NCBI RefSeq assembly: GCF_006542275.1
Contig: NZ_CP041217.1
Coordinates: forward strand, 1,411,501 to 1,475,500
Direction of reading: 5' to 3'
Length of the DNA: 64,000 nt
Source: Saccharibacillus brassicae
Lineage (GTDB): Bacteria > Bacillota > Bacilli > Paenibacillales > Paenibacillaceae
Shown piece by piece: positions 1 through 64,000 of this stretch. Numbering within the stretch: position 1 is the first letter of the stretch; each line of letters opens with the position of its first letter. The position numbers were made by a program, and so were the translations under genes. The notes under the pieces were generated by a model. The model was not told where the DNA came from. It saw only the letters and a list, made by a program, of their open reading frames with translations, and ran no database searches.

Positions 1-1
1 G

Positions 2-1699
2 CTCGGTGCCAACGGCAAAGGATCGCTGCAGGACGTGCTGGAAGGTCTGGACTGGGCGATCCAGAACAAGATGGATATCATCAATCTGTCGCTCGGCAGC
101 GAAGACGATTCCCAGGCGCTGCACGACATGGTCGACAAAGCGTACGAACAGGGCATTATCGTCGTCGCTTCCGCCGGCAACAGCGGAACGGTCAACAACG
201 TGAACACCGACACGGTCAATTATCCGGCGAAATACGCAAGCGTCATCTCGGTAGCCGCGGTCGACGAGAACCGTCAGCATGCGGTCTTCTCCTCCGCCGG
301 TCCGAAAGTGGACTTCTCCGCTCCGGGCGTGTCGATCGTATCGACGTACCCGAGCAACCTGCCCAACAGCAACGGCAATCCTTCGTACGCGGGCATGGAC
401 GGCACGTCCCAGGCCGCTCCGCATATCGCGGGCGAACTCGCTCTGCTCAAGGAGAAAAATCCGTCCGCTTCCGCCTCTACCCTGCGCACGCTGCTCAAAA
501 GCTACGCCGTTGATCTGGGAACGCCGGGACGCGACAATCTGTACGGCGAAGGCTTCGTGACATTCAAGTCGAAGCAGGATCTCGCCGCACCGGGCGAAGT
601 GAACGGCGCGGCCGTGACCCAGGCTAAGGTTGACAGCCTGACGCTCGGCTGGAACGCTCCGGCCGATTCCGACTTCAAGGAAGTCCGCGTCTACGGCGGC
701 ACCGACACTTCGTTCACGACGGTAACGCAGAACGTCTATACAGCTTCGAACCTGACGGCCGATACGGATTACCAATTCCGCCTCACGACGGTCGACACCG
801 CCGGTAACGAATCGGCGGGCGTCAAAGTGAACGGCCGTACGCTGGCCGCTTCGAACAATGCCGGCAGCCCGGTTGTTACGCCGCCGGTTGTTACGCCAAC
901 TCCGACGCAGACAGCTCCGGACGTCGTGAATCTGCCGGTCGTGCCTACGCCTGCGCCTTCCGGCGGCAGCGCGCAGATTCCTTCCGGCGGTGGCGGCGGC
1001 GGTGGCGGTGGATTTGGCGGCGGCGGTGGCGGCGGAGCCGCTCCGGCCCCTGCGGCTCCCGCTCCGGCTGCTCCAGCTCCCGCAGCACCTGCCGTCGTCG
1101 TACCGGCCAAACCGGCCGTGACTCCGACGACGCCGGTCGCAGTAACGCCGGCACCGACCGTGCCCGCGCCGACCGTCTCCGAACCGGTCCCAACTACGGT
1201 TGTACTTCCTTTCCCGGACATCAAGCCTACGTTCTGGGGCCGCGAGACGATTATTTGGGGCTTTGAACGCGGCCTGGTCAAAGGCTATGCCGACGGACAG
1301 TTCAAACCCGGCAGCACGGTGACCGAATCCGAATTCCTGGCCATGCTGATCCGCGCTTTTGAACCGCAGGTGAAAAACGCCGTCTCCGGTACATGGTCGA
1401 ATACGTATTACGTGCGCGCCAAGCAGCTGAACCTGCCGCTCAAAGGCTACGCGTCCAAAACGGCGCGCGCCCAGAAGCTGACACGCGTTCAAGTCGCCGA
1501 ACTGCTCTCTTCCGCCAACGGCGTGGAGCGTACCGGCAGCGACGCAATCCGTTACGTGCTCTCTTCCGGCATCGCCAGCGGCAGCAGCAAAACGCAAAAA
1601 ACGGTCGCTTCGTTCAAAGGCAGCGGCACGCTGACGCGGGCCGAAGCGCTGCAATTCATCAAGAACCTGACAGAAAAAGGCGGCGGCAGCCTGAAATAA
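2..1699 (+). CDS. S8 subtilisin-like serine protease with SLH anchor, 3' part
   Basis: Partial gene; the 5' end lies before the window and reading is open from base 2 (565 residues visible). It encodes the second half of a subtilase: the oxyanion-hole Asn lies in ASAGNSG (about residue 60) and the nucleophile Ser in GTSQAAPH (codon 407-409). The usual motif is GTSMASPH, so two flanking residues differ. The catalytic Asp and His must be upstream. A fibronectin type III domain (about residues 190-280) follows, then a Pro/Ala- and Gly-rich linker (nt 880-1200) with a long Gly run, then three S-layer homology repeats, the first being the clearest. Known for the family: SLH domains bind pyruvylated cell-wall polymer, so this should be a surface-displayed protease. 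A strong hairpin terminator follows. Confidence 0.9.
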   Translation, partial: LGANGKGSLQDVLEGLDWAIQNKMDIINLSLGSEDDSQALHDMVDKAYEQGIIVVASAGNSGTVNNVNTDTVNYPAKYASVISVAAVDENRQHAVFSSAGPKVDFSAPGVSIVSTYPSNLPNSNGNPSYAGMDGTSQAAPHIAGELALLKEKNPSASASTLRTLLKSYAVDLGTPGRDNLYGEGFVTFKSKQDLAAPGEVNGAAVTQAKVDSLTLGWNAPADSDFKEVRVYGGTDTSFTTVTQNVYTASNLTADTDYQFRLTTVDTAGNESAGVKVNGRTLAASNNAGSPVVTPPVVTPTPTQTAPDVVNLPVVPTPAPSGGSAQIPSGGGGGGGGGFGGGGGGGAAPAPAAPAPAAPAPAAPAVVVPAKPAVTPTTPVAVTPAPTVPAPTVSEPVPTTVVLPFPDIKPTFWGRETIIWGFERGLVKGYADGQFKPGSTVTESEFLAMLIRAFEPQVKNAVSGTWSNTYYVRAKQLNLPLKGYASKTARAQKLTRVQVAELLSSANGVERTGSDAIRYVLSSGIASGSSKTQKTVASFKGSGTLTRAEALQFIKNLTEKGGGSLK

Positions 1700-1750
1700 C
1701 GCTTGAAGCGGATCTTCGCTTCCGGCGTATGCCGCTCCTCCGCACAGCCC

Positions 1751-1786
1751 AAAAAGGCGAACCGATACTTATCGGTTCGCCTTTTT
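1751..1786. terminator. Bidirectional intrinsic terminator
   Basis: A 16-bp perfect stem (1751-1766 with 1771-1786) has a 4-nt loop, an A-run on the left and a T-run on the right. It lies between the convergent protease gene and the ABC transporter gene, so it can end both transcripts. Confidence 0.9.
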
Positions 1787-1865
1787 TGCTGTTCGATCTC
1801 CGTATATAAGGTCGATCTCTGGGTACATAAGGCTTATCGCCCCGGCCCCGTTTATCGGAGCGTAC

Positions 1866-4286
1866 TCATTCCGAGCGCAGCGCGGTCACCGGATCTTTTT
1901 GCGTGGCCGCCCGGGCCGGAATCAAGCCGGCGACCAGCGTCAGCAGCATGCTGCCCAGCACGAGGATCAGCGCCTGGATCGGCGACAGCTCGGCCAGATT
2001 GCGCAGGTCGAGCACGTTATTCAGCACGGCGTTGATCGCAAGCGTCAGCAGATACGCGATCCCGATCCCGAGAGCGCCCGCCGTGAATCCGACGATCAGC
2101 GTCTCGGCGTTGAACAGGCGGGAAATGTCTTTTTTGCGCGCGCCGATACTGCGCAGAATACCGATCTCTTTGGTCCGCTCCAGCACGGACACGTACGTGA
2201 TGATCCCGATCATGATCGTGGACACGACGAGCGAGATCGCGGCGAAGCCTGTCAGGACGTACGAGACCGTATCGATCATCGTCTGCACGACCGAGCCGAT
2301 GACGTCGGACAGATCGGTATACAAGATCCGCTCCGCCTCCGGTTTGCCTTCGTTATAGGCATCCAGATAAGCTTTGACTTCTTCCTTGCCCGCGAAGTCT
2401 GTCGGGTAGATGTTGAGGCTCGTCGGTTCGGTCTTCGCGCCCAGCGCCTGCAGGCGCGCTTCCTTGAGCGTCTCTTCGGCAAACGGAGCGCCGGAGACCA
2501 CGTCGCGGTCCGAAGACCGCTGCGCCGCGGCAATCGCCGAGCCGGAAGCGTCGTCGGTGACGGCCTGCGTCAGCTCCGGCGTATAGACCAGGCCCGGCGT
2601 CAGGAAGCCGCTCGACGAAGAGCCGGTGTCTTTGAGCCGCAGGATGCCGGCGACCGTCAGGGTCGTGCCTTCGCTGCCGCTATACAAGTCGGCGTAGCGG
2701 TCCGCCCCGGCCGGAGCGAACAGCCCGCCGGCGCTTTCGGCGTAATAGGCGTCGTTCGGAACGGCTTTGAGCAGCGGCCGGCCGATAAAATCGGTCAGCT
2801 TCCGCTCGCCGTCCGCGCCGTTCAGGCCGAGCTTGTCCAAAAAGGCTTTGTCGACTTCGTTATACGAATTGACGACGATCGCCACTTCGCCGGCGCCGGA
2901 AGGATACCGGCTGCCTTCGCCGATCAGGTCGTACATCGACCGTACGTAGTCTTCGTCGCCCGGCAGTTCGGACCAATAGCTCGGCGCGGCGCTGCCCATG
3001 CCCGGAGGCAGGGCGGCTCCTCCTCCGGCGGCCGTCTCCGAAGTGCCGAATTTGACGACGTCGTCTCCGCCTTTGGCCAGCACGTTCATCTCGATACCGT
3101 TGGCATACGAGATCGCATTGACGGCATCCGGCAGTTCGACCGGCAGCTTGTCCACATAGTCGAAATAGGCCGGCGTCAGCACGTTCACATGCTGCTCCGC
3201 TTCCGCGGGATCTTCGGTCACGTTCAGGACGTCGCCGGTCGGGAATTCGCCGGCTCCGCCGCCGCTTCCGCCCGTCAGGGCATCCGGCGGTCCGGAAGGC
3301 GCCTGCACCTGCTGCGCGTTCTCCGACACGGTCAGCGGTAAGCCGGACAGCGTCTCCGCCTGCAGGTTCCCGATGTAATTGGACAAGCCGTTCGACAGCG
3401 CCAGCACGAGCGCGACGCCGATAATGCCGATGCTGCCGGCGAACGCGGTAATAAGCGTGCGTCCTTTTTTGGTGAGCAGATTGCGGAACGACAGCGCGGC
3501 GGCCGTCGCGGGCGACATGGACGTTTTGCCTACGTCCAATCTGGCGCCCGCGGACTGCGGCTTCGAAGACGGACGTTCGGCATGTTCCGCTTCCTGCGCA
3601 TCCTGCAGAATCGGGCGGCTGTCCGACAGCACTTCGCCGTCGCGCAGATGGATGATCCGGCTGCTGTATTCTTCGGCCAGATCGGCGTTATGCGTCACCA
3701 TGATGACAAGCTTCGTCTTGGAAATGTCTTTGAGGATCTCCATGACCTGCAAGCTCGTCTGGCTGTCGAGCGCTCCGGTCGGCTCGTCGGCCAAAATGAT
3801 GTCGGGATCGGTCACGATCGCCCGGGCGATCGCCACCCGCTGCATCTGTCCGCCGGACAGCTGGTTCGGCCGCTTGTTCAGCTTATCGCCGAGTCCGACC
3901 GATTGCAGCGCCGACTTGGCTTTGGCCCGGCGTTCGTTCACGGAGATCCCCGACAGCGTCATGGCAATCTCGACATTCTGCAAAATGGTCTGATGGCCGA
4001 TCAGGTTATAGTTCTGGAACACGAACCCGATCGAACGGTTGCGGTACGCGTCCCAGTCTTTGTCTTTGAAATGCTTGGTCGATTTTCCGCCCAGCATCAG
4101 ATCCCCTTCGTCATACCGGTCCAGACCTCCCACGATATTGAGCAGCGTCGTTTTGCCGCAGCCCGACGGGCCGAGAATCGAGACGAACTCGCTCTCCCTG
4201 AACTCCAGCGACACCCCTTTTAAAGCATGGACGACCTCGCCGCTGTGATACGATTTCCTGATATCCGTCAACTTCAACTTCGACAA
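1866..4286 (-). CDS. ABC transporter, ATPase fused to FtsX/MacB-type permease
   Basis: One 806-residue chain joins an ATPase to a permease. The ATPase (1-225) has Walker A GPSGCGKTT, signature LSGGQMQRVAIARA and Walker B IILADEPTGALD, typical of the MacB/LolD class. A first membrane segment (about 265-290) is followed by a large extracytoplasmic region (about 300-660) and three C-terminal FtsX-type helices ending in a Pro-Val-Thr-Ala-Leu-Arg tail. Known for the class: such pumps work by mechanotransmission and often export or remove peptides or lipid-linked compounds; the substrate here is unknown. The start is TTG at 4286, placed by GGGGAGG seven bases upstream. It lies 119 bp downstream of the response regulator gene, and that gap carries phased operator-like repeats, so it is probably the regulator's target. 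Confidence 0.9.
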   Translation of the reverse strand: MSKLKLTDIRKSYHSGEVVHALKGVSLEFRESEFVSILGPSGCGKTTLLNIVGGLDRYDEGDLMLGGKSTKHFKDKDWDAYRNRSIGFVFQNYNLIGHQTILQNVEIAMTLSGISVNERRAKAKSALQSVGLGDKLNKRPNQLSGGQMQRVAIARAIVTDPDIILADEPTGALDSQTSLQVMEILKDISKTKLVIMVTHNADLAEEYSSRIIHLRDGEVLSDSRPILQDAQEAEHAERPSSKPQSAGARLDVGKTSMSPATAAALSFRNLLTKKGRTLITAFAGSIGIIGVALVLALSNGLSNYIGNLQAETLSGLPLTVSENAQQVQAPSGPPDALTGGSGGGAGEFPTGDVLNVTEDPAEAEQHVNVLTPAYFDYVDKLPVELPDAVNAISYANGIEMNVLAKGGDDVVKFGTSETAAGGGAALPPGMGSAAPSYWSELPGDEDYVRSMYDLIGEGSRYPSGAGEVAIVVNSYNEVDKAFLDKLGLNGADGERKLTDFIGRPLLKAVPNDAYYAESAGGLFAPAGADRYADLYSGSEGTTLTVAGILRLKDTGSSSSGFLTPGLVYTPELTQAVTDDASGSAIAAAQRSSDRDVVSGAPFAEETLKEARLQALGAKTEPTSLNIYPTDFAGKEEVKAYLDAYNEGKPEAERILYTDLSDVIGSVVQTMIDTVSYVLTGFAAISLVVSTIMIGIITYVSVLERTKEIGILRSIGARKKDISRLFNAETLIVGFTAGALGIGIAYLLTLAINAVLNNVLDLRNLAELSPIQALILVLGSMLLTLVAGLIPARAATQKDPVTALRSE

Positions 4287-4340
4287 CGGTCTTCCTCCCC
4301 TTTCCTGCTAAAAGCTTCTGCGTTCAGCTTAACAAGAAGA

Positions 4341-4391
4341 GGTAAACGGCAAGGAACCCGCAGGTAAACAAAAGGTAAACCGGGGGTAAAC
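4341..4391 (-). promoter_or_regulatory. Phased GTTTACC direct repeats, likely response-regulator operator
   Basis: Four exact copies of GGTAAAC (GTTTACC on the coding strand) start at 4341, 4363, 4374 and 4385, spaced 22, 11 and 11 bp. One-helical-turn spacing of direct hexamer/heptamer repeats is the usual binding pattern of OmpR/PhoB-family regulators. The repeats lie just after the OmpR-type regulator gene and before the ABC transporter gene. Function is inferred from spacing and position. Confidence 0.7.
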
Positions 4392-4405
4392 AATGCGCAG
4401 CAGCG

Positions 4406-5098
4406 CTACAGCCGGAATCGGTAGCCCGCGCCCCAGACGGTCTGGATATAATCGGGGTTCTGCGGATCAGTCTCGACTTTCTCGCGCAGCCGGTTGATAT
4501 GTACCGCGACCGTCTTCAGATCGCCGATCGCGTCCATGCCCCAGATCTGCTCGTAAATTTGCTCTTTGCTGAACACGATGTACGGATTCGATACGAGCAG
4601 CAGCAGCAGTTCGAACTCCTTGTTCTTGAATTCCGTTTCGGCTTCCCGCACGAACGCCCGGCGAGACCGCGGGTTGATACGGATCGGTCCCGCTTCCACT
4701 TCCCGGTCGCCGCCGGATTCGCTGCTTCGCGTCAGCCGCCCGTACTGGGCGAGATTCGATTTGACCCGGGCGATCAGTTCCGTCGGCGAAAACGGCTTGG
4801 CGATATAATCGTCCGCCCCAAGGCCCAGGCCGCGCACTTTGTCCGCCACTTCGGCCCGCGCCGTCACCATCAGGATCGGAATGTCCGTCTTTTCCCGCAC
4901 GGCCCGGCACAGTTCGTATCCGTTCATGCCCGGCAGCATCAGGTCCAGCAGGATCATGTCGTAGCCGCCCGTGCGCGCCAGGCGCAGCCCTTCGATCCCG
5001 TCGGAAGCGATATCCGCGGCAAACCCTTCGATCTCCAGAAAATCCCGTTCGATCTCGGCGATCGACAGATCGTCTTCAATAATCAGTATCTTTTTCAT
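4406..5098 (-). CDS. OmpR-family response regulator
   Basis: A 230-residue regulator with a receiver domain (acidic pocket EDD at 8-10, phospho-acceptor Asp52 in LLDLMLPG, Lys in the IAKPFSP motif) and a C-terminal winged-helix DNA-binding domain ending in TVWGAGYRF. Its start overlaps the end of the histidine kinase gene by 23 bp, so the pair is translationally coupled. The ABC transporter gene follows on the same strand with GTTTACC repeats between them. The protein probably activates that transporter in response to the kinase signal. Confidence 0.93.
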   Translation of the reverse strand: MKKILIIEDDLSIAEIERDFLEIEGFAADIASDGIEGLRLARTGGYDMILLDLMLPGMNGYELCRAVREKTDIPILMVTARAEVADKVRGLGLGADDYIAKPFSPTELIARVKSNLAQYGRLTRSSESGGDREVEAGPIRINPRSRRAFVREAETEFKNKEFELLLLLVSNPYIVFSKEQIYEQIWGMDAIGDLKTVAVHINRLREKVETDPQNPDYIQTVWGAGYRFRL

Positions 5099-6557
5099 AT
5101 TCGGCTCCTTTGGAGGGCAGGCCCTCCGTCGATTTGGCTGTGGGCAGGACGATCCGGATGCCCAGGCCGCCCGAAGGAACGAGTTCCGCCGTAATGCGGC
5201 CGCCGAGCCTCTCGATCACTTTGGACGAAATCGCCAGGCCCAGTCCGCTGCCAAGCTCTGTCCGCTTGCGCGAGTCGTCGCTTCGGTAGAAGACGTCGAA
5301 CAGCCGCGCCAGCTCGTCTTCCCGGACTCCCGGCCCGTTATCCGCAAGCAGAATCTCGACCGTCCGGTCTGTCTCGCTTGCTTCGAGCACGACTTCCGCC
5401 CGGTCTTGGTCCGTATACCGGAGACTGTTCTCCAGCACGTTCTGGATCACGTTGCGGAACTGGACCGGATCGACGACCGCGATCGCGGTCGGCAGCGTTC
5501 CTTCGAGCCGCAGGTCGAGACCTTTGGGCTTGTATTCGGCGGCAAAAGCTTCCGACATCCGCTTCAGCTCGGCGCCCAGTTCGACGCGTTCCAGATACAG
5601 CGGAAATTCGCCGACATCCAGCTTGGAAAAAAGAAACAGCTGGCTGATGACATGCTCCAGATGTTCCACTTTGCTTTTGATCGTGGCGAAATATTTGGCC
5701 TGCATCCGGGGCGTGGACGCCACCCCTTTTTCCAATCCTTCCAGATAAGCCTTGATCGAAGTCAGCGGGGTGCGCAGATCGTGCGAGATGCCCGCGATCA
5801 GTTCGCGGCGGCTGCGCTCGTTGCGGCTGCGCTCTTCCACCATGTCGGACAGCTGCTCCGCCATTCGGTTGAAATCGCGGCACACTTCGGCGAACTCGTC
5901 CTGCTTGACGTAACGAATCCGGTAAGTGAGATTGCCGTCGCGCAGCTGGTGGACGCCTTCGGCGAGCATCTCGATCGGATTCACGATGCTGCGGAACACG
6001 AATCGGGTCAGCAGGCGGTTCGTCGCGACGACGATCAGGATCAAGACCGCCAGCAGGAACAGGCCCGTGTAGAGCTGCTGCCGCGAACGCCCGCCCGGAT
6101 CGAGCTTCGACTCGGTATCGATCAGGGCCAGCATCCCTGCTCCGGCCGGAACCCGGTAGATCGCGTAGCTCTCGGTCAGCAGGGCGGACGAGCCTTCGCC
6201 CGGCATATCAATCCCGTCCGGCACCGGCGCCGGGAGCTGCGCGGGATAGATCCGGCGATTCCCTTGGTACCAAAAAGCCCGAAGGCCGGACTCCGCGTAT
6301 TCGCCGTTGAAGTCGTCCAGCCGCGAGAACCGGCTCGCGTCTCCTTCCGCTTCGGTCAGGTCGGCGGACAGCTGCCGCGCCAGGTCGAGACGCGCCGGAA
6401 TCGTCTCCCCGTTGTTCATCGGAGGCTGCGGCTTCCCGCGCACGCCCGTCACTCCCTGATAGATGAGCAGCAGGCAGGCGCTCGTCGCGATCACCAACAC
6501 GATCGGCAGCACGAGCATCAAAATATTCGAAAGGTAGAGCCGGCGTTTTACGCTCAT
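5076..6557 (-). CDS. Sensor histidine kinase, HAMP type
   Basis: A 493-residue membrane kinase. TM1 is at about 8-33, an extracytoplasmic sensor at about 34-170, TM2 follows, then a HAMP segment, the H-box (GISHDLRTPLTSIK, phospho-His), N-box (VLENSLRYT), G1 (DNGPGV) and G2 (GSGLGLAI). The extracytoplasmic domain has no motif I recognise. It is the first gene of a kinase-regulator-transporter operon on the minus strand. That order suggests sensing of an envelope-active compound or of envelope damage, but the ligand cannot be read from sequence. Confidence 0.92.
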   Translation of the reverse strand: MSVKRRLYLSNILMLVLPIVLVIATSACLLLIYQGVTGVRGKPQPPMNNGETIPARLDLARQLSADLTEAEGDASRFSRLDDFNGEYAESGLRAFWYQGNRRIYPAQLPAPVPDGIDMPGEGSSALLTESYAIYRVPAGAGMLALIDTESKLDPGGRSRQQLYTGLFLLAVLILIVVATNRLLTRFVFRSIVNPIEMLAEGVHQLRDGNLTYRIRYVKQDEFAEVCRDFNRMAEQLSDMVEERSRNERSRRELIAGISHDLRTPLTSIKAYLEGLEKGVASTPRMQAKYFATIKSKVEHLEHVISQLFLFSKLDVGEFPLYLERVELGAELKRMSEAFAAEYKPKGLDLRLEGTLPTAIAVVDPVQFRNVIQNVLENSLRYTDQDRAEVVLEASETDRTVEILLADNGPGVREDELARLFDVFYRSDDSRKRTELGSGLGLAISSKVIERLGGRITAELVPSGGLGIRIVLPTAKSTEGLPSKGAEYEKDTDY

Positions 6558-6606
6558 CGTTATCGTTTCCTTTCCGGTTCGTTACGTTAGAGTGTATACC
6601 AGGCAT

Positions 6607-6646
6607 AACAAAAAGACGAACCGGTCAGCACGGTCCGCCTGTCTTG
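6607..6646 (-). terminator. Imperfect terminator after the FNT gene
   Basis: Read on the minus strand, an imperfect stem (AAGAC plus GACCG pairing with CGGTT plus GTCTT, with a bulge) is followed by a T-rich tract. It lies between the FNT channel stop and the kinase start. The stem is weaker than the others in the window. Confidence 0.4.
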
Positions 6647-6679
6647 CTGCTGGGTATTCGGTTTTCTTTTGCCGCCGGA

Positions 6680-7477
6680 TCAGGGCTTGCCCGCGTCTTC
6701 TTCGTTCAGAAAAGGCTTGTTGACGAAATAGTACATGAAGCCCATCAGTCCTGCGCCGCCGACCAGATTGCCGAGCGTGACCGGCACCAGATTGTGCACG
6801 ACGCCCGCCATGGAGATCTCGGCCGGATGCTCGACGACGAGCGCGATCGCGAACGTGCACATATTGGCGATACTGTGCTCGTAGCCCGAGATGAAGAAGC
6901 AGAATACGAATAACATCATGGCGAACATTTTGGCTCCGTTTTCCTTCATGAACATCGGAACGAAAAACGCCATACAGACGAGCCAGTTACACAAAATCGC
7001 CCGGAAAAACAGTTGGCCCGTCGGCGCTTCCATCTTATGCTGGACCACGTTGAGCAGGAAGGCGTTGATGTCCGGGGAAGCGAACAGGCCGGTCAGGAAA
7101 ATAAATCCCGCGAACAGCGCCGCTCCGATCATGTTGCCGCCATAGCTCGTGATCCACAGCTTGAACACTTCCGGCCAGCGCATTTTTTTGCGCAGCGCCG
7201 CGTACGTGTAATAGAACGTGTTGCCCGTGAACAGGTCGCCGCCGCCGTAAGAGATCAGGATGATCGCCGCGCCGAACGTGATCGCCGCCATCGGATAGGC
7301 CATCGGCGACTCCACCAGGTAGAAAAAGCTGCCCGCGCGGAAAGCCACGATGACGCCGAAACCGATAAACATGCTGGCCAGAATGGAACGCAGCATGTAG
7401 CGGATGATGCTTTGCTTGAAAATCTTGTGCTTTTTGAGTGCCAGTAATTCTACGTTTTTGAGAGCTTCCGTTTCCAT
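6680..7477 (-). CDS. Formate/nitrite transporter family channel
   Basis: A 265-residue FNT-family membrane protein (FocA/NirC type) with six predicted helices. The family segment around YGGGDLFTGNTFYY, with its conserved Gly/Thr/Asn pore-loop residues, is clear. A second repeat covers the SGYEHSIANMCTF region, where the His corresponds to the conserved pore His. Known for the family: pH-gated channels for formate, nitrite or hydrosulfide. Which anion is moved here cannot be told. GGAGG lies five bases before the ATG. No formate or nitrite metabolism gene is adjacent, and the neighbouring two-component operon is downstream on the same strand behind a weak terminator. Confidence 0.9.
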   Translation of the reverse strand: METEALKNVELLALKKHKIFKQSIIRYMLRSILASMFIGFGVIVAFRAGSFFYLVESPMAYPMAAITFGAAIILISYGGGDLFTGNTFYYTYAALRKKMRWPEVFKLWITSYGGNMIGAALFAGFIFLTGLFASPDINAFLLNVVQHKMEAPTGQLFFRAILCNWLVCMAFFVPMFMKENGAKMFAMMLFVFCFFISGYEHSIANMCTFAIALVVEHPAEISMAGVVHNLVPVTLGNLVGGAGLMGFMYYFVNKPFLNEEDAGKP

Positions 7478-7651
7478 GTCGACCTCCGCTATCGCCCAGA
7501 ATTTTGTAGGTACGGACCGGGAAAATTTTCCACCGATGCAATTGTTGTATGCTTAACACGCCCGTTTGCCTTTGAATCATTTCCCTATTGTACCGGAGCG
7601 CGGAGTCGGCGCCTACGGAAAGAGCGAAATATCCCAAATTTTATTTAACTT

Positions 7652-8920
7652 TTAAGCCCGTACCATGTCCGACGCCCGCTCCGAACGCTGTTCCTTGGCG
7701 TAAACGACGTAAGTGAGCAGACTCAGCAGCGCGATGCCGGCCATCGTCCACTGCACGTAGGAAGGCGGCAGCGCGTCGAGCATGCGGCCCGCCGTGACGG
7801 AGAACAATCCGCCGCCGACGGCGCAGCCCGCCATCAGGATGCTGGTGTTGCGCGCCACGTTGCGCGGCATCAGCGTCTTGGCATAGACGAGCGTGACGAC
7901 GTACAGGCCGGACAGCGTCAGGCCGAGCAGCACGATCAGGACGTAGCCGACCGCGGCGCTGCGGTTAAGCGCGAACAGCGACAGCAGCACGATCATGCCG
8001 CCCCAGTGGATGAACAGGTATTTGCGGTAGCCCAGTTTCTCGGCTTCGTAGCCCGCGAACATCCGTCCCGCGATCATCGCGGCCCAGAACACGGTAACGC
8101 TGATCGGGGCGGTAGCGGCATCGGCCATGCCGGTCTCCAGCATCAGCGAAGGCAGGTAGTTGACCAGGCCGATATCCGTCGCGCCGTAGAAAAAGAACAG
8201 CAGGATAAACGCCGGCAGCATGAGCGCGCCGGACGTGCGCAGCAGGCGCTTCTTGCCGGCCGAAGGGTGATGCGTCGCGGCGGCGGCCACGACCGCCCCG
8301 ACCGGGCCCGACGAAGCGGCGCCCGCCGGAACGGCGCTTGGCACTTCGGCCCGGTGCGCCGGAACGAACAGCGGCTCCGCGTCGCCGAAGCGGGTAAAGC
8401 GTACGAACAGCGACAGGAACACGCAGTAGGCGGCGATGCCGAACAGGGCGTAGTTCCACAGCCCGCTTACGATCAGCATGCCGATCGTGAGCGGCAGAAT
8501 CAGCGAGCCGACGCCGAACGCGACTTCGAGCCGGCTCATGGCGATCGCGGCGTTGGACTGCAGGCCGTCGAGAATGACGGCGGCGATGACCGATTCGATA
8601 ATGCCGCCGAGGAATCCGGCGAGCGCGAACCCGGCCAGCAGCAGCGGCCACGGCGGCAGGAACGCGATCAGCAGATACGAAGCCGCCACGCCCCACGCGC
8701 CGATATGCAGCATCGTCTTTTTGGACATGCGGTTCGCCAGCCACGGCTGGATCAGCATGCCGAAGATCGAGGCGCCGAACTCGATAAAGATCAGCGCGCC
8801 CGCGTCCGTATAGACGCGGTCGTACAGCGGCAGCAGCACGGTAATGATCGAAGCGACGGTAACTTTGATAAATCCCATGAGCAGATAGAACAGACTGCCC
8901 ATCCAGACGAGCTTTTTCAA
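7652..8920 (-). CDS. MFS transporter
   Basis: A major facilitator superfamily permease of 422 residues with about 12 hydrophobic segments and a central Ala/Gly/Pro-rich cytoplasmic loop (about residues 185-220). Homologous families export or import small solutes; no substrate is evident. I prefer the TTG at 8920 because AAGGAGG precedes it by about 12 bases and the first membrane helix begins right after it. The longer open frame up to 9028 would add a 36-residue hydrophilic leader without a ribosome binding site. The upstream region carries palindromes (see 8921-9276). Confidence 0.82.
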   Translation of the reverse strand: MKKLVWMGSLFYLLMGFIKVTVASIITVLLPLYDRVYTDAGALIFIEFGASIFGMLIQPWLANRMSKKTMLHIGAWGVAASYLLIAFLPPWPLLLAGFALAGFLGGIIESVIAAVILDGLQSNAAIAMSRLEVAFGVGSLILPLTIGMLIVSGLWNYALFGIAAYCVFLSLFVRFTRFGDAEPLFVPAHRAEVPSAVPAGAASSGPVGAVVAAAATHHPSAGKKRLLRTSGALMLPAFILLFFFYGATDIGLVNYLPSLMLETGMADAATAPISVTVFWAAMIAGRMFAGYEAEKLGYRKYLFIHWGGMIVLLSLFALNRSAAVGYVLIVLLGLTLSGLYVVTLVYAKTLMPRNVARNTSILMAGCAVGGGLFSVTAGRMLDALPPSYVQWTMAGIALLSLLTYVVYAKEQRSERASDMVRA

Positions 8921-9276
8921 ACGGTATTCAGTCCTCCTTCGGTTTTTGTAGACACCGGGGTTATCACGCCTTTTGGCCGAAAACGGTTTATATTCAACGC
9001 AGCAGATACTGCCGAATGAACGGTTCATAGCTTCCGTATGCCGAAGCGGCCGACTCGGAGATCTCCGGAGCGGCCGCTTCTCATGAAAGATTATACCGAA
9101 AATTCATGAACGGTACAGAGGTTTTCAAGAAAACCGTTCAAAAAAGTTTGGGTTTTTCTGAATAAGGCATTTTTTGGAGAAAAAGGTTCCTTTTTTGCAC
9201 GTAAAAAAGGCCGTCCCGCTTATTGCGGAACGACCTTTGCGGATGCTGTCTCTGCGCTTGCGCAGCCTCGCCGGCT
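8921..9276. other. 356-bp intergenic region with palindromes
   Basis: No gene is seen. Moving rightwards it holds the ribosome binding site of the MFS gene, a 13-bp palindrome (ATGAAC-G-GTTCAT at 9015-9027), a nested hairpin (9044-9079: 9-bp outer arms around a perfect 12-bp inner palindrome CGGAGATCTCCG) and the terminator of the lipoprotein gene. The TGAACGG core recurs near 9105 and, inverted, near 9136. The palindromes may be an operator and leader structure for the MFS gene; this is inference. Confidence 0.5.
9203..9238 (-). terminator. Terminator of the lipoprotein gene
   Basis: On the minus strand a 14-bp stem with two G-T pairs (9206-9219 with 9225-9238) ends in a T-run. It lies about 40 bp after the lipoprotein stop. 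Confidence 0.8.
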
Positions 9277-9720
9277 TTACTGCCCCAACTGCTGGAACTG
9301 GTCCATCAGTCCGCGGATGTTCTGGATCGACTGCATCACTTCGGAGTTCTGGAGCAGCTCCGGCGTGAATTCGCCCGCTTCGATTCGCTGCTGAAGCTGG
9401 TCGACCTGGGCGTTCAGGCTTTCGTTGTAGCCGGTCAGCTGGCTGTGCAGCCCCTGGGCGAATCCCGGCACTTCCACCTGGCCGAAATCGGCGATGCTCT
9501 GCTGCACCCGATCCAGCTCCTGCGACAGCTTCTCCTGCGCCTGCGGATCGTTCGCCGCGTCCTGCGCCAGCTGCGGCAGCTGCTCCGCCCACTGCGAAGC
9601 GTCGTTGATATAAGACACCGCGTCGCTCGTGTAGCCGACGGAACGGTTCACTTCCTCGACAGCCGAGCAGCCGGCGAGCGAAAGGGCGAACAGGGTCAGA
9701 GCCAAAATGATCTTCTTCAT
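9277..9720 (-). CDS. Small lipoprotein, resembles DUF6376-type proteins
   Basis: A 147-residue secreted lipoprotein. The start MKKIILALTLFALSLAGCS is a typical type II signal peptide with lipobox LAGC, so Cys at about 17 should be lipidated. The mature part is helical and Gln-rich, with periodic hydrophobics suggesting a coiled coil. Sequence style matches small Bacillales lipoproteins annotated DUF6376, an identification made from memory and tentative. Function is unknown. The start is the ATG at 9720 because the signal peptide begins there; an upstream GAGGAG is about 12 bases away, which is long. It appears monocistronic with its own terminator. Confidence 0.8.
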   Translation of the reverse strand: MKKIILALTLFALSLAGCSAVEEVNRSVGYTSDAVSYINDASQWAEQLPQLAQDAANDPQAQEKLSQELDRVQQSIADFGQVEVPGFAQGLHSQLTGYNESLNAQVDQLQQRIEAGEFTPELLQNSEVMQSIQNIRGLMDQFQQLGQ

Positions 9721-9942
9721 GGAACATGCACTCTCCTCGTAGCGCGAACGTCTCCGGACCGCGCGTGCGCGAGGCACTTCGCCGGGACTTCCGCGTCTGT
9801 TTGCGTTACATACTCCGCGCGAATGGGTGAGGTTTCGGTTCGGCACATTAGAAATTGATGAGAAGGCCGGCGAAGCCGCTCCGCCAAAGCAGGCTCAAGC
9901 GTACGGACCGCCGAAGACCGGCAGGGTGCGCGGCGCTATCGC

Positions 9943-11097
9943 TTACGTTCGCAGATCCCGGATCGGGATGTACAAATCCGCTTCGCAGTAATCTTCCCGC
10001 GCCAACGCGGCATCGATATATTCGAAATGGTGGCCGTGCGCCTGCTCGTACGGCGATCTGAGCAGCCATTCGTCCATGTAGTTCCAGATATCGTTAAGTT
10101 CATGAATCGTCAGATGTTCCGGGTGGAAGCGTCCGATATAGGTGAACACCGCGTACTTGCCGGCCGGAAGTTCCGCCGTGTCCCACTGCGCTTCCAGCCC
10201 TTCCAGCGAAGACACTTCGGCCGAGGTCAGGTAATCCGTCGCTTCCGCTCCGTACTCCGGCGGATACAGCGTCAGCCCGATATACACGCTCGGCTTCAGC
10301 TTGCGCGGAATTTGGGCATGCTCTCCATAGAAAAAAGACACTCCCTGCGCGTTCGCCGTATGGCGTTCGAAATTTTCGGCGAGCGGAATGGTGGCCCGGC
10401 GTCCGGCGTACAAACTGCGCGGCTTGATCACGAACGTCGGCTCGAACACGACGCCGCGGCGGATTTCCTTGAGCGCCGACGTGTCGTAGCGCTCAACCAG
10501 CCGGATCTGTGCGGTGCCCCGGCGAAACTGCGCCGGCGTCACGCCGAACTGCCGCTTGAACGCGCGGATATACGACTGCTCGTGCTCGAAGCCGAACGCA
10601 AGCGCCGTACCGAGCACCGTGCCCGAACTTCCCGTATCCAGCAGGGCGTGCGCGCTGGCCGACAGCTTGCGGGCGCGGATGTATTCCATCAGCGGCAGGC
10701 CGGTCGCCGCCCGCATCAGCCGGTGCAGATGGAACTTCGACAGATAGGCGTGCTCGGCCAGCTCGTCGAGAACAACCTTGTCCGTCAGCCGGCGCTCCAC
10801 TTCGTCCAGTACCCGTTCGATCGTGCCCAGCGTCTCGGGCCGGCCGAAGTTCTCGCGGCTTGGCGGAGACGCGGGCGGGCTAGGCGAAACGGGCGGCTCG
10901 GGCGCCGCAGACCCGGGCGCCGGCTGCCCGGACGATGCAGGCACGCCGGCCAGTGTCGGGCCGCCCGAACGATCCGGGTCGCCCGGCTGCCCGGAAACCG
11001 CCTCTTCAGGCGGCCGGTTGTCCGGCCGGTACTCCGGTAGGTGATCCGGCTTCTTATTCAGTTCGCCGGGTTCGCGGCGCTGCGATCTCTTGTTCAT
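9943..11097 (-). CDS. AraC-family regulator with GyrI-like effector domain
   Basis: A 384-residue regulator. Residues 1-85 are a Pro/Ser/Gly-rich low-complexity leader, unusual for the family. Residues about 95-190 are two AraC helix-turn-helix motifs (YLSKFHLHRLMRAATG and FGFEHEQSYIRAFKRQFGV). Residues about 205-384 match the GyrI/AraC effector-binding fold that binds small hydrophobic ligands, as in Rob or BmrR-type proteins. A role in drug or small-molecule response is the family expectation. No good Shine-Dalgarno is seen before the ATG at 11097, so the real start could be internal, after the low-complexity leader. Confidence 0.83.
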   Translation of the reverse strand: MNKRSQRREPGELNKKPDHLPEYRPDNRPPEEAVSGQPGDPDRSGGPTLAGVPASSGQPAPGSAAPEPPVSPSPPASPPSRENFGRPETLGTIERVLDEVERRLTDKVVLDELAEHAYLSKFHLHRLMRAATGLPLMEYIRARKLSASAHALLDTGSSGTVLGTALAFGFEHEQSYIRAFKRQFGVTPAQFRRGTAQIRLVERYDTSALKEIRRGVVFEPTFVIKPRSLYAGRRATIPLAENFERHTANAQGVSFFYGEHAQIPRKLKPSVYIGLTLYPPEYGAEATDYLTSAEVSSLEGLEAQWDTAELPAGKYAVFTYIGRFHPEHLTIHELNDIWNYMDEWLLRSPYEQAHGHHFEYIDAALAREDYCEADLYIPIRDLRT

Positions 11098-11366
11098 ATC
11101 CGGTTCTCTTTTCCGTTGCTGTCCCGCTGCATGCCGGGCTCCCTTACGGTTTCCATCCTAACAAAAAATGCCGCAGGCGTCAGCTTCGACATTTGGGCGT
11201 GCGGCCTTTTTGTTTGTCTGCGCCTGACCGCATCTCCGCAAGAACGGTTCATTTCTCTCCGCGATGCTGAAGCATACTGGAAGCAGGCGGGCTGCCCGCC
11301 GGAAAGGAGGATTTTATTTTTATGCCCCATCATTCTGCAAATTCCGATATTCCCAAGGAGGACGTA

Positions 11367-12359
11367 ATGCCTATGCAACCCCATACTTCCGTATATTCGA
11401 TCCGACCTTTTGAAGAAAGCGACTTCCCGGCACTCGGTGTCTTCTACAATCAAGCGGCCGAAGGCCGGCGCGTCACCTTCTGGTGGGTCGGCGAACCGGA
11501 CAACTGGACGAACGTCTACTGCGCGTTTGAAGACGGCAAGATGATCGCCAAAGGCCAGGTGGACGTGTTCAGCACGATGCCGCCTACGGCGAAACCGTCG
11601 AGCCAACACCGTATCTTTTTCAATTTAAAAATGCTGCCCGAACGCGAAACCGACACGGAGCTGCTCGGCGCGATGTACGACGTTCTTCATGCCCGTGCGC
11701 TGGAGCTCAAAGCTCTTCTTCCCGATACGCACGGCACGCTGCTGGGCTTCGGCAACTATGCGGAAGAAGCGGCCAATACCGGCTTTTTCACCGCGCGTCC
11801 GGAGTTCTCGCCGCTGAAGCGGCAGTACCGGATGTGCCATACGTTCGCGGATCGGCACTTGCTGGACGCCGTCGAACACGTCGAAACTGTTGAACCTGTT
11901 GAAAATGAGGCAGCTGCATCGGCTTTCCCTCTGCCGGACGGTTACGCCTGGCGCGAATTCGACGCGTTGAGCGGCGAACAAGCCGACGATTATCTCGCGC
12001 TGGATATGGAGATCTGGCCGGAAACGCCGATCGGAGCCGATCGCCTGGCCGATCTGGCGTCGCGCAGCGGCTGGCGGATGCTCCAGATTCACGCAGACGG
12101 TACCGCGGCCGCAAGCCTCATGTACTGGGTATCGGACGGCGAGACAGGCGAGATCGAAGAAGTGCTGACGCTCTCCAAGCATCGCAGACGCGGCCTCGCT
12201 TCGGCTCTGCTGAACCGGGCGCTGCACGAGATTCGCTCGCGCGGCTGCGCCGATGCGGAACTGGACGTCGAAGCGCTCAACGAAGACGCGCTGCGCGTCT
12301 ACCGGGCGGCAGGCTTCGAGATCGAGACCGAAGAACAGCGTTACGCGGTAGAATTGTAG
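11367..12359 (+). CDS. GNAT acetyltransferase, double-domain
   Basis: A 330-residue protein with two GNAT-like halves. The C-terminal half has the acetyl-CoA loop in SKHRRRGLASALLNRAL and the following YRAAGFE motif. The N-terminal half is degenerate. The start chosen is ATG at 11367 because AAGGAGG lies five bases upstream; an in-frame ATG at 11322 with its own AAAGGAGG eleven bases upstream would add 15 unlikely residues. The substrate is unknown. It is the first of four same-strand genes (three GNATs and an APH-like kinase) that look like a small-molecule modification cluster. Confidence 0.85.
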   Translation: MPMQPHTSVYSIRPFEESDFPALGVFYNQAAEGRRVTFWWVGEPDNWTNVYCAFEDGKMIAKGQVDVFSTMPPTAKPSSQHRIFFNLKMLPERETDTELLGAMYDVLHARALELKALLPDTHGTLLGFGNYAEEAANTGFFTARPEFSPLKRQYRMCHTFADRHLLDAVEHVETVEPVENEAAASAFPLPDGYAWREFDALSGEQADDYLALDMEIWPETPIGADRLADLASRSGWRMLQIHADGTAAASLMYWVSDGETGEIEEVLTLSKHRRRGLASALLNRALHEIRSRGCADAELDVEALNEDALRVYRAAGFEIETEEQRYAVEL

Positions 12360-12389
12360 AAACGCCGCCGAAAAGGAGTCCCGTTCACC

Positions 12390-13268
12390 ATGTTCGAATC
12401 GACCCTGCTTCACGTGAACGCGCTGTTCAAGTCGCACGGCGTTCACGAAGAAATTGTGCATATGCACACCTTGTCCGGTACGACCGAAGGGCTTGCGCTG
12501 AAGGTGGAATCCCGGGAATCGAACGTCTATCTGTTAAAATTCGACGATCCCGCTTCGCTTGGGCCCGCCCGGCAGCTGCTTGAAACCTACGCGGATTCTC
12601 CGCTGCTGCCCGGCGTGCTGCTGGCGGCCGCGGACGATTCTTATCTGGCGTACGCGTTCATCGAAGGCACGACCCATTTCAACCGCGGCGCCAAAAAAGA
12701 CTGGATGCGCCGGCTGACGCAGGAGCTGCTCAACCGGTACGTACGCTGCGAAGACGCCGATTACTGGGGGCGGCCCGAATATCCGAGAGCAAGCTGGCAG
12801 CACTTCAACGAGATCGGGATCGAAGAAGCGCGCGGCAATCTCGGCAGCGTACTGACGGACGACGATTACCGCTGCGTCAAGCAAACGGCCGAGCGCCTCT
12901 TCGCTCCCCATGCGGTACGATCCGGGGCGGAGCCGACCGAAAAATACCGGCTGCACGGAGACACCGGCGTCCACAATTTCGTGTATCGCGAAGAAGCGCT
13001 GGTCGGCGTGATCGATCCGTCGCCGATGGCGGGGCCGATTCTGTACGATTTTCTGTACGCGTTCTGCTCCTCGCCCGACGAACTGAATCTTGAGACGCTG
13101 CTCGCCGCCTTCGATCTGCTGGAACGTGTTCAGGTCGAACGGTCGAGATTGATCGAAGAAACACGGATTCAGCTCTACTGCCGGATCGGGCTCAGCGTCA
13201 AGCATCATCCGCACGACCTGCCTGGTTATCTGGAGGCGTGGAACTATTGGAACACGTTATCCCTCTAA
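12390..13268 (+). CDS. APH-like phosphotransferase
   Basis: A 292-residue member of the aminoglycoside phosphotransferase/choline kinase-like fold. The catalytic loop is LHGDTGVHNF (Asp and Asn) and the metal-binding Asp is in VGVIDPSP. The N-lobe Lys is probably in YLLKFDD. Known relatives phosphorylate aminoglycosides, choline, homoserine or sugars; the substrate here is not predictable. GGAGT precedes the ATG closely and the gene sits 30 bp after the GNAT gene, probably in the same operon. Confidence 0.82.
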   Translation: MFESTLLHVNALFKSHGVHEEIVHMHTLSGTTEGLALKVESRESNVYLLKFDDPASLGPARQLLETYADSPLLPGVLLAAADDSYLAYAFIEGTTHFNRGAKKDWMRRLTQELLNRYVRCEDADYWGRPEYPRASWQHFNEIGIEEARGNLGSVLTDDDYRCVKQTAERLFAPHAVRSGAEPTEKYRLHGDTGVHNFVYREEALVGVIDPSPMAGPILYDFLYAFCSSPDELNLETLLAAFDLLERVQVERSRLIEETRIQLYCRIGLSVKHHPHDLPGYLEAWNYWNTLSL

Positions 13269-13330
13269 AAAGTTATGCTTCTAATTGTTAGTATTCTAAC
13301 TGTTTCACTTCTAAAAAAGGAGCGATCCCC

Positions 13331-14083
13331 ATGACGGCACGCAAAGAACCCTTGCCTCTCTTCTCCCCGCTGGTGACCGGATACTGGCTGGGCCGGGCGG
13401 AAGAACCGCCGCGAAGCCTCTCTACGCCGGGCCGCTACGCGATCGTCGTGGATGCCGAACTGCCTCTCTCCCGAAGCGTCATGCGGCTCGATTTCCCCGA
13501 TACGGGCGGCTGGCTGTCGCTGTCGCCGGAGCAGGCCCGGCTGTTGGGCTTGGCGGATACGTCCGAGATCGGCGCACCCGAACTGGACGCCGCGCTGCGG
13601 CAGGCCGGGATCGGACTGAACGGCGCGGATCATCTGTTTTATTTCGCGATCCCCGGCCAAACGGCGCTTCGCGAACAACCGGAGCCCGATTCGGTTCGGC
13701 AGCTCACGGCGGAAGACGCCGACCTATTTGCCGATTTTGCCGCGCAGTCGCCGGCCGACGACCTCGACGAAGCGTTTGTCGAGCTGGACCATTGGCTCGT
13801 CTTCGGCTGCTTCGTCGACGGACGGCTTGCGGCCGCGGCCAGCCTGATCCCGTGGAGCGGCACGAAGTTTGCCGATCTCGGCATTTTGACGCTGCCGGAA
13901 TTCCGCGGCCGCGGCTATGGCAGGCAGACGGTTCGGGCGGCCTGCGCCCATGCGCTGGCTCTCGGGTACGAACCGCAGTACCGCTGCCAACCGGATAACG
14001 CGCCGTCCAACGCCCTCGCGGCGGCAGCGGGATTGTCGCTGTTCGCGGCCTGGGACGTGATTGCGGAAGACGAAGCGGAATAG
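13331..14083 (+). CDS. GNAT acetyltransferase (FR47-like)
   Basis: A 250-residue acetyltransferase. The N-terminal half is not recognised. The C-terminal half has the acetyl-CoA pyrophosphate loop in RGRGYGRQTVRAAC followed by QPDNAPSNALAAAAGL, as in FR47-like GNATs. AAGGAGCG lies before the ATG. It is 62 bp after the APH-like gene and likely cotranscribed. Substrate unknown. Confidence 0.85.
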   Translation: MTARKEPLPLFSPLVTGYWLGRAEEPPRSLSTPGRYAIVVDAELPLSRSVMRLDFPDTGGWLSLSPEQARLLGLADTSEIGAPELDAALRQAGIGLNGADHLFYFAIPGQTALREQPEPDSVRQLTAEDADLFADFAAQSPADDLDEAFVELDHWLVFGCFVDGRLAAAASLIPWSGTKFADLGILTLPEFRGRGYGRQTVRAACAHALALGYEPQYRCQPDNAPSNALAAAAGLSLFAAWDVIAEDEAE

Positions 14084-14179
14084 ACGCGAGTCTACGCGCG
14101 GCTTGGCGCACTTGGCGCATAGGCGGAAGCGGAAGCTTTGACTACCGCCAGACAAATGCAATCATGCGGAGGACCCTAC

Positions 14180-14746
14180 ATGACACTCAAAAGAAACGAA
14201 GGCCGGCCCAAATGCCCGGCCTTCATTTTTCGCAAAATGAATCCCGACGATGCCGACCATCTCGGACAGCTCGACCGTTCCGAAAAGATCGAACAGATCT
14301 GCCGCATCGAAAACGGACAAGAAATCTGGACGCCCGCCGGACACGAGTGTCCAACCTGGAACGAAGCGCAGCTGGCCGAGCTTCGGCTCCGCTATATCGG
14401 GGAGCTGGAGCGCGGCGGCGCGGCGATCGGCGCTTACTCCGGCGGCATGCTTGCGGGGTTCGGCGTGCTGGGCCATCGGCCGCTCGGCTCCGAAGGGGAT
14501 ATGCTGCAGGTTGACCTGCTGTACGTCGGCCGCCCTTATCGCAGACGCGGCATCGGCCGGCGGCTGATGGAACTGCTGAGCCGGGAAGCTTCTCTGCGCG
14601 GCGCAAAGGCGCTGTACATCTCGTCGACCGAGAGCCGCTCGGCGGTCGGCTTCTACCGCAGTTTCGGCAGCGAAATCGCGGCGGAACCCGACCCGGAACT
14701 GTTCGCCCGCGAGCCGCTGGATATTCATCTGGTACGGAAACTGTAA
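14180..14746 (+). CDS. GNAT acetyltransferase
   Basis: A 188-residue single-domain GNAT with the Q/RxxGxG/A loop in RPYRRRGIGRRLMELL and a C-terminal SAVGFYRSFG motif. The start is ATG at 14180, set by GGAGG seven bases upstream; a TTG frame start at 14138 lacks a ribosome binding site. It is the last gene of the four-gene cluster, with a 715-bp intergenic region after it. Substrate unknown. Confidence 0.87.
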   Translation: MTLKRNEGRPKCPAFIFRKMNPDDADHLGQLDRSEKIEQICRIENGQEIWTPAGHECPTWNEAQLAELRLRYIGELERGGAAIGAYSGGMLAGFGVLGHRPLGSEGDMLQVDLLYVGRPYRRRGIGRRLMELLSREASLRGAKALYISSTESRSAVGFYRSFGSEIAAEPDPELFAREPLDIHLVRKL

Positions 14747-14967
14747 TCCGGGAAAAGAGTGATTTCGTGCGGGCTCGGAAAGTGGGCGCGGCACGGAGCG
14801 AACGGTAGCGAATGCTTGGGCGACTTCGCTCAAGCTGCGGGGCTCGGGGGCGTGAGCGGGCTCGGCGGTGCGGTCGGACGCGGGGACGCAGGTGGACGCG
14901 GAAGCACGAGCAGACTCGGGGGCTCAAGCGCGAGGCGGAAGCGCGGGCAGACGCGGCGGTGAGAGAA

Positions 14968-15198
14968 ACGAATCGTTAGCACGCTATTCGGGCTTTTTGA
15001 GCCGTTTTCGATTTCTAACGAATCGTCAGCACGCTAATGGGCTGAAAAGCGGCTAAAAAGCGGCAAATTCGGCGAATAGCGTTACCTCGATTCGTTAGTT
15101 TGCCAAAAACGCCGAAAACATGCAATTAGCGTTACGACGATTCGTTAGGTCGCCAGAAGCGCCGAAAACGCGCAATTAGCGTTACGACGATTCGTTAG
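14968..15198. repeat. BIME-like interspersed repeat cluster, locus 1
   Basis: Five copies of a motif with core CTAACGAATCGT-N-AGCACGCTAAT. Two are in one orientation (14968-14988 and 15015-15039) and three in the other (15074-15098, 15124-15148, 15174-15198). The last three are spaced exactly 50 bp apart. The opposing arms can fold into large hairpins. The same motif in the same two-orientation layout recurs at 35225-35409, so this is a dispersed family. Confidence 0.8.
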
Positions 15199-15236
15199 CG
15201 GCCGGGGGTTGGCGATTAAGGCTGCCTATTGAGCTT

Positions 15237-15280
15237 TGGCTGTTGGCTGCTGGCTGTTGGCTATTGGCTGTTGGCTATGG
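15237..15280. repeat. Heptamer tandem repeat TGGCTRY
   Basis: Six head-to-tail copies of TGGCTGT/TGGCTAT/TGGCTGC, followed by degenerate relatives. It is non-coding and probably prone to slippage. Confidence 0.85.
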
Positions 15281-15385
15281 AACTTTGGCGGCTGACCGTT
15301 GAACGTTGGCAGTTCACGGTTCACCGTTGGCCGGCTGCCTACGATCACCCGGTCAGACGCGGCGCAGGCCGCTCGGCTCCCTACG

Positions 15386-15436
15386 CAAAAAAGGACGGAC
15401 ACGCGGCTCGGCGCCGCGGTCCGTCCTTTCTTTTTC
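15386..15436. terminator. Strong bidirectional terminator
   Basis: An 11-bp outer stem (15390-15400 with 15419-15429) encloses a GC-rich inner stem. A T-tract follows on both strands. It ends the minus-strand gene at 15462. Confidence 0.88.
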
Positions 15437-15461
15437 CCGAAAATCGATTATGCCTGTCCGC

Positions 15462-16229
15462 CTACAGCAGACCTTCCGCCGCATACAGATCCAGCGCGGC
15501 CTGCACGACCTGTTCGTCGATCCCGGAGCGGCGCGAGATGCGCCGGGCCCAGGTGTCCTCGCCGAACGGATCGCTCTCGTGGAACAGACCGCGATCGCTG
15601 CTGATCTGCGACTGCCCGCTCTCATATTCCCAATGCACGATGCTGCCGTCGGTACAGGTGCGCAGGCGCCGCTCGACGAGCGGGATCGACAGCAGGCTCT
15701 GCGAATACGCCGCCGCATGCACAAACTCCGCTTCGTCGACCGCGTTGAGATCGTACACGGAACAGCTTTCTTTGCCGCCGGGCCGCATGTAGCGAATGCT
15801 CGCCTGCGCCGCATCCGAATGTACGGCGATGCGCGCACCCGGGAAAAAGCCGGGCAGCGGCTGCTCCGTATACCCTTCCGCCCGCGGATCGATCAGAACC
15901 GGCTGAATCCACTGGTCGCCCAGATCGCACAAATAGCGGCTGCCGTCTTCCCCGATCGCGATCACGGCGCAGTGCGCGTCTTCGGTGCCCAGCTTCCGGC
16001 CGACCGGGTAACACTCGATCCCTTCGCCGCGCAGCTCGTCCATCAGCCACATCGCCAGGTCGAAACAGTTGCCGGACGTTCCGTACCGTTCGCGCTGTTC
16101 GCGCATCAAATCGACGCTTCTCGGCGCGAACCGTTCGCCTCTGGCGTGCAGCCAGGCTTTCGTGATCGTTTCCATCGGAAATTCGTCAAATCGTCGCCAC
16201 ACTTGCAAAATTTTCCCCATCGCCCTCAT
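15462..16229 (-). CDS. Putative NAT/transglutaminase-fold cysteine enzyme
   Basis: A 255-residue protein not assigned to a named family with certainty. A Cys-His-Asp set in the order used by arylamine N-acetyltransferases and transglutaminase-like enzymes is visible: SGNCFDLAMWLMDEL (Cys about 54), DAHCAVIAI (His) and YLCDLGDQW (Asp). A Trp-rich C-terminal region follows. This suggests acyl transfer or amide chemistry in the cytoplasm, but it is inferred from three motifs only. No strong Shine-Dalgarno is seen; in-frame ATGs at 16229 and 16220 are both possible. Confidence 0.65.
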   Translation of the reverse strand: MRAMGKILQVWRRFDEFPMETITKAWLHARGERFAPRSVDLMREQRERYGTSGNCFDLAMWLMDELRGEGIECYPVGRKLGTEDAHCAVIAIGEDGSRYLCDLGDQWIQPVLIDPRAEGYTEQPLPGFFPGARIAVHSDAAQASIRYMRPGGKESCSVYDLNAVDEAEFVHAAAYSQSLLSIPLVERRLRTCTDGSIVHWEYESGQSQISSDRGLFHESDPFGEDTWARRISRRSGIDEQVVQAALDLYAAEGLL

Positions 16230-16528
16230 TTGCGTTTTGATTCACCCTTCCCTTTCGGATCGCCGATCTCGGCCGTTCGTCCTCCGAAAGCGTAGCATTC
16301 CGCGTCTCTAGCGCCGATTACTATAGATTCTACGGTATATTTAACCACTAGCCAATGAATCGCTGGTCGCAGAATACGCTTTCTCTCAATAAAAAGCCCC
16401 CCTTTCGTCAAAAGAGGCTGCTTTTGCGTGTCCGGTTTGCCGATCGGGAACGCTTGCCGTATCATGGAATCGTAAAAGAAAGCTTCAAGCCAGCAACCCA
16501 AGCAGTCACGACACAGGAGGCGTAAGCA

Positions 16529-18661
16529 ATGAGCGAACAACGCGGATTGACCGCGGAAGATCTGTACCGCTTCGTCTGGGTGGGCGCACCCGACGTATCC
16601 AAAGCGGATGGACGCATCGCGTACACGGAACGGACCGTCAACGAAGCCAAAGACGGCTATATGACCCGTATTCGGGCTTTGTCGGCCGACGGCGCGCAGG
16701 ACATTCTGTTCACGTCGGGCGAACAGGACGCGTCTCCGGCGTGGTCGCCCGACGGCACCCGCCTGGCTTTTGCCCGCAAGCATGGCGACAAGCGCCAGAT
16801 CTGGCTGCTGCCAGCATCCGGCGGCGAAGCGCGCATGCTGACGCATCTGAGCGAAGGCGCCGGCGCTTTTGCCTGGTCCCCGGACGGATCGAAGCTGCTC
16901 GTCTCGTCGCAGGTCGACCCGGACGACAGCGGCCATAGCGAAGACGGTTCGGACGAAGACGGCCGTGAACCGGGCGGCGAACGCAAGAAGGGCATCGACG
17001 GCGAAACGAAGGTCGGCCAAGAAAACGCCGGCCAAGCGAAGACCGGCGAGGGAGGCGCACCTTCCAAAGACAAGCCGCTCAAAGAACTCGTCGTCGACCG
17101 GATCCGCTACAGAGGCGACGGCTCGGGCCTGTGGAACGGCAAGCGGAGCCATCTGTTCGTCGTCGACGCGGCAGACGGCGAGGCGCAGGCCGTCACGTCG
17201 GGCGAGTTCGACGTCGGCAGCTTCGCCTGGTCGCCGGACGGTTCGACGATCGCCTTCACCGCCTACATTCCGGCAGACAGCGAAGACGAGACCGATCCGG
17301 ACCTGCTGCTGGTCAGCGACCTGTACGTCGCGGACGCTTACGGCGGCAGCCGCCGCAAGCTGACCGATTCGAACTGGAGCATCGGCCAGCCGGCCTGGTC
17401 GCCGGACGGCTCGAAGATCGCGTTCTTCGCGAGCGACCGTTCGTACCACAACGCGACGCTGAACCGGCTGTACAGCATCGCGGCCGAAGGCGGCGACATT
17501 CTCTGCCTGACCGACGACCGCGACCTGCTTGTCGGCAACCTCGTCGTGGGCGATATGCGCTCGATGCTGCCTTCGCCGGCGCCGCTGTTCTCCGAAGACG
17601 GCAGCTCCGTCTACGCGCTGTTCACCCGTCACGGCAGCGCGGGGCTGGCCCGCTTCGCGGCGGACGGCTCCGGCCACGAAGAGGTCATCGTCGGCGACCG
17701 CGACGTGTATCAGCTGGCGCCGGACCATGAAGGCGGCTTCGTCGTCGCGATCGCCGATGCGCTGAATCCGGGCGACCTGTACCGGTTCTCGCCGGGCACG
17801 AAGCAGGAGACGCGCTTGACCGACGCCAACGGCGAATGGCTGGGCGAACGCGAGCTGAGCGCGCCGGAATCGTTCTGGGTGCAGACCGAAGACGGCTGGA
17901 ACGTGCAGGGCTGGATCATGCAGCCGGTCGGCTTCGACGCGGCGGCTGCCGCTTCGGCCGGAGCGCCGAAAGTGCCGACGATCCTGGAGATCCACGGCGG
18001 CCCGCATATGATGTACGGCCATACGTTCATGCACGAATTCCAGCTGCTCGCCGCCAAAGGCTATGCCGTCATCTTCGCGAATCCGCGCGGCGGCCACGGC
18101 TACGGCCAGGAATTCGTCGACGCCTGCCGCGGCGATTACGGCGGCGGCGACTACCGCGACCTCATGGAGACCGTCGATTATGCGCTGGCGAACTACGCCT
18201 ATATCGACGAGAAGCGTCTCGGCGTGACCGGCGGCAGCTACGGCGGCTTCATGACGAACTGGATCATCGGCCACACGGACCGCTTCAAGTCCGCCGTGAC
18301 GCAGCGCTCGATCTCGAACTGGATTTCGTTCTACGGCGTGAGCGATATCGGGCCGTACTTTACCGAAGACCAGATCGGCGGCGATCCGTGGCAGGATACC
18401 GAGCTGCTGTGGAAACACTCGCCGCTCGCCTACGTGCAGCAGATGCGCACGCCGCTGCTCATCCTGCACGGCGAGCAGGATCTGCGCTGCCCGATCGAAC
18501 AGGGCGAGCAGCTGTTCATCGCGCTCAAGCGCCTCGGCCGCAAAACGCGCCTGGTCCGCTTCCCGGGCGCCAGCCACGACCTGTCCCGCGGCGGCCACCC
18601 TTCGCTGCGGGTAGCAAGGCTGTCGCATATCGCGGGGTGGATGGACGATCATTTGGTGTAG
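16529..18661 (+). CDS. S9 family prolyl oligopeptidase-like peptidase
   Basis: A 710-residue serine peptidase. The N-terminal part (about 1-440) is a WD40-like/TolB beta-propeller with repeated SPDGS motifs, interrupted near residues 130-190 by a hydrophilic Lys/Gly/Glu-rich insertion. The C-terminal alpha/beta hydrolase domain has nucleophile Ser570 in GGSYGGF, Asp651 in HGEQDLRCP and His683 in GASHDLSRGGH. There is no signal peptide, so it is cytoplasmic and probably degrades short peptides (acylaminoacyl- or dipeptidyl-peptidase class). AGGAGG lies upstream of the ATG. It is monocistronic, with hairpins after the stop. Confidence 0.92.
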   Translation: MSEQRGLTAEDLYRFVWVGAPDVSKADGRIAYTERTVNEAKDGYMTRIRALSADGAQDILFTSGEQDASPAWSPDGTRLAFARKHGDKRQIWLLPASGGEARMLTHLSEGAGAFAWSPDGSKLLVSSQVDPDDSGHSEDGSDEDGREPGGERKKGIDGETKVGQENAGQAKTGEGGAPSKDKPLKELVVDRIRYRGDGSGLWNGKRSHLFVVDAADGEAQAVTSGEFDVGSFAWSPDGSTIAFTAYIPADSEDETDPDLLLVSDLYVADAYGGSRRKLTDSNWSIGQPAWSPDGSKIAFFASDRSYHNATLNRLYSIAAEGGDILCLTDDRDLLVGNLVVGDMRSMLPSPAPLFSEDGSSVYALFTRHGSAGLARFAADGSGHEEVIVGDRDVYQLAPDHEGGFVVAIADALNPGDLYRFSPGTKQETRLTDANGEWLGERELSAPESFWVQTEDGWNVQGWIMQPVGFDAAAAASAGAPKVPTILEIHGGPHMMYGHTFMHEFQLLAAKGYAVIFANPRGGHGYGQEFVDACRGDYGGGDYRDLMETVDYALANYAYIDEKRLGVTGGSYGGFMTNWIIGHTDRFKSAVTQRSISNWISFYGVSDIGPYFTEDQIGGDPWQDTELLWKHSPLAYVQQMRTPLLILHGEQDLRCPIEQGEQLFIALKRLGRKTRLVRFPGASHDLSRGGHPSLRVARLSHIAGWMDDHLV

Positions 18662-18682
18662 GTTTTGGGGGAAATAAGAGCG

Positions 18683-18758
18683 CGGCTTGAGGGCAAGGCT
18701 GTCCTCAAGCCCGGCATGCAGAGAGACCCGATCCGCCGGTAGGCGGGTCGGGGTTTTT
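18683..18758 (+). terminator. Tandem hairpins ending the S9 peptidase transcript
   Basis: A first hairpin (18683-18711, 10-bp stem GGCTTGAGG/CCTCAAGCC) is followed by a second (18726-18754, GC-rich stem with GGTA loop) and a T-run. The second is the intrinsic terminator. Confidence 0.8.
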
Positions 18759-19305
18759 GGCGTGGTGTGGGACCTAAGCGGCATGAAGTTGCGCCGACGA
18801 GGAAGATCGACAGGCAGCCAGGCATGTAGAGTGCGACGATCGGGATTGGCCAGAAGAGAAATACGCGAAAAAAGGGCAGTCGAGGCTTCAAAGGAACTGA
18901 TCGCTGAAGGCAGGAAATCGTAACGGAAACAGGCGACTCTTAAATGGAATCCTTTTTGTTTTGAGCGAAAAAGAGGTTGAATCGGACGTTTAACGATGCT
19001 CTGTTCAGTTAAAAATTCGTGCAAACCTGATTCGCTACTCTAAAGAATATACGGTTGGCCGAGCGGAGAAGTTCAGTTTGATCGTCGAACGGTAATGACA
19101 GTACGTTCAAGGAAGTTCTGAGCGGCAAACTTTTTCAATAAATTAATTTTTCGGTGGCTCAAGTGATTCAAGCGAAGAATCAATTTGCTATTTTACCGTT
19201 TATTCTTCATTTTTTTGGCGACTTGGTCGATAGTAATTACTGGATGATTCTACATACGTTTAGGAAAAGCAGGCTTTTTATTGGGTCAAAGAATTAGAGA
19301 CGATC
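18759..19305. other. Intergenic transition from high to low GC
   Basis: No gene is supported. GC falls gradually from the native level to about 35%. This sequence is the leader region of the methyltransferase gene and the left flank of the putative invertible segment. A weak promoter-like pair (TTGGTC at 19223, 17 bp, GATTCT) is present but unconvincing. Confidence 0.5.
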
Positions 19306-19336
19306 AGGTACTAATAACTATGAATTATTTGGAGGT
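19306..19336. other. Left recombination-site-like sequence (half-degenerate)
   Basis: Read as 12-7-12, the left arm 19306-19317 matches the inverted right arm at 8 of 12 positions. The spacer 19318-19324 is CTATGAA and the right arm 19325-19336 (TTATTTGGAGGT) is perfect. Bases 19313-19336 are an exact 24-bp inverted copy of 21126-21149. The right arm holds the GGAGG that serves the methyltransferase start at 19345. The role as a recombination site is inferred from symmetry, spacer size and the adjacent recombinase. Confidence 0.6.
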
Positions 19337-19344
19337 TTTTTTGC

Positions 19345-20067
19345 ATGCAGATTGATCCTAAAAAGGTAAAAGAGTTTTATGAAAACCAAGAGACTATCTG
19401 GCCATCTAAAGATAAATGGCATCAGTTTACAAAAGAGAGTATTGAAAAATATCTTCAATTTAAATACAAAAACATTAAAACTTTGAGGACTACACATACA
19501 ATTTTAAATATAGGATCCGGAGGAAGCAATTACGGATTATCAAACGACATGCATCATGTTGATTTAACAGAAAAATTTATTTCAAAATATAAGAATTTCA
19601 CCGTTGCTAATGCAGAAGAACTGCCATTCAAAACTCAAAGTTTTGAGTCTGCAATTTGTGTAGGGAGTGTTATTAATTATTGCGACGCTGCTAAGTGTAT
19701 TGAAGAAATAGCAAGAGTTTTAAAATCAAATTCGTATTTTTTTTTGGAGTTCGAAAACAGTTGGAGCATGGAGTTTTCGAACTCAAATGCTCATAAACAG
19801 ATGGCTGCTGTAGTTAAAACAAGATACTTTGATGAAGAACATATGCTTTGGGTTTATTCACCTCAACATATTATTAGTTTATTAAATGTTTATGGTTTTG
19901 AGATTAAGCACATAAAGCATTTTCACCTAGTCAGTAGTTTGATATATAAATTCACAAAAAATGAGAACTTATCTTCTTTTTTTAGCTTATTGGACCCTGT
20001 GATGAGTAAATTTCCTTTTCTAAAAAAAAGGAGTCACAACGTAATATTAACTTGTGTTAAAAATTAA
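19345..20067 (+). CDS. SAM-dependent class I methyltransferase, low GC
   Basis: A 240-residue Methyltransf_11-like enzyme. Motif I is ILNIGSGGSNYG, the acidic residue is in VDLTEKF, and a post-I/II region (AICVGSVINYCD) is followed by the usual ARVLKSNSYFFLEFE strand. The substrate is unknown; there is no DNA-methyltransferase catalytic motif. Base composition (about 30% GC) and codon use differ sharply from the surrounding genome, so it is probably acquired. GGAGG sits within the inverted repeat just upstream, with a 7-T stretch between it and the ATG. It converges on the GNAT-like gene. Confidence 0.88.
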   Translation: MQIDPKKVKEFYENQETIWPSKDKWHQFTKESIEKYLQFKYKNIKTLRTTHTILNIGSGGSNYGLSNDMHHVDLTEKFISKYKNFTVANAEELPFKTQSFESAICVGSVINYCDAAKCIEEIARVLKSNSYFFLEFENSWSMEFSNSNAHKQMAAVVKTRYFDEEHMLWVYSPQHIISLLNVYGFEIKHIKHFHLVSSLIYKFTKNENLSSFFSLLDPVMSKFPFLKKRSHNVILTCVKN

Positions 20068-20073
20068 ATAGTT

Positions 20074-20117
20074 AAAAAGAGTGTAATCAGTATTATTTAT
20101 CAACTTCACTCTTTTTT
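20074..20117. terminator. Shared terminator between convergent island genes
   Basis: AAAAAGAGTG (20074-20083) pairs with CACTCTTTTT (20107-20116) across an AT-rich loop, with A/T runs outside. It lies in the 38-bp gap and touches the stop of the minus-strand gene. Confidence 0.65.
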
Positions 20118-21119
20118 ACTTTTGGAATTAGTCCAAACGATTACAGCAACAGAAGCAAAGGAGCTTATCAAGGCACCAAATACTGCTCCTACTGCACCAC
20201 CTTCAATCATAATGTCGAATTTAGATAAAACAAACTGGAACAAAATCAAGAAAGCTACCGGACCTATAAACGGCGCGAAAATAAGTGTAGGGTAGAAAAA
20301 TTTCGATCTGATTTTTTTAGCTGGTACTGAGCCTGCTGTCGAATGGAATTCTGGTTGAGTAAGAATATCCTTACTTGGAATATGGTTGATAACAATAGGA
20401 TCTGTGTTTCCTACACCTTTCTCAACACTTAAAAGTAAGCTATCCAAATGTAATTTATAGTTCTGAAGTTCTTGTTGATTCATAAATGGTTTATACCATT
20501 CAAAATAATAAGAAAAGTAAATTGTTTTGACAATATTGATCACAGTATCTTTAGATAATTTTTTAATTTGATCGTTTGCTTTTACATAAAGTTTTGCTTG
20601 CAAAGAACTCTCAAAATTATCACTTCCTAAATAAGGCTGATAGTAATCAATATTCACTTCCCCAAAGTTTTCAAAAGAGATTAGCTGTTTTAAAAACAAG
20701 CTTTCTTTATCTAAGACTTTTCCGTCCTCTTGATTCCCTATTTCTGTAATCCAATAATTTATGTCCCAATCATTCTTTTTAGCAAGTTCTTTTAATAAAC
20801 TTAAAGAAGGAAAAAATACTGCGTTTATTCTAAAGGGATCTTTAAAAGTCATATAATCAATCAACATGAATTTATTTTTTTTAAAGTAAGAAGCTTGTAT
20901 GTATCCAATAATTTCTTCATCTAGATATATTACAAATAACATAAAACTAAAATTCTTAGAATTATCAGCGTTATCAATCCAATAAGTGATCTCGTTTGTG
21001 TTGGTTTTCATTTCTGGCGAAGTTTCTTGACTGTATATCTTTAAAGCTTTTGAAAAATCTTCATCTTCGCTTTTAACAATCCATTTAATTTTATATTTAT
21101 TTTCTAGTGTTAAAACCAT
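20106..21119 (-). CDS. GNAT-like protein with C-terminal membrane hairpin, low GC
   Basis: A 337-residue protein of low GC. The N-terminal part (about 1-120) reads like a GNAT fold (strand FMLFVIYLDEEIIGYIQASYF, then a hydrophobic helix), without a clear acetyl-CoA loop. The middle is not recognised. The C-terminus has two membrane helices (about 277-299 and 303-325) and a Lys-rich tail. It may be a membrane-bound acetyltransferase or a degenerate GNAT; function is unknown. GGAGGT lies six bases before the ATG inside the right inverted repeat. It lies 44 bp downstream of the recombinase gene on the same strand. Confidence 0.75.
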   Translation of the reverse strand: MVLTLENKYKIKWIVKSEDEDFSKALKIYSQETSPEMKTNTNEITYWIDNADNSKNFSFMLFVIYLDEEIIGYIQASYFKKNKFMLIDYMTFKDPFRINAVFFPSLSLLKELAKKNDWDINYWITEIGNQEDGKVLDKESLFLKQLISFENFGEVNIDYYQPYLGSDNFESSLQAKLYVKANDQIKKLSKDTVINIVKTIYFSYYFEWYKPFMNQQELQNYKLHLDSLLLSVEKGVGNTDPIVINHIPSKDILTQPEFHSTAGSVPAKKIRSKFFYPTLIFAPFIGPVAFLILFQFVLSKFDIMIEGGAVGAVFGALISSFASVAVIVWTNSKSKKE

Positions 21120-21125
21120 ATTTTT

Positions 21126-21156
21126 ACCTCCAAATAATTCATAGTTATTTGGAGGT
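21126..21156. other. Perfect 12-7-12 palindrome, tyrosine-recombinase core-site-like
   Basis: ACCTCCAAATAA (21126-21137), spacer TTCATAG (21138-21144) and TTATTTGGAGGT (21145-21156): perfect 12-bp inverted arms around 7 bp, followed by T7 to 21162 and then the recombinase stop codon. On the minus strand the spacer is CTATGAA, equal to the left site. The left arm would pair with the GGAGGT of the downstream GNAT-like gene in an mRNA, hiding its ribosome binding site. On the plus strand it also looks like a terminator, but no plus-strand gene needs one here. Confidence 0.7.
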
Positions 21157-21162
21157 TTTTTT

Positions 21163-22134
21163 CTACATATTCAGCTTGTTTCTCGGGTTAAACTTGGACA
21201 AAACATTCTTCTTGCGCTTGATCGAAACTTCGGTATAAATCTCCGTCGTGCTGACGCTGGAGTGGCCCAGAATCTCCTGGACCGAACGAAGATCGGCGCC
21301 GTTATCGAGCAAATGCGTGGCGAACGTATGGCGCAGGGAGTGCGGCGTCGCGGTTGGGGTGATGCGCGCGGAGTCGCGGTATTTGGAGAAGATATCTTCG
21401 ATCGAATAAATGGTCAGGCGATTGCCATACTTGTTGACGAACAGCGCGTTGTCTTGCGGAGCCAGCTGCGGCCTGACTTTCATCCAGCTTTTCAGGCTGC
21501 CGACCACTTCTTTGCTGGACAGGTAGAGATTCCGCTCTTTGCGCCCTTTTCCGAAGATCAGCAGGGTGTGCTCCCCCACGTTCAAATCCCGGAGATCGAT
21601 GTTCACGAGTTCGCCGATACGAATGCCTGTAGAAAACAGCAGTTCGATGATGGCCAGGTTGCGCGTCGCGATCAGTTTGCGATAGTCGGACTTGAGCATG
21701 ATCGTATCGTATTCGATACTTCTCAGCAGTCGCTGGATTTCTTCGATCGGCAGCGTTTTGGGGATACGTTTGGCTTTTTTGAATTTGGCTCCGAGGGAGA
21801 ACTCGGACATGCCGTTCAGCAGATCCTGCTCGCCCAAAAATTTGAAAAAGGTTTTGACCGAGATGTATTTGCGCTTGAGCGTCGTGTCTTTCATGGTGCC
21901 TTTGCCGATCAGCTCCGCGAAGTAGAGATGCAGCACCTGATGATCCACGTGAAAATGCCGATTGTGCTCGCACCAGGCGGTGATCAGATTGAGATCGTAG
22001 TGATAGGCGCGCACGGTCGGATCGGACAGGTTCCTCTCGACGATCAGGTTCTGCGTATATTTCAGTATGTACTGCTTGAAGGCGTCCAGTTCCAATCCGG
22101 GCGGTGCCATAAGTAGGTTCGCTTCTTTTTCCAT
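21163..22134 (-). CDS. Tyrosine recombinase (XerC/D-like integrase)
   Basis: A complete 323-residue tyrosine recombinase: N-terminal SAM-like core-binding domain (about 15-105) and catalytic domain with Arg172 (TGIRIGEL), Lys196 (GKGRKER), His265 and Arg268 (HSLRHTFATHLL), His291 (LGHSS) and nucleophile Tyr300. All six catalytic positions are present. The start is ATG at 22134 with AAGGA five bases upstream; the longer frame to 22206 has no ribosome binding site and overlaps the promoter. GC content is native, unlike the two genes next to it. Its stop codon directly abuts the palindromic site, which suggests it acts on that site. Confidence 0.92.
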   Translation of the reverse strand: MEKEANLLMAPPGLELDAFKQYILKYTQNLIVERNLSDPTVRAYHYDLNLITAWCEHNRHFHVDHQVLHLYFAELIGKGTMKDTTLKRKYISVKTFFKFLGEQDLLNGMSEFSLGAKFKKAKRIPKTLPIEEIQRLLRSIEYDTIMLKSDYRKLIATRNLAIIELLFSTGIRIGELVNIDLRDLNVGEHTLLIFGKGRKERNLYLSSKEVVGSLKSWMKVRPQLAPQDNALFVNKYGNRLTIYSIEDIFSKYRDSARITPTATPHSLRHTFATHLLDNGADLRSVQEILGHSSVSTTEIYTEVSIKRKKNVLSKFNPRNKLNM

Positions 22135-22177
22135 TGTATTCCTTCCACTTCCTTCTTGCGTATCGCACGCTTTTAAT

Positions 22178-22206
22178 ATCTTAAAGGAAATCGGAAGCCC
22201 ACTCAA
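22178..22206 (-). promoter_or_regulatory. Sigma-A-type promoter of the recombinase
   Basis: TTGAGT (22206-22201) and TAAGAT (22183-22178) are separated by exactly 17 bp, about 45 bp upstream of the ATG. A second, less well spaced TTGAAA/TATATA pair lies further upstream. Confidence 0.6.
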
Positions 22207-22403
22207 ACCTATATAAATGGCTATTCTTCATAATTTTCAAGATTGCCTTTTATTAAGAATACTGGGCAAAAAATCACCGCTCGCACATAACCCTCCTCCC
22301 CCCTCCCGTGATCAATCTCATAGCCAGCGCATCCAAATACGATTATGTTAAAAAGTTACGAATACCACACCTCTCTCCGGCAAACAATGGCTCGAACGGG
22401 TCA

Positions 22404-22421
22404 TTGTGCTCTTTTTCACGG
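22404..22421. promoter_or_regulatory. Rex-like box upstream of cydA
   Basis: TTGTG-N8-TTCAC-like inverted sequence matching the Rex consensus TTGTGAA-N4-TTCACAA at 10 of 14 defined positions; the inner and outer AA positions are changed. In Bacillus subtilis, Rex represses the cyd operon when NADH is low. It lies about 135 bp before the cydA ATG. No convincing sigma-A promoter was found next to it, so this is tentative. Confidence 0.45.
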
Positions 22422-22556
22422 AATCGACGCAAAGCTTTGACCCTTTCTTGAAACTGTTCGCCGATCCCTCCGCTCGCGTGGATCCCCCCGATATACTGAA
22501 CTCAATTCATTGGCGCAAAAATGAAAGAAGCCAAATCGGGAAAGGGGAGATGTCGC

Positions 22557-23939
22557 ATGATGGTCGATACGGTGCTGTGGAGCCGGCTCGTTACAGGGTT
22601 AACGCTGTCGTTCCACGTCATTTTCGCTACGATCGGAGTCGCGATTCCGCTGATGGTCTCCATCGCCGAATTCGTGGGTATCCGCAAAAAAGACAATCAT
22701 TACACGCTTATGGCCAAACGCTGGACGCGGGGCTTCGTGATCTCCGTCGCGGTCGGGGTCGTTACGGGCACCGCGATCGCGCTGCAGTTGGCGCTCGTCT
22801 GGCCGAACTTTATGCAGATGGCGGGCAACGTCATCGCGCTGCCGCTGTTTATGGAAGTGTTCGCGTTCTTTTTCGAAGCGATCTTTCTCGGTATTTATTT
22901 GTACACCTGGGATCGCTTCCGCAATCCGTACCTGCACTGGCTGCTGACGGTGCCCGTCGTGCTCGGAGCGGCCATGTCGGCGTTCTTCATCACGTCGGTC
23001 AACGGCTTCATGAACCAGCCCGCCGGGTTCCTGTACGAAGCGGGCCAGTTCACGGCGGTGCATCCGCTGCAGGCGATGTTCAACGAAGCGACGCCGTCCA
23101 AAGTGTTCCACGTGCTGGCTTCCGCCTACATGACCGGAGCCGCGCTGCTGGCCGCTATCGCCGCGTTTTCGATCCTCAAAAAAGGCGCGACGGATTATGC
23201 CAAAAAAGGGCTGAAGCTCATGATGGGCGTGCTGCTGCTGTTCAGCTTCCTGACGGCGCTTGCGGGCGACGTATCGGCCAAGTACCTCGCGGAGCACCAG
23301 CCGGAGAAGCTGGCGGCCGCGGAATGGCATTTCAAGACGGAGCAAGGCGCCGACCTGATCTTCCTCGGCTGGCTGAACGCCGAACGCGAGATTATGGGTG
23401 CGCTGCATATTCCGAATGCGCTCAGCTTCCTCGCGTTCAGCGACTTCAACGCGGAAGTGACGGGACTCGACGAGTTCCCGCTCGACGAACAGCCTCCGCT
23501 GCTCGTGCATTATCTGTTCGACGCCATGGTCGGCGTCGGCTTCACCCTGCTGGCCGTCTCGGCCGTATTCCTTCTGCTTCGGCTGCGCAAAAAGAGCGGC
23601 GAGCTCAACCGCTGGATGCTGCGCGTGATCGTGTTCGGCGGGCCGCTTGCGTTCCTCGGCGTGGAGCTGGGCTGGTTCTACGCCGAGATCGGGCGGCAGC
23701 CGTGGATGATCCGCGGCTATATGCGGGTCGAAGAGGCCGCGACGACTTCGCCGATCATCGTGGCGCTGTTCTTCGTGTTCCTGACGCTGTACATCCTGCT
23801 CGGCACGATGTGCGCCGTCGTTCTGCGCCGGCTGTTCCACGACAATCCGGCCGAAGTCGAATTGGAGAAAGCGGCGCACGCCAAGCAGCAGGCGCTGCAA
23901 GACGAACAGGCGAAGAAAGCGGGTGATCCTGTATCATGA
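22557..23939 (+). CDS. cydA: Cytochrome bd-type quinol oxidase subunit I
   Basis: A 460-residue membrane protein with about nine helices. The b-heme axial His is in LTLSFHVIFATIG, and the conserved core GNVIALPLFMEVFAFFFEAIFLG is present. The quinol loop is of the short type. It oxidises menaquinol and reduces oxygen to water at low oxygen tension. The start is ATG at 22557 with GGGGAG nine bases upstream; the open frame to 22521 has no signal. It overlaps cydB by four bases (ATGA). It could also be the YthA-type paralogue of Bacillus, but the following cydD/cydC genes favour cydA. Confidence 0.93.
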   Translation: MMVDTVLWSRLVTGLTLSFHVIFATIGVAIPLMVSIAEFVGIRKKDNHYTLMAKRWTRGFVISVAVGVVTGTAIALQLALVWPNFMQMAGNVIALPLFMEVFAFFFEAIFLGIYLYTWDRFRNPYLHWLLTVPVVLGAAMSAFFITSVNGFMNQPAGFLYEAGQFTAVHPLQAMFNEATPSKVFHVLASAYMTGAALLAAIAAFSILKKGATDYAKKGLKLMMGVLLLFSFLTALAGDVSAKYLAEHQPEKLAAAEWHFKTEQGADLIFLGWLNAEREIMGALHIPNALSFLAFSDFNAEVTGLDEFPLDEQPPLLVHYLFDAMVGVGFTLLAVSAVFLLLRLRKKSGELNRWMLRVIVFGGPLAFLGVELGWFYAEIGRQPWMIRGYMRVEEAATTSPIIVALFFVFLTLYILLGTMCAVVLRRLFHDNPAEVELEKAAHAKQQALQDEQAKKAGDPVS

Positions 23940-24949
23940 GCTACGAAATTGTCGGCATTTCCGTCTTGTGGATCTTTCTGTACGGCTATCTGATCGTCGC
24001 TTCGATCGATTTCGGCGCCGGGTTCTTCGCTTTCTATGCGCGCCTGACAGGCAACGATCATCTGATCAACCGGTTGATCTCGCGTTATCTGTCGCCGGTA
24101 TGGGAAATCACGAATGTGTTCTTCGTCTTCTTCTTCGTCGGTCTGATCGGATTTTTCCCGGACGCGGCGCATTATTACGGTTCGGCCCTGCTCGTACCGG
24201 GCAGCATCGCCATTATTCTGCTCGCGATCCGCGGTTCGTTCTATGCGTTCGAGAACTACGGCTCGAAGAAAAATATCGTCTTCCTGTTTCTCTACGGCGC
24301 GACCGGCCTGCTTATTCCGGCTTCGCTGTCCGTGGCGCTCGTGCTGTCCGAAGGCGGCTTTATTACTGAAACGAACGGAATTGTGACGCTGGACTATCTG
24401 GCGCTGTTCACGAGCCCGCTGGCATGGAGCATCGTCGGCCTGGCGCTCACGTCCGTCCTGTTCATCAGCGCGTCGTTCCTCGCGTTCTACGCGTCGCGGG
24501 CGGACGACAAGCCGGCGCTTGAACTGATGCGCGGCTACGCCCTGTTCTGGAGCACGCCGACGATCATCGCCGCATTTACGTCGGTGCTGTATCTGAGCCA
24601 GCATAACGAACGGCATTTCCAGAACATGATGGACCTGTGGTGGCTGCTCGGGCTGTCTGTCGTCTTTTTCCTCATCGTGCTGTGGCTGCTGTTCAAAGGC
24701 CGTGCTTACGGCTGGGCGTTTATCGGGCTGATGCTGCAGTTTCTGTGCGCGTTTTTCGCCTACGGGATCGGACATTATCCGTACATCCTCGATCCGTACA
24801 TCACGATTCAGGGCGGGGCGACGCAGGAAGCGATGGGCATTGCGCTCGTGGTCGTCTTCGTCGCCGGGCTGCTGCTGCTCATTCCGTCGCTTGCGCTCGT
24901 GTTCCGGCTGTTCCTGTTCGATGCGGATTACGTCAAAGGGAAAAAATAA
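23936..24949 (+). CDS. cydB: Cytochrome bd-type quinol oxidase subunit II
   Basis: A 337-residue membrane protein with eight to nine helices; the CydB family start region IDFGAGFFAFYARLTGNDHLINRLISRY is recognisable, with the Asp of the proton path near residue 24. It forms the heterodimer with CydA. Start and cydA stop overlap as ATGA, giving translational coupling and equal amounts. cydD follows 14 bp later. Confidence 0.93.
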   Translation: MSYEIVGISVLWIFLYGYLIVASIDFGAGFFAFYARLTGNDHLINRLISRYLSPVWEITNVFFVFFFVGLIGFFPDAAHYYGSALLVPGSIAIILLAIRGSFYAFENYGSKKNIVFLFLYGATGLLIPASLSVALVLSEGGFITETNGIVTLDYLALFTSPLAWSIVGLALTSVLFISASFLAFYASRADDKPALELMRGYALFWSTPTIIAAFTSVLYLSQHNERHFQNMMDLWWLLGLSVVFFLIVLWLLFKGRAYGWAFIGLMLQFLCAFFAYGIGHYPYILDPYITIQGGATQEAMGIALVVVFVAGLLLLIPSLALVFRLFLFDADYVKGKK

Positions 24950-24963
24950 GGAGGCGATCGGCC

Positions 24964-26826
24964 ATGAAAACAAGCAAACCCCGACGCGGACGCGCAAAAA
25001 GCGGACTGCTGCCCGAATTGATGGCGGCGCATCGCAAGCGGACGCTGCTCATCCGGCTGGTCTCGCTTGTGCTCGGCGCCGCGACGATCGGGCAGGCCGT
25101 GCTGCTGGCCGAGGCGGTGCAGCGCGTGTTCGTGGAAAAAGCGGCCCCGGCCGCGCTCTTGTTCACGTTCGCGGCGCTGCTCGTCGTCATGGCCGTGCGC
25201 ACGCTGCTGGCTCACGCCAACGGACAGATCGGACTGCGGATCGCGGCGGACGCCAAAAAAGAACTGCGGGCGCGGCTGCTGCGGACGTTGGCCGCGAATC
25301 CGCTGCTCGCGGCGCGGCAGGGACAGACAGGCGGCAAAGTCAGTCTCGCGCTCGACGCGGTAGACGAAGCGGACGGTTATTTTAGCCAATACACGCCGAA
25401 AATGATCGAAGCTTCGATCATTCCGCTGCTGATCCTGATCGCCGTTTTTGTCGTGCACGTGCCGTCGGGCTTGATCCTGCTGTTCACGGCTCCGTTCATT
25501 CCGCTGTTCATGGCGCTGATCGGCATTCAAACCAAGCACAAATCGGAAGAAAAGTTCGAGCAGCTCGCCGCTTTCTCCGGCACGTTCCTCGATTCGCTGC
25601 AGGGGCTGGTGACGCTGAAACTGTTCGGGCGGGCCAAGCGGCAGCAGCAGGAAATCGAGCGCAGCAGCCTGTCTTACCGCGACGCGACGATGGACATTTT
25701 GCGGGTCGCGTTCACCAACACGTTCGCGCTGGAGACGATCGTCATGCTCGGCATCGGCATCGTGGCATTGGAACTTGCCCTGCAGCTCGTCGTGTTCCAA
25801 ACGATGCAGTTCCATGCCGCTTTTCTCGTGCTGCTGCTCGTGCCGGAATTTTATAATCTGCTCAAAAATATGGGCACGGCGTTCCACGGCGGACGCACCA
25901 GCCTCGGTGCGATCCGCAATATCGAAGTCGCTTTGGCGGCAAACGGCACCGGCGCTGCCCCGACCGGCGCAGGCGGCGGGAGCGGCGCGGCGGCGCTTGA
26001 TACATCCATGCCCGGCGCGGCGAAGATCAACGGCGACGCGGATGCGGCGGCGGGAACGTCGCACGGACAGCAGCCCGGCGCTCTCCCGCCCCTGATCGAA
26101 CTGCGCGGGCTCTCGTTCGACTATGGGCAAGACGCGTTCTCGCTGCACGCCGGTTCGCTTGAGATCGAGCCGGGCATGCAGATCGCGATCGCAGGCAAAA
26201 GCGGTTCCGGCAAAACGACGCTGCTGCATCTGATCGCCGGACTGCTGCCGCCTTCGTCGGGCGAAGTCCGGATCGCGGGCCGCGAACTGACGCGAATCAA
26301 CGAGGACGACTGGTTCCGGCGCGTCTCTTACATTACGCAGCACCCGTACATTTTCGCCGGCACGGTTGCGGACAATATCGCGATCGGTGCCGACCGGGAC
26401 GTCTCGCGCGAAGAGATCGTTCAAGCGGGCGAAGCGGCGGGCTTGTCGGCGCTCGCGGCCGAGCTTGAGCACGGCTACGACACGGTCGTCGGCGACGGCG
26501 GCCGCGGACTGTCGGGCGGCGAGAAGCAGCGGCTGGCGCTGGCCCGGGCTTTTCTCAAGCGGCCGTCCGTGCTGCTGTTCGACGAACCGACGGTCGGGCT
26601 CGACCTGCACACCGAACGGGTGCTGATGCGGGCGATCGCCGAATTGTCGCGGCAGGCGACCGTCATCACGATCGCCCACCGCCTGCACACGATCCGGCAG
26701 GCGGACCGCATCTTGTTCATGGAGCAGGGCCGGCTGATGGGCAGCGGCAGCCATGACGAACTGCTGCATACGCTGCCGGCGTACGCGCAGATGATCGATA
26801 TTCAGCGAAAGGGGGTTACGGCATGA
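24964..26826 (+). CDS. cydD: CydD-type ABC exporter half, cytochrome bd assembly
   Basis: A 620-residue ABC half-transporter: six-helix type I exporter domain (about 25-320) and ATPase with Walker A GKSGSGKTT, signature GLSGGEKQRLALARA, Walker B VLLFDEPT and H-loop TIAHRLHT. Between them lies an Ala/Gly-rich linker of about 50 residues, longer than usual. With CydC it exports glutathione/cysteine-like thiols or moves heme, needed for bd oxidase maturation. AAGGAGG lies nine bases before the ATG at 24964. It overlaps cydC by four bases. Confidence 0.92.
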   Translation: MKTSKPRRGRAKSGLLPELMAAHRKRTLLIRLVSLVLGAATIGQAVLLAEAVQRVFVEKAAPAALLFTFAALLVVMAVRTLLAHANGQIGLRIAADAKKELRARLLRTLAANPLLAARQGQTGGKVSLALDAVDEADGYFSQYTPKMIEASIIPLLILIAVFVVHVPSGLILLFTAPFIPLFMALIGIQTKHKSEEKFEQLAAFSGTFLDSLQGLVTLKLFGRAKRQQQEIERSSLSYRDATMDILRVAFTNTFALETIVMLGIGIVALELALQLVVFQTMQFHAAFLVLLLVPEFYNLLKNMGTAFHGGRTSLGAIRNIEVALAANGTGAAPTGAGGGSGAAALDTSMPGAAKINGDADAAAGTSHGQQPGALPPLIELRGLSFDYGQDAFSLHAGSLEIEPGMQIAIAGKSGSGKTTLLHLIAGLLPPSSGEVRIAGRELTRINEDDWFRRVSYITQHPYIFAGTVADNIAIGADRDVSREEIVQAGEAAGLSALAAELEHGYDTVVGDGGRGLSGGEKQRLALARAFLKRPSVLLFDEPTVGLDLHTERVLMRAIAELSRQATVITIAHRLHTIRQADRILFMEQGRLMGSGSHDELLHTLPAYAQMIDIQRKGVTA

Positions 26827-28610
26827 CCGAACGTTCCTTGTTTGCCCGGGCGATGCTCAAAGAGCGCAAAGACATCCTGCTGTCGATTCTGGGCGGCTTC
26901 CTCGCCGGAATCGCCGGGGTCGTCCTCTTCTCCGCCAGCGGCTACCTGATCGCCAAAACGGTGTTCGTGCCGCCGCTGTACACGCTGATCCTGCTCACTT
27001 CGCTGGTCAAGCTGCTCGGCCTGGCCCGCGCCGCGAGCCGCTACGGAGAGCGGCTGTTCTCGCACCGCGCCACCTTCTCGCTGCTGAGCCGCCTGCGGAC
27101 AGACTTCTTCGCCAGACTGGTGCCGCTTGCGCCCGGCATCCTGACCCGCACGCGCAGCGGCGACCTGCTCGCGCGGATCGTCGGCGATATCGAGAGCCTG
27201 CAGTTCTATTTCCTGCGCGTCGCGTATCCGCCGATCATCGTCGTATCGGTCTTTCTCGCGACGATGCTGTTCGCGTCGTTCTTCTCGATCTGGATCGCGC
27301 TGCTGCTCGTGCTCGGCATGCTGCTCACGGCTTTCGCCGTTCCGGCGTTCGTCCGGATCGGGCAGCGCCGCACGGACGGCCGGGTACGCCGCCGGCGCGC
27401 CGACCTGTCGGCGGAAACGACCGAGCTGCTCCGCGGCTTCGTCGACCTCAAAGTGTACGGCCGGCTCAAGCAGCGCGAACAAGATCTGCTCGCCGCTTCC
27501 GGCGAATTGACCGAAGCCCAGCAGTCGGACGCGCTGCATCTGCTGCGCGGACAATCGCTGCACGCTTTCGTCACGTTCTTCGTCTCCTGGGGCGTGCTGG
27601 TGCTCGGCGCGTTCCTGATCGCGGACGGCCAGATGGCCGGCGTGTTCCTCGCCATGCTCATCATGGCGTCGATGACCGTGTTCGACGAATCGGCCGCCAT
27701 GGCGACGCTGCCCGCGTACAAGCGGGACAGCGCCTTCGCCGCCCGCCGGCTGGGCGAGACGTTCGCGGACGGGGAAGCGGACGGCGCGGCGGGAGCGAAT
27801 GCAATTGGCGAAGCGAGCGCGGAAGGGTCTTCGGGCGCCGTTCCGGCGGCTGCGCATAAGCGCGGCGCGGCTGTCGCCGTCGAGCTGGACGGCGTCGGGT
27901 TCCGGTACGCCGAAGACTGGCGGCCCGTGCTGAGCGGCGTTACGCTCCGCTTCGACGCCGGGTCGAAGACGGCGATCATCGGCCCAAGCGGTTCGGGCAA
28001 GACGAGCATTCTGGAGCTGATCCTCAAGCTGCATGCGCCGACGGAAGGAGAGATTTCGCTGAACGGCGCGCCGCTCGGCGATCTGGACGCGGAAGATCTC
28101 TGGCGCGAAGCCAACGTCGTGCTGCAAGCGGGGCACTTTTTCCGCGGTACGATTCGCGACAACCTGCTGCTCGCGGACGAGTCTATCGGCGACGACGAAC
28201 TGCGGCGCGTGTTGGCGCAGGTCGACCTGCCGGACAAACGGCCCGAAGATCCCGTGCTGGAAAAAGGCGAAAATTTGTCCGACGGCGAAAAGCAGCGGCT
28301 GGCCGTCGCCCGCGCGCTGCTCAAAAACGGCCGCTTGTGGCTGCTCGACGAGCCGACTTCCGCGCTCGATTACGTGACCGAACGCCGCGTGATCGAAGCG
28401 CTGCTCGATCGGGCCGAAGGCGATACGCTGATCATGGTCTGCCACCGCCTCGCGGGTCTTGAGCGAATGGACCGGATCGTCGTCGTCGACCGCGGCTCCG
28501 TCGTCGAAAGCGGCACGTACGCGGAACTGATGCGCAGCGAGGGTTATTTCTACGCCATGAAACAGATCGAACGGCAGATGATCGGCTCGACGGATGACCT
28601 CGCCGGGTGA
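26823..28610 (+). CDS. cydC: CydC-type ABC exporter half, cytochrome bd assembly
   Basis: A 595-residue partner of CydD: membrane domain (about 15-300), an Ala/Gly-rich linker (about 315-350), then an ATPase with Walker A GPSGSGKTS, signature NLSDGEKQRLAVARA (Asp in place of the second Gly) and Walker B LWLLDEPTSALD. The start overlaps the cydD stop (ATGA). It is the last gene of cydABDC, followed by two hairpins. Confidence 0.92.
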   Translation: MTERSLFARAMLKERKDILLSILGGFLAGIAGVVLFSASGYLIAKTVFVPPLYTLILLTSLVKLLGLARAASRYGERLFSHRATFSLLSRLRTDFFARLVPLAPGILTRTRSGDLLARIVGDIESLQFYFLRVAYPPIIVVSVFLATMLFASFFSIWIALLLVLGMLLTAFAVPAFVRIGQRRTDGRVRRRRADLSAETTELLRGFVDLKVYGRLKQREQDLLAASGELTEAQQSDALHLLRGQSLHAFVTFFVSWGVLVLGAFLIADGQMAGVFLAMLIMASMTVFDESAAMATLPAYKRDSAFAARRLGETFADGEADGAAGANAIGEASAEGSSGAVPAAAHKRGAAVAVELDGVGFRYAEDWRPVLSGVTLRFDAGSKTAIIGPSGSGKTSILELILKLHAPTEGEISLNGAPLGDLDAEDLWREANVVLQAGHFFRGTIRDNLLLADESIGDDELRRVLAQVDLPDKRPEDPVLEKGENLSDGEKQRLAVARALLKNGRLWLLDEPTSALDYVTERRVIEALLDRAEGDTLIMVCHRLAGLERMDRIVVVDRGSVVESGTYAELMRSEGYFYAMKQIERQMIGSTDDLAG

Positions 28611-28689
28611 ACTTGCCGGATGAAGCCGAAGCGCAATCAGGCAGCGCACAGACGTGGACGCAAGCCTGCAAGCCGATCTACACGCACGC

Positions 28690-28728
28690 AAAAAAACTCC
28701 CGCTGCGGAGGCGATCCGCGGCGGGAGT
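28690..28728 (-). terminator. Hairpin with minus-strand T-run
   Basis: A perfect 14-bp stem (28696-28709 with 28715-28728, 5-nt loop). On the minus strand it ends in seven T, so it terminates the antiporter transcript. Confidence 0.85.
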
Positions 28729-28774
28729 CTAAAATCGAACGATAGGGGCGATAGACCGGATCCCCGGCCCGCCG

Positions 28775-28808
28775 AGCGCACCGTCCACAGAGGACGGTGC
28801 GCTTTTTA
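28775..28808 (+). terminator. Terminator of the cyd operon
   Basis: A perfect 12-bp stem (28775-28786 with 28792-28803) and T-run on the plus strand, about 165 bp after cydC. Confidence 0.85.
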
Positions 28809-28816
28809 GCTTGGAC

Positions 28817-30859
28817 TCAATGCCCGAAGTTTTCTTCTTCCGGTACGTCGGTCTCCAAATAGCGGATAAACTGCCGCAGGCGGCCGGCCAGTTCGCGGGA
28901 AATTTCGCCTTTTTCGAACAAACGCTGCACGTGGTCGCGCTGCTCCTGAATAGCGGACAGACGCTCCTGCATCCGTTCCTCGCGTTCTTCCCGCTCCTCC
29001 TCGGTCTCTTCGCCGAGCAGGCCGAAGTCCGTCTTCGCAAGCCTTGCGATCAGCTGGTTGTAGCCGTCGGTCAGCCGCTTCGCTTCGGCCCGGTTGGACT
29101 CGTTCGTGCGCTTGTCGATCGCTTCGATCGCGGCCTGCGCCATGCGCGTCTTGGCCGTCTGCAGCGAGCAGAACGCGTGCTTGTCCGTCAGTTCGCCGCG
29201 GCGGCCGCGGGCGAACAAAGCGGCGGCGAAGCGGCCGATATCGGCCGCCGGAGCGGTAACGCGCGCTTCCAGCCGGCCCGGGATGCTCTCTTCGATCCGG
29301 GCCAGATGCTCGAACACCGGCGTCGCTTCTTCCTGGCCGAGATCGCCGTCCTGAACCATCTTGCTCAGTTCCCGGCGCTGCGCGCGAATACCGGCGTACA
29401 TCAGGTCGGCTTCGCGGCGCGGCGCTTCGGGGTCAAGCGAATAAGCGCTGGTCGCTTCTTCCATGCGCTGCAAGTATTTCGTAAAGTCATGAATTTCCGT
29501 CGCGTTGACGCCGGAGCGGCCTTCGGCCAATTCTTCCTGGCCGATCCGCTGCGCGATCGCGCTCAGAATGCGGCGCTTGAGCGGCTGCTCGGCCTGCGGC
29601 GCTTCGGCCGCTTCCTTGCCCGACAGCAGCGGCAGCAGGACGCTGGCCGCAAGCAGCGTAAACAAGATAACGCCGGCGGCGAGGAACAGAATCAAGTTGC
29701 GTTCCGGGAACGCAAGACCCCCGTTCAGCACGAGCGGAATCGAGAACGCACCCGCGAGCGTCACCGCTCCGCGCACGCCCGACAGCGCCGTTTGCAGCGC
29801 TGCCTGGAACAGCGACTTGCCGGTGCGGCCGATTCTGCTGCCCCGGCTCGTGAAGAACCAGTACGCATAGATCCACAGGAAGCGCAGCACGATCAGGCCG
29901 ACCGAGATCCACGTTACGTGCCACAGCGCGCCGAGGCTGCTGATGGCCGGATCTTCGAACACGGTGCCGAGCACTTCCGGCAGCTGCAATCCGAGCAGGA
30001 CGAACACGAGACCGTTCAGCACGTACAGGAACACCGACCATGTGCTGTTCGAGACGACCTGCAGCTTGACCCGCACCGACTCGGCGCGATCGCGTTCGAT
30101 CGCGTGGACGACACCGCCCGAGACGGCGGCGAGGATGCCGGACAGTCCGAGATGTTCGGCGACCAGATACAGCACGAACGGAGTCACGAGCTGGATCAGC
30201 ACGTGCAGCGTCTCGTCTTCCATGCCGAGGCGGCGCAGGAAGACGCGGATACGGATAATGACGAACGACAGCAGCGCGCCGACGAGCAGACCGCCGATCG
30301 CGATCAGCAGGAAGCTCAGCGAAGCCTGATAGATCGAGAACGCGCCCGTGACGGCGGCGGCTACGGCGAACTTGAACGCCACGAGGCCCGACGCGTCGTT
30401 AACGAGCGCTTCGCCTTCGAGCAGGCGCATGATGTCTTTCGGCAGCTTGATTCGTCCGGCGATCGAACCGACCGCAACGGCGTCCGTCGGCGACAGAATC
30501 GCCGCCAGGGCGAACGCCGCAGCCAGCGGAATGGTCGGGATGACCCAATGAATCAAATAGCCGAATACGACGACGGTGACGAAGACGAGCCCGAGCGCCA
30601 GCAGCAGAATCGGAGCCCGGAGGTTCCACAGCTCGCCGCGCGGAATGATCCGTCCGTCGTTGAACAGCAGCGGTGCGATGAAGAGCACGAGGAACAGTTC
30701 CGGCTCCAGCGGCACATGGATATGCGGCGGGAGCAGCTCGGCGGCGACGCCGAGGCCGATCTGGATAATCGGGACGGGCACAAAAGGCAGGAATCGGTTG
30801 ACCACGTTCGAGATCCCGATGATCGCGAGCATGAACAGAATACTAATAAAAAGCTCCAT
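28817..30859 (-). CDS. Na+/H+ antiporter, CPA1/NhaP family
   Basis: A 680-residue cation/proton antiporter. About 12 membrane helices fill residues 1-430, with the CPA1 motifs SPTDAVAVGSI and the ion-binding Asn-Asp pair in EALVNDASG. A hydrophilic C-terminal domain (about 440-680), rich in Glu and Arg with predicted coiled coil, is probably regulatory. Length and layout match the Bacillus NhaK/YvgP group. It should exchange Na+ (or K+/Li+) for H+ to control internal pH and salt. It lies 26 bp downstream of the MocR gene and may be cotranscribed with it. Confidence 0.92.
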   Translation of the reverse strand: MELFISILFMLAIIGISNVVNRFLPFVPVPIIQIGLGVAAELLPPHIHVPLEPELFLVLFIAPLLFNDGRIIPRGELWNLRAPILLLALGLVFVTVVVFGYLIHWVIPTIPLAAAFALAAILSPTDAVAVGSIAGRIKLPKDIMRLLEGEALVNDASGLVAFKFAVAAAVTGAFSIYQASLSFLLIAIGGLLVGALLSFVIIRIRVFLRRLGMEDETLHVLIQLVTPFVLYLVAEHLGLSGILAAVSGGVVHAIERDRAESVRVKLQVVSNSTWSVFLYVLNGLVFVLLGLQLPEVLGTVFEDPAISSLGALWHVTWISVGLIVLRFLWIYAYWFFTSRGSRIGRTGKSLFQAALQTALSGVRGAVTLAGAFSIPLVLNGGLAFPERNLILFLAAGVILFTLLAASVLLPLLSGKEAAEAPQAEQPLKRRILSAIAQRIGQEELAEGRSGVNATEIHDFTKYLQRMEEATSAYSLDPEAPRREADLMYAGIRAQRRELSKMVQDGDLGQEEATPVFEHLARIEESIPGRLEARVTAPAADIGRFAAALFARGRRGELTDKHAFCSLQTAKTRMAQAAIEAIDKRTNESNRAEAKRLTDGYNQLIARLAKTDFGLLGEETEEEREEREERMQERLSAIQEQRDHVQRLFEKGEISRELAGRLRQFIRYLETDVPEEENFGH

Positions 30860-30885
30860 TCGGCGGTTGCTCCTTTTCGGTTGGA

Positions 30886-32250
30886 TTAGGGGGTATGGGG
30901 CTGCAATCGGCGCGAGACCCGCGCCAGCTCTTCGGCGACGGCGGCGACGCCGCCGGGAATGTCCGCTTCGCGCACGCCGGACACGTTCAGCTTGAGCATG
31001 GCGTCGGCCCGGAAGCCGTTCAGGTAATGCGTGCCGGCGCTCTCGACGTGCACGCCCCGGAGGCGCAGCCGCTCGATCACGCCGGTCAGCGGAGCGGACG
31101 CTTCGGGCAGCAGATGCGTGTGGATGCCGCCCGGAGAAGGCAGCGGCCCGCCGAACACGCCGGGATGCGTGTCCCGGGCGAGCCCGATCGCGCGGCTCAG
31201 CAGTTCGGAGCGCCGGTTGTAGCAGCCGCGGATTTTTTCGCGGTGCCGCTCGAACATGCCGCTTTTCAAATACAGCTCAAGCGCGGCCTGCGACAGCATC
31301 GAACTGTCGATGTCCTGCAGCTGCTTGTAGCGGCCGAACGATTCGGCAAGCTCGGACGGCAGCACCGCGGCGCCTACGCGCAGGCCGGGGAACAGGATTT
31401 TGGAATAGCTTTTCAGATAGATCGTCCGCCCTTCCCGGTCATAAGCGTACAGCGGATCGGACTTGGCGTCCTGTTCCAGGTCGGCCATGTAATCGTCTTC
31501 GACGAGATAGACGCCGTAGCGGGCGGCAAGCTTCGCGATCTGCTCTTTTTGCCGGCGTGTGTACGAACTGCCGAGCGGATTGTGGAAACGCGGAATCGTG
31601 TAGAAAAACTTGATGTCCCCGCCGCGAAAAATCCGCTCCAGCTCGTCCATGTCGATCCCGTCCGCGTCGCGGCGGATGCCGGCGGCCGGAATGCGGTGCG
31701 CTTCGAGGTAGGCCGCGAACAGCGGATACGTCGGCTGCTCCACGAGCACCGTCCGCCGCCCGCCCGGAAAAGGCATCCCGGCCAGCAGCGTAAGCGCCTG
31801 CTGCGCGCCCGAAGTAATAAAGATCCGCTCCGGCTCCGCGAACACCTGGTAGCCCGCCAGATGCCGCTGCATTTCCCGGACCAGCGACGGCAGCCCGCCC
31901 GGGGTGCCGTAGATAAACAGGTCGTTGCGGTACGTGTCGATCGCTTTGTTGAGGCACTGCTGAAAATCGAGGTACGGGAAAATGTCCGGGTCCGGCGCGG
32001 AATGGGCAAAATCGATCGCGCGGCTGAGCGGTTCTTCCCGGGCCGCGCGGCCGAGGACGTAATATCCGCTTTTGGCCGACGCATAGATCAGATGTCCCCG
32101 CTCCAATTCGGACAGCGCGCGGATGACCGTGCTTTTGCTGCACACATACCGTTCCGACAGCGTGCGGATCGAAGGAATTTTGTCTCCTTCCTTCATCGTA
32201 CCCGCAATCAATCCTTCCAATTCGTTCAACAGCTCCATATATTTGTACAT
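30886..32250 (-). CDS. MocR/GntR-type regulator with aminotransferase-like domain
   Basis: A 454-residue fusion of an N-terminal GntR winged helix (IPSIRTLSERYVCSKSTVIRALSEL) and a fold-type I PLP aminotransferase-like domain, with the PLP Lys in LKSYSKILFPGLRVG and the Asp in YLVEDDY. Family members (PdxR, GabR) use PLP or amino compounds as effectors. No pdx or gab gene is adjacent. The target may be itself, the divergent EamA exporter or the antiporter downstream. A perfect 20-bp palindrome lies 19 bp upstream of the start. Confidence 0.9.
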   Translation of the reverse strand: MYKYMELLNELEGLIAGTMKEGDKIPSIRTLSERYVCSKSTVIRALSELERGHLIYASAKSGYYVLGRAAREEPLSRAIDFAHSAPDPDIFPYLDFQQCLNKAIDTYRNDLFIYGTPGGLPSLVREMQRHLAGYQVFAEPERIFITSGAQQALTLLAGMPFPGGRRTVLVEQPTYPLFAAYLEAHRIPAAGIRRDADGIDMDELERIFRGGDIKFFYTIPRFHNPLGSSYTRRQKEQIAKLAARYGVYLVEDDYMADLEQDAKSDPLYAYDREGRTIYLKSYSKILFPGLRVGAAVLPSELAESFGRYKQLQDIDSSMLSQAALELYLKSGMFERHREKIRGCYNRRSELLSRAIGLARDTHPGVFGGPLPSPGGIHTHLLPEASAPLTGVIERLRLRGVHVESAGTHYLNGFRADAMLKLNVSGVREADIPGGVAAVAEELARVSRRLQPHTP

Positions 32251-32268
32251 CCGCGGCTTCTCCTCTCC

Positions 32269-32288
32269 GATCTGTACCGGTACAGATC
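32269..32288. promoter_or_regulatory. Perfect 20-bp palindrome before the MocR gene
   Basis: GATCTGTACC and its exact inverse complement abut without a spacer, between the MocR and EamA genes. The GTAC-containing dyad fits a GntR-type operator. A TACAAT or CATAAT -10-like sequence lies just upstream on the minus strand, so binding near +1 would repress MocR itself. Inference from symmetry and position. Confidence 0.65.
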
Positions 32289-32433
32289 GTTATTATGTCT
32301 ATTGTAGCATGGCCAAGCGATCTTTAGAATAAAAAGTGCAGATGCGGCCGCACTGCCTGCCCCGGCTTCGAAAAACGCCACGCAACCCCGTTTCTCGAAG
32401 CTTCGGCCATTCCCTGTATCGGAGTTGACTGCC

Positions 32434-33339
32434 ATGCCTATCCGCCCCGCGCACCGGGCTTATGCGGCCGCGATCCTGAACGCGCTCATTATCGGATTTT
32501 CTTTTTTGTTCGTCAAAATCGCGCTGCAAACCGCCGACCCGCTCGACATTCTCGCTTACCGCTTCCTGTTCGCTTTCGCCGCCGCTTCCCTGTTTGCTTT
32601 TCCGGGACGCGCCGGCCTGCGCAAAATCGGCGGCGGTGCCCTGCGCATCCTACCGGTTACAATCTTCTATCCCGTCGCATTCTTCAGCTTCCAGACGTTC
32701 GGCCTGCTGCAGGCGTCTTCGGCCGAAGCCGGCATGATCCAGGGCGCCGTGCCCGTGTTCACGCTCATTCTGGCCGGGCTGCTGCTCGGCGAACGGTCGA
32801 GCCGCGCGCAGAAAATCTTCACGCTGCTGTCCGTGATCGGCGTCGCCTGCCTGTTCGCCGGGCGCGAAGGCGCCGCGTTCTCCGCCAGTCTGGCCGGCAT
32901 CCTGCTGCTGCTGTGCTCGGCGTTCTCGCAGGCCGGCTATAACGTGCTGGCGCGCAAATTAAGCGGCTCGTACACCCCGCGCGAACTGACGTATTTTATG
33001 AACCTGCTCGGGTTCGTCACGTTCGGCCTGCTGGCGCTTATTCGCCATGCCTCTGCGGGTACGCTGCCGGAGCTGGCCGCGCCGCTTGCTTCGCCGTCTT
33101 TTCTCGCGGCGATGCTCTACCTCGGCGTGCTGTCTTCGCTGGCCACGTCGTACCTGTCCAACTATGCGCTGTCGCGGATCGAAGCTTCCCGCATGAGCGT
33201 GTTCGGCAGCCTGTCGGCGGTCGTCGCCCTCGCGGCCGGAGCGCTGCTGCTCGGCGAGACGGTAGGCACCTACGCGCTGCTCGGCGCGGCCGCGATCGTG
33301 GCCGGCGTCGTCGGTTCGGCGCTGTCGCGCCGCAAATAG
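32434..33339 (+). CDS. EamA-family (DMT) transporter
   Basis: A 301-residue drug/metabolite transporter with ten helices in two EamA repeats; the second repeat ends in LLGETVGTYALLGAAAIVAG. Family members export amino acids, purines or other metabolites. The start is ATG at 32434 with GGAG nine bases upstream; the TTG at 32425 would overlap that site. It is divergent from the MocR gene, a common pairing, and the palindrome between them suggests MocR control. Confidence 0.9.
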   Translation: MPIRPAHRAYAAAILNALIIGFSFLFVKIALQTADPLDILAYRFLFAFAAASLFAFPGRAGLRKIGGGALRILPVTIFYPVAFFSFQTFGLLQASSAEAGMIQGAVPVFTLILAGLLLGERSSRAQKIFTLLSVIGVACLFAGREGAAFSASLAGILLLLCSAFSQAGYNVLARKLSGSYTPRELTYFMNLLGFVTFGLLALIRHASAGTLPELAAPLASPSFLAAMLYLGVLSSLATSYLSNYALSRIEASRMSVFGSLSAVVALAAGALLLGETVGTYALLGAAAIVAGVVGSALSRRK

Positions 33340-33366
33340 CTCTCCAACAAACCGGATACGCCTACC

Positions 33367-33413
33367 AAAAAAGCCTTACGATGTCCGCGGAAGCGGGAAC
33401 GTAAGGCTTTTTG
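33367..33413. terminator. Bidirectional terminator
   Basis: An 11-bp stem (33370-33380 with 33400-33410) with a second inner stem; A-run left, T-run right. It lies between convergent EamA and CDF genes. Confidence 0.88.
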
Positions 33414-33497
33414 TTGGGGCGTCCGGCACGGGCATGACCGGTGCGCTGCCGGGCACGGCCGAGCGTAGCGGCTGCTCGCTGCGCGGGCGGCTGCGGC

Positions 33498-34457
33498 TTA
33501 TTCCTCCACACGCACCCCGCCCGAGTCGCCGATACTGACGGAAGGCTCGGCTTCGCTCGCTTCGGGCGCGCCGGGATACCACGGATTGAGATGGATCATG
33601 ACTTCGCTGACGTTCGGGTGGGAAGACAGGATCGCTTTTTTGATCTTGCGGATGACGTCGTGTCCCTGCTGGATCGTCATCTGCCCGTCGACGCCGACGC
33701 GCAGGTCGATAATGATGTACTGCCCGTGCTCGCGCGCACGGATACGGTCGATCCGCTTGACCTCTTCGATGCCGCGGACGATCTGTTCCAGCGCGGCCAG
33801 CTCGTGCGACCCAATCGCTTTTTCCATCAAAATGTCGATCGATTCGCGCGCCATATCGGCGGCCAGCTTCAGCACGAGCACCGCGACGATGATTCCCGCA
33901 ATCGGATCGCCGTAGGCAAGAATCGGCATGTTCGCCATTTGGCCGATCAAGCCGAGCCCGATTCCGATCACCGCCGCGCCCGACGCGTACACGTCCGCCA
34001 GATGATCCTGCGCCGTCGCGATCAGCCCTTTGCTGTTCGCGCGGCGCCCGATGCGGATCGTGTACACGTATAGCACCAGCTTCCAGATCAGCGACAGCAC
34101 GGCCGCGATCAGGGCGATCACGTGCGCTTCCGGCATCGGCTCGAACAGCGCGACGATCGAATGGTAGCCGACGTAGAACGCCGCGAGCAGCAGAATAGTC
34201 GCTACGACGCTTGCGCCGATCACTTCGGCTTTGCCGTGTCCGTACGGATGGTCCTCATCCGGCGGACGGCTGGAGATTCGCATCGAGCCGAGCGCCGCCG
34301 CGGACGCGATCACGTCGCCCGCGTTATGCACGCCGTCCGCGATCAGCACCGGGCTGTTGAACAGCAGGCCGACCGCAACTTTCAAAATGGTGAGCAGCAC
34401 GTTGCTGATTAGACTGATCCACGCCGCGAAGATCGATTGCTTTTTGACCTCTTCCAT
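33498..34457 (-). CDS. Cation diffusion facilitator (CDF) transporter
   Basis: A 319-residue CDF metal exporter: six helices with the TM2 site LIADGVHNAGD (His and Asp), the cytoplasmic DEDHPYGHGKAE motif, and a TM5 site before a C-terminal ferredoxin-like cytoplasmic domain (about 210-300). Likely Zn2+, Mn2+ or Fe2+ efflux; the TM residues do not let me choose. No metal-responsive regulator is adjacent. Confidence 0.92.
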   Translation of the reverse strand: MEEVKKQSIFAAWISLISNVLLTILKVAVGLLFNSPVLIADGVHNAGDVIASAAALGSMRISSRPPDEDHPYGHGKAEVIGASVVATILLLAAFYVGYHSIVALFEPMPEAHVIALIAAVLSLIWKLVLYVYTIRIGRRANSKGLIATAQDHLADVYASGAAVIGIGLGLIGQMANMPILAYGDPIAGIIVAVLVLKLAADMARESIDILMEKAIGSHELAALEQIVRGIEEVKRIDRIRAREHGQYIIIDLRVGVDGQMTIQQGHDVIRKIKKAILSSHPNVSEVMIHLNPWYPGAPEASEAEPSVSIGDSGGVRVEE

Positions 34458-34775
34458 GTCTTCTTCCCTCCGTCACTTTTCTTGCCCCAAGGAAACAAAA
34501 AAAGTCCGACCGGCCCGGGGACCCGTGAACTTTTTCAAAAAAACGCCGTATGCGATTCCGTGTGCGACAAAAGTCTTTCGTTCGTGCCTGCTCATGGGGA
34601 TCGTCTCCGAACCGTTTGGATTGTGAATCTCTGCGAAATCCGTCAAGACGTTCTATTATAGCCCACCTTTCGTTTTTTGAAAACAAAAACGTTTCAGCGC
34701 CGGAGGAGCGGGTAATTTTTGAACAAGGCACAATATCAACATCTGTTACACACACCTTTAGAGGAGGAATTAATC
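34458..34775. other. Intergenic region without a gene
   Basis: Leader of the CDF gene on one side and of the small protein gene on the other. I see no operon-scale structure or confident promoter. Confidence 0.5.
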
Positions 34776-34901
34776 ATGAAAAGATCTTCTTTGATGACCG
34801 CTGCCGTGGGACTCGGAGCTGCTTATCTGCTCAGGAACAAGGACTCCCGCACAAAATTGATGTCGCAGCTGCAATCGATGGGCAAACGCGGCGCGAAGTA
34901 A
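34776..34901 (+). CDS. Small 41-residue protein
   Basis: A short gene with an excellent ribosome binding site (GAGGAGG, eight bases before the ATG at 34776) and a textbook terminator 65 bp downstream, so it is very probably real. The product has a short hydrophobic stretch (TAAVGLGAAYLL) and a basic C-terminus, like small membrane-associated proteins of Bacillales such as the DUF3918 type, a tentative resemblance. Function unknown. A TTG-initiated frame from 34719 is less likely. Confidence 0.7.
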   Translation: MKRSSLMTAAVGLGAAYLLRNKDSRTKLMSQLQSMGKRGAK

Positions 34902-34964
34902 TCTTCGCAGCGCGATCTGCCCGGCCGCCGTACGGTCCGCACCCAAGCGGCGGCCGAACGCAGG

Positions 34965-34990
34965 AAAGCCTCCTTCGGGAGGCTTTTTTT
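34965..34990 (+). terminator. Terminator with TTCG tetraloop
   Basis: Stem AAGCCTCC/GGAGGCTT closed by TTCG and followed by a long T-run; ends the small-protein transcript. Confidence 0.93.
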
Positions 34991-35224
34991 GCCTGGGAGG
35001 TGCTGTGGAAGGCCGCTGCGCAGCGCCGTGGCGTAGAATCGCAAGTTTTTCCATTGGGCGGGCCGGGCGGTTTATGCGCGCTCGGATGTTTTCCGCACCT
35101 TACCCGTCTATCCCCGATCCATCCGTGTCGCATCCGGCTCGTCCACCCCTACCCGCCTGTGCCCGCTCTGCCGTCTATCGTCTGCCGTGTACCCTCTAAC
35201 CCTCTACTGTCTGCCATCTGCCTT
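34991..35224. other. Intergenic region, C/T-rich
   Basis: No gene is supported. Positions 35150-35225 are a degenerate pyrimidine-rich stretch with recurring CTGCC and TCT words. It leads into the BIME-like repeats. Confidence 0.5.
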
Positions 35225-35409
35225 CTAACGAATCCTCCGATCGCTATTTGCCGATATTTCGCTTTTTTTGCAAACTAACGAACCCTGCTATTCTTATTCG
35301 CCGGAATAAGGCCGTTTTGCGGCACTTTGGCCTCAATAGCGTGCCTACGGTTCATTAACAATCGTACAACCGCGCCGAAACGCCTAATAGCGTGTCTACG
35401 ATTCGTTGG
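35225..35409. repeat. BIME-like interspersed repeat cluster, locus 2
   Basis: Two copies of CTAACGAA-(Y)CC-type motif (35225-35249, 35274-35295) are followed by two in the opposite orientation (35335-35356 and 35386-35409, 51 bp apart, AATAGCGTG-YCTACG-RTTCRTT). The layout and the core sequence match locus 1 at 14968-15198. Copies here are more diverged. Confidence 0.75.
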
Positions 35410-35531
35410 CCAGCCAAGCTTAACGCAAATGTAAGGCGCGGTTAAGACAGATCCATGGAGCCCGCTCTCTCTTCGGCCTACACTAACCTTATTAACGGCG
35501 GCGCAAGCCCCGTACCGAGGAGAGAGTTTTT

Positions 35532-36140
35532 ATGAAAAAAAGTAGGGCTGTAACATTGGCGGGTCTGTTGGTGTGCGCGGCGGCAGCCGCGGCGTTCGTG
35601 TTCGTCGCGATTCCGCTGCTCAACGACCGGGCCAACGCGATTCTGCTGACCGGAAGTTCCAAGCAGATCCGGGCCGAAATTCAAGCAGCTCGCGCCCTTC
35701 CCGAAGAAAGATGGGATTATCCCGTCAAATGGGACGCCAAGACGCTGATCGTCAGCGAAGCCACCGCCCGGGATTGGACCGCACGCGGGCTGATCCTGCG
35801 CAAAGACCCCGACAATTCGGACAAGCGCCAGCCGCTCGGGGAGCTTCCGATCCGGCCTGCCGATTCGCAAGGACTGCTGTTTGCGGCCAAGCCGGACGAA
35901 GCCCAAGCTTCCGCTTATCCGCTGGGCGGCACTCCGACGCGGCTCGGTTACGGCGGCGATTATTTCCTGGGCAATCTGCGCGTGACCGAATCCGCGATCG
36001 TGGCTCTGCCGGAAAAAGCGTATGCGGCGCTCCCGCTGTCCGAATCGCAGCTCAGCCTGCTCAAATACGGCACGTTCGACGATGTCAGCGAAAAAATGGC
36101 CGCTTTCGAGCAGGGCGCCCGGCTGATCAAGATTCATTGA
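35532..36140 (+). CDS. Hypothetical membrane-anchored protein
   Basis: A 202-residue protein with an N-terminal signal anchor (residues about 7-29, Ala-rich helix after KKSR) and a soluble, probably extracytoplasmic domain with no family I recognise. GAGGAGAG precedes the ATG well. The soluble part has few Cys and ends in a Leu/Lys-rich segment. It lies alone between the repeat cluster and the GntR gene. Function unknown. Confidence 0.75.
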   Translation: MKKSRAVTLAGLLVCAAAAAAFVFVAIPLLNDRANAILLTGSSKQIRAEIQAARALPEERWDYPVKWDAKTLIVSEATARDWTARGLILRKDPDNSDKRQPLGELPIRPADSQGLLFAAKPDEAQASAYPLGGTPTRLGYGGDYFLGNLRVTESAIVALPEKAYAALPLSESQLSLLKYGTFDDVSEKMAAFEQGARLIKIH

Positions 36141-36402
36141 TACACCGGGATAGGGCGAAGTGCCGTCCGTATCCGGACCGAACGAAAAACCAACCTTCAT
36201 AACGGCGGAGACTTCCGGCACACAGACGGACGCCTTCGATCAAAGCCTTTTTCCGAATGCGGACAAAGGCTTTTTGCTTACCCTCTACTTTTCCCGTTTC
36301 CTTTTCCGCTTCCGTTTCCTTTTCCTTTACAACTTCCGGCAAACCTTTTATACTGATTCGAGCGAAACAACCAATCATCCTACCTTTGGTGAGGAGGCGC
36401 AC

Positions 36403-37095
36403 ATGTTCGAGAAATTGGAAAAACAAACGCTGTCCGGACGCGTCTACGCGCAGCTTGAAGCGCTGATTACGGGCGGCGAATGGGATATCGGCAGCCGCAT
36501 TCCGCGCGAAGCCGATCTGATGGAGAGCCTCGGCGTCAGCCGGAACACGCTGCGCGAAGCGATTCGCGGCCTCGTGCAGGTCGGGCTGCTGGAGACGCGT
36601 CAGGGCGACGGAACGTTCGTCACGGCCAACAGCGAGCTGAGCGCCATCCTGCACAAGCGGATGAGACGCTCTTCCGTGCTGGAAGCGCTGGAAGTCCAGC
36701 ATGCGCTGGACCGCGAAGCCGCTGCGCTCGCCTGTCGGCGGCGTACGGACGAAGACCTGGAACGGCTCGACCGCTTCGCCGCGCAGTGCCGGGAAGCGAT
36801 GAACGGCGAAGCGGAAGACCCCGACGCGTTCAAGCAGGCCGATTGGAACCTGCACCGCGCCGTCGTCGCCGCTTCGGGCAACGTCCTGCTCGCCGACCTG
36901 TACGAAAGCCTGTTCGAGAAGCTGCAAATCTCGATCACCGTCAACCGCGGCATCGCGGGCAGCCGGTACGAGGTCGGCCATCCCGAACTCATCGCCGCGA
37001 TTCGCGAACGCGACGCGGAGCGGGCGGCGCGGGCAGTCGACGACTATATTGCCCGCTTCAAAGCGCCGCACGAGCAGGAGCACAGCGAGGCGTAG
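36403..37095 (+). CDS. GntR-family regulator, FadR/FCD type
   Basis: A 230-residue regulator: winged helix (about 8-75, with SRIPREADLMESLGVSRNTLREAIRGL) and an all-helical FCD ligand domain (about 85-220) with metal-binding-type Asp/His residues (DWNLHRAVVAASGN, later EVGHPELIAAI). FCD members sense carboxylic acids. The start is ATG at 36403 with GAGGAGG five bases upstream. It lies 75 bp before an MFS gene on the same strand, its likely target. Confidence 0.9.
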   Translation: MFEKLEKQTLSGRVYAQLEALITGGEWDIGSRIPREADLMESLGVSRNTLREAIRGLVQVGLLETRQGDGTFVTANSELSAILHKRMRRSSVLEALEVQHALDREAAALACRRRTDEDLERLDRFAAQCREAMNGEAEDPDAFKQADWNLHRAVVAASGNVLLADLYESLFEKLQISITVNRGIAGSRYEVGHPELIAAIRERDAERAARAVDDYIARFKAPHEQEHSEA

Positions 37096-37170
37096 CCGGG
37101 CGGTCCGGCTGCACCGCAACGAATTCATTGGATGCCGCCCGAAGAAGGCGGCCGGAACGGAGTTAGAACC

Positions 37171-38388
37171 ATGACGACGAAAAAAACCGAAATACCGCGC
37201 ACCCAGGACGCGCCGAGCAGCGTCTATTATTTGCTGCTCGCCGGCATCCTGCTGGTCGCGGCGAATCTGCGCACGCATATCACTTCCCTCAGCCCGATCA
37301 TCGACACGATCCGCGGGGCGCTGTCGCTGTCGAACACGATGGCCGGCTTCCTGACCACGCTTCCGCTGCTGGCGTTCGCGCTGCTGTCGCCGTTCGTGGC
37401 GAAATGGGCGCGCCGCTACGGCGCCGAACGGCTGATCTTCGTCTCGCTCGTACTCATCGTGATCGGCAGTCTGTTCCGCCCGTTCGGCGGCATCGTACCG
37501 CTGATGGCGGGCACATTCCTGATCGGCCTCGCGGTCGCCGTGTTCAACGTGCTGCTGCCGAGCATCATCAAGCGGGAGTTCCCGCTCAAAGTCGGCGTGA
37601 TGACCGGCTTGTATTCGATCATGATGGGCATCTTCGCTTCGGCGGCGGCCGCGATCAGCGTGCCGATCTCGAATACCGGCATCGGCTGGCGCGGCTCGCT
37701 GCTGATCTGGACGATCCTGTCCGCGATCGGCCTGATCGTCTGGCTGCCGCAGCTGCGCCGCAATACGCGCGCCGTCAATACCGGCGCGCCCGACGTGCCG
37801 AAGCGCAGCATCTGGCGTTCGCCGCTGGCCTGGATGGTCACGGTCAACATGGGCATGCAGTCTTCCATCTATTACATCATGGTCGCCTGGATGCCGAACA
37901 TGATGCACGCCCAGCATCTGGACCCGGTCATCGGAGGCTACATGCTGTCGCTGTTCCAGATGTTGATGATTCCGATCAATTTCATCGCTCCGATCATCGC
38001 GTCCAAAGTGAAAGACCAGCGGCCGCTGATCGTCATGACCTCGGCGTTCTACGTAGTCGGCATCTTCGGCTTCCTGTATGCCAACGGTTCGCTGCCGATC
38101 ATCATCGCCGCGATCGTCTTCTTCAGCCTGTCGGGCGGCTTCTCGTTCAGCCTGATCATGATGTTCTTCTCGCTGCGGACCAAAAATGCTTCCGAAGCGG
38201 CCGACCTGTCGGGCATGGCCCAGTCCGTCGGCTATCTGCTGGCCGGCTGCGGCCCGCTGCTGTACGGCACGCTGCACGACGCCACCGGCGGCTGGCAGAT
38301 TCCGTATTACGTCATGTTCGGCATCGTTGCCGTCTACCTGCTGACCGGCCTCGGCGCGGGACGCGGCGGACGGTACGTGCACGAATGA
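37171..38388 (+). CDS. MFS transporter, CynX/NimT-like
   Basis: A 405-residue, 12-helix permease. The opening AANLRTHITSLSPII and the SIIKREFPLKVGVMTGLYS segment resemble the CynX/NimT (cyanate/2-nitroimidazole) group, with an Arg and Pro in the first helix as usual. It probably exports a small organic compound under control of the upstream GntR regulator. The start is ATG at 37171 with CGGAG eight bases upstream. Confidence 0.88.
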   Translation: MTTKKTEIPRTQDAPSSVYYLLLAGILLVAANLRTHITSLSPIIDTIRGALSLSNTMAGFLTTLPLLAFALLSPFVAKWARRYGAERLIFVSLVLIVIGSLFRPFGGIVPLMAGTFLIGLAVAVFNVLLPSIIKREFPLKVGVMTGLYSIMMGIFASAAAAISVPISNTGIGWRGSLLIWTILSAIGLIVWLPQLRRNTRAVNTGAPDVPKRSIWRSPLAWMVTVNMGMQSSIYYIMVAWMPNMMHAQHLDPVIGGYMLSLFQMLMIPINFIAPIIASKVKDQRPLIVMTSAFYVVGIFGFLYANGSLPIIIAAIVFFSLSGGFSFSLIMMFFSLRTKNASEAADLSGMAQSVGYLLAGCGPLLYGTLHDATGGWQIPYYVMFGIVAVYLLTGLGAGRGGRYVHE

Positions 38389-38477
38389 TTGTATGATTCG
38401 CGACAATCACGCACTGCGCGCGGATAGAAAGAGCGATACCGGGCGAACGGAACGATTTTGAAAAAACGGCCTGATCG

Positions 38478-38533
38478 AAAAAGAAGCGGTTCTCCGCTGC
38501 GTCCGGGGACGCGCGAAGAACCGCTTCTTTTTC
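38478..38533. terminator. Bidirectional terminator
   Basis: A long stem (AAAGAAGCGGTTCT with its complement, arms at about 38480-38493 and 38517-38530) with A- and T-runs outside; between convergent MFS and GNAT genes. Confidence 0.88.
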
Positions 38534-38604
38534 GTATATCGAACTTCTTTCTATTCGACGTCATGCTTCTATTCCGGCCGATCCGGGCAAGCGGTTCGAA
38601 CGCT

Positions 38605-39021
38605 TTATGAGATGCCTTTTTGATTTTTGTAATTGCGCCGCGTCATGCCGTTCGCCGGACGCATGCCCTGGCGGGCATAGAAACTTTCGAGTTCCGGGTC
38701 ACACATCAGGTCCACCATGTAATAAGCGTCCAACCGCTTCAGCAGCTGCCGCGCCAATTCGCGCCCGATGCCCTGGCCCTGATAAGCGGGTACGACTTCC
38801 AGCAGCGGAATGTACGCGCTGAGGACACCGTCGGAGAGCGCATTCACGAATCCTACGATCTTGCCCGTCTCTTCATCCTGCGCAAGCATCACGTAAGCCG
38901 ATCCTTGCAGCATCCGAACGAACGTGGCCGGGCTGGGCCGGTTGGGCCAACCGTCGAAAAAGCCGTCGGCAAACGAATCTTCCTTGATCGATTCCAGACT
39001 GTCGAGATACTGAATAGTCAT
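38605..39021 (-). CDS. GNAT acetyltransferase
   Basis: A 138-residue single-domain GNAT with acetyl-CoA loop VVPAYQGQGIGRELARQLL and a C-terminal ESFYARQGM motif. The start is ATG at 39021, fixed by AGGAGG seven bases upstream; the longer frame adds residues without a signal. Substrate unknown. Divergent from the Rrf2 regulator. Confidence 0.88.
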   Translation of the reverse strand: MTIQYLDSLESIKEDSFADGFFDGWPNRPSPATFVRMLQGSAYVMLAQDEETGKIVGFVNALSDGVLSAYIPLLEVVPAYQGQGIGRELARQLLKRLDAYYMVDLMCDPELESFYARQGMRPANGMTRRNYKNQKGIS

Positions 39022-39233
39022 AAAGACGCCTCCTGATTCGTGGTTTCCCCAGATTATACCACTCCGGGTCGCAATGACATAGTCCCCAAACTTCGAGCGC
39101 GTTCGCACGGCAGAAGAACATTGACGCGCTATCCCAGGCTTGCGACAATGGACAAGAGCCTTGAAGATCCCAAGCGCGACCCCAGCCGGACTTTCCGTTT
39201 GCCTTTCCATTCCATGACTAAGGATGATAAACG

Positions 39234-39656
39234 ATGAATTATTCCAAAGGCACGAACTACGCGCTGCATACGATGCTCGATCTGGCAGTACGTACGCCCG
39301 GACTCAAAGTAGGCGTGCAGGACCTGGCCGCGAAGCAGGGCGTATCCCCGACCTACCTGTCCAAAATCCTTACCAAGCTGGCCAAAGCCGGTCTGGTCGA
39401 TTCCTATTCCGGCGCCCAGGGCGGTTACTGCCTGCGGCGCGACAAGCACGATATTTCGTTTCTCGATATTATTCAGGCGATCGAAGGCAGCACGCCCCTG
39501 TTCAAAGGCTGCGATTCCAACGGTCCCGGCTGCCTGATCGATGCGGTCATGCGCGAATCCGAACGCAAAATGGACGAGCATCTGCGCACGACGACGATCG
39601 GCCGCGTGGCGGACGAGATGGCGGCAGCGGGACATGCGGTCGGGCACGCCCACTGA
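39234..39656 (+). CDS. Rrf2-family regulator
   Basis: A 140-residue Rrf2 regulator: N-terminal winged helix (YALHTMLDLA...VGVQDLAAKQGVSPTYLSKILTKL) and the family motif GAQGGYCL. Two Cys in GCDSNGPGC and another in GGYC could bind an Fe-S cluster or act as redox thiols, but the IscR triad spacing is not seen. Probably senses redox or nitrosative stress. It may control itself or the divergent GNAT gene. AAGGA is about ten bases before the ATG. Confidence 0.88.
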   Translation: MNYSKGTNYALHTMLDLAVRTPGLKVGVQDLAAKQGVSPTYLSKILTKLAKAGLVDSYSGAQGGYCLRRDKHDISFLDIIQAIEGSTPLFKGCDSNGPGCLIDAVMRESERKMDEHLRTTTIGRVADEMAAAGHAVGHAH

Positions 39657-39729
39657 CGAGGTGCCGCCGGCGGACGCGAGAAAAATAAGATCAGTTTTCG
39701 CCAAAAAAGTTGTTCCGAACGTTTGTCAC

Positions 39730-39821
39730 AAAAATCCGGTTTTCCGATCGCTGGTCGACGGATGCCGCAGCCCTTATCGCTGCGCGGCATCTGTTCGAAA
39801 AGCGCGGAGAACCGGATTTTT
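39730..39821. terminator. Large nested hairpin, probable bidirectional terminator
   Basis: Outer 12-bp arms AAAAATCCGGTT/AACCGGATTTTT (39730-39741 and 39810-39821) enclose a second stem GATGCCGC/GCGGCATC. It is larger than an ordinary terminator; it lies between the convergent Rrf2 and fusion-kinase genes. Confidence 0.65.
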
Positions 39822-39945
39822 GCCGATTTCGGGCTTGCGAATGGTGCTTCGAATAGAGCTTCGAATGGAGCTGCGAACGGAAGGATCGGGCTTGAAAACT
39901 TGCGATGACGCAAGGAGGCCGGCAAGTGCCGACTCTCCCGGCGGA

Positions 39946-41955
39946 TCAGCCTCTGACGAGGCTTGTCCAGGCGTCCAGCAGCTCGCGCACCGACGCCTGG
40001 CGATGGGAACGTTCGGGCGACACGGCGCGCAGCGCCAGGCGGTACAGTTCTTCCCCGGCTTCCCACAGTCCGGGCGAACGGTCCCGCGTGCCGCCGAGCA
40101 TGTAGAACGCCGTCGCGCCCATCGTGTAGACGTTCGTCCGGGAATCGATCGCCGCGCCCAGCTCGTATTCTTCCGCCGACATGAAGCGCGAAGAACCCCA
40201 CATGCGGCCCATTTCGTTGATATAAGGAGCCGGGCGGTACAGGTCGATATCGCAAAGCGTCATCCGGCCGGCTTCGAAATCGTACAGCATGCTGCCGTCG
40301 TAAAAATCGATCGCGACGTAGCCTTTCTCTTCCACGTGGGCGTGGAAGTCGAGAATCGTCTCCATCGCTTCGAGCCGCCGCTCGATCGGCAGGGCGCGGA
40401 AGCGGGATCGGACGGAATGCGGATCTGCGCCGCTATCGTCGCCTCGGTGCAGCGACTGCCCTTTGGCCCATTCGAACAGGATCGCGTACCCGTCCGGCGT
40501 CTCGAAGTGATCCAGCATACGCACCAGCGCCGGATGGTCCAGCGCTTCGTAGGCGTTCGCCGCTTCGCGCAGCCGCTGCACGGCGTCCGCCGGATGGCCG
40601 GCATATTCCGCCGTCTCCGCACCGGCGTATTTGATAAAGACGCGCTGGTCTTCGATCTCCAGCCCGAACGACAGGTTGCCGGAATCCTGGCGGTCCCATA
40701 CGCGGAATACGCGTCCGAACGGCGCCAGCCAGTTGAAATCGTGCAGCCGCCGCAGCACGATCGGCACGCCGTCGACCCGCTGTTCGATCAGCCCGTACAT
40801 CGGGTCCGGCGCAGCCGGCGCTCGCTGCACGCCGACGACCGTGCCCTCGACTGCCGCCGGTTCGATCACGGTGGCCGCCACGGCCGCCGGCAGCACCGGA
40901 GCGGACGGCCCCGCGCCGGAGCTGTCCCCGGCGCTCATCGGCAGCGTCACCTGCGGAATGTCCGGCTCGCCGGGCGCGGCGAACTGCCCGTAAATCTCGG
41001 ACGCCGCCGGATGTTCGGCGGCAGGCTCTGCGGCCGACTCTTCAGCCGCATCTCCCGCCGGCTCTTGAACCGGCGGAACCGGCGCCGCTTCGAAAGCGGC
41101 GTCGGACGCGGCTTCCGGCAGAGCCGATGTTTGCGCCGGCGCTTCGTAGGAAGCGACCCCTTCGGGGGCGAATCCGGCTGCAGCTTCCAGCTCAAGTTCG
41201 GCTTGGTACCCGGCTTCTAGCTCGGCTTCAAGCTCCGCTTCCAGATCCGCCCGGTGCTCGGCTTCGATCGCAAGCGCCGTATCGAGCACCGGCACGGCTT
41301 CGACAAGCTCGCCTGCCCCGGATTGTTCGCTCTCCGCCGACAAGGACAAAGCGATAAAGTCTTCCAGGCGGATCGCTTCCCCGCCCTGCCGCAGATGCAG
41401 CAGGCTCGCGTTGACGAGCCATTCGTCCCTCAGCAGCGCATAGACGCACTCGTCGCGCCATTCCCCGTCGATCGTCGGCAGATTCCGGCGAAAAAAAGCT
41501 TCCATGCGCATGCCGCACTTTTCGAGCAGAGCGCGCAGCGCCAGATTTTCGGGCGGGCACGATACCGTCACCCGATGCAGCCCCAGTTCTTCGAACGCGT
41601 GCCGGAACAGCGCCTGCGCCGCTTCGGTGCCGTACCCGCACCTTCGGTAATCCGAACGAACGCCGAAGCCGAGCAGCCCCGTCATCGGCTGAACGCCGGG
41701 ACGGGAAAACACGTGGCCGATCACCTGATCGTCCTGCAGCGACACGAGCGCGTACAGATACGGATCGGCCGTCATGTCGCGCAGCCTCTCCTCCGTATAG
41801 ATGCCTTCCGGGAACCCGTCCGCCACGCCGTCGTCCTGCAAATAAGTGAGCAGCTCGGGCCATTCTTCCTGTCCGAATCTGCGAATGAGCAGGTTCGGCG
41901 TGCGAATCAGCACGTCCTCCGTCTCTGCCGGAGCTTTTTCTTTTTCTTTCTCCAT
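39946..41955 (-). CDS. GNAT acetyltransferase fused to protein-kinase-like domain
   Basis: A 669-residue fusion. Residues about 17-175 are a RimJ/RimL-type GNAT (acetyl-CoA loop YRRCGYGTEAAQAL). Residues about 205-385 are an acidic Ala/Glu/Pro linker. Residues about 395-669 are a Ser/Thr protein-kinase-like domain: Lys442 (VFIKYAG), catalytic-loop Asp550 (AIDFYDGSML), metal Asp in CDIDLY (569-571), and an APE-like MSAEEYELG. HRD and DFG are altered, so activity is likely but of a variant type. There is no membrane segment. One protein could acetylate and phosphorylate related targets. It lies 141 bp downstream of the amidase gene. Confidence 0.85.
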   Translation of the reverse strand: MEKEKEKAPAETEDVLIRTPNLLIRRFGQEEWPELLTYLQDDGVADGFPEGIYTEERLRDMTADPYLYALVSLQDDQVIGHVFSRPGVQPMTGLLGFGVRSDYRRCGYGTEAAQALFRHAFEELGLHRVTVSCPPENLALRALLEKCGMRMEAFFRRNLPTIDGEWRDECVYALLRDEWLVNASLLHLRQGGEAIRLEDFIALSLSAESEQSGAGELVEAVPVLDTALAIEAEHRADLEAELEAELEAGYQAELELEAAAGFAPEGVASYEAPAQTSALPEAASDAAFEAAPVPPVQEPAGDAAEESAAEPAAEHPAASEIYGQFAAPGEPDIPQVTLPMSAGDSSGAGPSAPVLPAAVAATVIEPAAVEGTVVGVQRAPAAPDPMYGLIEQRVDGVPIVLRRLHDFNWLAPFGRVFRVWDRQDSGNLSFGLEIEDQRVFIKYAGAETAEYAGHPADAVQRLREAANAYEALDHPALVRMLDHFETPDGYAILFEWAKGQSLHRGDDSGADPHSVRSRFRALPIERRLEAMETILDFHAHVEEKGYVAIDFYDGSMLYDFEAGRMTLCDIDLYRPAPYINEMGRMWGSSRFMSAEEYELGAAIDSRTNVYTMGATAFYMLGGTRDRSPGLWEAGEELYRLALRAVSPERSHRQASVRELLDAWTSLVRG

Positions 41956-42096
41956 CCGCTTCCCCTCCCTGTAAATCCGGATTCCGGGCTTGTGCCGCTG
42001 TGCGCCCGACCATACCCGCTACCTTCGCCGTCCGGCCGCGTTTTCCTGCCCGGCAGGCGCACCGCTCACGGAAAGAACGCCGCTAGCTGCCGGTTC

Positions 42097-44055
42097 CTAA
42101 CGAAAAGCTTTGGGCGCTTTGCGTTTTTGGGTCGCCCGCTCGAACCGGTAAGCGATCTCGATCAGCAGCGGATCGGACATGGCCGTTCCCGACAGCAGCA
42201 GGCCGACCGGGCGTCCCGACTCGGTATAGCCGGCCGGCACGGACACGAGCGGATACCCGGCGCGCGCCGCAAGATCGGAGCCTTCGTAATCGGTGAACAG
42301 CAGCGCGTGCACCCCGTATTGCTCCAGCGCGCGGTCAATGCCTTCTTCGCCGGCGCTTCGAACGCCGTCTGCCTTGCTGGACTGGTAGACGTCGTCTTCG
42401 AGGCTGCCGCCCGCCTGCTGCGCTTCTTCCAGCAGGTTCTGCCCGTACCGCAGACGCTCTTGCGGGTTCGCGCGGTTGGCCTCGATCAGCTCCGCCAGAT
42501 CCGCCGGACCCTGACCGGGCGGCTGCGCGGCGAAGAACGCGTCGATCGCCGACTTGAACTCGCGGCGCAGCACCGTGCCGTCTCCTTCCTCTTCGGGGAT
42601 CGGCAGGTCGAGGCCGCGTTTCACTTCGATGCCCGCGGCCTGCAGGCCGGCAAGCGCCTGCTCGAACACCGCCGACGTCTCCGCATCGAGGCGCCGCGCG
42701 AATCCTTCGACGACGCCGACCTTCAATCGGCCGGTCAAGTCCATCCGGCCCGGCAGGAACGAGACCGGGCGCTGCGGCAGCAGCGTGCAGGCGTCCGCTT
42801 CGTCGCCGAACGCCATCGCTTCCAGAATCAGCGCCGCATCAAGCACCGTCCGGGCGATCGGACCGAGCGTGTCCTGCGTCAGCGACAGCGGAACGACGCC
42901 GCTGCGGCTGATCAGGCCGACCGTCGGCTTGATCCCGACGACCGAATGCGCGGCCGCCGGGCTCACGATCGAGCCCGACGTCTCCGAACCGACGGTGCCG
43001 AGCGCGAAGTTGGCCGAGACGGCCGCCGCGCTGCCGGTACTGGACCCGCCGACCGGATAGGCTCCGTACGGATTGTTCGTCTGTCCGCCGCGCGAACTGT
43101 AGCCGGACGGCATGTCGTCGGACATATAGTTCGCCCATTCCGTCATATTGACTTTGCCGAGCAGGATCGCGCCCGCGTCGCGCAGTTTGTCGACGGCAAA
43201 AGCATCCCGTTTCGCCCGGCGCCCTTCCAGCGCCAGCGAACCCGCGGAGGTCGTCATCCGGTCCGCGGTATCGATATTGTCTTTGAGCAGCAGCGGCACG
43301 CCGTACAGCGGCAGCGAACCCAGCTCGTCGAAGTTGTCGTCGAGCTGCTTGGCCAGCGCGGCGGCGTCCGGGTTCACTTCCAGCACCGCATTCAGCTTGC
43401 CGTCGAGCCGGGCAATCCGCTCCAGATAAGCTTGCGTGAGCTGAAGACACGTCCAACGGCCGCTTTGCAGCTTCTCCTTGAAGCGTTCGATCGTCAGCTC
43501 GATCAGGTCTTCGTCCGTAATCTCTTCGCGATCGTGCGCGGCGTTCGAGCTGAGCTTGTCGAGATCGGCGTTCGGCGACACGGCCGGCACTTCCTCGCTT
43601 TCCCAGATCGGCAGCCGCAGCTCGATTTGCGCGGCCGTCGAACCGGCGCGGCCGCTCATCGCGGAGCGATCGCCACTCGTATTCACGGCAGGCACGAATC
43701 CCCGATCGACAGAGACGCCGCGGTCCGAACCGGCATCCGGCTGCGCGGAATCGGAAGCGCGGCCGGACACGCCGCCCTGCCGAACGTCCACCCCGTCCGA
43801 ATCGGGACTCGAACCGGGCGCCGCCTCTTTATCCGTTTTCGATTTTTTGCGGACTTCTCCCTGCGACGTGACAAAAGCCGACACCGAAGCTTCCAGAATC
43901 TCCGCGATTTCCAGTCCTTTGGCGGGACCGGCTTCGGCCGGCGGCACGGCAATTTCGTTCTCCACGGGAATGCCCCGCGGATCGGGCTGTTTGCGTTCGA
44001 CCGGAAGACCGGCTTCCCGCCGGCCGGACTCGTTCGTCTTTTCGTGTTCGGGCAT
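42097..44055 (-). CDS. Amidase-signature hydrolase with long N-terminal extension
   Basis: A 652-residue amidase-signature enzyme. The Ser-cisSer-Lys triad is visible: Lys258 (LLLKDNI), Ser in GGSSTGSA (about 339) and nucleophile Ser362 (TSGSIVSP). Residues 1-180 are a charged, disordered-looking extension not found in ordinary amidases, which begin near residue 185. It hydrolyses an amide of unknown identity. The ATG at 44055 has AAGGA eight bases upstream; a later start could shorten the extension. No signal peptide. Confidence 0.85.
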   Translation of the reverse strand: MPEHEKTNESGRREAGLPVERKQPDPRGIPVENEIAVPPAEAGPAKGLEIAEILEASVSAFVTSQGEVRKKSKTDKEAAPGSSPDSDGVDVRQGGVSGRASDSAQPDAGSDRGVSVDRGFVPAVNTSGDRSAMSGRAGSTAAQIELRLPIWESEEVPAVSPNADLDKLSSNAAHDREEITDEDLIELTIERFKEKLQSGRWTCLQLTQAYLERIARLDGKLNAVLEVNPDAAALAKQLDDNFDELGSLPLYGVPLLLKDNIDTADRMTTSAGSLALEGRRAKRDAFAVDKLRDAGAILLGKVNMTEWANYMSDDMPSGYSSRGGQTNNPYGAYPVGGSSTGSAAAVSANFALGTVGSETSGSIVSPAAAHSVVGIKPTVGLISRSGVVPLSLTQDTLGPIARTVLDAALILEAMAFGDEADACTLLPQRPVSFLPGRMDLTGRLKVGVVEGFARRLDAETSAVFEQALAGLQAAGIEVKRGLDLPIPEEEGDGTVLRREFKSAIDAFFAAQPPGQGPADLAELIEANRANPQERLRYGQNLLEEAQQAGGSLEDDVYQSSKADGVRSAGEEGIDRALEQYGVHALLFTDYEGSDLAARAGYPLVSVPAGYTESGRPVGLLLSGTAMSDPLLIEIAYRFERATQKRKAPKAFR

Positions 44056-44306
44056 CGGCCTCATCCTTTTCGTCAAAATATCGATTCCTCTATGGCACCG
44101 AGCCGATCCGCGGCAAAGCGAATCGCTCCCTATTCCTTTGTACCCGCGGACGGGACCGATGATCGGTGTGCGCTTTTCCTCCATTATACATGAAAGCCTT
44201 CCCGACCCTGTGTGAAAAACATGTTCGGTTCGCCGGAATGCCGTTCGCATATTGAACAGTGCCTTCCGTTCCCCTATGATTAACAGCAGGAAGGAGGCGA
44301 TGCATC

Positions 44307-44927
44307 GTGGCAAGAACCAAAGCATTCGATCCCGAGGAAGTGTTGAGCCGGGCGCTCGGCATATTCGGAACGCAGGGGTACGAAGGCACTTCACTGCCGG
44401 ATCTGTTAAAAGGGTTGGGTATCGCCCGCCAAAGTCTGTACGACACGTACGGCACCAAACGGGAACTTTTTTTGGCTGCCGTCCAATTCTACATGAACCG
44501 CAAACAGGCGGACATCGTCGAACTGTTCCGGGAACCGGGCGGCGCGGAAGAACGGATCCGGCAGGCTTTCGGCGAGATCGTATCGGCCTTGTCGGACCCG
44601 CAGCAGCGGCAGGACTGCTTCATTATCAGCAGCGCGATCGAATACATGCCGCATGACGAAGAATTGAACGCCTACATGCAGGCCAACCAGCTTGACGTGG
44701 AAAAAGCTTTCTACGACCTGCTCGAACGGGGCCGCGCAGCCGGCGAACTGCGTGCCGACGCCGATCTTGAACGGCTGTCCCTTTTTCTGGCCCACGAGCG
44801 CAACGCGCTGGTGCTGACCGGCAAAATGGGTGCCGACCGGACTAAGCTTGAAGCGGTCGCGGAGACGGCTTTGTCCGTGCTGCGCTGGCAGAGGGCGGCT
44901 GGATCGGGCGCGGATCGGGCGGAGTAA
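44307..44927 (+). CDS. TetR-family regulator
   Basis: A 206-residue regulator with a TetR helix-turn-helix (GYEGTSLPDLLKGLGIARQSLYDTYGTKRELFLAAV) and a C-terminal ligand-binding helix bundle. It starts with GTG at 44307, AAGGAGG lying about nine bases upstream. It is divergent from the amidase gene (251 bp apart), which may be its target; no clear palindromic operator was found in that gap. Confidence 0.9.
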   Translation: MARTKAFDPEEVLSRALGIFGTQGYEGTSLPDLLKGLGIARQSLYDTYGTKRELFLAAVQFYMNRKQADIVELFREPGGAEERIRQAFGEIVSALSDPQQRQDCFIISSAIEYMPHDEELNAYMQANQLDVEKAFYDLLERGRAAGELRADADLERLSLFLAHERNALVLTGKMGADRTKLEAVAETALSVLRWQRAAGSGADRAE

Positions 44928-45106
44928 GCCGGCGGACGGCGGCTCGTTGCAGACGCGAAGATCCGGCCGGACCGGCGTTGAACGTGCCGCGCTTCCGGTT
45001 GGCGCACGCCTCGGGGCTCGGATGGGTTAGATTCGGTTCCGATCGCATCGATTAGATTCGGTTCGGTATGAGTCGGTTAGGTTCAGCTCCGTTTCATTCG
45101 GTTCGC

Positions 45107-45157
45107 CGAAAAGCCGCCGGTCAAATCGGGAATCCCGATTTGACCGGCGGCTTTTCG
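45107..45157. terminator. 24-bp perfect hairpin terminator
   Basis: 45107-45130 and 45134-45157 are exact inverse complements with a 3-nt loop. Between convergent TetR and NmrA-like genes; terminates both. Just before it, near 45028 and 45053, a TTAGATTCGGTTC phrase is directly repeated. Confidence 0.88.
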
Positions 45158-45259
45158 TATGGCGAAAGTTCGTGAAGTCGCAGGTCGGCGGTGCTTGGCT
45201 GACCGCCGAACGCGGCGCCTTCCTCTTTTGGAGGTCTGATTTTATTTTACGGCCCGATT

Positions 45260-46168
45260 CTACAGCTTGGTACGCCCCGCTTGATCCGGCTCTGGCTCCG
45301 AACGCAGCGAAGCCGAATTTGCCCGTATATGATCCGTCAGCGAACGCGGCTCGCGTCCGGTCACGCGGCGCACCGTATCGGTGACGCGGTCTTCGCTGCC
45401 CTCCACGCGGATTCGCGTGTCCAGACCGGCCAGAAAGGCCGCATATTCGCGCGGAAGGCCGACTGCAATCAGGTTCTGTCTCAGTTCGTCTTCCGTGATC
45501 GCGATATGCTGCACCGGCAGGCCGGTCAGTTCGCCGATCCGCTCGGCCGCTTCGCCGTAGCTCAACGCTTCCGGGCCGGTGATCACGAGTTCGTCGTTGA
45601 ACGGCTCCGGGCGCGTCAGCGCTTCGGCAGCGACCGCCGCAATGTCTTCGGCGTCGACGAACCCGACTTTGCCGGAGCCGGCCGCGGTAAAGATCCGATT
45701 CGATTCGCGAATCGTATAGGCATGCGCCGTCTCGCTAAAATTTTGCATGAAATAGGAAGGACGCAGCACGGCCCATTCCGCAGCGCCGCTGCGCAGTTCC
45801 CGGTGGATCGGTCCGAACACCGGATCGTCTGCCGACACGGAAGCGCTGGACAGCAGCACGAAGCGTCGGACAGAAGCTTCCCGCGCTTTTCGGATAAAAG
45901 GAATCATGACCTGCTCCGGGTGCAGATCGGGCGGAGCTACCAGATAGACGGCATCCATGCCCGTTAACGCAGCTTCGTAGGTCGAAGGGTCGTACCAGTC
46001 GAACACGACGCTGTCCGGTTGTCCGTCGCGGGACTGCGCCGGTCTGCGTCCGGCTTGTCGGACCGCGTGGCCTTGAAGCCTCAGCAGCCGCGCGAGGCGG
46101 GAAGACGTTTTGCCCTGCCCGCCGGTCAGCAGAATTCGAATTGGTGAAGAAGGGGAAGAAGAGGTCAT
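45260..46168 (-). CDS. NmrA-like NAD(P)-binding oxidoreductase
   Basis: A 302-residue atypical SDR protein with the dinucleotide motif LLTGGQGKTSSRLARLL and an NmrA-like layout (PSYFMQNFSE, VDAEDIAAVAAEAL). It lacks the YxxxK pair. Such proteins act as quinone/NAD(P) redox sensors or reductases. The start is ATG at 46168 with AAGGAG nine bases upstream; the longer frame has no signal. It is 133 bp after an NTF2-like gene on the same strand. Confidence 0.88.
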   Translation of the reverse strand: MTSSSPSSPIRILLTGGQGKTSSRLARLLRLQGHAVRQAGRRPAQSRDGQPDSVVFDWYDPSTYEAALTGMDAVYLVAPPDLHPEQVMIPFIRKAREASVRRFVLLSSASVSADDPVFGPIHRELRSGAAEWAVLRPSYFMQNFSETAHAYTIRESNRIFTAAGSGKVGFVDAEDIAAVAAEALTRPEPFNDELVITGPEALSYGEAAERIGELTGLPVQHIAITEDELRQNLIAVGLPREYAAFLAGLDTRIRVEGSEDRVTDTVRRVTGREPRSLTDHIRANSASLRSEPEPDQAGRTKL

Positions 46169-46301
46169 ACGGAACAGCTCCTTTTGAAATAAAATTAGGA
46201 ATGGAAAAGATGAGATCGGAATGACAAAATCGAACAGCGATATGCACAAAGGGATCGATCCGGCGCCGACACGAACGGGCTGCCGGACGTCCTGCCCTCG
46301 T

Positions 46302-46700
46302 TTAACCTGTGCTCAGCGGATTCCAGTAATCCTGATACCGGATAATCCGGTCTTCTTGGAGTTCGATCACCGAAATGTAGTGCTGGTCGTACGGTTTGCC
46401 GGATTGCAGCAGGGTGCCGTGTCCTTCAAACTCCGCCGTGAATACGGGGCCGTCCGCGGAACGATGAATGACCGGGTCGGAGAACGAGTGAATGACGAAC
46501 AGGTCTTGAAGGGCTTCGAGATGGCTGCGCAGTTCGCCGATGCCCTGCAATCTTTTCGGATAAGGATCGGGCGCGTACGGAAACTCGAAACGGACATCTT
46601 CATGAAACAGATCCAGAAAAACCTCGTATTCTCCCTGCAAAAAACTTTGTGCAAAAACGGACATGATCTCTTCGGCTCTTGCTCGCGTAACGGTGCTCAT
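46302..46700 (-). CDS. NTF2-like/SnoaL-fold protein
   Basis: A 132-residue single-domain protein of the NTF2/SnoaL fold (FLQGEYEVFLDLFHEDVRFEFPYAPDPYPKR, final ISVIELQEDRIIRYQDYWNP). Such proteins isomerise, hydrolyse or bind small molecules; the function here is unknown. AGAGG is seven bases before the ATG. Probably in an operon with the NmrA-like gene, a pairing common for small-molecule detoxification. Confidence 0.85.
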   Translation of the reverse strand: MSTVTRARAEEIMSVFAQSFLQGEYEVFLDLFHEDVRFEFPYAPDPYPKRLQGIGELRSHLEALQDLFVIHSFSDPVIHRSADGPVFTAEFEGHGTLLQSGKPYDQHYISVIELQEDRIIRYQDYWNPLSTG

Positions 46701-46833
46701 CGTGCTTCCTCTCCTTCGGATTGGGATATGGACGCAGACTCTTTGTCGCCTGCGGCATCAAGCTTCGACCCCACTTTATCATTTCCGGACTGATCGGTCA
46801 ATTATATTTTGACTAAACGATCCGGAATTTATC

Positions 46834-46882
46834 AAAAAAAGGACCGACGCTTCCGGAATTGCGAAAGTGTTGGCCTTTTTTA
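46834..46882 (-). terminator. Imperfect terminator after the GH2 gene
   Basis: AAAAAGG/CCTTTTT arms with inner partial pairing; T-run on either strand. Located about 100 bp past the GH2 stop. Confidence 0.6.
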
Positions 46883-46924
46883 CTCTGCGTATATTCGGTT
46901 GTTGGGAGGTTAGAATGTTCAGTT

Positions 46925-46972
46925 GCTCGGATGCTCGGATGCTCGGATGCTCGGATGCTCGGATGCTCGGAT
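46925..46972. repeat. Octamer tandem repeat GCTCGGAT x6
   Basis: Six exact copies of GCTCGGAT, immediately before the stop of the GH2 gene on the other strand. Slippage-prone, non-coding. Confidence 0.92.
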
Positions 46973-46982
46973 GCCAAAAAGT

Positions 46983-48764
46983 TTACCGGCCTTCGTTGAT
47001 CGCCCGGATCTTGTCCAGCGGAATCTTCGGCACCCGGTCGTACGTCAGCAGGCCGTTGATCTCCTGCTCGACGTCGGTCAGCTGGGTGTAGCAGTAGCCC
47101 TGCACCAGCTCGGAGTCGAGCAGCGGCCCGATCACGTTGCGCAGGCGCTCTTCGAAATCTTCGTCGCTGCTTGCGCCGGAGTAGCCCCAGCCTTCCCATT
47201 CGCTTTTCTGGTAGCCGATGCCGCCGAACTCCGTTACCAGCAGCGGCTCGCCCCGGTAACCGTACCCGTGCGCCATCACCGGATGGCCGCCGGGAACGAG
47301 GCTGAGCGCTTTTTCCGCCGCCGCGTACCGTTCTTCGAGCACTTCGCGCCGCCACTCGTAATCGTGAATCGTGACCAGGTCGCTGACCGTGTGTTCCCAG
47401 CCGTCGTTCGAGATGACCGGACGCATCCGATCGAGCGACTTGGTGAGATAGACAAGCGAGAGCGAATGATGCTGCTGAAGCGGGTCGCGCGCCAGATCCG
47501 GCACACCCCAGCTCTCGTTAAGCGGCACCCAGACGACGATCGACGGATGGTTGTAATCGCGGTCGACCGCTTCGATCCACTCCCGCTGAAAACGTTCCAC
47601 GTACTGGTCCGAGTAACTGTACGCGTTGGCCGCTTCGCTCCAGACGAGCAGGCCGAGCTTGTCGCACCCGTACAAATACCGCGGATCTTCAAGCTTCTGG
47701 TGCTTGCGCGCGCCGTTAAAGCCCATTTCCTTCGTCAGTTCGATGTCCCGCCGGATGTCCGCTTCGCTCGGAGGCGTCAGGATACCGTCCGGAAAATAAC
47801 CCTGGTCGAGTACCAGCTTCATTTTGTACGGACTGTTGTTGAGGCACAACCGGCCGCCTTCGACCGATATTTTGCGCATGCCGAAGTAGCTCTCCACCCG
47901 ATCGGTCTCGGCTTCCCCGTCCAGCAGCGTATACGAAATGTCGTACAGATTCGGATGCTCCGGCGCCCACAGCGTCTCGCGTTCCTGCGCGTTGAAGTTG
48001 GCCAGCCCGATCGTATGCGTCATCGTGCGCCCGGTCACGTCGTACGTCTGCTCGGTCACGCGCACGCCTCCAAAAGAAATCGACACGCGCAGCCGCAGCT
48101 CCCGGCCCGGCGCGTAATTCGCGATATGCGGCACGATCTCTATCCGCTTGTTGTCGATGTCCGGCGTCAGTTTGACTTTGTCCAGATACGTCCGCGGCAC
48201 GGCTTCGATCCATACCGTCTGCCAGATGCCGGTCGTGCGCGTATAGAAAATGCTGGCCGAGTCTTTTTTCCAAAATTGTTTGCCGCGCGGCAGTTCCAGG
48301 TTGCGGCTCTCGTCGAGCGCCTGCACAACCAGCGCATTCGGCGTTCCGTCCGCGTGCAGCGCGTGCGTAATATCCGCCTTGAACGGCGTATGCCCGCCTT
48401 CGTGCGCCGCGACGAACACGCCGTTCACCCAGACTTTGGCCGAGTAATCGACCGCGCCGAAGTGCAGCAGCACCTGCCGCGCCGCAAACGATTCCGGTAC
48501 GTCGAACAGGCGGCGGTACCAGACGTTGTCGTGGAAATCGGTCTCCCCGATCCCGCTCAGCCGGCTCTGGTACGCGAACGGCACCTGAATCTTTTGCCCC
48601 AAAGACTGTTCCCCGCCGCTCCAGCCCGCTGCGCTTCCCCGGTCTTCGTCGTCGAACGCAAACTCCCATTCCCCGTTCAGATTGACCCAGTGATCCCGGA
48701 CAAACTGCGGCCGCGGATACTCCGGTCGACCGATCCCTGCTGCTTCGTTACGATTCGTGCCCAT
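46983..48764 (-). CDS. Glycoside hydrolase family 2 enzyme
   Basis: A 593-residue GH2 enzyme with sugar-binding domain (about 40-190), immunoglobulin-like domain (about 190-290) and a catalytic barrel. The acid/base Glu is in PLNESWG and the nucleophile Glu in LVTEFGGIGY. No signal peptide, so it acts on imported oligosaccharides or glycosides in the cytoplasm (beta-galactosidase, glucuronidase or mannosidase specificity cannot be told). AAGGAG is eight bases before the ATG. It is divergent from an ArsR-type regulator, with two dyads around its promoter. Confidence 0.92.
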   Translation of the reverse strand: MGTNRNEAAGIGRPEYPRPQFVRDHWVNLNGEWEFAFDDEDRGSAAGWSGGEQSLGQKIQVPFAYQSRLSGIGETDFHDNVWYRRLFDVPESFAARQVLLHFGAVDYSAKVWVNGVFVAAHEGGHTPFKADITHALHADGTPNALVVQALDESRNLELPRGKQFWKKDSASIFYTRTTGIWQTVWIEAVPRTYLDKVKLTPDIDNKRIEIVPHIANYAPGRELRLRVSISFGGVRVTEQTYDVTGRTMTHTIGLANFNAQERETLWAPEHPNLYDISYTLLDGEAETDRVESYFGMRKISVEGGRLCLNNSPYKMKLVLDQGYFPDGILTPPSEADIRRDIELTKEMGFNGARKHQKLEDPRYLYGCDKLGLLVWSEAANAYSYSDQYVERFQREWIEAVDRDYNHPSIVVWVPLNESWGVPDLARDPLQQHHSLSLVYLTKSLDRMRPVISNDGWEHTVSDLVTIHDYEWRREVLEERYAAAEKALSLVPGGHPVMAHGYGYRGEPLLVTEFGGIGYQKSEWEGWGYSGASSDEDFEERLRNVIGPLLDSELVQGYCYTQLTDVEQEINGLLTYDRVPKIPLDKIRAINEGR

Positions 48765-48783
48765 TTTTATCGCTCCTTTTTGT

Positions 48784-48797
48784 TAACTTTCGAGTTA
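48784..48797. promoter_or_regulatory. TAAC-N6-GTTA dyad, site 1
   Basis: A 14-bp inverted repeat downstream of the GH2 promoter -10 on the minus strand. It shares the TAACTTT half and the GTTA half with site 2. A likely operator for the divergent ArsR-type regulator. Confidence 0.6.
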
Positions 48798-48826
48798 TAA
48801 AAATAACGCTTCCATCTGTCGAAAAC

Positions 48827-48855
48827 AGTATGCGCGATAAGCGATTTCAAGTCAA
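48827..48855 (-). promoter_or_regulatory. Sigma-A-type promoter of the GH2 gene
   Basis: TTGACT (48855-48850), 17 bp, CATACT (48832-48827), about 60 bp before the ATG. It lies between the two dyads. Confidence 0.7.
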
Positions 48856-48870
48856 TATAAGTTGATTAAT

Positions 48871-48884
48871 TAACTTTACGGTTA
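48871..48884. promoter_or_regulatory. TAAC-N6-GTTA dyad, site 2
   Basis: Second 14-bp dyad (TAACTTT then GGTTA), 87 bp from site 1, upstream of the GH2 -35. A looped or dual-site repression arrangement is possible. Confidence 0.6.
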
Positions 48885-48974
48885 TATGATTGGATTGCGA
48901 TTGAAGGCGTGAAAATAAAACCGAAGCTGAAAATGAGCCGAAGATTGGGAAGAAGAATGAGAAGGTGAGAATGA

Positions 48975-49016
48975 GTATACGAGGTTGAGTACGTGAGATT
49001 GAGTACACGAGATTGA
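48975..49016. repeat. 14-bp tandem repeat x3 in the regulator leader
   Basis: Three head-to-tail copies of GTAYRYGAGRTTGA, followed directly by the AAGGAGG of the ArsR-type gene. It can change leader length by slippage. Confidence 0.8.
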
Positions 49017-49036
49017 GCATATGAAGGAGGTTCGCG

Positions 49037-50092
49037 ATGCATATAGCCGTTACCCTGGAAAACCTGCCGCTGCTCGAATGTTTCGCGTCCGAGACGCGGG
49101 TGCGTATCTTCGAGCTGCTCGGCGAACGTCCGATGAGCATCGGCGAGCTGGCGGAACGACTGCAAGTCTCGTCCGCCATCGTCACCAAACATATTCAGAA
49201 AATGGAAAAAGCCGGGCTGCTCGCTTCCGAGAGCGTTACCGGCACGCGCGGCCGCCGCAAAATGTGCCGGCTGGCCGTAGACAGCCTGACGCTCAATTTC
49301 CGCTCCCATCCGTCGCAGGCGGACCGGAGCGCCTACGCCGTCTCGATTCCCGTCGGCCAATACGCGGAACACGAAGTCCGTCCGACGTGCGGACTCGCTT
49401 CCGAATCGCGCTTGATCGGCATGATGGACGATCCGCGGTATTTTGCCGATCCGGCCCGCGTCGGGGCGCGGCATCTGTGGTTCGGTTCCGGCTACGTCGA
49501 GTACCGGATTCCGAACTATCTCGTCGGCGCGCAGACCGTGCGCGAGATTTCCGTCACGCTGGAACTCGGCTCCGAAGCGCCCGGCTACAACCCGAACTGG
49601 CCGTCCGATATCTCGTTTGAGATCGGCGGCGTGCCGGTCGGCACCTGGACCTGCCCCGGCAATTTCGGCGGCAGGCGCGGGCTCCACACGCCCGAATGGT
49701 GGAGCGAACACAGCAGCCAATACGGGCTGCTGAAGACTTTGTCCGTGCGCGAAGACGGCACGTTCATGGACGGCACGAAACTGTCGGACGTGACGGCGGC
49801 CGACCTGGATATTCACGCCATGCAGGGCGTGGGGGGCGGGGCGGAGGCGGCGCGGGGCGCGGGCGGAGCCGCAGAGGGCGGCGATGCGGGGAGCGATGCG
49901 GGGATGCGCGGCGCCGGGGCCGAAGCGCCAATGGGCGCTTCGGCGGGCCGCGAGATCGCGCTGCGGATCGAGAGCCGTGCGGACGCCGCCCACCCCGGCG
50001 GCGTCAGCCTGTTCGGCCGCGGCTTCGGCAGCTACGACCGCGACATCGAAGTGTCCGTGAAGTTCGACAGCCCCGAAATCGGACGCGTCTAG
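49037..50092 (+). CDS. ArsR-type winged-helix regulator with large C-terminal domain
   Basis: A 351-residue protein. Residues about 5-80 are an ArsR/SmtB-like winged helix (ETRVRIFELLGERPMSIGELAERLQVSSAIVTKHI). The rest is an unassigned beta-rich domain, probably a sugar-type sensor since the gene pairs with GH2. A Gly/Ala/Asp-rich low-complexity insertion (about residues 262-300) interrupts it. It lacks the usual metal-binding Cys. Probably controls the GH2 gene through the two TAAC-N6-GTTA dyads. Confidence 0.85.
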   Translation: MHIAVTLENLPLLECFASETRVRIFELLGERPMSIGELAERLQVSSAIVTKHIQKMEKAGLLASESVTGTRGRRKMCRLAVDSLTLNFRSHPSQADRSAYAVSIPVGQYAEHEVRPTCGLASESRLIGMMDDPRYFADPARVGARHLWFGSGYVEYRIPNYLVGAQTVREISVTLELGSEAPGYNPNWPSDISFEIGGVPVGTWTCPGNFGGRRGLHTPEWWSEHSSQYGLLKTLSVREDGTFMDGTKLSDVTAADLDIHAMQGVGGGAEAARGAGGAAEGGDAGSDAGMRGAGAEAPMGASAGREIALRIESRADAAHPGGVSLFGRGFGSYDRDIEVSVKFDSPEIGRV

Positions 50093-50103
50093 CTGTATCC
50101 GCC

Positions 50104-51195
50104 AAATGTGCACATAAGGTCAACATTTGACGCGGAAATTGGCGGATCGGGCAAATATTCGCACGAAAAGGCAACATTTTACGCGTATAACGCCTATAAT
50201 CCGCTGCAAACGAGCTAAATGTGCACATAAGGTCAACATTCGGCGCGGAAATCGGCGGATCGGGCAAATATTCGCACGAAAAGGCAACATTTTATTCGCA
50301 TTAGCGCTGTAGTCCACTGCAAACGAGCCAAATGTGCGCATAAGGTCAACATTCGGCGCAAAAATCGGCGGATCGGGCAAATATTCGCACGAAAAGGCAA
50401 CATGTTATGCGCAGTAGGCCTATAATCCGCTGAAAGTGAGCCAAATGTGCGCATAAGGTCAACATTCGGCGCGGAAATCGGCGGATCAAGCAGATATTCG
50501 CACAAAAAGGCAGCATTTTATGCGCAGCAGGCCTATAATCCGCTGAAAGTGAGCCAAATGTGTACATAAGGTCAACATTCGGCGCGGAAATCGGCGGATC
50601 GGGCAAATATTCGCACGAAAAGGCAGCATTTTATGCGCAGTAGGCCTATAATCCGCTGAAAGTGAGCCAAATGTGCGCATAAGGTCAACATTCAGCGCGG
50701 AAATCGGCAGATCGGGCAAATATTCGCACGAAAAGGCAACATTTTACGCGCAGCAGGCCTATGATCCGCTGAAAGTGAGCCAAATGTGCACATAAGGTCA
50801 ATATTCGGCGCGGAAATCGGCGGATCGGGCAAATATTCGCACGAAAAGGCAACATTTTATGCGCAGCAGGCCTATAATCCGTTGCAAACCAGAAAAATGT
50901 GCACATAAGGTCAACATTCGGCGCGGAAATCGGCGGATCGGGCAAATATTCGCACGAAAAGGCAACATTTTATGCGCAGCAGGCCTATAATCCGCTGAAA
51001 GTGAGCCAAATGTGCACATAAGGTCAACATTCGGCGCGAAAATCGGCGGATCGGGCAAATATTCGCACGAAAAGGCAACATTTTATGCGCAGTAGGCCTA
51101 TAATCCGTTGCAAACCAGAAAAATGTGCACATAAGGTCAACATTCGGCGCGGAAATCGGCGGATCGAGCAGATATTCGCACGAAAAGGCAACATT
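50104..51195. repeat. 113-bp tandem array, 9.7 units
   Basis: Ten unit starts at 50104, 50217, 50330, 50443, 50556, 50669, 50782, 50895, 51008 and 51121: exactly 113 bp each time, without any insertion or deletion. Units differ by scattered substitutions; the last is truncated. Each unit has two related halves (AAATGTGCAC...GGTCAACATT and AAATATTCGCAC...GGCAACATT, about 49 and 64 bp). The array lies between convergent genes. It is not a CRISPR array, since there are no variable spacers. Minus-strand open frames run through the units but shift phase from unit to unit and have no ribosome binding site. Confidence 0.95.
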
Positions 51196-51272
51196 TATCC
51201 GGCAAATCTTCTGAACGAGGTAAGGCGGCACTCGAAACTACCGAAAAGACGGCTCCACATACTCCCTATGCG

Positions 51273-51319
51273 AAAAAGCCCGATCCCCGACAGATCAGAC
51301 TGTCGAAGGTCGGGCTTCT
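51273..51319 (-). terminator. Terminator of the Btr-like gene
   Basis: Stem AAGCCCGA/TCGGGCTT with inner GACAG/CTGTC pairing; T-run on the minus strand. Confidence 0.85.
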
Positions 51320-51361
51320 TGGCGCGGGTTTGCTTTTTGGCGGCGGAAGCTACTGTTCGGG

Positions 51362-53305
51362 CTAGAGCAAAGTCTCCAGCACGTCCCGGATCTTGCGACC
51401 GTGCGCCAATATGCCGTAATTCATCCAGGCGAAAAAGTCCGTTTCGTACACCCGGCCGGCTTGGACCGCGGGCAGGGTGCGCCAGCACGGATGCTCCAGC
51501 AGCCGTCTCTCGTCGCCGGGATGCCGGTTGTCGGACTTGTCGAAAATGACGAATAAATGGTCGGCATCGACCTGCGCAAGTTCGTCGGGGCGCAGCAGCA
51601 GGCTTCGCTGCGCTTCGGGCATATGCCGCAGCAGCCCGGGCGGCTTCAAGCCGAGCTCGCCGTACAGCAGCGGGCCGGTATAACCGCTGTGCTGCGCGTA
51701 CAGCCGAATCTGCTGCGCCGAAATGCGCAGGCACGCGACGGAGCCGCGCGAAGCGCTCCCGCCGGGCATCGCGGCGAGGCGCGAACCCGCGTCGCGGACT
51801 TCTTCGTCGTAGCGGCGCAGCCTGTGCCGGGCTTCCGCTTCGCGGCCGAACAAAGCGGCCGTCCCGCGCAGCTTGTCCGCCCAGGCTTCGCCGGGCTGCT
51901 CCAGCAGCAGGCTGGGCGCAACGCCGGACAAGCGGTCCAATCGCCAGCGTTCGAAGCCGTCGTCGAACAGCAGCAGCTCCGGCTTCAGGCGCAGCAGGTC
52001 TTCGCGCGTTCCGTCCGCGACGTCGAATGCGGGCACTCCTTCAAGCGGCAGATATGCCTGCACGCCCCAGGCGCTGTGGCTGTACTGCGCAATCGGCACG
52101 ATGCCGAGCGCGAGCAGGGCGTCTTCGAGGTAAGGCGCGAAGACGCGCACTTCCCGGCGATGCAGCCGCCGGTATTGGCCGGGCGACAGGCCGGCTTCGC
52201 GTTTGAAGCGGCGGCTGAAATAATATTCGCTGCTGAAGCCGACGCGCTGGGCGATCTCGCCCAGCCGGTCTTCCGTCGCCAGCAGCAGCTGCTTCGCCTG
52301 CCCGATCCGGACCCGGTTCAAGTAATCGAGCGGCAGGCTGCCGGTCGCTTCCTTGAACAGGTTCGTATAGGTCCAGCGTCCGATGCCGGCCGAGGCGGCC
52401 AGCGATTCGACCGTAAACGGCTCGCGGTATTCGCGATCGATTCGCGCGATCGACCGCCGCACCGCTTCGCGGACATCCAGGGCCGCACTTCCGCCCGTTC
52501 CGGCCCGCGAAGCGCTCTCGCGCTGCCTGACGGCGGCGAGCAGCAGCTCCTGAAACGCGATCTGGCGCTCAAGCGCGGCGGCCCCGCCGGTCTCCCCGCG
52601 GCGTTCATGCAGCTTCTGCGCTCTCTCCGCGCAGAACGAGAACGGCGCGAAATCCGTCGCGCCGACGAAAGGCAGCGCCTCGCCGGGCGGCAGCGGCGCT
52701 CCCGAACGATCGGCTGCGCAAAAAGCGAGCCGATACAGCGTCAGCGGCTCCGCGCCTGCCGCTTGAAGCTGCGGCAAGGACATCGCCGCTTCCGTCGCGG
52801 ACATCCCCGCCGCCTCTCCCCGCTCCGCCGCAGGCCCACTCCGGCCTGCTGCTTTTCGCTCCGCTTCCGCTGCCTCTCCCCGCTCCGCCGCAGGCCCGCT
52901 TCGGCCTGCCGCCTTCCGCTCCGCTTCCGCAGCCTCTCTCCGCTCCGCCTCGGACATCTCCGCTTCCGCCGCTTCAGCTCCCCCCGCGCCCGCCGCCGCA
53001 TCAGGCCGGCCGGCCTCCGCCGCCGGCCCGGCCGACACCGCCCGAACGCCGCCGAGCGGGCCCAGCAGCAGGCGGCCCCGGGCGAGCGGCCAGGCCGTTT
53101 CTCCGCAGTGCACCGATCCGGTGCCGCCGGTCACGACCCACAGTTCGGCGCCGGCCGAAGCGCGGCGCGCTTGCGCCTGTCCGGTCGGCCGCTCGCCTTG
53201 CGGCAGACCGTCGATCGGCCCGCCTTCCCCGGACCGGTCCGGTCCGGGGCTTATTTCTTCATACCGAATATCGGTCAGCGTATAAGCAAAGGGTATCCGC
53301 TCCAC
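51362..53305 (-). CDS. Btr-like AraC regulator with siderophore-binding domain
   Basis: A 647-residue AraC regulator fused to a Fe-siderophore substrate-binding-protein domain, like Bacillus Btr (YbbB). AraC helix-turn-helix motifs lie mid-protein (SLAASAGIGRWTYTNLFKEAT and VGFSSEYYFSRRFKREAGLSPGQYRRL). The C-terminal half, from about residue 380, is a periplasmic-type binding fold. In Btr this domain senses bacillibactin in the cytoplasm and activates uptake genes. The N-terminal part contains two exact-length 60-bp in-frame repeats. I chose GTG at 53305, with GAAGGGGG about seven bases upstream, because the longer frame to 53365 would run through the Fur box and promoter. Confidence 0.85.
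   Translation of the reverse strand: MERIPFAYTLTDIRYEEISPGPDRSGEGGPIDGLPQGERPTGQAQARRASAGAELWVVTGGTGSVHCGETAWPLARGRLLLGPLGGVRAVSAGPAAEAGRPDAAAGAGGAEAAEAEMSEAERREAAEAERKAAGRSGPAAERGEAAEAERKAAGRSGPAAERGEAAGMSATEAAMSLPQLQAAGAEPLTLYRLAFCAADRSGAPLPPGEALPFVGATDFAPFSFCAERAQKLHERRGETGGAAALERQIAFQELLLAAVRQRESASRAGTGGSAALDVREAVRRSIARIDREYREPFTVESLAASAGIGRWTYTNLFKEATGSLPLDYLNRVRIGQAKQLLLATEDRLGEIAQRVGFSSEYYFSRRFKREAGLSPGQYRRLHRREVRVFAPYLEDALLALGIVPIAQYSHSAWGVQAYLPLEGVPAFDVADGTREDLLRLKPELLLFDDGFERWRLDRLSGVAPSLLLEQPGEAWADKLRGTAALFGREAEARHRLRRYDEEVRDAGSRLAAMPGGSASRGSVACLRISAQQIRLYAQHSGYTGPLLYGELGLKPPGLLRHMPEAQRSLLLRPDELAQVDADHLFVIFDKSDNRHPGDERRLLEHPCWRTLPAVQAGRVYETDFFAWMNYGILAHGRKIRDVLETLL
52812..52931. 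repeat. 60-bp in-frame tandem repeat inside the Btr-like gene
   Basis: Two 60-bp units (52812-52871, 52872-52931) with few substitutions encode a 20-residue Ala/Glu/Arg-rich unit twice. Because length is a multiple of three, copy-number change preserves the frame. Confidence 0.85.
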
Positions 53306-53323
53306 GTCCAAGCCCCCTTCATT

Positions 53324-53342
53324 GATAATGTTTCTCATTATC
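53324..53342 (-). promoter_or_regulatory. Fur box of the Btr-like gene
   Basis: GATAATGTTTCTCATTATC matches the 19-bp Fur consensus at 16 positions and has perfect 7-bp arms. It lies just after the predicted transcription start, a usual repressing position. Confidence 0.82.
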
Positions 53343-53353
53343 GTCTGGCGCCT

Positions 53354-53382
53354 AGTATACGTCATTCTCGCGGCGCAGGCAA
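53354..53382 (-). promoter_or_regulatory. Promoter of the Btr-like gene
   Basis: TTGCCT (53382-53377), 17 bp, TATACT (53359-53354), directly upstream of the Fur box. Confidence 0.75.
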
Positions 53383-53436
53383 TCCGTTCGAGCCTCTTCC
53401 CGGCTGGCAGGACGGTTCACGCCCGATTCCGAACAG

Positions 53437-53477
53437 CAAAAAGCGCCGAAAAGTCTCCAAAAGACTTTTCGGCGCTT
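53437..53477 (-). terminator. Terminator of the siderophore-binding lipoprotein gene
   Basis: A 16-bp stem (53441-53456 with 53462-53477) with T-run on the minus strand. It separates the lipoprotein transcript from the Btr-like gene. Confidence 0.88.
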
Positions 53478-53545
53478 CGAAGCGAACTCTTTTTCAACAA
53501 ACGCTACTCTTAGACGGTCACCGGCGGTCACCGGCAATCGGACCG

Positions 53546-54592
53546 TTACGGCGCGAGATTTTTCATGACATCGGCGAATTTTAGCAGGTTGGCCTGAATG
53601 CCGCCCGACTGCCAGTAAGAGCGTTCGACGGTGTAGACGTGGTCGCTTTTGACGGCTTTGAGCGATTTCCAGATCGGACGCTCCAGAATCTTTGCGGCTT
53701 CTTTGTTTTCCGCCGAGTCCCACTCGCCGTTGGCCGGGAAAATAAAAATGTGGTCCGCGTCCAGATCGGCCAGTCCTTCTTCGGAAATGATCTGCTGGTA
53801 CTCTTCCATTTCGCCGACCATCGGGTGCGGCGTCAATCCGAGTTCGCTGTACAGGGAACCGACGAAGCGGTTCTTGACGCCGAACAGCGCAAGCGTCTTC
53901 TCTCCGCCGTTCAGGCGCACGACCGCGACCGTCTCGTCGCCGATCGCTTCCTGCAGCTTCGCTTTGTCGTCCGCGACGGTATTTTCGTACTGCGCGAGCA
54001 CTTCCCGGCCTTTGTCCGGCATACCGAGCGCGTCGGCGACGGCGAGCAGAATCTGCTTGGAATCCTGCAGGACGCTCTCCGGCAGCCGATACGTCGGAGC
54101 GATCTTCGCATACGTCTCGTAGCCGGCCCGGTCGACGCCGCCGTCCAGCATAATCAGATCGGGCTGCTGCGCGAGCAGCGCTTCGGGACTGCCGCTCGTA
54201 TCGTACTGCGGCACGTCGAGCTTCAGGTAATCCTGCACGCCCCAGTTCGGGTGATACCACTGGACGACCGGCGTCACGCCGAGCGCCGACAAGTAATCTT
54301 CCAGATAGATGCCGGCTACGCGCTTCGGATGGGCCGGCAGCGTCACTTCGCCGAATTCGCCCTGCACGACGCGGGTGTCCGCGGCTTCGGCTTCCTGGCC
54401 GGCTTCGCTATCGGCAGACGAAGCCTGATTGCCTGCCGCTTCGGCCTCCTGTGCCTGCCCCGAAGATCCTTCGGTCCCGGCCGCCGAAGTCGCCGGTCCG
54501 CTGTTCGCTCCGCAGCCGGCCAATGCCGCACCGAGCGCCAACATCAGAACCAAAGCCCCGGTTTTTATCGTCGTAAACCCGATTTTGTTCAT
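53546..54592 (-). CDS. Iron-siderophore substrate-binding lipoprotein
   Basis: A 348-residue ABC substrate-binding protein. It has a signal peptide with lipobox ALAGC (Cys about 25), a Ser/Ala/Glu-rich spacer and a TroA/FhuD-like fold (HPKRVAGIYLEDYLSALGV...; DLIMLDGGVD; GLADLDADHIFIFP). Captures ferric siderophores outside the membrane for an ABC permease; permease genes are not in the window. The start is ATG at 54592, just before the signal peptide; the longer frame lacks one. A Fur-like box and good promoter precede it, and a Btr-like regulator follows, as in Bacillus feu-btr loci. Confidence 0.93.
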   Translation of the reverse strand: MNKIGFTTIKTGALVLMLALGAALAGCGANSGPATSAAGTEGSSGQAQEAEAAGNQASSADSEAGQEAEAADTRVVQGEFGEVTLPAHPKRVAGIYLEDYLSALGVTPVVQWYHPNWGVQDYLKLDVPQYDTSGSPEALLAQQPDLIMLDGGVDRAGYETYAKIAPTYRLPESVLQDSKQILLAVADALGMPDKGREVLAQYENTVADDKAKLQEAIGDETVAVVRLNGGEKTLALFGVKNRFVGSLYSELGLTPHPMVGEMEEYQQIISEEGLADLDADHIFIFPANGEWDSAENKEAAKILERPIWKSLKAVKSDHVYTVERSYWQSGGIQANLLKFADVMKNLAP

Positions 54593-54608
54593 CCTTTTTT
54601 CCCCCAAT

Positions 54609-54623
54609 TGATTTTCATTCTCA
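54609..54623 (-). promoter_or_regulatory. Fur-like box of the lipoprotein gene
   Basis: On the minus strand TGAGAATGAAAATCA matches the 7-1-7 Fur consensus TGATAAT-N-ATTATCA at about 12 of 14 positions (the 7th and 8th pairs differ). It lies between the promoter and the ribosome binding site. Confidence 0.65.
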
Positions 54624-54636
54624 CTGTCTGTTCCCC

Positions 54637-54665
54637 ATTCTAGCTTTCGCCGCTGCGGGAAACAA
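54637..54665 (-). promoter_or_regulatory. Promoter of the lipoprotein gene
   Basis: TTGTTT (54665-54660), 17 bp, TAGAAT (54642-54637), followed by the Fur-like box. Confidence 0.65.
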
Positions 54666-54827
54666 TGCACATTCGGGGGAAACTTTTTGCACAAACGCGT
54701 GACCGGCGCGGAAGCGGAACCGTCCGGAACCGACCACGGACTCCGTTTCCGCGACTCCGGGCCGATCCGCAGAACCGGGCCGATCCGCAGAACCGGGCCG
54801 GTCCGCAGAACGGGCCGAATTCGAAGC

Positions 54828-56108
54828 CTAGCCTCGCCCGCCCGGCCGTTCATTCCATTCGTCCAGGCGGCAAACGTACAATTTCGCTTCGTCCAGCAGC
54901 AGCAGCGCTGCGCCGCGCGCATAGCCGATCGGCGCTTGCAGCGGGCGGCCGGCCGCATCCGCGAACGTCCACTCTTCGCTTCGCGTGAGCGCACCGGAAC
55001 CGTCGCGCCGCAGCAGCGTGTACGTACCGAGTCGGTTGTAGCCGCCGTCCAGCAGAAAGCGCGCGCCGTCGGTCGCGACTACGGAAGAGCCGGCAAGCTT
55101 CGGATCGAGAAACGAAACGCTCGGCTGCACGGCCGGACCGAACAGGCGGCACAGCTTGAAGTCGGTGTAGTAGTAGAACCAGACTTCGTGGTCCGACACG
55201 ACGTTCAGCGCGTAGCAGTCGGCGATATCCGCTTCGCTGTTCGTGAATACGCGGATGCCCCAGCTGTCCCAGGCGATCAGGCCGCTCTCCCCGACCGGGC
55301 GGCTCCAGCCGTAATTGCCGAACACGCCCTCGTCGAAAAAGCTTGTCCAGATCAGCCCGCCGGCCGTCGTCTGGACGCTCTGAATGCCGTCGCCGACGAG
55401 GAAGCGGCGCAGCGGCTGTCCGCTCCGGTCGAACACGGCGGCGTTCAGGTCGTACTGGTCGCGGCCGTAATACCGGCTGCGCGCGCCGACCAGCAGCAGA
55501 TCCGCCCCGAGCGGCTGCACGTAGTGATAGTTGAACGATTCGCCTTCGACCGCGATTTCTTCGACAACGTCCTGCGCAGCGGAACCTGCCGGGGAACGCA
55601 GCTCGACGACCAGCACTTTGTAGCGGGGCGCGGCCTGCAGGCCGGACGGCACGAAGCCCGCTTCGCGGACCGGCTCCCCGTCGATCAGCAGCACGTAAGC
55701 GCGGCCGTCGTGGCCGAGCGAAGCCGAGACGAGCGTCCACCCGCGCAGGTACGGCGCCAGGTCGACGGCGAGATCGAGCCGGCGCTCGCGCGTGCCGCCG
55801 GCTGCCGGTCCGCTTGCGCCGCCGGTTCCATGCTGCGCTTTATCACCCTGCGACACGCCCTTCGCTTGCACGGCTTTCTGTGCCACATTCTGTACCGCGT
55901 CCGGCGCGCTAGCCGTAAGCGCCCCGCCCGCTCCGCTTGTCGCAGAGACTTCGCTCGCATTCTCCGCAGAAGTTTCGCTCCCGCTCTCTCCTTTGTCCTC
56001 ATATCCGTTTGCGGCCGGCGAATCTGTCGAACCCGGTTCGCCTTGAACCGCCTGCATCGCTTTTATCGCTTTCAAAGCTTTTATGGCGTTGATCGTTTGC
56101 TCTCTCAT
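54828..56108 (-). CDS. Hypothetical beta-propeller-like protein
   Basis: A 426-residue protein of unknown function. The start at 56108 is marked by GGAGGAG. Residues 1-20 form an amphipathic, repeating Lys-Ala-Leu/Ile helix, and residues 21-110 a low-complexity Ser/Ala/Gly region. From about 115 to the end, short repeated beta segments (LGADLLLVGARSRYYG, TAGGLIWTSFFDEGVFG, SDHEVWFYYYTDFKL) suggest a beta-propeller with aromatic-rich blades. No signal peptide is evident. It lies 137 bp downstream of the Bce operon on the same strand; a functional link is not shown. Confidence 0.7.
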   Translation of the reverse strand: MREQTINAIKALKAIKAMQAVQGEPGSTDSPAANGYEDKGESGSETSAENASEVSATSGAGGALTASAPDAVQNVAQKAVQAKGVSQGDKAQHGTGGASGPAAGGTRERRLDLAVDLAPYLRGWTLVSASLGHDGRAYVLLIDGEPVREAGFVPSGLQAAPRYKVLVVELRSPAGSAAQDVVEEIAVEGESFNYHYVQPLGADLLLVGARSRYYGRDQYDLNAAVFDRSGQPLRRFLVGDGIQSVQTTAGGLIWTSFFDEGVFGNYGWSRPVGESGLIAWDSWGIRVFTNSEADIADCYALNVVSDHEVWFYYYTDFKLCRLFGPAVQPSVSFLDPKLAGSSVVATDGARFLLDGGYNRLGTYTLLRRDGSGALTRSEEWTFADAAGRPLQAPIGYARGAALLLLDEAKLYVCRLDEWNERPGGRG

Positions 56109-56245
56109 CGGTTCTCCTCCGTTTGCGAAGCGGCGCGACAAGACCTTCTTGTCCGCGCCGCGTTTTCTGTCTCTCTATTGTGTACCCGCAAACGGCCGGG
56201 CAACAGTCCGCAAGTATGACGAACCGCGCACCGTGCCTTTTCTTT

Positions 56246-58213
56246 TTACACCATTACCTTCTTCAACCTGCCCAAATACCGGCCTCGCACGATGAAGAAG
56301 TACAGCATCTGCGCCGCCAGGAAGGCTGCGGTCGTCGTCAGTACCGGAACCGTGATGCTGCCGACGCTCATGAATTTCAGGATCGGATTCAGCACGACGA
56401 ACGTCTGGACGGCGGACACCGCGATCGGAATGAAAAAGAGCAGCGCGATTTGCAGCGTGGCGGATTTCTTCATCTCGCCGATGCTGAGGCCCGTTTTGGA
56501 TAGCGCATGGTACATTTGGCTGTCGCGCGTCAACTCGGCATGCAGCTTGAAGTACAGGAAGCTGGCCGACGACAGCGAGAACATCAGCGCCACGAACACG
56601 CCGATAAAGCCGAAAATGGACACCTGCTGCTTGAAATCGAGATACGAAGCGCTGCGCACGTCCATCGAGCCCGAGATCGGACGGTCGCTGTAGCTGTCGC
56701 CGCGTTCTCCTCTCCACCAGCGCTGCATCTCGGCACCGATCAGAGCTTCGCGGCTGTCGGAAGACAGCGTATCCGCCCGGTCCCACGCCGGAACGACGTA
56801 ATAGATATGCGTGCTGAGGCTCGCTTCTTCGCCGAGCTGCTGCCGGACCGATTCGAACGCCCCGTCGGCGACGACGAGTACCGGCATGCCGGAAGCGGCC
56901 GTGAATGCCGCTCCGCCTCCGGTCTGCGTGACCGCAAACGAAGATTCGCCGCTTGCAAGCGTCACGGTGTCTCCTGCGGACGGATGTCGTTGGCCTTCGC
57001 GGACCGGCGGAAGCAGCAGCAGCGCTTCTCCGCCGCCGGAAGCCGCCGCAAAAGCAGGCGTCTCCCACAGCGCGGACACTTTGGCGTAATCCGAAGCCGA
57101 GATCAGGCGCGTCATCAGCTCTCTCGCCGCCCCGCCCGTCATGTACACGTACATCTGACGGACTTCGGCTTGGGCATAATCGCCGGCGTTCAGCCCGCGT
57201 TCGGAGACGAACGTCTCCACCGCGCTTTTGTCCGCGGCCAGCTTCTCGGGATCGCTCACGTTCAATTCGAACGAAACCGGGTTATCGGCGTACCGCCGCT
57301 GCGTCTCCTGCTGAAGCGACAGCACGAAGCCGGCGCTCATCGACGCGATCGACGTGACGACGGTAATGAGGAACAGGATTCGGGCGTTGTCCTTGATCTT
57401 GTACGCCAGCTCCGAGATCCAGAGCAGGTTTGTGCGCCGCCAGACGAAGGCGCGATTGCGTTTGAGCAGGCGCATGAACAATACGGACAGCTGCGAATAG
57501 AAGAAATACGTGCCGGCGATGCCCGCTGCGGCCGCGATGAAGATCCAGGCCGGCTCGAGTTCTTCGCCCTGCAGCGCCATATACCCGGCGACCAGCAGCG
57601 CGATGCCGAGCAGCGACAGCAGGATCGACGCTTTCGGTTCTTTTTTGGGCTTGGCGTCGCCGCGGATCAGTTCGAGCACGTTGTGCTTGCGCACGAACAG
57701 CAGCGTCAGGATCGAGAGGACGAGGAACAGCAGCGCGAACGCGCCGGTCGTCAGCAGAGCCGCTTTGACCGGCCAGTAGAACGGCAGTTCTTCCGTCTCC
57801 GTGATTCGTGCGGCGAGCAGCAGGAACAGCTTGGACAGCAGCAGCCCCGCGCCAATGCCGCCGAAGATTGCCCCCGCTCCGATCAACAGGTTTTCCAGAC
57901 ACACAAGGCGGTTGAGCTGCCCCGGCTTGGCGCCGAGCATCAGCAGCAGGCCGAACTCTTTGTTGCGCGATTTGAGAAACACGCTGATCGAGTAGAGCAC
58001 GAAGAAAAACGCAAACGCGAAAATGACGTATTCCGCGGCCTGCATGCCGGCTTTGGTCATACGGTTCATCTCGCTGCCTTCGATCGCGGGATGGAAAATG
58101 AACACCGCAAACGAGAAAAAGATCATGACCATAAACGCGCTGCTGAGCAAATAGGCGAAATAGGCGCGCGCGTTGCGCCTCACGTTGTTAAACGCGAATC
58201 GAGGAAAGTTCAT
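56246..58213 (-). CDS. BceB-type ABC permease
   Basis: A 655-residue permease with about ten helices and a large extracellular domain (about residues 310-530) between helices 7 and 8, the Bce-type signature. Its start overlaps the ATPase gene end by 26 bp. With the ATPase it removes lipid II-cycle-bound peptide antibiotics (bacitracin, lantibiotics) from the membrane and tells the kinase the transport flux. FtsX-like helix regions lie at both ends. The exact peptide is unknown. Confidence 0.92.
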   Translation of the reverse strand: MNFPRFAFNNVRRNARAYFAYLLSSAFMVMIFFSFAVFIFHPAIEGSEMNRMTKAGMQAAEYVIFAFAFFFVLYSISVFLKSRNKEFGLLLMLGAKPGQLNRLVCLENLLIGAGAIFGGIGAGLLLSKLFLLLAARITETEELPFYWPVKAALLTTGAFALLFLVLSILTLLFVRKHNVLELIRGDAKPKKEPKASILLSLLGIALLVAGYMALQGEELEPAWIFIAAAAGIAGTYFFYSQLSVLFMRLLKRNRAFVWRRTNLLWISELAYKIKDNARILFLITVVTSIASMSAGFVLSLQQETQRRYADNPVSFELNVSDPEKLAADKSAVETFVSERGLNAGDYAQAEVRQMYVYMTGGAARELMTRLISASDYAKVSALWETPAFAAASGGGEALLLLPPVREGQRHPSAGDTVTLASGESSFAVTQTGGGAAFTAASGMPVLVVADGAFESVRQQLGEEASLSTHIYYVVPAWDRADTLSSDSREALIGAEMQRWWRGERGDSYSDRPISGSMDVRSASYLDFKQQVSIFGFIGVFVALMFSLSSASFLYFKLHAELTRDSQMYHALSKTGLSIGEMKKSATLQIALLFFIPIAVSAVQTFVVLNPILKFMSVGSITVPVLTTTAAFLAAQMLYFFIVRGRYLGRLKKVMV

Positions 58214-58958
58214 GCGCGCTGCCCCCCCAGAAAGAAAGAGTATCGATAATTTTTTGGAAAAAGGCCTGGCGACTGTCTCCGCGATGAATCTCGGCGGCCA
58301 ACCGTCCGTCCTTGATAAACACGATGCGGTGGCAGTAGCTCGCCGCCAGCGGATCGTGGGTCACGAGCATGATCGTCGTGCGGTCGTGCCCGTTCAAGCC
58401 TTCCAGCGATTCCATCACGACGCGCGACGCTTTCGAATCGAGCGCGCCGGTCGGTTCGTCGGCCAGCAGAATCGAAGGCCGGGTAATGACGGCTCTTGCG
58501 ATCGCTGTCCGCTGGCGCTGTCCGCCCGAGATTTCGTACGTGCGGCTGCCGAGAATGTCGCGGATGCCGAGCCGGTCCGCGATCGTATGCAGGCGCTCGT
58601 CCATCTCTTTGAGGTTCACGCCGTCGAGTGTCAGCGGCAGCACGATATTTTCCGCGACTGTCAGCGTGTCCAGCAGGTTGAAATCCTGGAACACGAAGCC
58701 GAGCTCGCGCCGCCGGAATTTGGCCAACTCGTTTCTTTTCATGGCGTACGGATCTTTGCCGCCGATCTTGACCGTGCCGGAACTCGGGACGTCGATCGTC
58801 GAGACCATGTTGAGCAGCGTCGTTTTGCCGCTGCCGGACGGTCCCATGACGCCGACGAATTCGCCCTCGGCGATCGTCAGATGGATATCGGTCAGCGCCT
58901 GGGTGGATACTTTGCCGGGATAGACTTTGTTCAAGCCGTTTGCTTCCAAAATGTTCAT
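58188..58958 (-). CDS. BceA-type ABC ATPase
   Basis: A 256-residue ATPase with Walker A GPSGSGKTT, signature ISGGQRQRTAIARA and Walker B ILLADEPTGALD. Overlaps the permease start by 26 bp (translational coupling) and lies 69 bp after the histidine kinase. Partner of the BceB-type permease. Confidence 0.93.
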   Translation of the reverse strand: MNILEANGLNKVYPGKVSTQALTDIHLTIAEGEFVGVMGPSGSGKTTLLNMVSTIDVPSSGTVKIGGKDPYAMKRNELAKFRRRELGFVFQDFNLLDTLTVAENIVLPLTLDGVNLKEMDERLHTIADRLGIRDILGSRTYEISGGQRQRTAIARAVITRPSILLADEPTGALDSKASRVVMESLEGLNGHDRTTIMLVTHDPLAASYCHRIVFIKDGRLAAEIHRGDSRQAFFQKIIDTLSFWGGSAHELSSIRV

Positions 58959-59027
58959 GATTGTCTCTCCTCTCCTGCTTCGATACCCAGTCTACCTGCA
59001 TGCGGAAAAGGCGGCCAGAGATTCTCC

Positions 59028-60050
59028 TTAATGCCGCCTTACATTCGCGTTAAGATTCTGTTCGGGCACTTCGCGGAATTCGATGCGTACCGTCGTGCCG
59101 AGTCCCGGCTCCGACTCCAGTTCGAGCCGGTGGTCCAGATGCCGGCAGACTTCGCTGACCAGATACAGGCCCATGCCGGTCGATTCCTTGTACTGCCGTC
59201 CCCGCTGCCCGGTGAAATACGGATGCAATACCCGGTTCAGGTCTTCCTTGACAATCCCGATCCCTTCGTCGCGAATCTCAAGCAGCAGGCGCGGCCCGCG
59301 CGGATACGCGCGGATGAACACCTTTTTGCCGCTGCCTTCGGTATACTGCACGGCATTGGTCAGAATCTGTCCCAGAATGAACTGCAGCCATTTGGCGTCC
59401 GTGTACACTTCCGCGTCTTCCGCCACGTCGACGACCGGAACCATGCGGCGCGCGATAAACAGCCGCCGCTGCTCCGCCAGCGCTTCGCGCACCGGCAGCG
59501 CCAGCTTGACCCGTTCCGCGGCGAAATCGTGCTCGAACCGTTCCAGGCGCGACGTATAGATGACCATCTCCAGCCCCCGGCGCAGACGGTCCAGTTCTTC
59601 GGCGACGCTGTCCGCCAGATCTTCGTCTTCGATCTCGCGCGCCGAGAGCTGCAGCACGGACAGCGGCGTCTTCATCTGGTGGACCCACCGGCCGATGAAC
59701 GTGACATGCCGTTCCATCGCGCTGCGCCGCGCGGCGAGTTCTTCTTCGTATTGGCGGTCGTAGACGCGAATCAGCTCGGAGACCGCTTCGGCCAGCAGAG
59801 ACTCGCCGAGCGGCTCCAGGCGATCGGACCGCGGCACGTCGGGATGCGACAGCCGCGTGTAGAGCCGGCGCAGCGCCGCGTAACGAAACGCCAGGTAAGC
59901 CGCCAATACGGCGGCGCTCAGCAGCAGGCCGTACAGGATGATATCCGGCGGCCGTTCTTCGCCGCTGATCCAGTACAGCAGCGGCACCAGCAGCGCCTGG
60001 AACGCGAAGAAGAGCAGGAGCGGCAGCTGATCGCGCCAGAACAGCTTCAC
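59028..60050 (-). CDS. BceS-type intramembrane-sensing histidine kinase
   Basis: A 340-residue kinase with two close N-terminal helices (about 10-30 and 38-58) and almost no extracellular domain, as in BceS. The H-box is VHQMKTPLSVL, the N-box ILTNAVQYT and the G2 box STGMGLYL. Such kinases do not sense the drug directly but respond to the transporter. Starts with GTG overlapping the response-regulator stop by four bases (GTGA). Confidence 0.92.
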   Translation of the reverse strand: MKLFWRDQLPLLLFFAFQALLVPLLYWISGEERPPDIILYGLLLSAAVLAAYLAFRYAALRRLYTRLSHPDVPRSDRLEPLGESLLAEAVSELIRVYDRQYEEELAARRSAMERHVTFIGRWVHQMKTPLSVLQLSAREIEDEDLADSVAEELDRLRRGLEMVIYTSRLERFEHDFAAERVKLALPVREALAEQRRLFIARRMVPVVDVAEDAEVYTDAKWLQFILGQILTNAVQYTEGSGKKVFIRAYPRGPRLLLEIRDEGIGIVKEDLNRVLHPYFTGQRGRQYKESTGMGLYLVSEVCRHLDHRLELESEPGLGTTVRIEFREVPEQNLNANVRRH

Positions 60051-61024
60051 GGCTGTTCGCCCTCGGACGGCTGGCGGACTTGTCCGTCGGCGGAATCTGC
60101 GGTGGCGCCTTGCGCCGCGTGCGTCCTGCGTGCGCCGGATTCTTCGGAGCCGCCTTGCGCCGCGTGCGTCCTGCGTGCGCCGGATTCTGCGGCGTCGCCT
60201 TGCGCCGCGTGCGCCCTGCGTGCGCCGGCATCTGCGGCGTCGCCTTGCGCCGCGTGCGCCCTACGTGCGCCGGGTTCTTCGGAGCCGCCGCTTTCGCCGC
60301 TGACTGCACCGGCTGCCGGCCGTTCGTGCGAATCCGCTTCCGGCACGTTCAGCAGGTATCCGGCGCCGCGCACCACTTCGATGACTTCGGCCGCCTGCAG
60401 TTCCTTTAGCTTTTTGCGCACGCGCGTAATATAGACGTTCAGCGTGTTGTCATCGATAAAATGATGGTCTTCCCACATGATCCCGAGCAGCCGGTCGCGG
60501 CTGACGACCCGGCCCGCCCGCCGCAGCAGCGCTTCGAGCAGCAGCGATTCCTTCTGGCTGAGCTCGGTCGAACGTTCGCCCGCCGCCAGAGCGAAGCGCT
60601 CGGGATAGAGCGTCAGACCGCCGGCCTGGATCTTCGTCTCTTCCGGGCCCGCCGCGTATTCGCCGTACGCCCGCCGCAGATGGCTGCGGATCTTGGCCAG
60701 CACGATTTCGTAATGAAAAGGCTTGGTAATATAATCGTCCGCGCCGTTCTCCAGCGCCATGACCTGTTCCATCTGCCCGTCGCGCGCGGAGATGAACAGG
60801 ATCGGACAGACGGATTCCGCCCGGATCTGCCGGCACCAGTAGAAGCCGTCGTATTTCGGCAGATTGACGTCGAGCAGCACAAGCTTGGCTTCGGACTCCC
60901 GGAACGTTTCCATGACGCGTTCGAAGTCTTCGACCACTTCGGCCCGGTAGCCGTATTTTTCGATATCGCCGCGAAGCAGCTCCGCGATCTTGCAATCGTC
61001 TTCCACGATCAGAATGGTAGACAT
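60047..61024 (-). CDS. BceR-type response regulator with repeat-rich C-terminal tail
   Basis: A 325-residue OmpR-family regulator: receiver (Asp52 in LLDVNLPKYDG; AKPFHY) and winged-helix domain ending in VRGAGYLLNVPE near residue 230. Usual length is about 230; here an extra ~95 residues follow, including four 15-residue tandem units (GARRAHAAQGDAADA-like). The start is ATG at 61024 with AAGGAGAGG upstream; the longer frame lacks a signal. It is the first gene of the RR-HK-ATPase-permease operon and should activate it. Confidence 0.9.
   Translation of the reverse strand: MSTILIVEDDCKIAELLRGDIEKYGYRAEVVEDFERVMETFRESEAKLVLLDVNLPKYDGFYWCRQIRAESVCPILFISARDGQMEQVMALENGADDYITKPFHYEIVLAKIRSHLRRAYGEYAAGPEETKIQAGGLTLYPERFALAAGERSTELSQKESLLLEALLRRAGRVVSRDRLLGIMWEDHHFIDDNTLNVYITRVRKKLKELQAAEVIEVVRGAGYLLNVPEADSHERPAAGAVSGESGGSEEPGARRAHAAQGDAADAGARRAHAAQGDAAESGARRTHAAQGGSEESGARRTHAAQGATADSADGQVRQPSEGEQP
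60108..60287. repeat. 45-bp tandem repeat x4 in the response regulator gene
   Basis: Units begin at 60108, 60153, 60198 and 60243, exactly 45 bp each, encoding the 15-residue tail repeats. In frame, so copy number can vary without disrupting the gene or the kinase start behind it. Confidence 0.9.
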
Positions 61025-61096
61025 GGTTATCCTCTCCTTTTGATCCGTTTTCGAACAGGCATCCTTCCATAGACGCCGAACCTCTGCGCTCCCATG

Positions 61097-61134
61097 CAAA
61101 AAGCGGCAAATCCCCCAAGGGGAGCTGCCGCTTC
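61097..61134 (-). terminator. Terminator of the GH20 gene
   Basis: Stem AAGCGGCA/TGCCGCTT (61101-61108, 61126-61133) enclosing a second CCCC/GGGG pairing; minus-strand T-run. It separates the glycosidase from the Bce operon. Confidence 0.82.
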
Positions 61135-61184
61135 GGATGCCGCCTTGCCGTCATATGCCGTCATTTTCAGTGATTTACCGTGCG

Positions 61185-62708
61185 TCAGCTGCGAAGCCCC
61201 GCCGCTTCGCACGCTGCGGCAAACGCGGCGTAGTCCGCGAACCGCCGCTCTCCGGTCCATGCTTTTTCGGCCATGGCGCGCAGCGGTTCGCGGATGCCCT
61301 GCGCCACCGCTTCGATCGTCTGCGCTTCCGGCTTGTCGGACCAGACCGAGAACGAACAGCCGAGCAGGGCGTCGGGGTACGGCAGTGCCCACTCCTGCGG
61401 TTCGTTCTCGCCGACGCGCGGCAGCAGGCCGGGGTGCCAGCCGCCGTAGATTTTGTCTCCGGTCGGGTACGTATAGCCCGCATGTTCGCCCAGCACGTAA
61501 TAGAAGTAGGCGTCGTTGAAGTTGACCAGCTCGTGCCCGCGATCGACAAACGTCTGCGCCGAAGCCATTTTGCGGTCCCACTTCGTCCAGTACGTGACCT
61601 GCATGGACGGCTTGGGCAGGACCCGCTGCTCCAGACCGGCCCGGTACAGCCCGTCGTTCCAGACGCGCACCGTAAAGCCTTGGGCTTCGAGGCGCTCCGC
61701 GACCGTATTCAGGTAAGCGACGTACGCGTCCACTTCCGTTCCGCCTTCGATGCCGAGCGTCTCGCGCGCGTACTCGCCGAGCTGCGGATACGACGCAAAC
61801 GTGCCGAAGTCGATAAATTCGTCGCCTCCGATATGAAAATACGGGCTGCCCGCGAACAGTTCGGCGTATTCGTCGATCAGGTCCAGCACGAACGCGACCG
61901 CTTCGGGGTTCGTGATGTCCAGCGCGCCTTTGGCCGGCCGGCCTTCGGAATCGGTCAGCAGCCATTCCGGCCGATTGCGCAGCGCCCAGCCGAGATGCCC
62001 CGGCGAATCGAGCGAAGGAATAAGCGTGATCCGGTGGCGCCGCGCTTCTTCCGCGATCTCCCGGATCTGCGCCCGGGTCAGGTAGCGTTCCGACATCACT
62101 TCGGGATGGCGCTCGCTTTCGAACGTAAAGCCTTCATTTTCGGAAAAATGCAGCTGGAGCGTATTGAGCTTCAATTCCGCCATTTCCCCGATTCGCTGCA
62201 TGATCCATGCCTGCGGATAAAATTTCCGGCCGATATCGAGATGCAGCGCCCGCTCGCCGACAAGCGGCTCGTCTTCGATCGCGCCGTACTCAAGCTCGCC
62301 TCCGCCGGAAGAAAGCAGCTGCCGCACCGTCCGCAGGCCGTGCAGCGCCGCTCTCGCATCCGAAGCCGTCAACGTCACGAAGTCCCCGATATCGAGCCGG
62401 TACGCTTCCGGGTGAACGGTGCCGGGCACCGCGCCCAGCTCTATCAGCAGATCGCCGGGCTTCGCTTCGCGGGCGACCCCGATCCGGGCCGGCGCGGCGA
62501 ACGCGCCGACTTCGGCGAACTTGCCGCGAAAATCTTCCGCCGCTTCCAGCACGCCGAGCAGCAGCTCCGCTTCGTCTGCCGCGCCGCCGGTGTCCTGCCG
62601 GAAAATCATCAGCGACGAACCCGGGCCGGGCCGCCACCGGCCTTCTTCCGTCATCAGGTATCGCCGCGTTCCCGGTACCGTGCCGCTATCGTGGATCTGT
62701 GAATTCAT
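61185..62708 (-). CDS. GH20 beta-N-acetylhexosaminidase
   Basis: A 507-residue glycosidase of family GH20. Residues about 1-145 are the N-terminal alpha/beta domain and the rest a barrel with the catalytic Asp-Glu pair in FHIGGDEFIDF. Substrate-side aromatics (NDAYFYY, GGWHPGLL) fit the family. It removes terminal GlcNAc or GalNAc, as from chitobiose or peptidoglycan fragments. There is no signal peptide, so it acts on imported sugars. GAGGTG is upstream of the ATG. It lies 84 bp downstream of the alpha-glucosidase gene on the same strand, possibly in one operon. Confidence 0.92.
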   Translation of the reverse strand: MNSQIHDSGTVPGTRRYLMTEEGRWRPGPGSSLMIFRQDTGGAADEAELLLGVLEAAEDFRGKFAEVGAFAAPARIGVAREAKPGDLLIELGAVPGTVHPEAYRLDIGDFVTLTASDARAALHGLRTVRQLLSSGGGELEYGAIEDEPLVGERALHLDIGRKFYPQAWIMQRIGEMAELKLNTLQLHFSENEGFTFESERHPEVMSERYLTRAQIREIAEEARRHRITLIPSLDSPGHLGWALRNRPEWLLTDSEGRPAKGALDITNPEAVAFVLDLIDEYAELFAGSPYFHIGGDEFIDFGTFASYPQLGEYARETLGIEGGTEVDAYVAYLNTVAERLEAQGFTVRVWNDGLYRAGLEQRVLPKPSMQVTYWTKWDRKMASAQTFVDRGHELVNFNDAYFYYVLGEHAGYTYPTGDKIYGGWHPGLLPRVGENEPQEWALPYPDALLGCSFSVWSDKPEAQTIEAVAQGIREPLRAMAEKAWTGERRFADYAAFAAACEAAGLRS

Positions 62709-62792
62709 CTTCGTTCACCTCTTCGACTGGGGATGGATGTTTCTGTTCCGTTAGTATAGCGCCTGCGAGCAGAAATTTCCAAAAGCGCCCAT

Positions 62793-64000
62793 CTATCGCG
62801 GCAAACGGAAAACGAAATACGCGTACGGGGCGATCTCCGCCCGGCCTGCCGACAGTTGGCTCGCCCGCTGTTCGTCCGAGCAGACGACGCACTCCGCTTC
62901 CGCGAGATGCGCCCGCAGCTCGCTTGGCAGTTCGAGTCCGGTCGGCGTTTTGGAAAAGTTGAGCACGACCAGCCAGCGTTCCTGCGCGTCTTCCCGCACG
63001 TAGGCGTAAATATGCTCGTCTTCTTCCAGCACCGGCTCGTACGTGCCGAGCGTCAGCACCGGATGGTCGCGGCGCAGCCGGATCATCTTGCGGTACAAGT
63101 TGAGCACCGACTGCGGATCTTCTTCCTGCTGCCGCACATTGATCTTCGCCTTGTTCGGATTGATCCGCTGCCACGGACGGCCCGCCGTGAATCCGGCGCC
63201 GTCTTCGTCCGTCCACTGCATCGGAGTCCGGCTGTGGTCGCGGTTTTTGCGCAGCACCCGTCCGAGGATCGTCTCCGGGTCTTCGCCGCGTTCTTCGACC
63301 ATCAGCTTGTAATAGGCCAGCGCCTGCTGTTCCTTGATATCGTCGATGGTGTTAAAAAAGTGCGCGTTCGTCATGCCCAGCTCTTCGCCCTGCAGCAGGT
63401 TCGGCGTGCCGCGCAGCGTCATCAGGAACACCGACAGCATCTTGGCCGACTCTTCCCGATGCTCCTTGTCGTCGCCGAGGTACGATACCATCCGCACATG
63501 GTCGTGGTTGCTGAGATACAGGCCGATCCAGGCGTCGGGATGCAGGTCCTTGAGCCATTTGCGCATGATCTGTTTCATATGGCTCAGCTTCCACGGCTTG
63601 GACTGCCACATGTCTTCGGCTTCGTCGCAAATTTTGGACGCTTCGATCATGAGAATCAAATCGAGTTCGCCGCGTTCGGGAAGGGTGAAGTCTTCGACGT
63701 CTTCGAGCTCCACCTGCGACGCTTCTCCCATCGTGAACACCGGATACCGGGAAAATGCTTTGTCGCGCATTTCGCGCAGATATTCGTGGATGCGCGGTCC
63801 GTTTTTGTAAAAAGGTTCGCCGCTGCCCTGAATACGCTGCGTGTCTTCGGTATCGGGGAAGCTCATGTCTTTGGACAGCACGTTCGCCGTATCGACCCGG
63901 AATCCGTCCACGCCTTTTTCCAGCCAAAAGTCCATCGCTTCGCAAATTTCCTGACGCACCTTCGGATTTTCCCAATTCAGGTCCGGCTGATGCCACGCGT
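62793..64000 (-). CDS. GH13 alpha-glucosidase (oligo-1,6-glucosidase type), 3' part
   Basis: Partial gene; 401 residues are visible and the 5' end lies beyond the window. GH13 barrel motifs: nucleophile Asp in GFRVDTANVLSKD, acid/base Glu in FTMGEAS, transition-state Asp in LSNHDHVR, followed by the GMTNAHFFNTIDDIKEQQALAYY region of the oligo-1,6-glucosidase/MalL group. The C-terminal beta-sheet domain is complete. It hydrolyses isomaltose-, maltose- or sucrose-like oligosaccharides in the cytoplasm. Reading is continuous to the window edge (WHQPDLNWENPKVRQ), so no start is assigned. Confidence 0.93.
   Translation of the reverse strand, partial: AWHQPDLNWENPKVRQEICEAMDFWLEKGVDGFRVDTANVLSKDMSFPDTEDTQRIQGSGEPFYKNGPRIHEYLREMRDKAFSRYPVFTMGEASQVELEDVEDFTLPERGELDLILMIEASKICDEAEDMWQSKPWKLSHMKQIMRKWLKDLHPDAWIGLYLSNHDHVRMVSYLGDDKEHREESAKMLSVFLMTLRGTPNLLQGEELGMTNAHFFNTIDDIKEQQALAYYKLMVEERGEDPETILGRVLRKNRDHSRTPMQWTDEDGAGFTAGRPWQRINPNKAKINVRQQEEDPQSVLNLYRKMIRLRRDHPVLTLGTYEPVLEEDEHIYAYVREDAQERWLVVLNFSKTPTGLELPSELRAHLAEAECVVCSDEQRASQLSAGRAEIAPYAYFVFRLPR

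Follow-up and report, generated by a model that had tools for sequence, protein, structure and literature searches.

Comparative evidence for inversion and exchange of a two-gene cassette beside a Xer-type tyrosine recombinase in relatives of Saccharibacillus brassicae

Introduction

The stretch of Saccharibacillus brassicae DNA analysed here (64,000 nucleotides; the window) contains two convergent genes that lie between inverted repeats, next to the gene for a tyrosine recombinase. Does this segment invert, and if so, does inversion choose between two alternative genes, as an earlier note made from the sequence alone had proposed, or does it act on two genes that belong together?

Results and Discussion

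Recombination sites and the enclosed segment

Inverted perfect 24-bp repeats were present at 19313-19336 and 21126-21149, as the earlier note had reported. The full 12-7-12 palindrome claimed for the right-hand repeat was found at 21126-21156 (the proximal site; spacer 21138-21144). It reads ACCTCCAAATAA-TTCATAG-TTATTTGGAGGT, is perfect, and was unique in the 5.62-Mb genome when up to 3 mismatches were allowed. The distal site (19306-19336; spacer 19318-19324) has the same spacer and, again as described, one perfect arm, which is the inner one (19325-19336); the outer arm (19306-19317) is imperfect and matches at 8 of 12 positions. At up to 3 mismatches, the 19-bp site half occurred at only two places in the window, and 100 shuffles gave none. 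The two sites are inverted, have an identical overlap and flank the segment.

From inner arm to inner arm the segment measures 1813 bp (19325-21137), and its low GC content was borne out, at 30% compared with 55% and 61% in the flanks. The convergent pair within it consists of a methyltransferase gene at 19345-20067 (+ strand, 240 aa), currently in the distal position, and the gene for a 337-aa protein at 20106-21119 (- strand), currently proximal. The inner arm of each site holds the GGAGGT Shine-Dalgarno of the adjoining gene, and the argument that either orientation leaves each gene its Shine-Dalgarno was correct. The palindrome had also been said to abut the stop codon of the recombinase; the two are adjacent, with a gap of 6 nt rather than true abutment. 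The whole element, comprising leader, slot and recombinase, extends from 18656 to 22343, between an S9 peptidase gene and the upstream region of cydA. It is missing from four of six same-genus genomes examined, which have 179-672 bp there instead.

Identity and distribution of the recombinase

Searches of Pfam, NCBIfam and genomes identified the product of the gene at 21163-22134 (- strand) as a Xer-type tyrosine recombinase of 323 aa. The protein is complete, in line with the earlier description, with a Pfam Phage_integrase match (E 1.3e-42) and a SAM-like N-domain, and its translation shows R, K, HxxRH and LGH...Y motifs, which we take to be the catalytic residues. It is the sole member of its subfamily in the genome (next best match 6.7e-39). 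The subfamily (E<=1e-55) was present in 34 of 394 genomes of the family, the window genome included, and the best match outside it, over 79 genomes, was 1.2e-50. A class-level sample contained the recombinase at E<=1e-60 in 8 of 398 genomes, all from the same family as the window genome. The recombinase gene is followed by the proximal site in all 27 complete loci.

Several familiar identities were considered and rejected. A role in XerC/XerD dimer resolution does not agree with the scores (247.8 against a cut-off of 335 for XerC, and 222.8 against 330 for XerD) or with the patchy distribution, and an integron IntI integrase is not supported by TIGR02249 (112.9 bits, cut-off 265). An integron attI site with a direct-order attC array was set aside because each locus showed a single inverted pair of sites in the scanned stretches, with two exceptions: L164 is duplicated in its assembly, and L155 contains a core with one mismatch. 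A shufflon, in which three or more sites swap partial gene ends, does not match two sites and whole genes. Inverted sites as a generic trait of Xer-like genes were assessed at 56 additional loci that hold relatives of the recombinase (L061-L116), where an inverted repeat from the recombinase end scored at least 18 in L065 only (next best 15). This control is weaker at the several loci with less than 1.5 kb downstream, and a slot lying upstream would escape it. Two Roseobacter plasmid recombinases (about 32%) have different neighbours by annotation. A phage origin was likewise rejected: among the phage matches listed (20 of 25 records, E<=1e-30), identity to the recombinase was at most 34%. Identity was 27-31% for three viral contigs, and no relative of the 337-aa protein was found on viral contigs; phage matches to the ATP-grasp proteins of related cassettes covered part of the protein at 22-23%. 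Among the titles and abstracts listed by a literature search none dealt with such a system, which is weak evidence of absence because most subscription papers and bioRxiv preprints lie outside that search.

Inversion of the segment in relatives

The proposal that the recombinase flips the segment is strongly supported by comparison with related genomes. Two single-strain assemblies contained both orientations. On an S. sacchari scaffold (L037) the segment was found in both orientations (2263 bp at 100%) around a 100-N gap, with all four site-gene junctions present. In Paenibacillus sp. IHBB 10380, the 17-kb 'plasmid' NZ_CP010977.1 repeats the chromosomal locus at 99.9-100% identity, with 3596 bp inverted exactly at the sites. 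Inverted segments were also seen between near-identical loci: 3458 bp are inverted at 99.9% between the Aliarcobacter plasmids pACRY43158 and pM830MA, whose flanks are 99.9-100% identical, and inversions distinguish the different genomes of the pairs L154/L161 and L149/L153. The 7-bp spacer was identical between both sites in 27 of 27 loci (the window locus and 26 others; permutation mean 8.5, maximum 17), with five different spacers across loci and one shared spacer inside each.

Draft scaffolding or an unusual small contig is the source of the two cases of both orientations within a strain, which could for this reason be taken for assembly artefacts. We consider this highly improbable, since the copies in IHBB 10380 and S. 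sacchari are 100% identical and flipped exactly at the sites, and the same flip separates two complete Aliarcobacter plasmids that were deposited independently, as well as the different genomes of two pairs. In addition, in 9 of 34 genomes no more than 250 bp lay between the recombinase and the end of the contig, as expected from a mixed junction, though the palindrome alone might also cause this. Genome comparison thus shows that the cassette flips in relatives; the recombinase would be the agent, and the segment of the window strain would flip in the same way.

Exchange of cassettes between relatives

The relatives indicate, beyond what a single sequence could show, that the segment is an exchangeable cassette. 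At some loci, flanks that are 96-99% identical surround unrelated gene pairs. Recombinase-side flanks were at least 84% identical in 29 locus pairs, 23 of which had no cassette alignment of at least 300 bp. Such an alignment was lacking in L159/L160 (flanks 98.5/96.5%) and in L153/L154 (97.2/96.8%). Streptococcus plasmids with recombinases 95-100% identical carry three cassette types. The cassettes of L150/L157 (85.3%; flanks 86.3/81.7%) have diverged together with their flanks, with no exchange. A recombinase tree of 35 rows required 23 changes of cassette type, compared with 23-29 (mean 26.5) in shuffles; the observed number equals the lowest shuffle, so that some inheritance of the cassette remains. 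This tree was built by a quick method, carried a long-branch warning and was used for label changes only; L191/L198, L194/L195 and L193/L196 are near-duplicate labelled rows in it. Rows left out of the counts were L152, which repeats the L151 locus in inverted form, L162 and L165, whose contigs stop at the site, and the second L037/L164 copy. Complete segments among L037-L058 are the same records as L140-L166 and were counted once, and 7 of the 34 genomes with the recombinase fall outside the locus set because it lies at a contig edge.

The comparisons show replacement of cassettes with breakpoints at the sites, in which the recombinase would take part. Replacement could instead have come about through homologous recombination in the flanks, with the recombinase uninvolved; flank similarity within groups is sufficient for this, and no free circular cassettes came up incidentally. 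We doubt this alternative, because homologous replacement normally carries flank along, whereas the cassettes of L149/L153 are more alike (96.2%) than their flanks (87.1/85.5%), and the similarity between L049 and L051 ends at the sites or within about 40 bp of them.

Contents of the cassettes

Most cassettes combine an enzyme (TIR, ATP-grasp, methyltransferase, polyprenyl synthetase, SHMT, aminotransferase or aminomutase) with a sensor/effector-like protein, and among the partner proteins are some with weak AAA/STAND-like NTPase, TPR or SIR2 domains. Three cassettes are Thoeris anti-phage systems (SIR2-STALD and TIR). L037 (the same as L164) and L048 (the same as L148) were assigned on Pfam SIR2_2 with STALD, Pfam TIR and PADLOC ThsA, and L140 by blastp clustering. 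The PADLOC ThsB match of L037 was moderate (1.1e-9), the ThsB scan having covered, of these first two, L037. Thoeris requires both genes (PMC7272460). The 14 ATP-grasp proteins sorted by partner type with no exception, at 35.8% or more within types (21 pairs) and 32.4% or less between them (70 pairs). Where this could be assessed, then, the two genes of a cassette are fixed partners of one system.

Cassettes other than Thoeris may also function in immunity. They might alternatively be switchable metabolic, envelope or toxin-antitoxin modules, given that most of the enzymes come from metabolic families (SHMT, aminotransferase, polyprenyl synthetase, ATP-grasp) and that, among 20 proteins from 12 loci, PADLOC matched only three Thoeris proteins beyond a weak level. 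This appears quite unlikely when set against the three Thoeris cassettes in the same slot, the NTPase, TPR and SIR2 domains of the partners, and the rapid replacement of slot content, which is also the behaviour of defence hot spots.

Expression from the two positions

Over 17 rows, the predicted probability that the Shine-Dalgarno is unpaired averaged 0.02 in the proximal and 0.39 in the distal position, and the outer-arm match averaged 11.3/12 and 8.6/12, respectively. The proximal palindrome is predicted to conceal the Shine-Dalgarno in transcripts coming from the recombinase, and to form a terminator-like stem with a T run in + strand RNA. An extended -10 was found in 19 of 35 distal flanks (8.5 expected); in the window leader two scans detected no promoter, and the sigma-70 scan gave no + strand match before 19426. 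In 17 of 27 loci the stop codon of the recombinase precedes the palindrome by 6 nt, and in 8 of 27 it falls inside the palindrome, so that ribosomes could open the proximal hairpin. Hairpin and coupling are not universal, since the recombinase of the Streptococcus plasmids is oriented away from the slot and the distance from stop codon to site is about 22 nt in Aliarcobacter and 105 nt in L065. The distal sites of L039 and L048 are predicted to fold (0.02 and 0.09 unpaired), and the proximal arm of L043 has decayed. Which partner faces the outer leader, and which the hairpin over the ribosome site, probably depends on orientation.

The earlier note had interpreted the locus as a switch between two alternative genes. 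In a classical either/or phase switch only the distal gene would be expressed and a flip would select the other, in agreement with the strong asymmetry of the sites (proximal Shine-Dalgarno hidden, distal more open), the closure of the recombinase side by a terminator-like stem and the enrichment of -10 elements in distal flanks. We nevertheless regard it as unlikely. Partners are fixed across the 14 ATP-grasp loci, Thoeris, found in three cassettes, needs both of its genes, and the position of the recombinase stop codon could allow opening of the proximal hairpin; under strict exclusion, Thoeris and ATP-grasp systems would lack one of their halves at all times other than around a flip. A simple switch is thus doubtful for genes that are partners within an exchangeable cassette. 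A flip with no regulatory role, as a by-product of inverted sites that serve cassette exchange, seems to us rather unlikely. Exchange is frequent, and of the nine cassette types found at more than one locus, eight are seen in both orientations, so that neither orientation seems strongly selected; yet the consistent difference between proximal and distal outer arms suggests that the two positions are not equivalent.

A model for the slot and its relation to known systems

We consider it probable that the locus is a single-cassette slot with its own recombinase, in which flipping, cassette replacement, partnership of the genes and position-dependent expression are combined. The two-gene cassette is enclosed by a pair of inverted dif-like sites that share the same 7-bp overlap; its ribosome binding sites are part of the inner arms, and its genes are probably read from outside promoters. 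Exchange of the sites by the recombinase would flip the cassette. Over evolution, other two-gene cassettes replace the resident one with breakpoints at the sites, and inverted sites with matching overlaps probably let the same recombinase perform this exchange. The two genes would be partners in one system, mostly an enzyme and a sensor/effector-like protein, and the convergent layout would make both readable from outside in either orientation. The distal gene would face a leader with, in many loci, an extended -10, and a more open Shine-Dalgarno. The proximal gene would follow the stop codon of the recombinase and have its Shine-Dalgarno hidden in a hairpin; its translation is probably low and dependent on ribosomes that complete the recombinase. 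A flip may then set the ratio of the partners, or keep them apart against self-harm.

More tentatively, the locus may represent an undescribed platform, an invertible single-cassette exchange slot on Bacillota chromosomes and plasmids, on Campylobacterota plasmids and in a Methanoperedens archaeon, in which immune systems of two convergent genes would be traded by cassette exchange occurring in nature. Several enzyme-plus-effector systems of immunity not yet described would come to light in it (methyltransferase, polyprenyl synthetase, SHMT, aminotransferase, KamA-type aminomutase, ATP-grasp), and inversion would ensure that the two parts of a potentially suicidal system are expressed unequally or separately.

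Segments inverted by tyrosine recombinases, such as PsrA/hsdS of S. pneumoniae and the fim, cwpV and RecV switches, have the same inverted short sites, dedicated recombinase, reversible flip and both orientations per population. In those segments a promoter or parts of reading frames are flipped, in contrast to the two whole genes flipped here, and there are two sites here whose content is exchanged between species. Integrons are defined by a recombinase gene, an adjacent site of cassette exchange, arrays and IntI. They share with the slot the recombinase gene beside the site of gene-cassette exchange and the reading of cassettes from outside, but the slot is no array, has inverted double-stranded sites on both sides and two-gene cassettes, and its enzyme is Xer-type rather than IntI. 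The Thoeris genes thsA and thsB have their SIR2-STALD and TIR counterparts in the three cassettes named above, in versions that are convergent and flippable. Recombinase-mediated cassette exchange with Cre/lox or Flp/FRT, a laboratory method, likewise swaps a cassette between inverted sites with compatible overlaps; the slot would be a natural instance, by a mechanism that we infer from comparisons only. If this is right, a recombinase whose gene ends in a palindromic site would by itself serve as a marker from which to build a catalogue of the two-gene systems that have exchanged places in the slot. The function of the traded systems, with suggested signals unlike known ones, would be directly testable, and the question would arise why cells flip the halves of one defence system.

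Genes of the window cassette

The distal gene of the window encodes a SAM-dependent methyltransferase (Pfam Methyltransf_11, 8.2e-9), and methyltransferases also occur in the like cassettes of L141, L191 and L192. The 337-aa proximal protein had no match in Pfam, NCBIfam, PADLOC or PDB, and its AlphaFold model, made without an alignment, is of low confidence (pLDDT 44.9), with predicted helices at 276-301 and 307-334. Relatives of this protein were found, of which the one in Aliarcobacter is annotated as GNAT and has a weak Acetyltransf_1 match (21.9 bits, cut-off 20.7). Neither window gene matched in PADLOC as a ThsA or ThsB homolog or otherwise, and the pair is therefore not Thoeris; it probably represents a further, uncharacterised system similar in kind to the Thoeris-carrying cassettes. 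Inspection by eye also revealed two hydrophobic stretches in the C-terminal part of the 337-aa protein.

Organization of the element and its relatives

The element, of approximately 3.7 kb, lies in a genome of 5.62 Mb (one contig), between an S9 peptidase gene (16529-18661) on its leader side and cydA; we take the genes downstream to be cydA/B from their sequence. A leader and the distal site (19306-19336) are followed by a methyltransferase gene on the plus strand (19345-20067), a convergent minus-strand gene for a 337-aa protein (20106-21119), the proximal palindrome (21126-21156) and, also on the minus strand, a tyrosine recombinase gene (21163-22134) whose closest named relatives are from Saccharibacillus. 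The earlier note had described two low-GC convergent genes between inverted sites, and this was borne out, with a GC content of 30% in the segment as against 55% and 61% in the flanks. Occupancy was checked at the peptidase gene in six genomes of the same genus that lack this recombinase. Since four of them contained 179 (locus L201), 181 (L202), 616 (L205) or 672 bp (L203), compared to 3688 bp in the window, the element is, on this comparison, an insertion; in the other two, no cydA-side match was present within the stretch compared.

Of 394 genomes from the family, 34, including that of the window, encode a recombinase of this subfamily (E<=1e-55); the best match outside the subfamily, in a search of 79 genomes, was 1.2e-50. 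Besides the window, 26 of these 34 genomes were compared. The gene lies at a contig edge in seven more genomes, and two of those compared also end there, so that the assembly breaks within 250 bp of the gene in nine of the 34. All 27 complete loci, counting L060 from Enterococcus and L065 from Methanoperedens, carried a site after the recombinase gene and a second, inverted site, enclosing 1.8-3.6 kb with two convergent main reading frames, one per end. One of the two is broken in L163: the ATP-grasp gene there is open, and the large partner gene is disrupted across several frames.

When the recombinase and the 337-aa protein served as queries against plasmids, a 36-37% identical recombinase was found on five Streptococcus salivarius/equinus and three Aliarcobacter plasmids, with inverted repeats of 17-39 bp enclosing two convergent genes beside it. 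The annotation of L195 covers just one of these genes, and that of L196 divides the larger into two overlapping reading frames (1937-4407), for which the 99.9% identical DNA of pACRY43158 (L193) is annotated with a single one.

All site cores resembled AATAA-N7-TTATT (GATAA-N7-TTATC in Streptococcus), a dif-like pattern. The 7-bp spacers of the two sites were identical within the locus in 27 of 27 loci, with five different spacers in all; random pairing gave a mean of 8.5 and a maximum of 17 matching loci (10,000 permutations), a contrast somewhat overstated because the loci are related. In Enterococcus larvae (L064, ~6870-6905), a single site adjoining the recombinase comprises the proximal outer arm, the spacer CTACAAA and an arm resembling the distal outer arm; no second site was found in this record, which looks like an empty slot. 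In a Christensenellaceae MAG (L063), a site-like sequence (63-79), with a run of GGGG and an ATG after it, lies upstream of the recombinase and near the contig start.

Inversion of the segment

The proposal that the segment between the sites is inverted held up when related genomes were compared. In a Saccharibacillus sacchari scaffold, the segment is present twice (2263 bp, 100% identity) in opposite orientations, and parts of both flanks are repeated around a 100-N gap, so that all four site-gene junctions are assembled. NZ_CP010977.1 is a 99.9-100% copy of a chromosomal locus of Paenibacillus sp. IHBB 10380 in which the inversion spans 3596 bp and ends exactly at the sites. In Aliarcobacter, the segment is inverted (99.9% identity) between pACRY43158 and pM830MA, two plasmids whose compared flanks match at 99.9-100%. 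Opposite orientations of one cassette were also seen in different genomes (L154/L161 and L149/L153), and the window pair is reversed in L141 (protein identity 45% and 53%). Both orientations were observed for eight of the nine cassette types present at two or more loci. Judged from these sequences, relatives do flip the segment, and the window strain very probably does so too. NZ_CP010977.1 (17,061 bp) was deposited as a plasmid; because it repeats part of the chromosome with the cassette in reverse orientation, it is probably not one.

Exchange of cassettes

More important than the flip is the finding that the two-gene segment which flips is also exchanged as a cassette, and some of these cassettes are known anti-phage systems. 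We examined all 29 pairs of loci with recombinase-side flanks at least 84% identical over at least 500 bp. No cassette alignment of at least 300 bp was obtained in 23, among them L159/L160 (flanks 98.5/96.5%), L153/L154 (97.2/96.8%), L148/L149 (95.7/89.9%), L192/L193 (97.7/91.5%) and L194/L197 (99.7%, recombinase side only). The remaining six pairs shared a cassette. It was clearly more alike than the flanks in L149/L153 (96.2% vs 87.1/85.5%) and L154/L161 (99.1% vs 95.1/94.6%); three were plasmid pairs near-identical throughout; and in L150/L157 cassette (85.3%) and flanks (86.3/81.7%) had diverged together, which reads as plain inheritance. On a recombinase tree of 35 rows, 14 cassette types changed 23 times, compared to 23-29 (mean 26.5) in 200 shuffles, so that content is largely, though not wholly, independent of recombinase lineage. 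Because the breakpoints fall at the sites, the recombinase probably carries out the exchange.

We met no description of an invertible, exchangeable two-gene slot in the literature at title and abstract level. PinQ, which is encoded by a prophage, belongs to the serine recombinases (PMC12529663), and PsrA inverts parts of hsdS (PMC7096588); 'Paenibacillus', 'convergent' and 'defense' were absent from the main text, as searched, of a genome-wide inversion survey (PMC5903667). We regard the slot as a novel variant of invertible DNA and a serious candidate for a class of its own.

Content of the cassettes

Content was assigned from Pfam, NCBIfam and PADLOC scans of members and from blastp clusters. 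Thoeris (SIR2_2+STALD, paired with TIR) was identified by profile in L164 (S. sacchari) and L148 (also numbered L048), and by blastp in L140. ThsB makes a signal for ThsA. Most pairs would fit, by analogy, a signal-making enzyme with a signal-sensing partner. An ATP-grasp (D-Ala-D-Ala ligase-like) protein with a large partner occupied 14 chromosomal loci and Aliarcobacter L193/L196; weak AAA_16 matches occurred in two partner clusters covering nine of the 14, and none in a cluster covering three (of the other two, one was outside the scan and one broken). ATP-grasp proteins sorted by partner type without exception (at least 35.8% identity within types, 21 pairs; at most 32.4% between, 70 pairs), so that these pairs, the one type tested, are stable units. 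A methyltransferase was paired with the 337-aa type in the window, L141, L191/L198 and L192, and with a 669-aa protein lacking a Pfam match in L065. Other pairs were polyprenyl synthetase with a putative membrane protein, as judged by eye (L147, L166, L194, and L195 by 99.7% DNA identity), SHMT with AAA/TPR (L060, L197), a blastp relative of SHMT with a 785-aa protein (L146), aminotransferase with pentapeptide repeats (L143, and L159 by blastp), and KamA-type radical SAM with TPR and weak AAA matches (L145, also numbered L046). Strong PADLOC matches were limited to the Thoeris proteins (20 proteins from 12 loci scanned), and neither window gene was matched. The non-Thoeris cassettes may likewise have an immune function. 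Thoeris is described as a two-gene anti-phage system requiring both genes, with the role of ThsB left unassigned (PMC7272460).

Expression signals

The mean unpaired probability of the Shine-Dalgarno sequence was 0.02 at proximal and 0.39 at distal sites (17 site pairs from 16 loci, S. sacchari twice); exceptions were L039 and L048, with the distal value also low, and L043, with a decayed proximal arm. The distance from the recombinase stop codon to the palindrome that follows is 6 nt in 17 of the 27 loci, the window among them, 8 nt in L141 and 105 nt in L065; in eight loci the codon falls within the palindrome. A terminating ribosome could thus open the proximal hairpin. In the window, the palindrome and the T residues after it resemble a terminator for transcripts that exit the segment. 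The Streptococcus recombinase is oriented away from the slot, and this expression logic is thus not universal. An extended -10 element (at most one mismatch) was present in 19 of the 35 distal flanks, where shuffles predict 8.5, and in five of the 35 proximal flanks, all Streptococcus, where they predict 2.7; because the rows are related, the excess cannot be read as a probability. The element was absent from the window's own leader. By eye, the distal leaders of L043, L046, L047 and L053 have a similar AGGAGGAT...TGGAA block, which may mark the start of a leader peptide, in the last ~160 nt ahead of the distal site.
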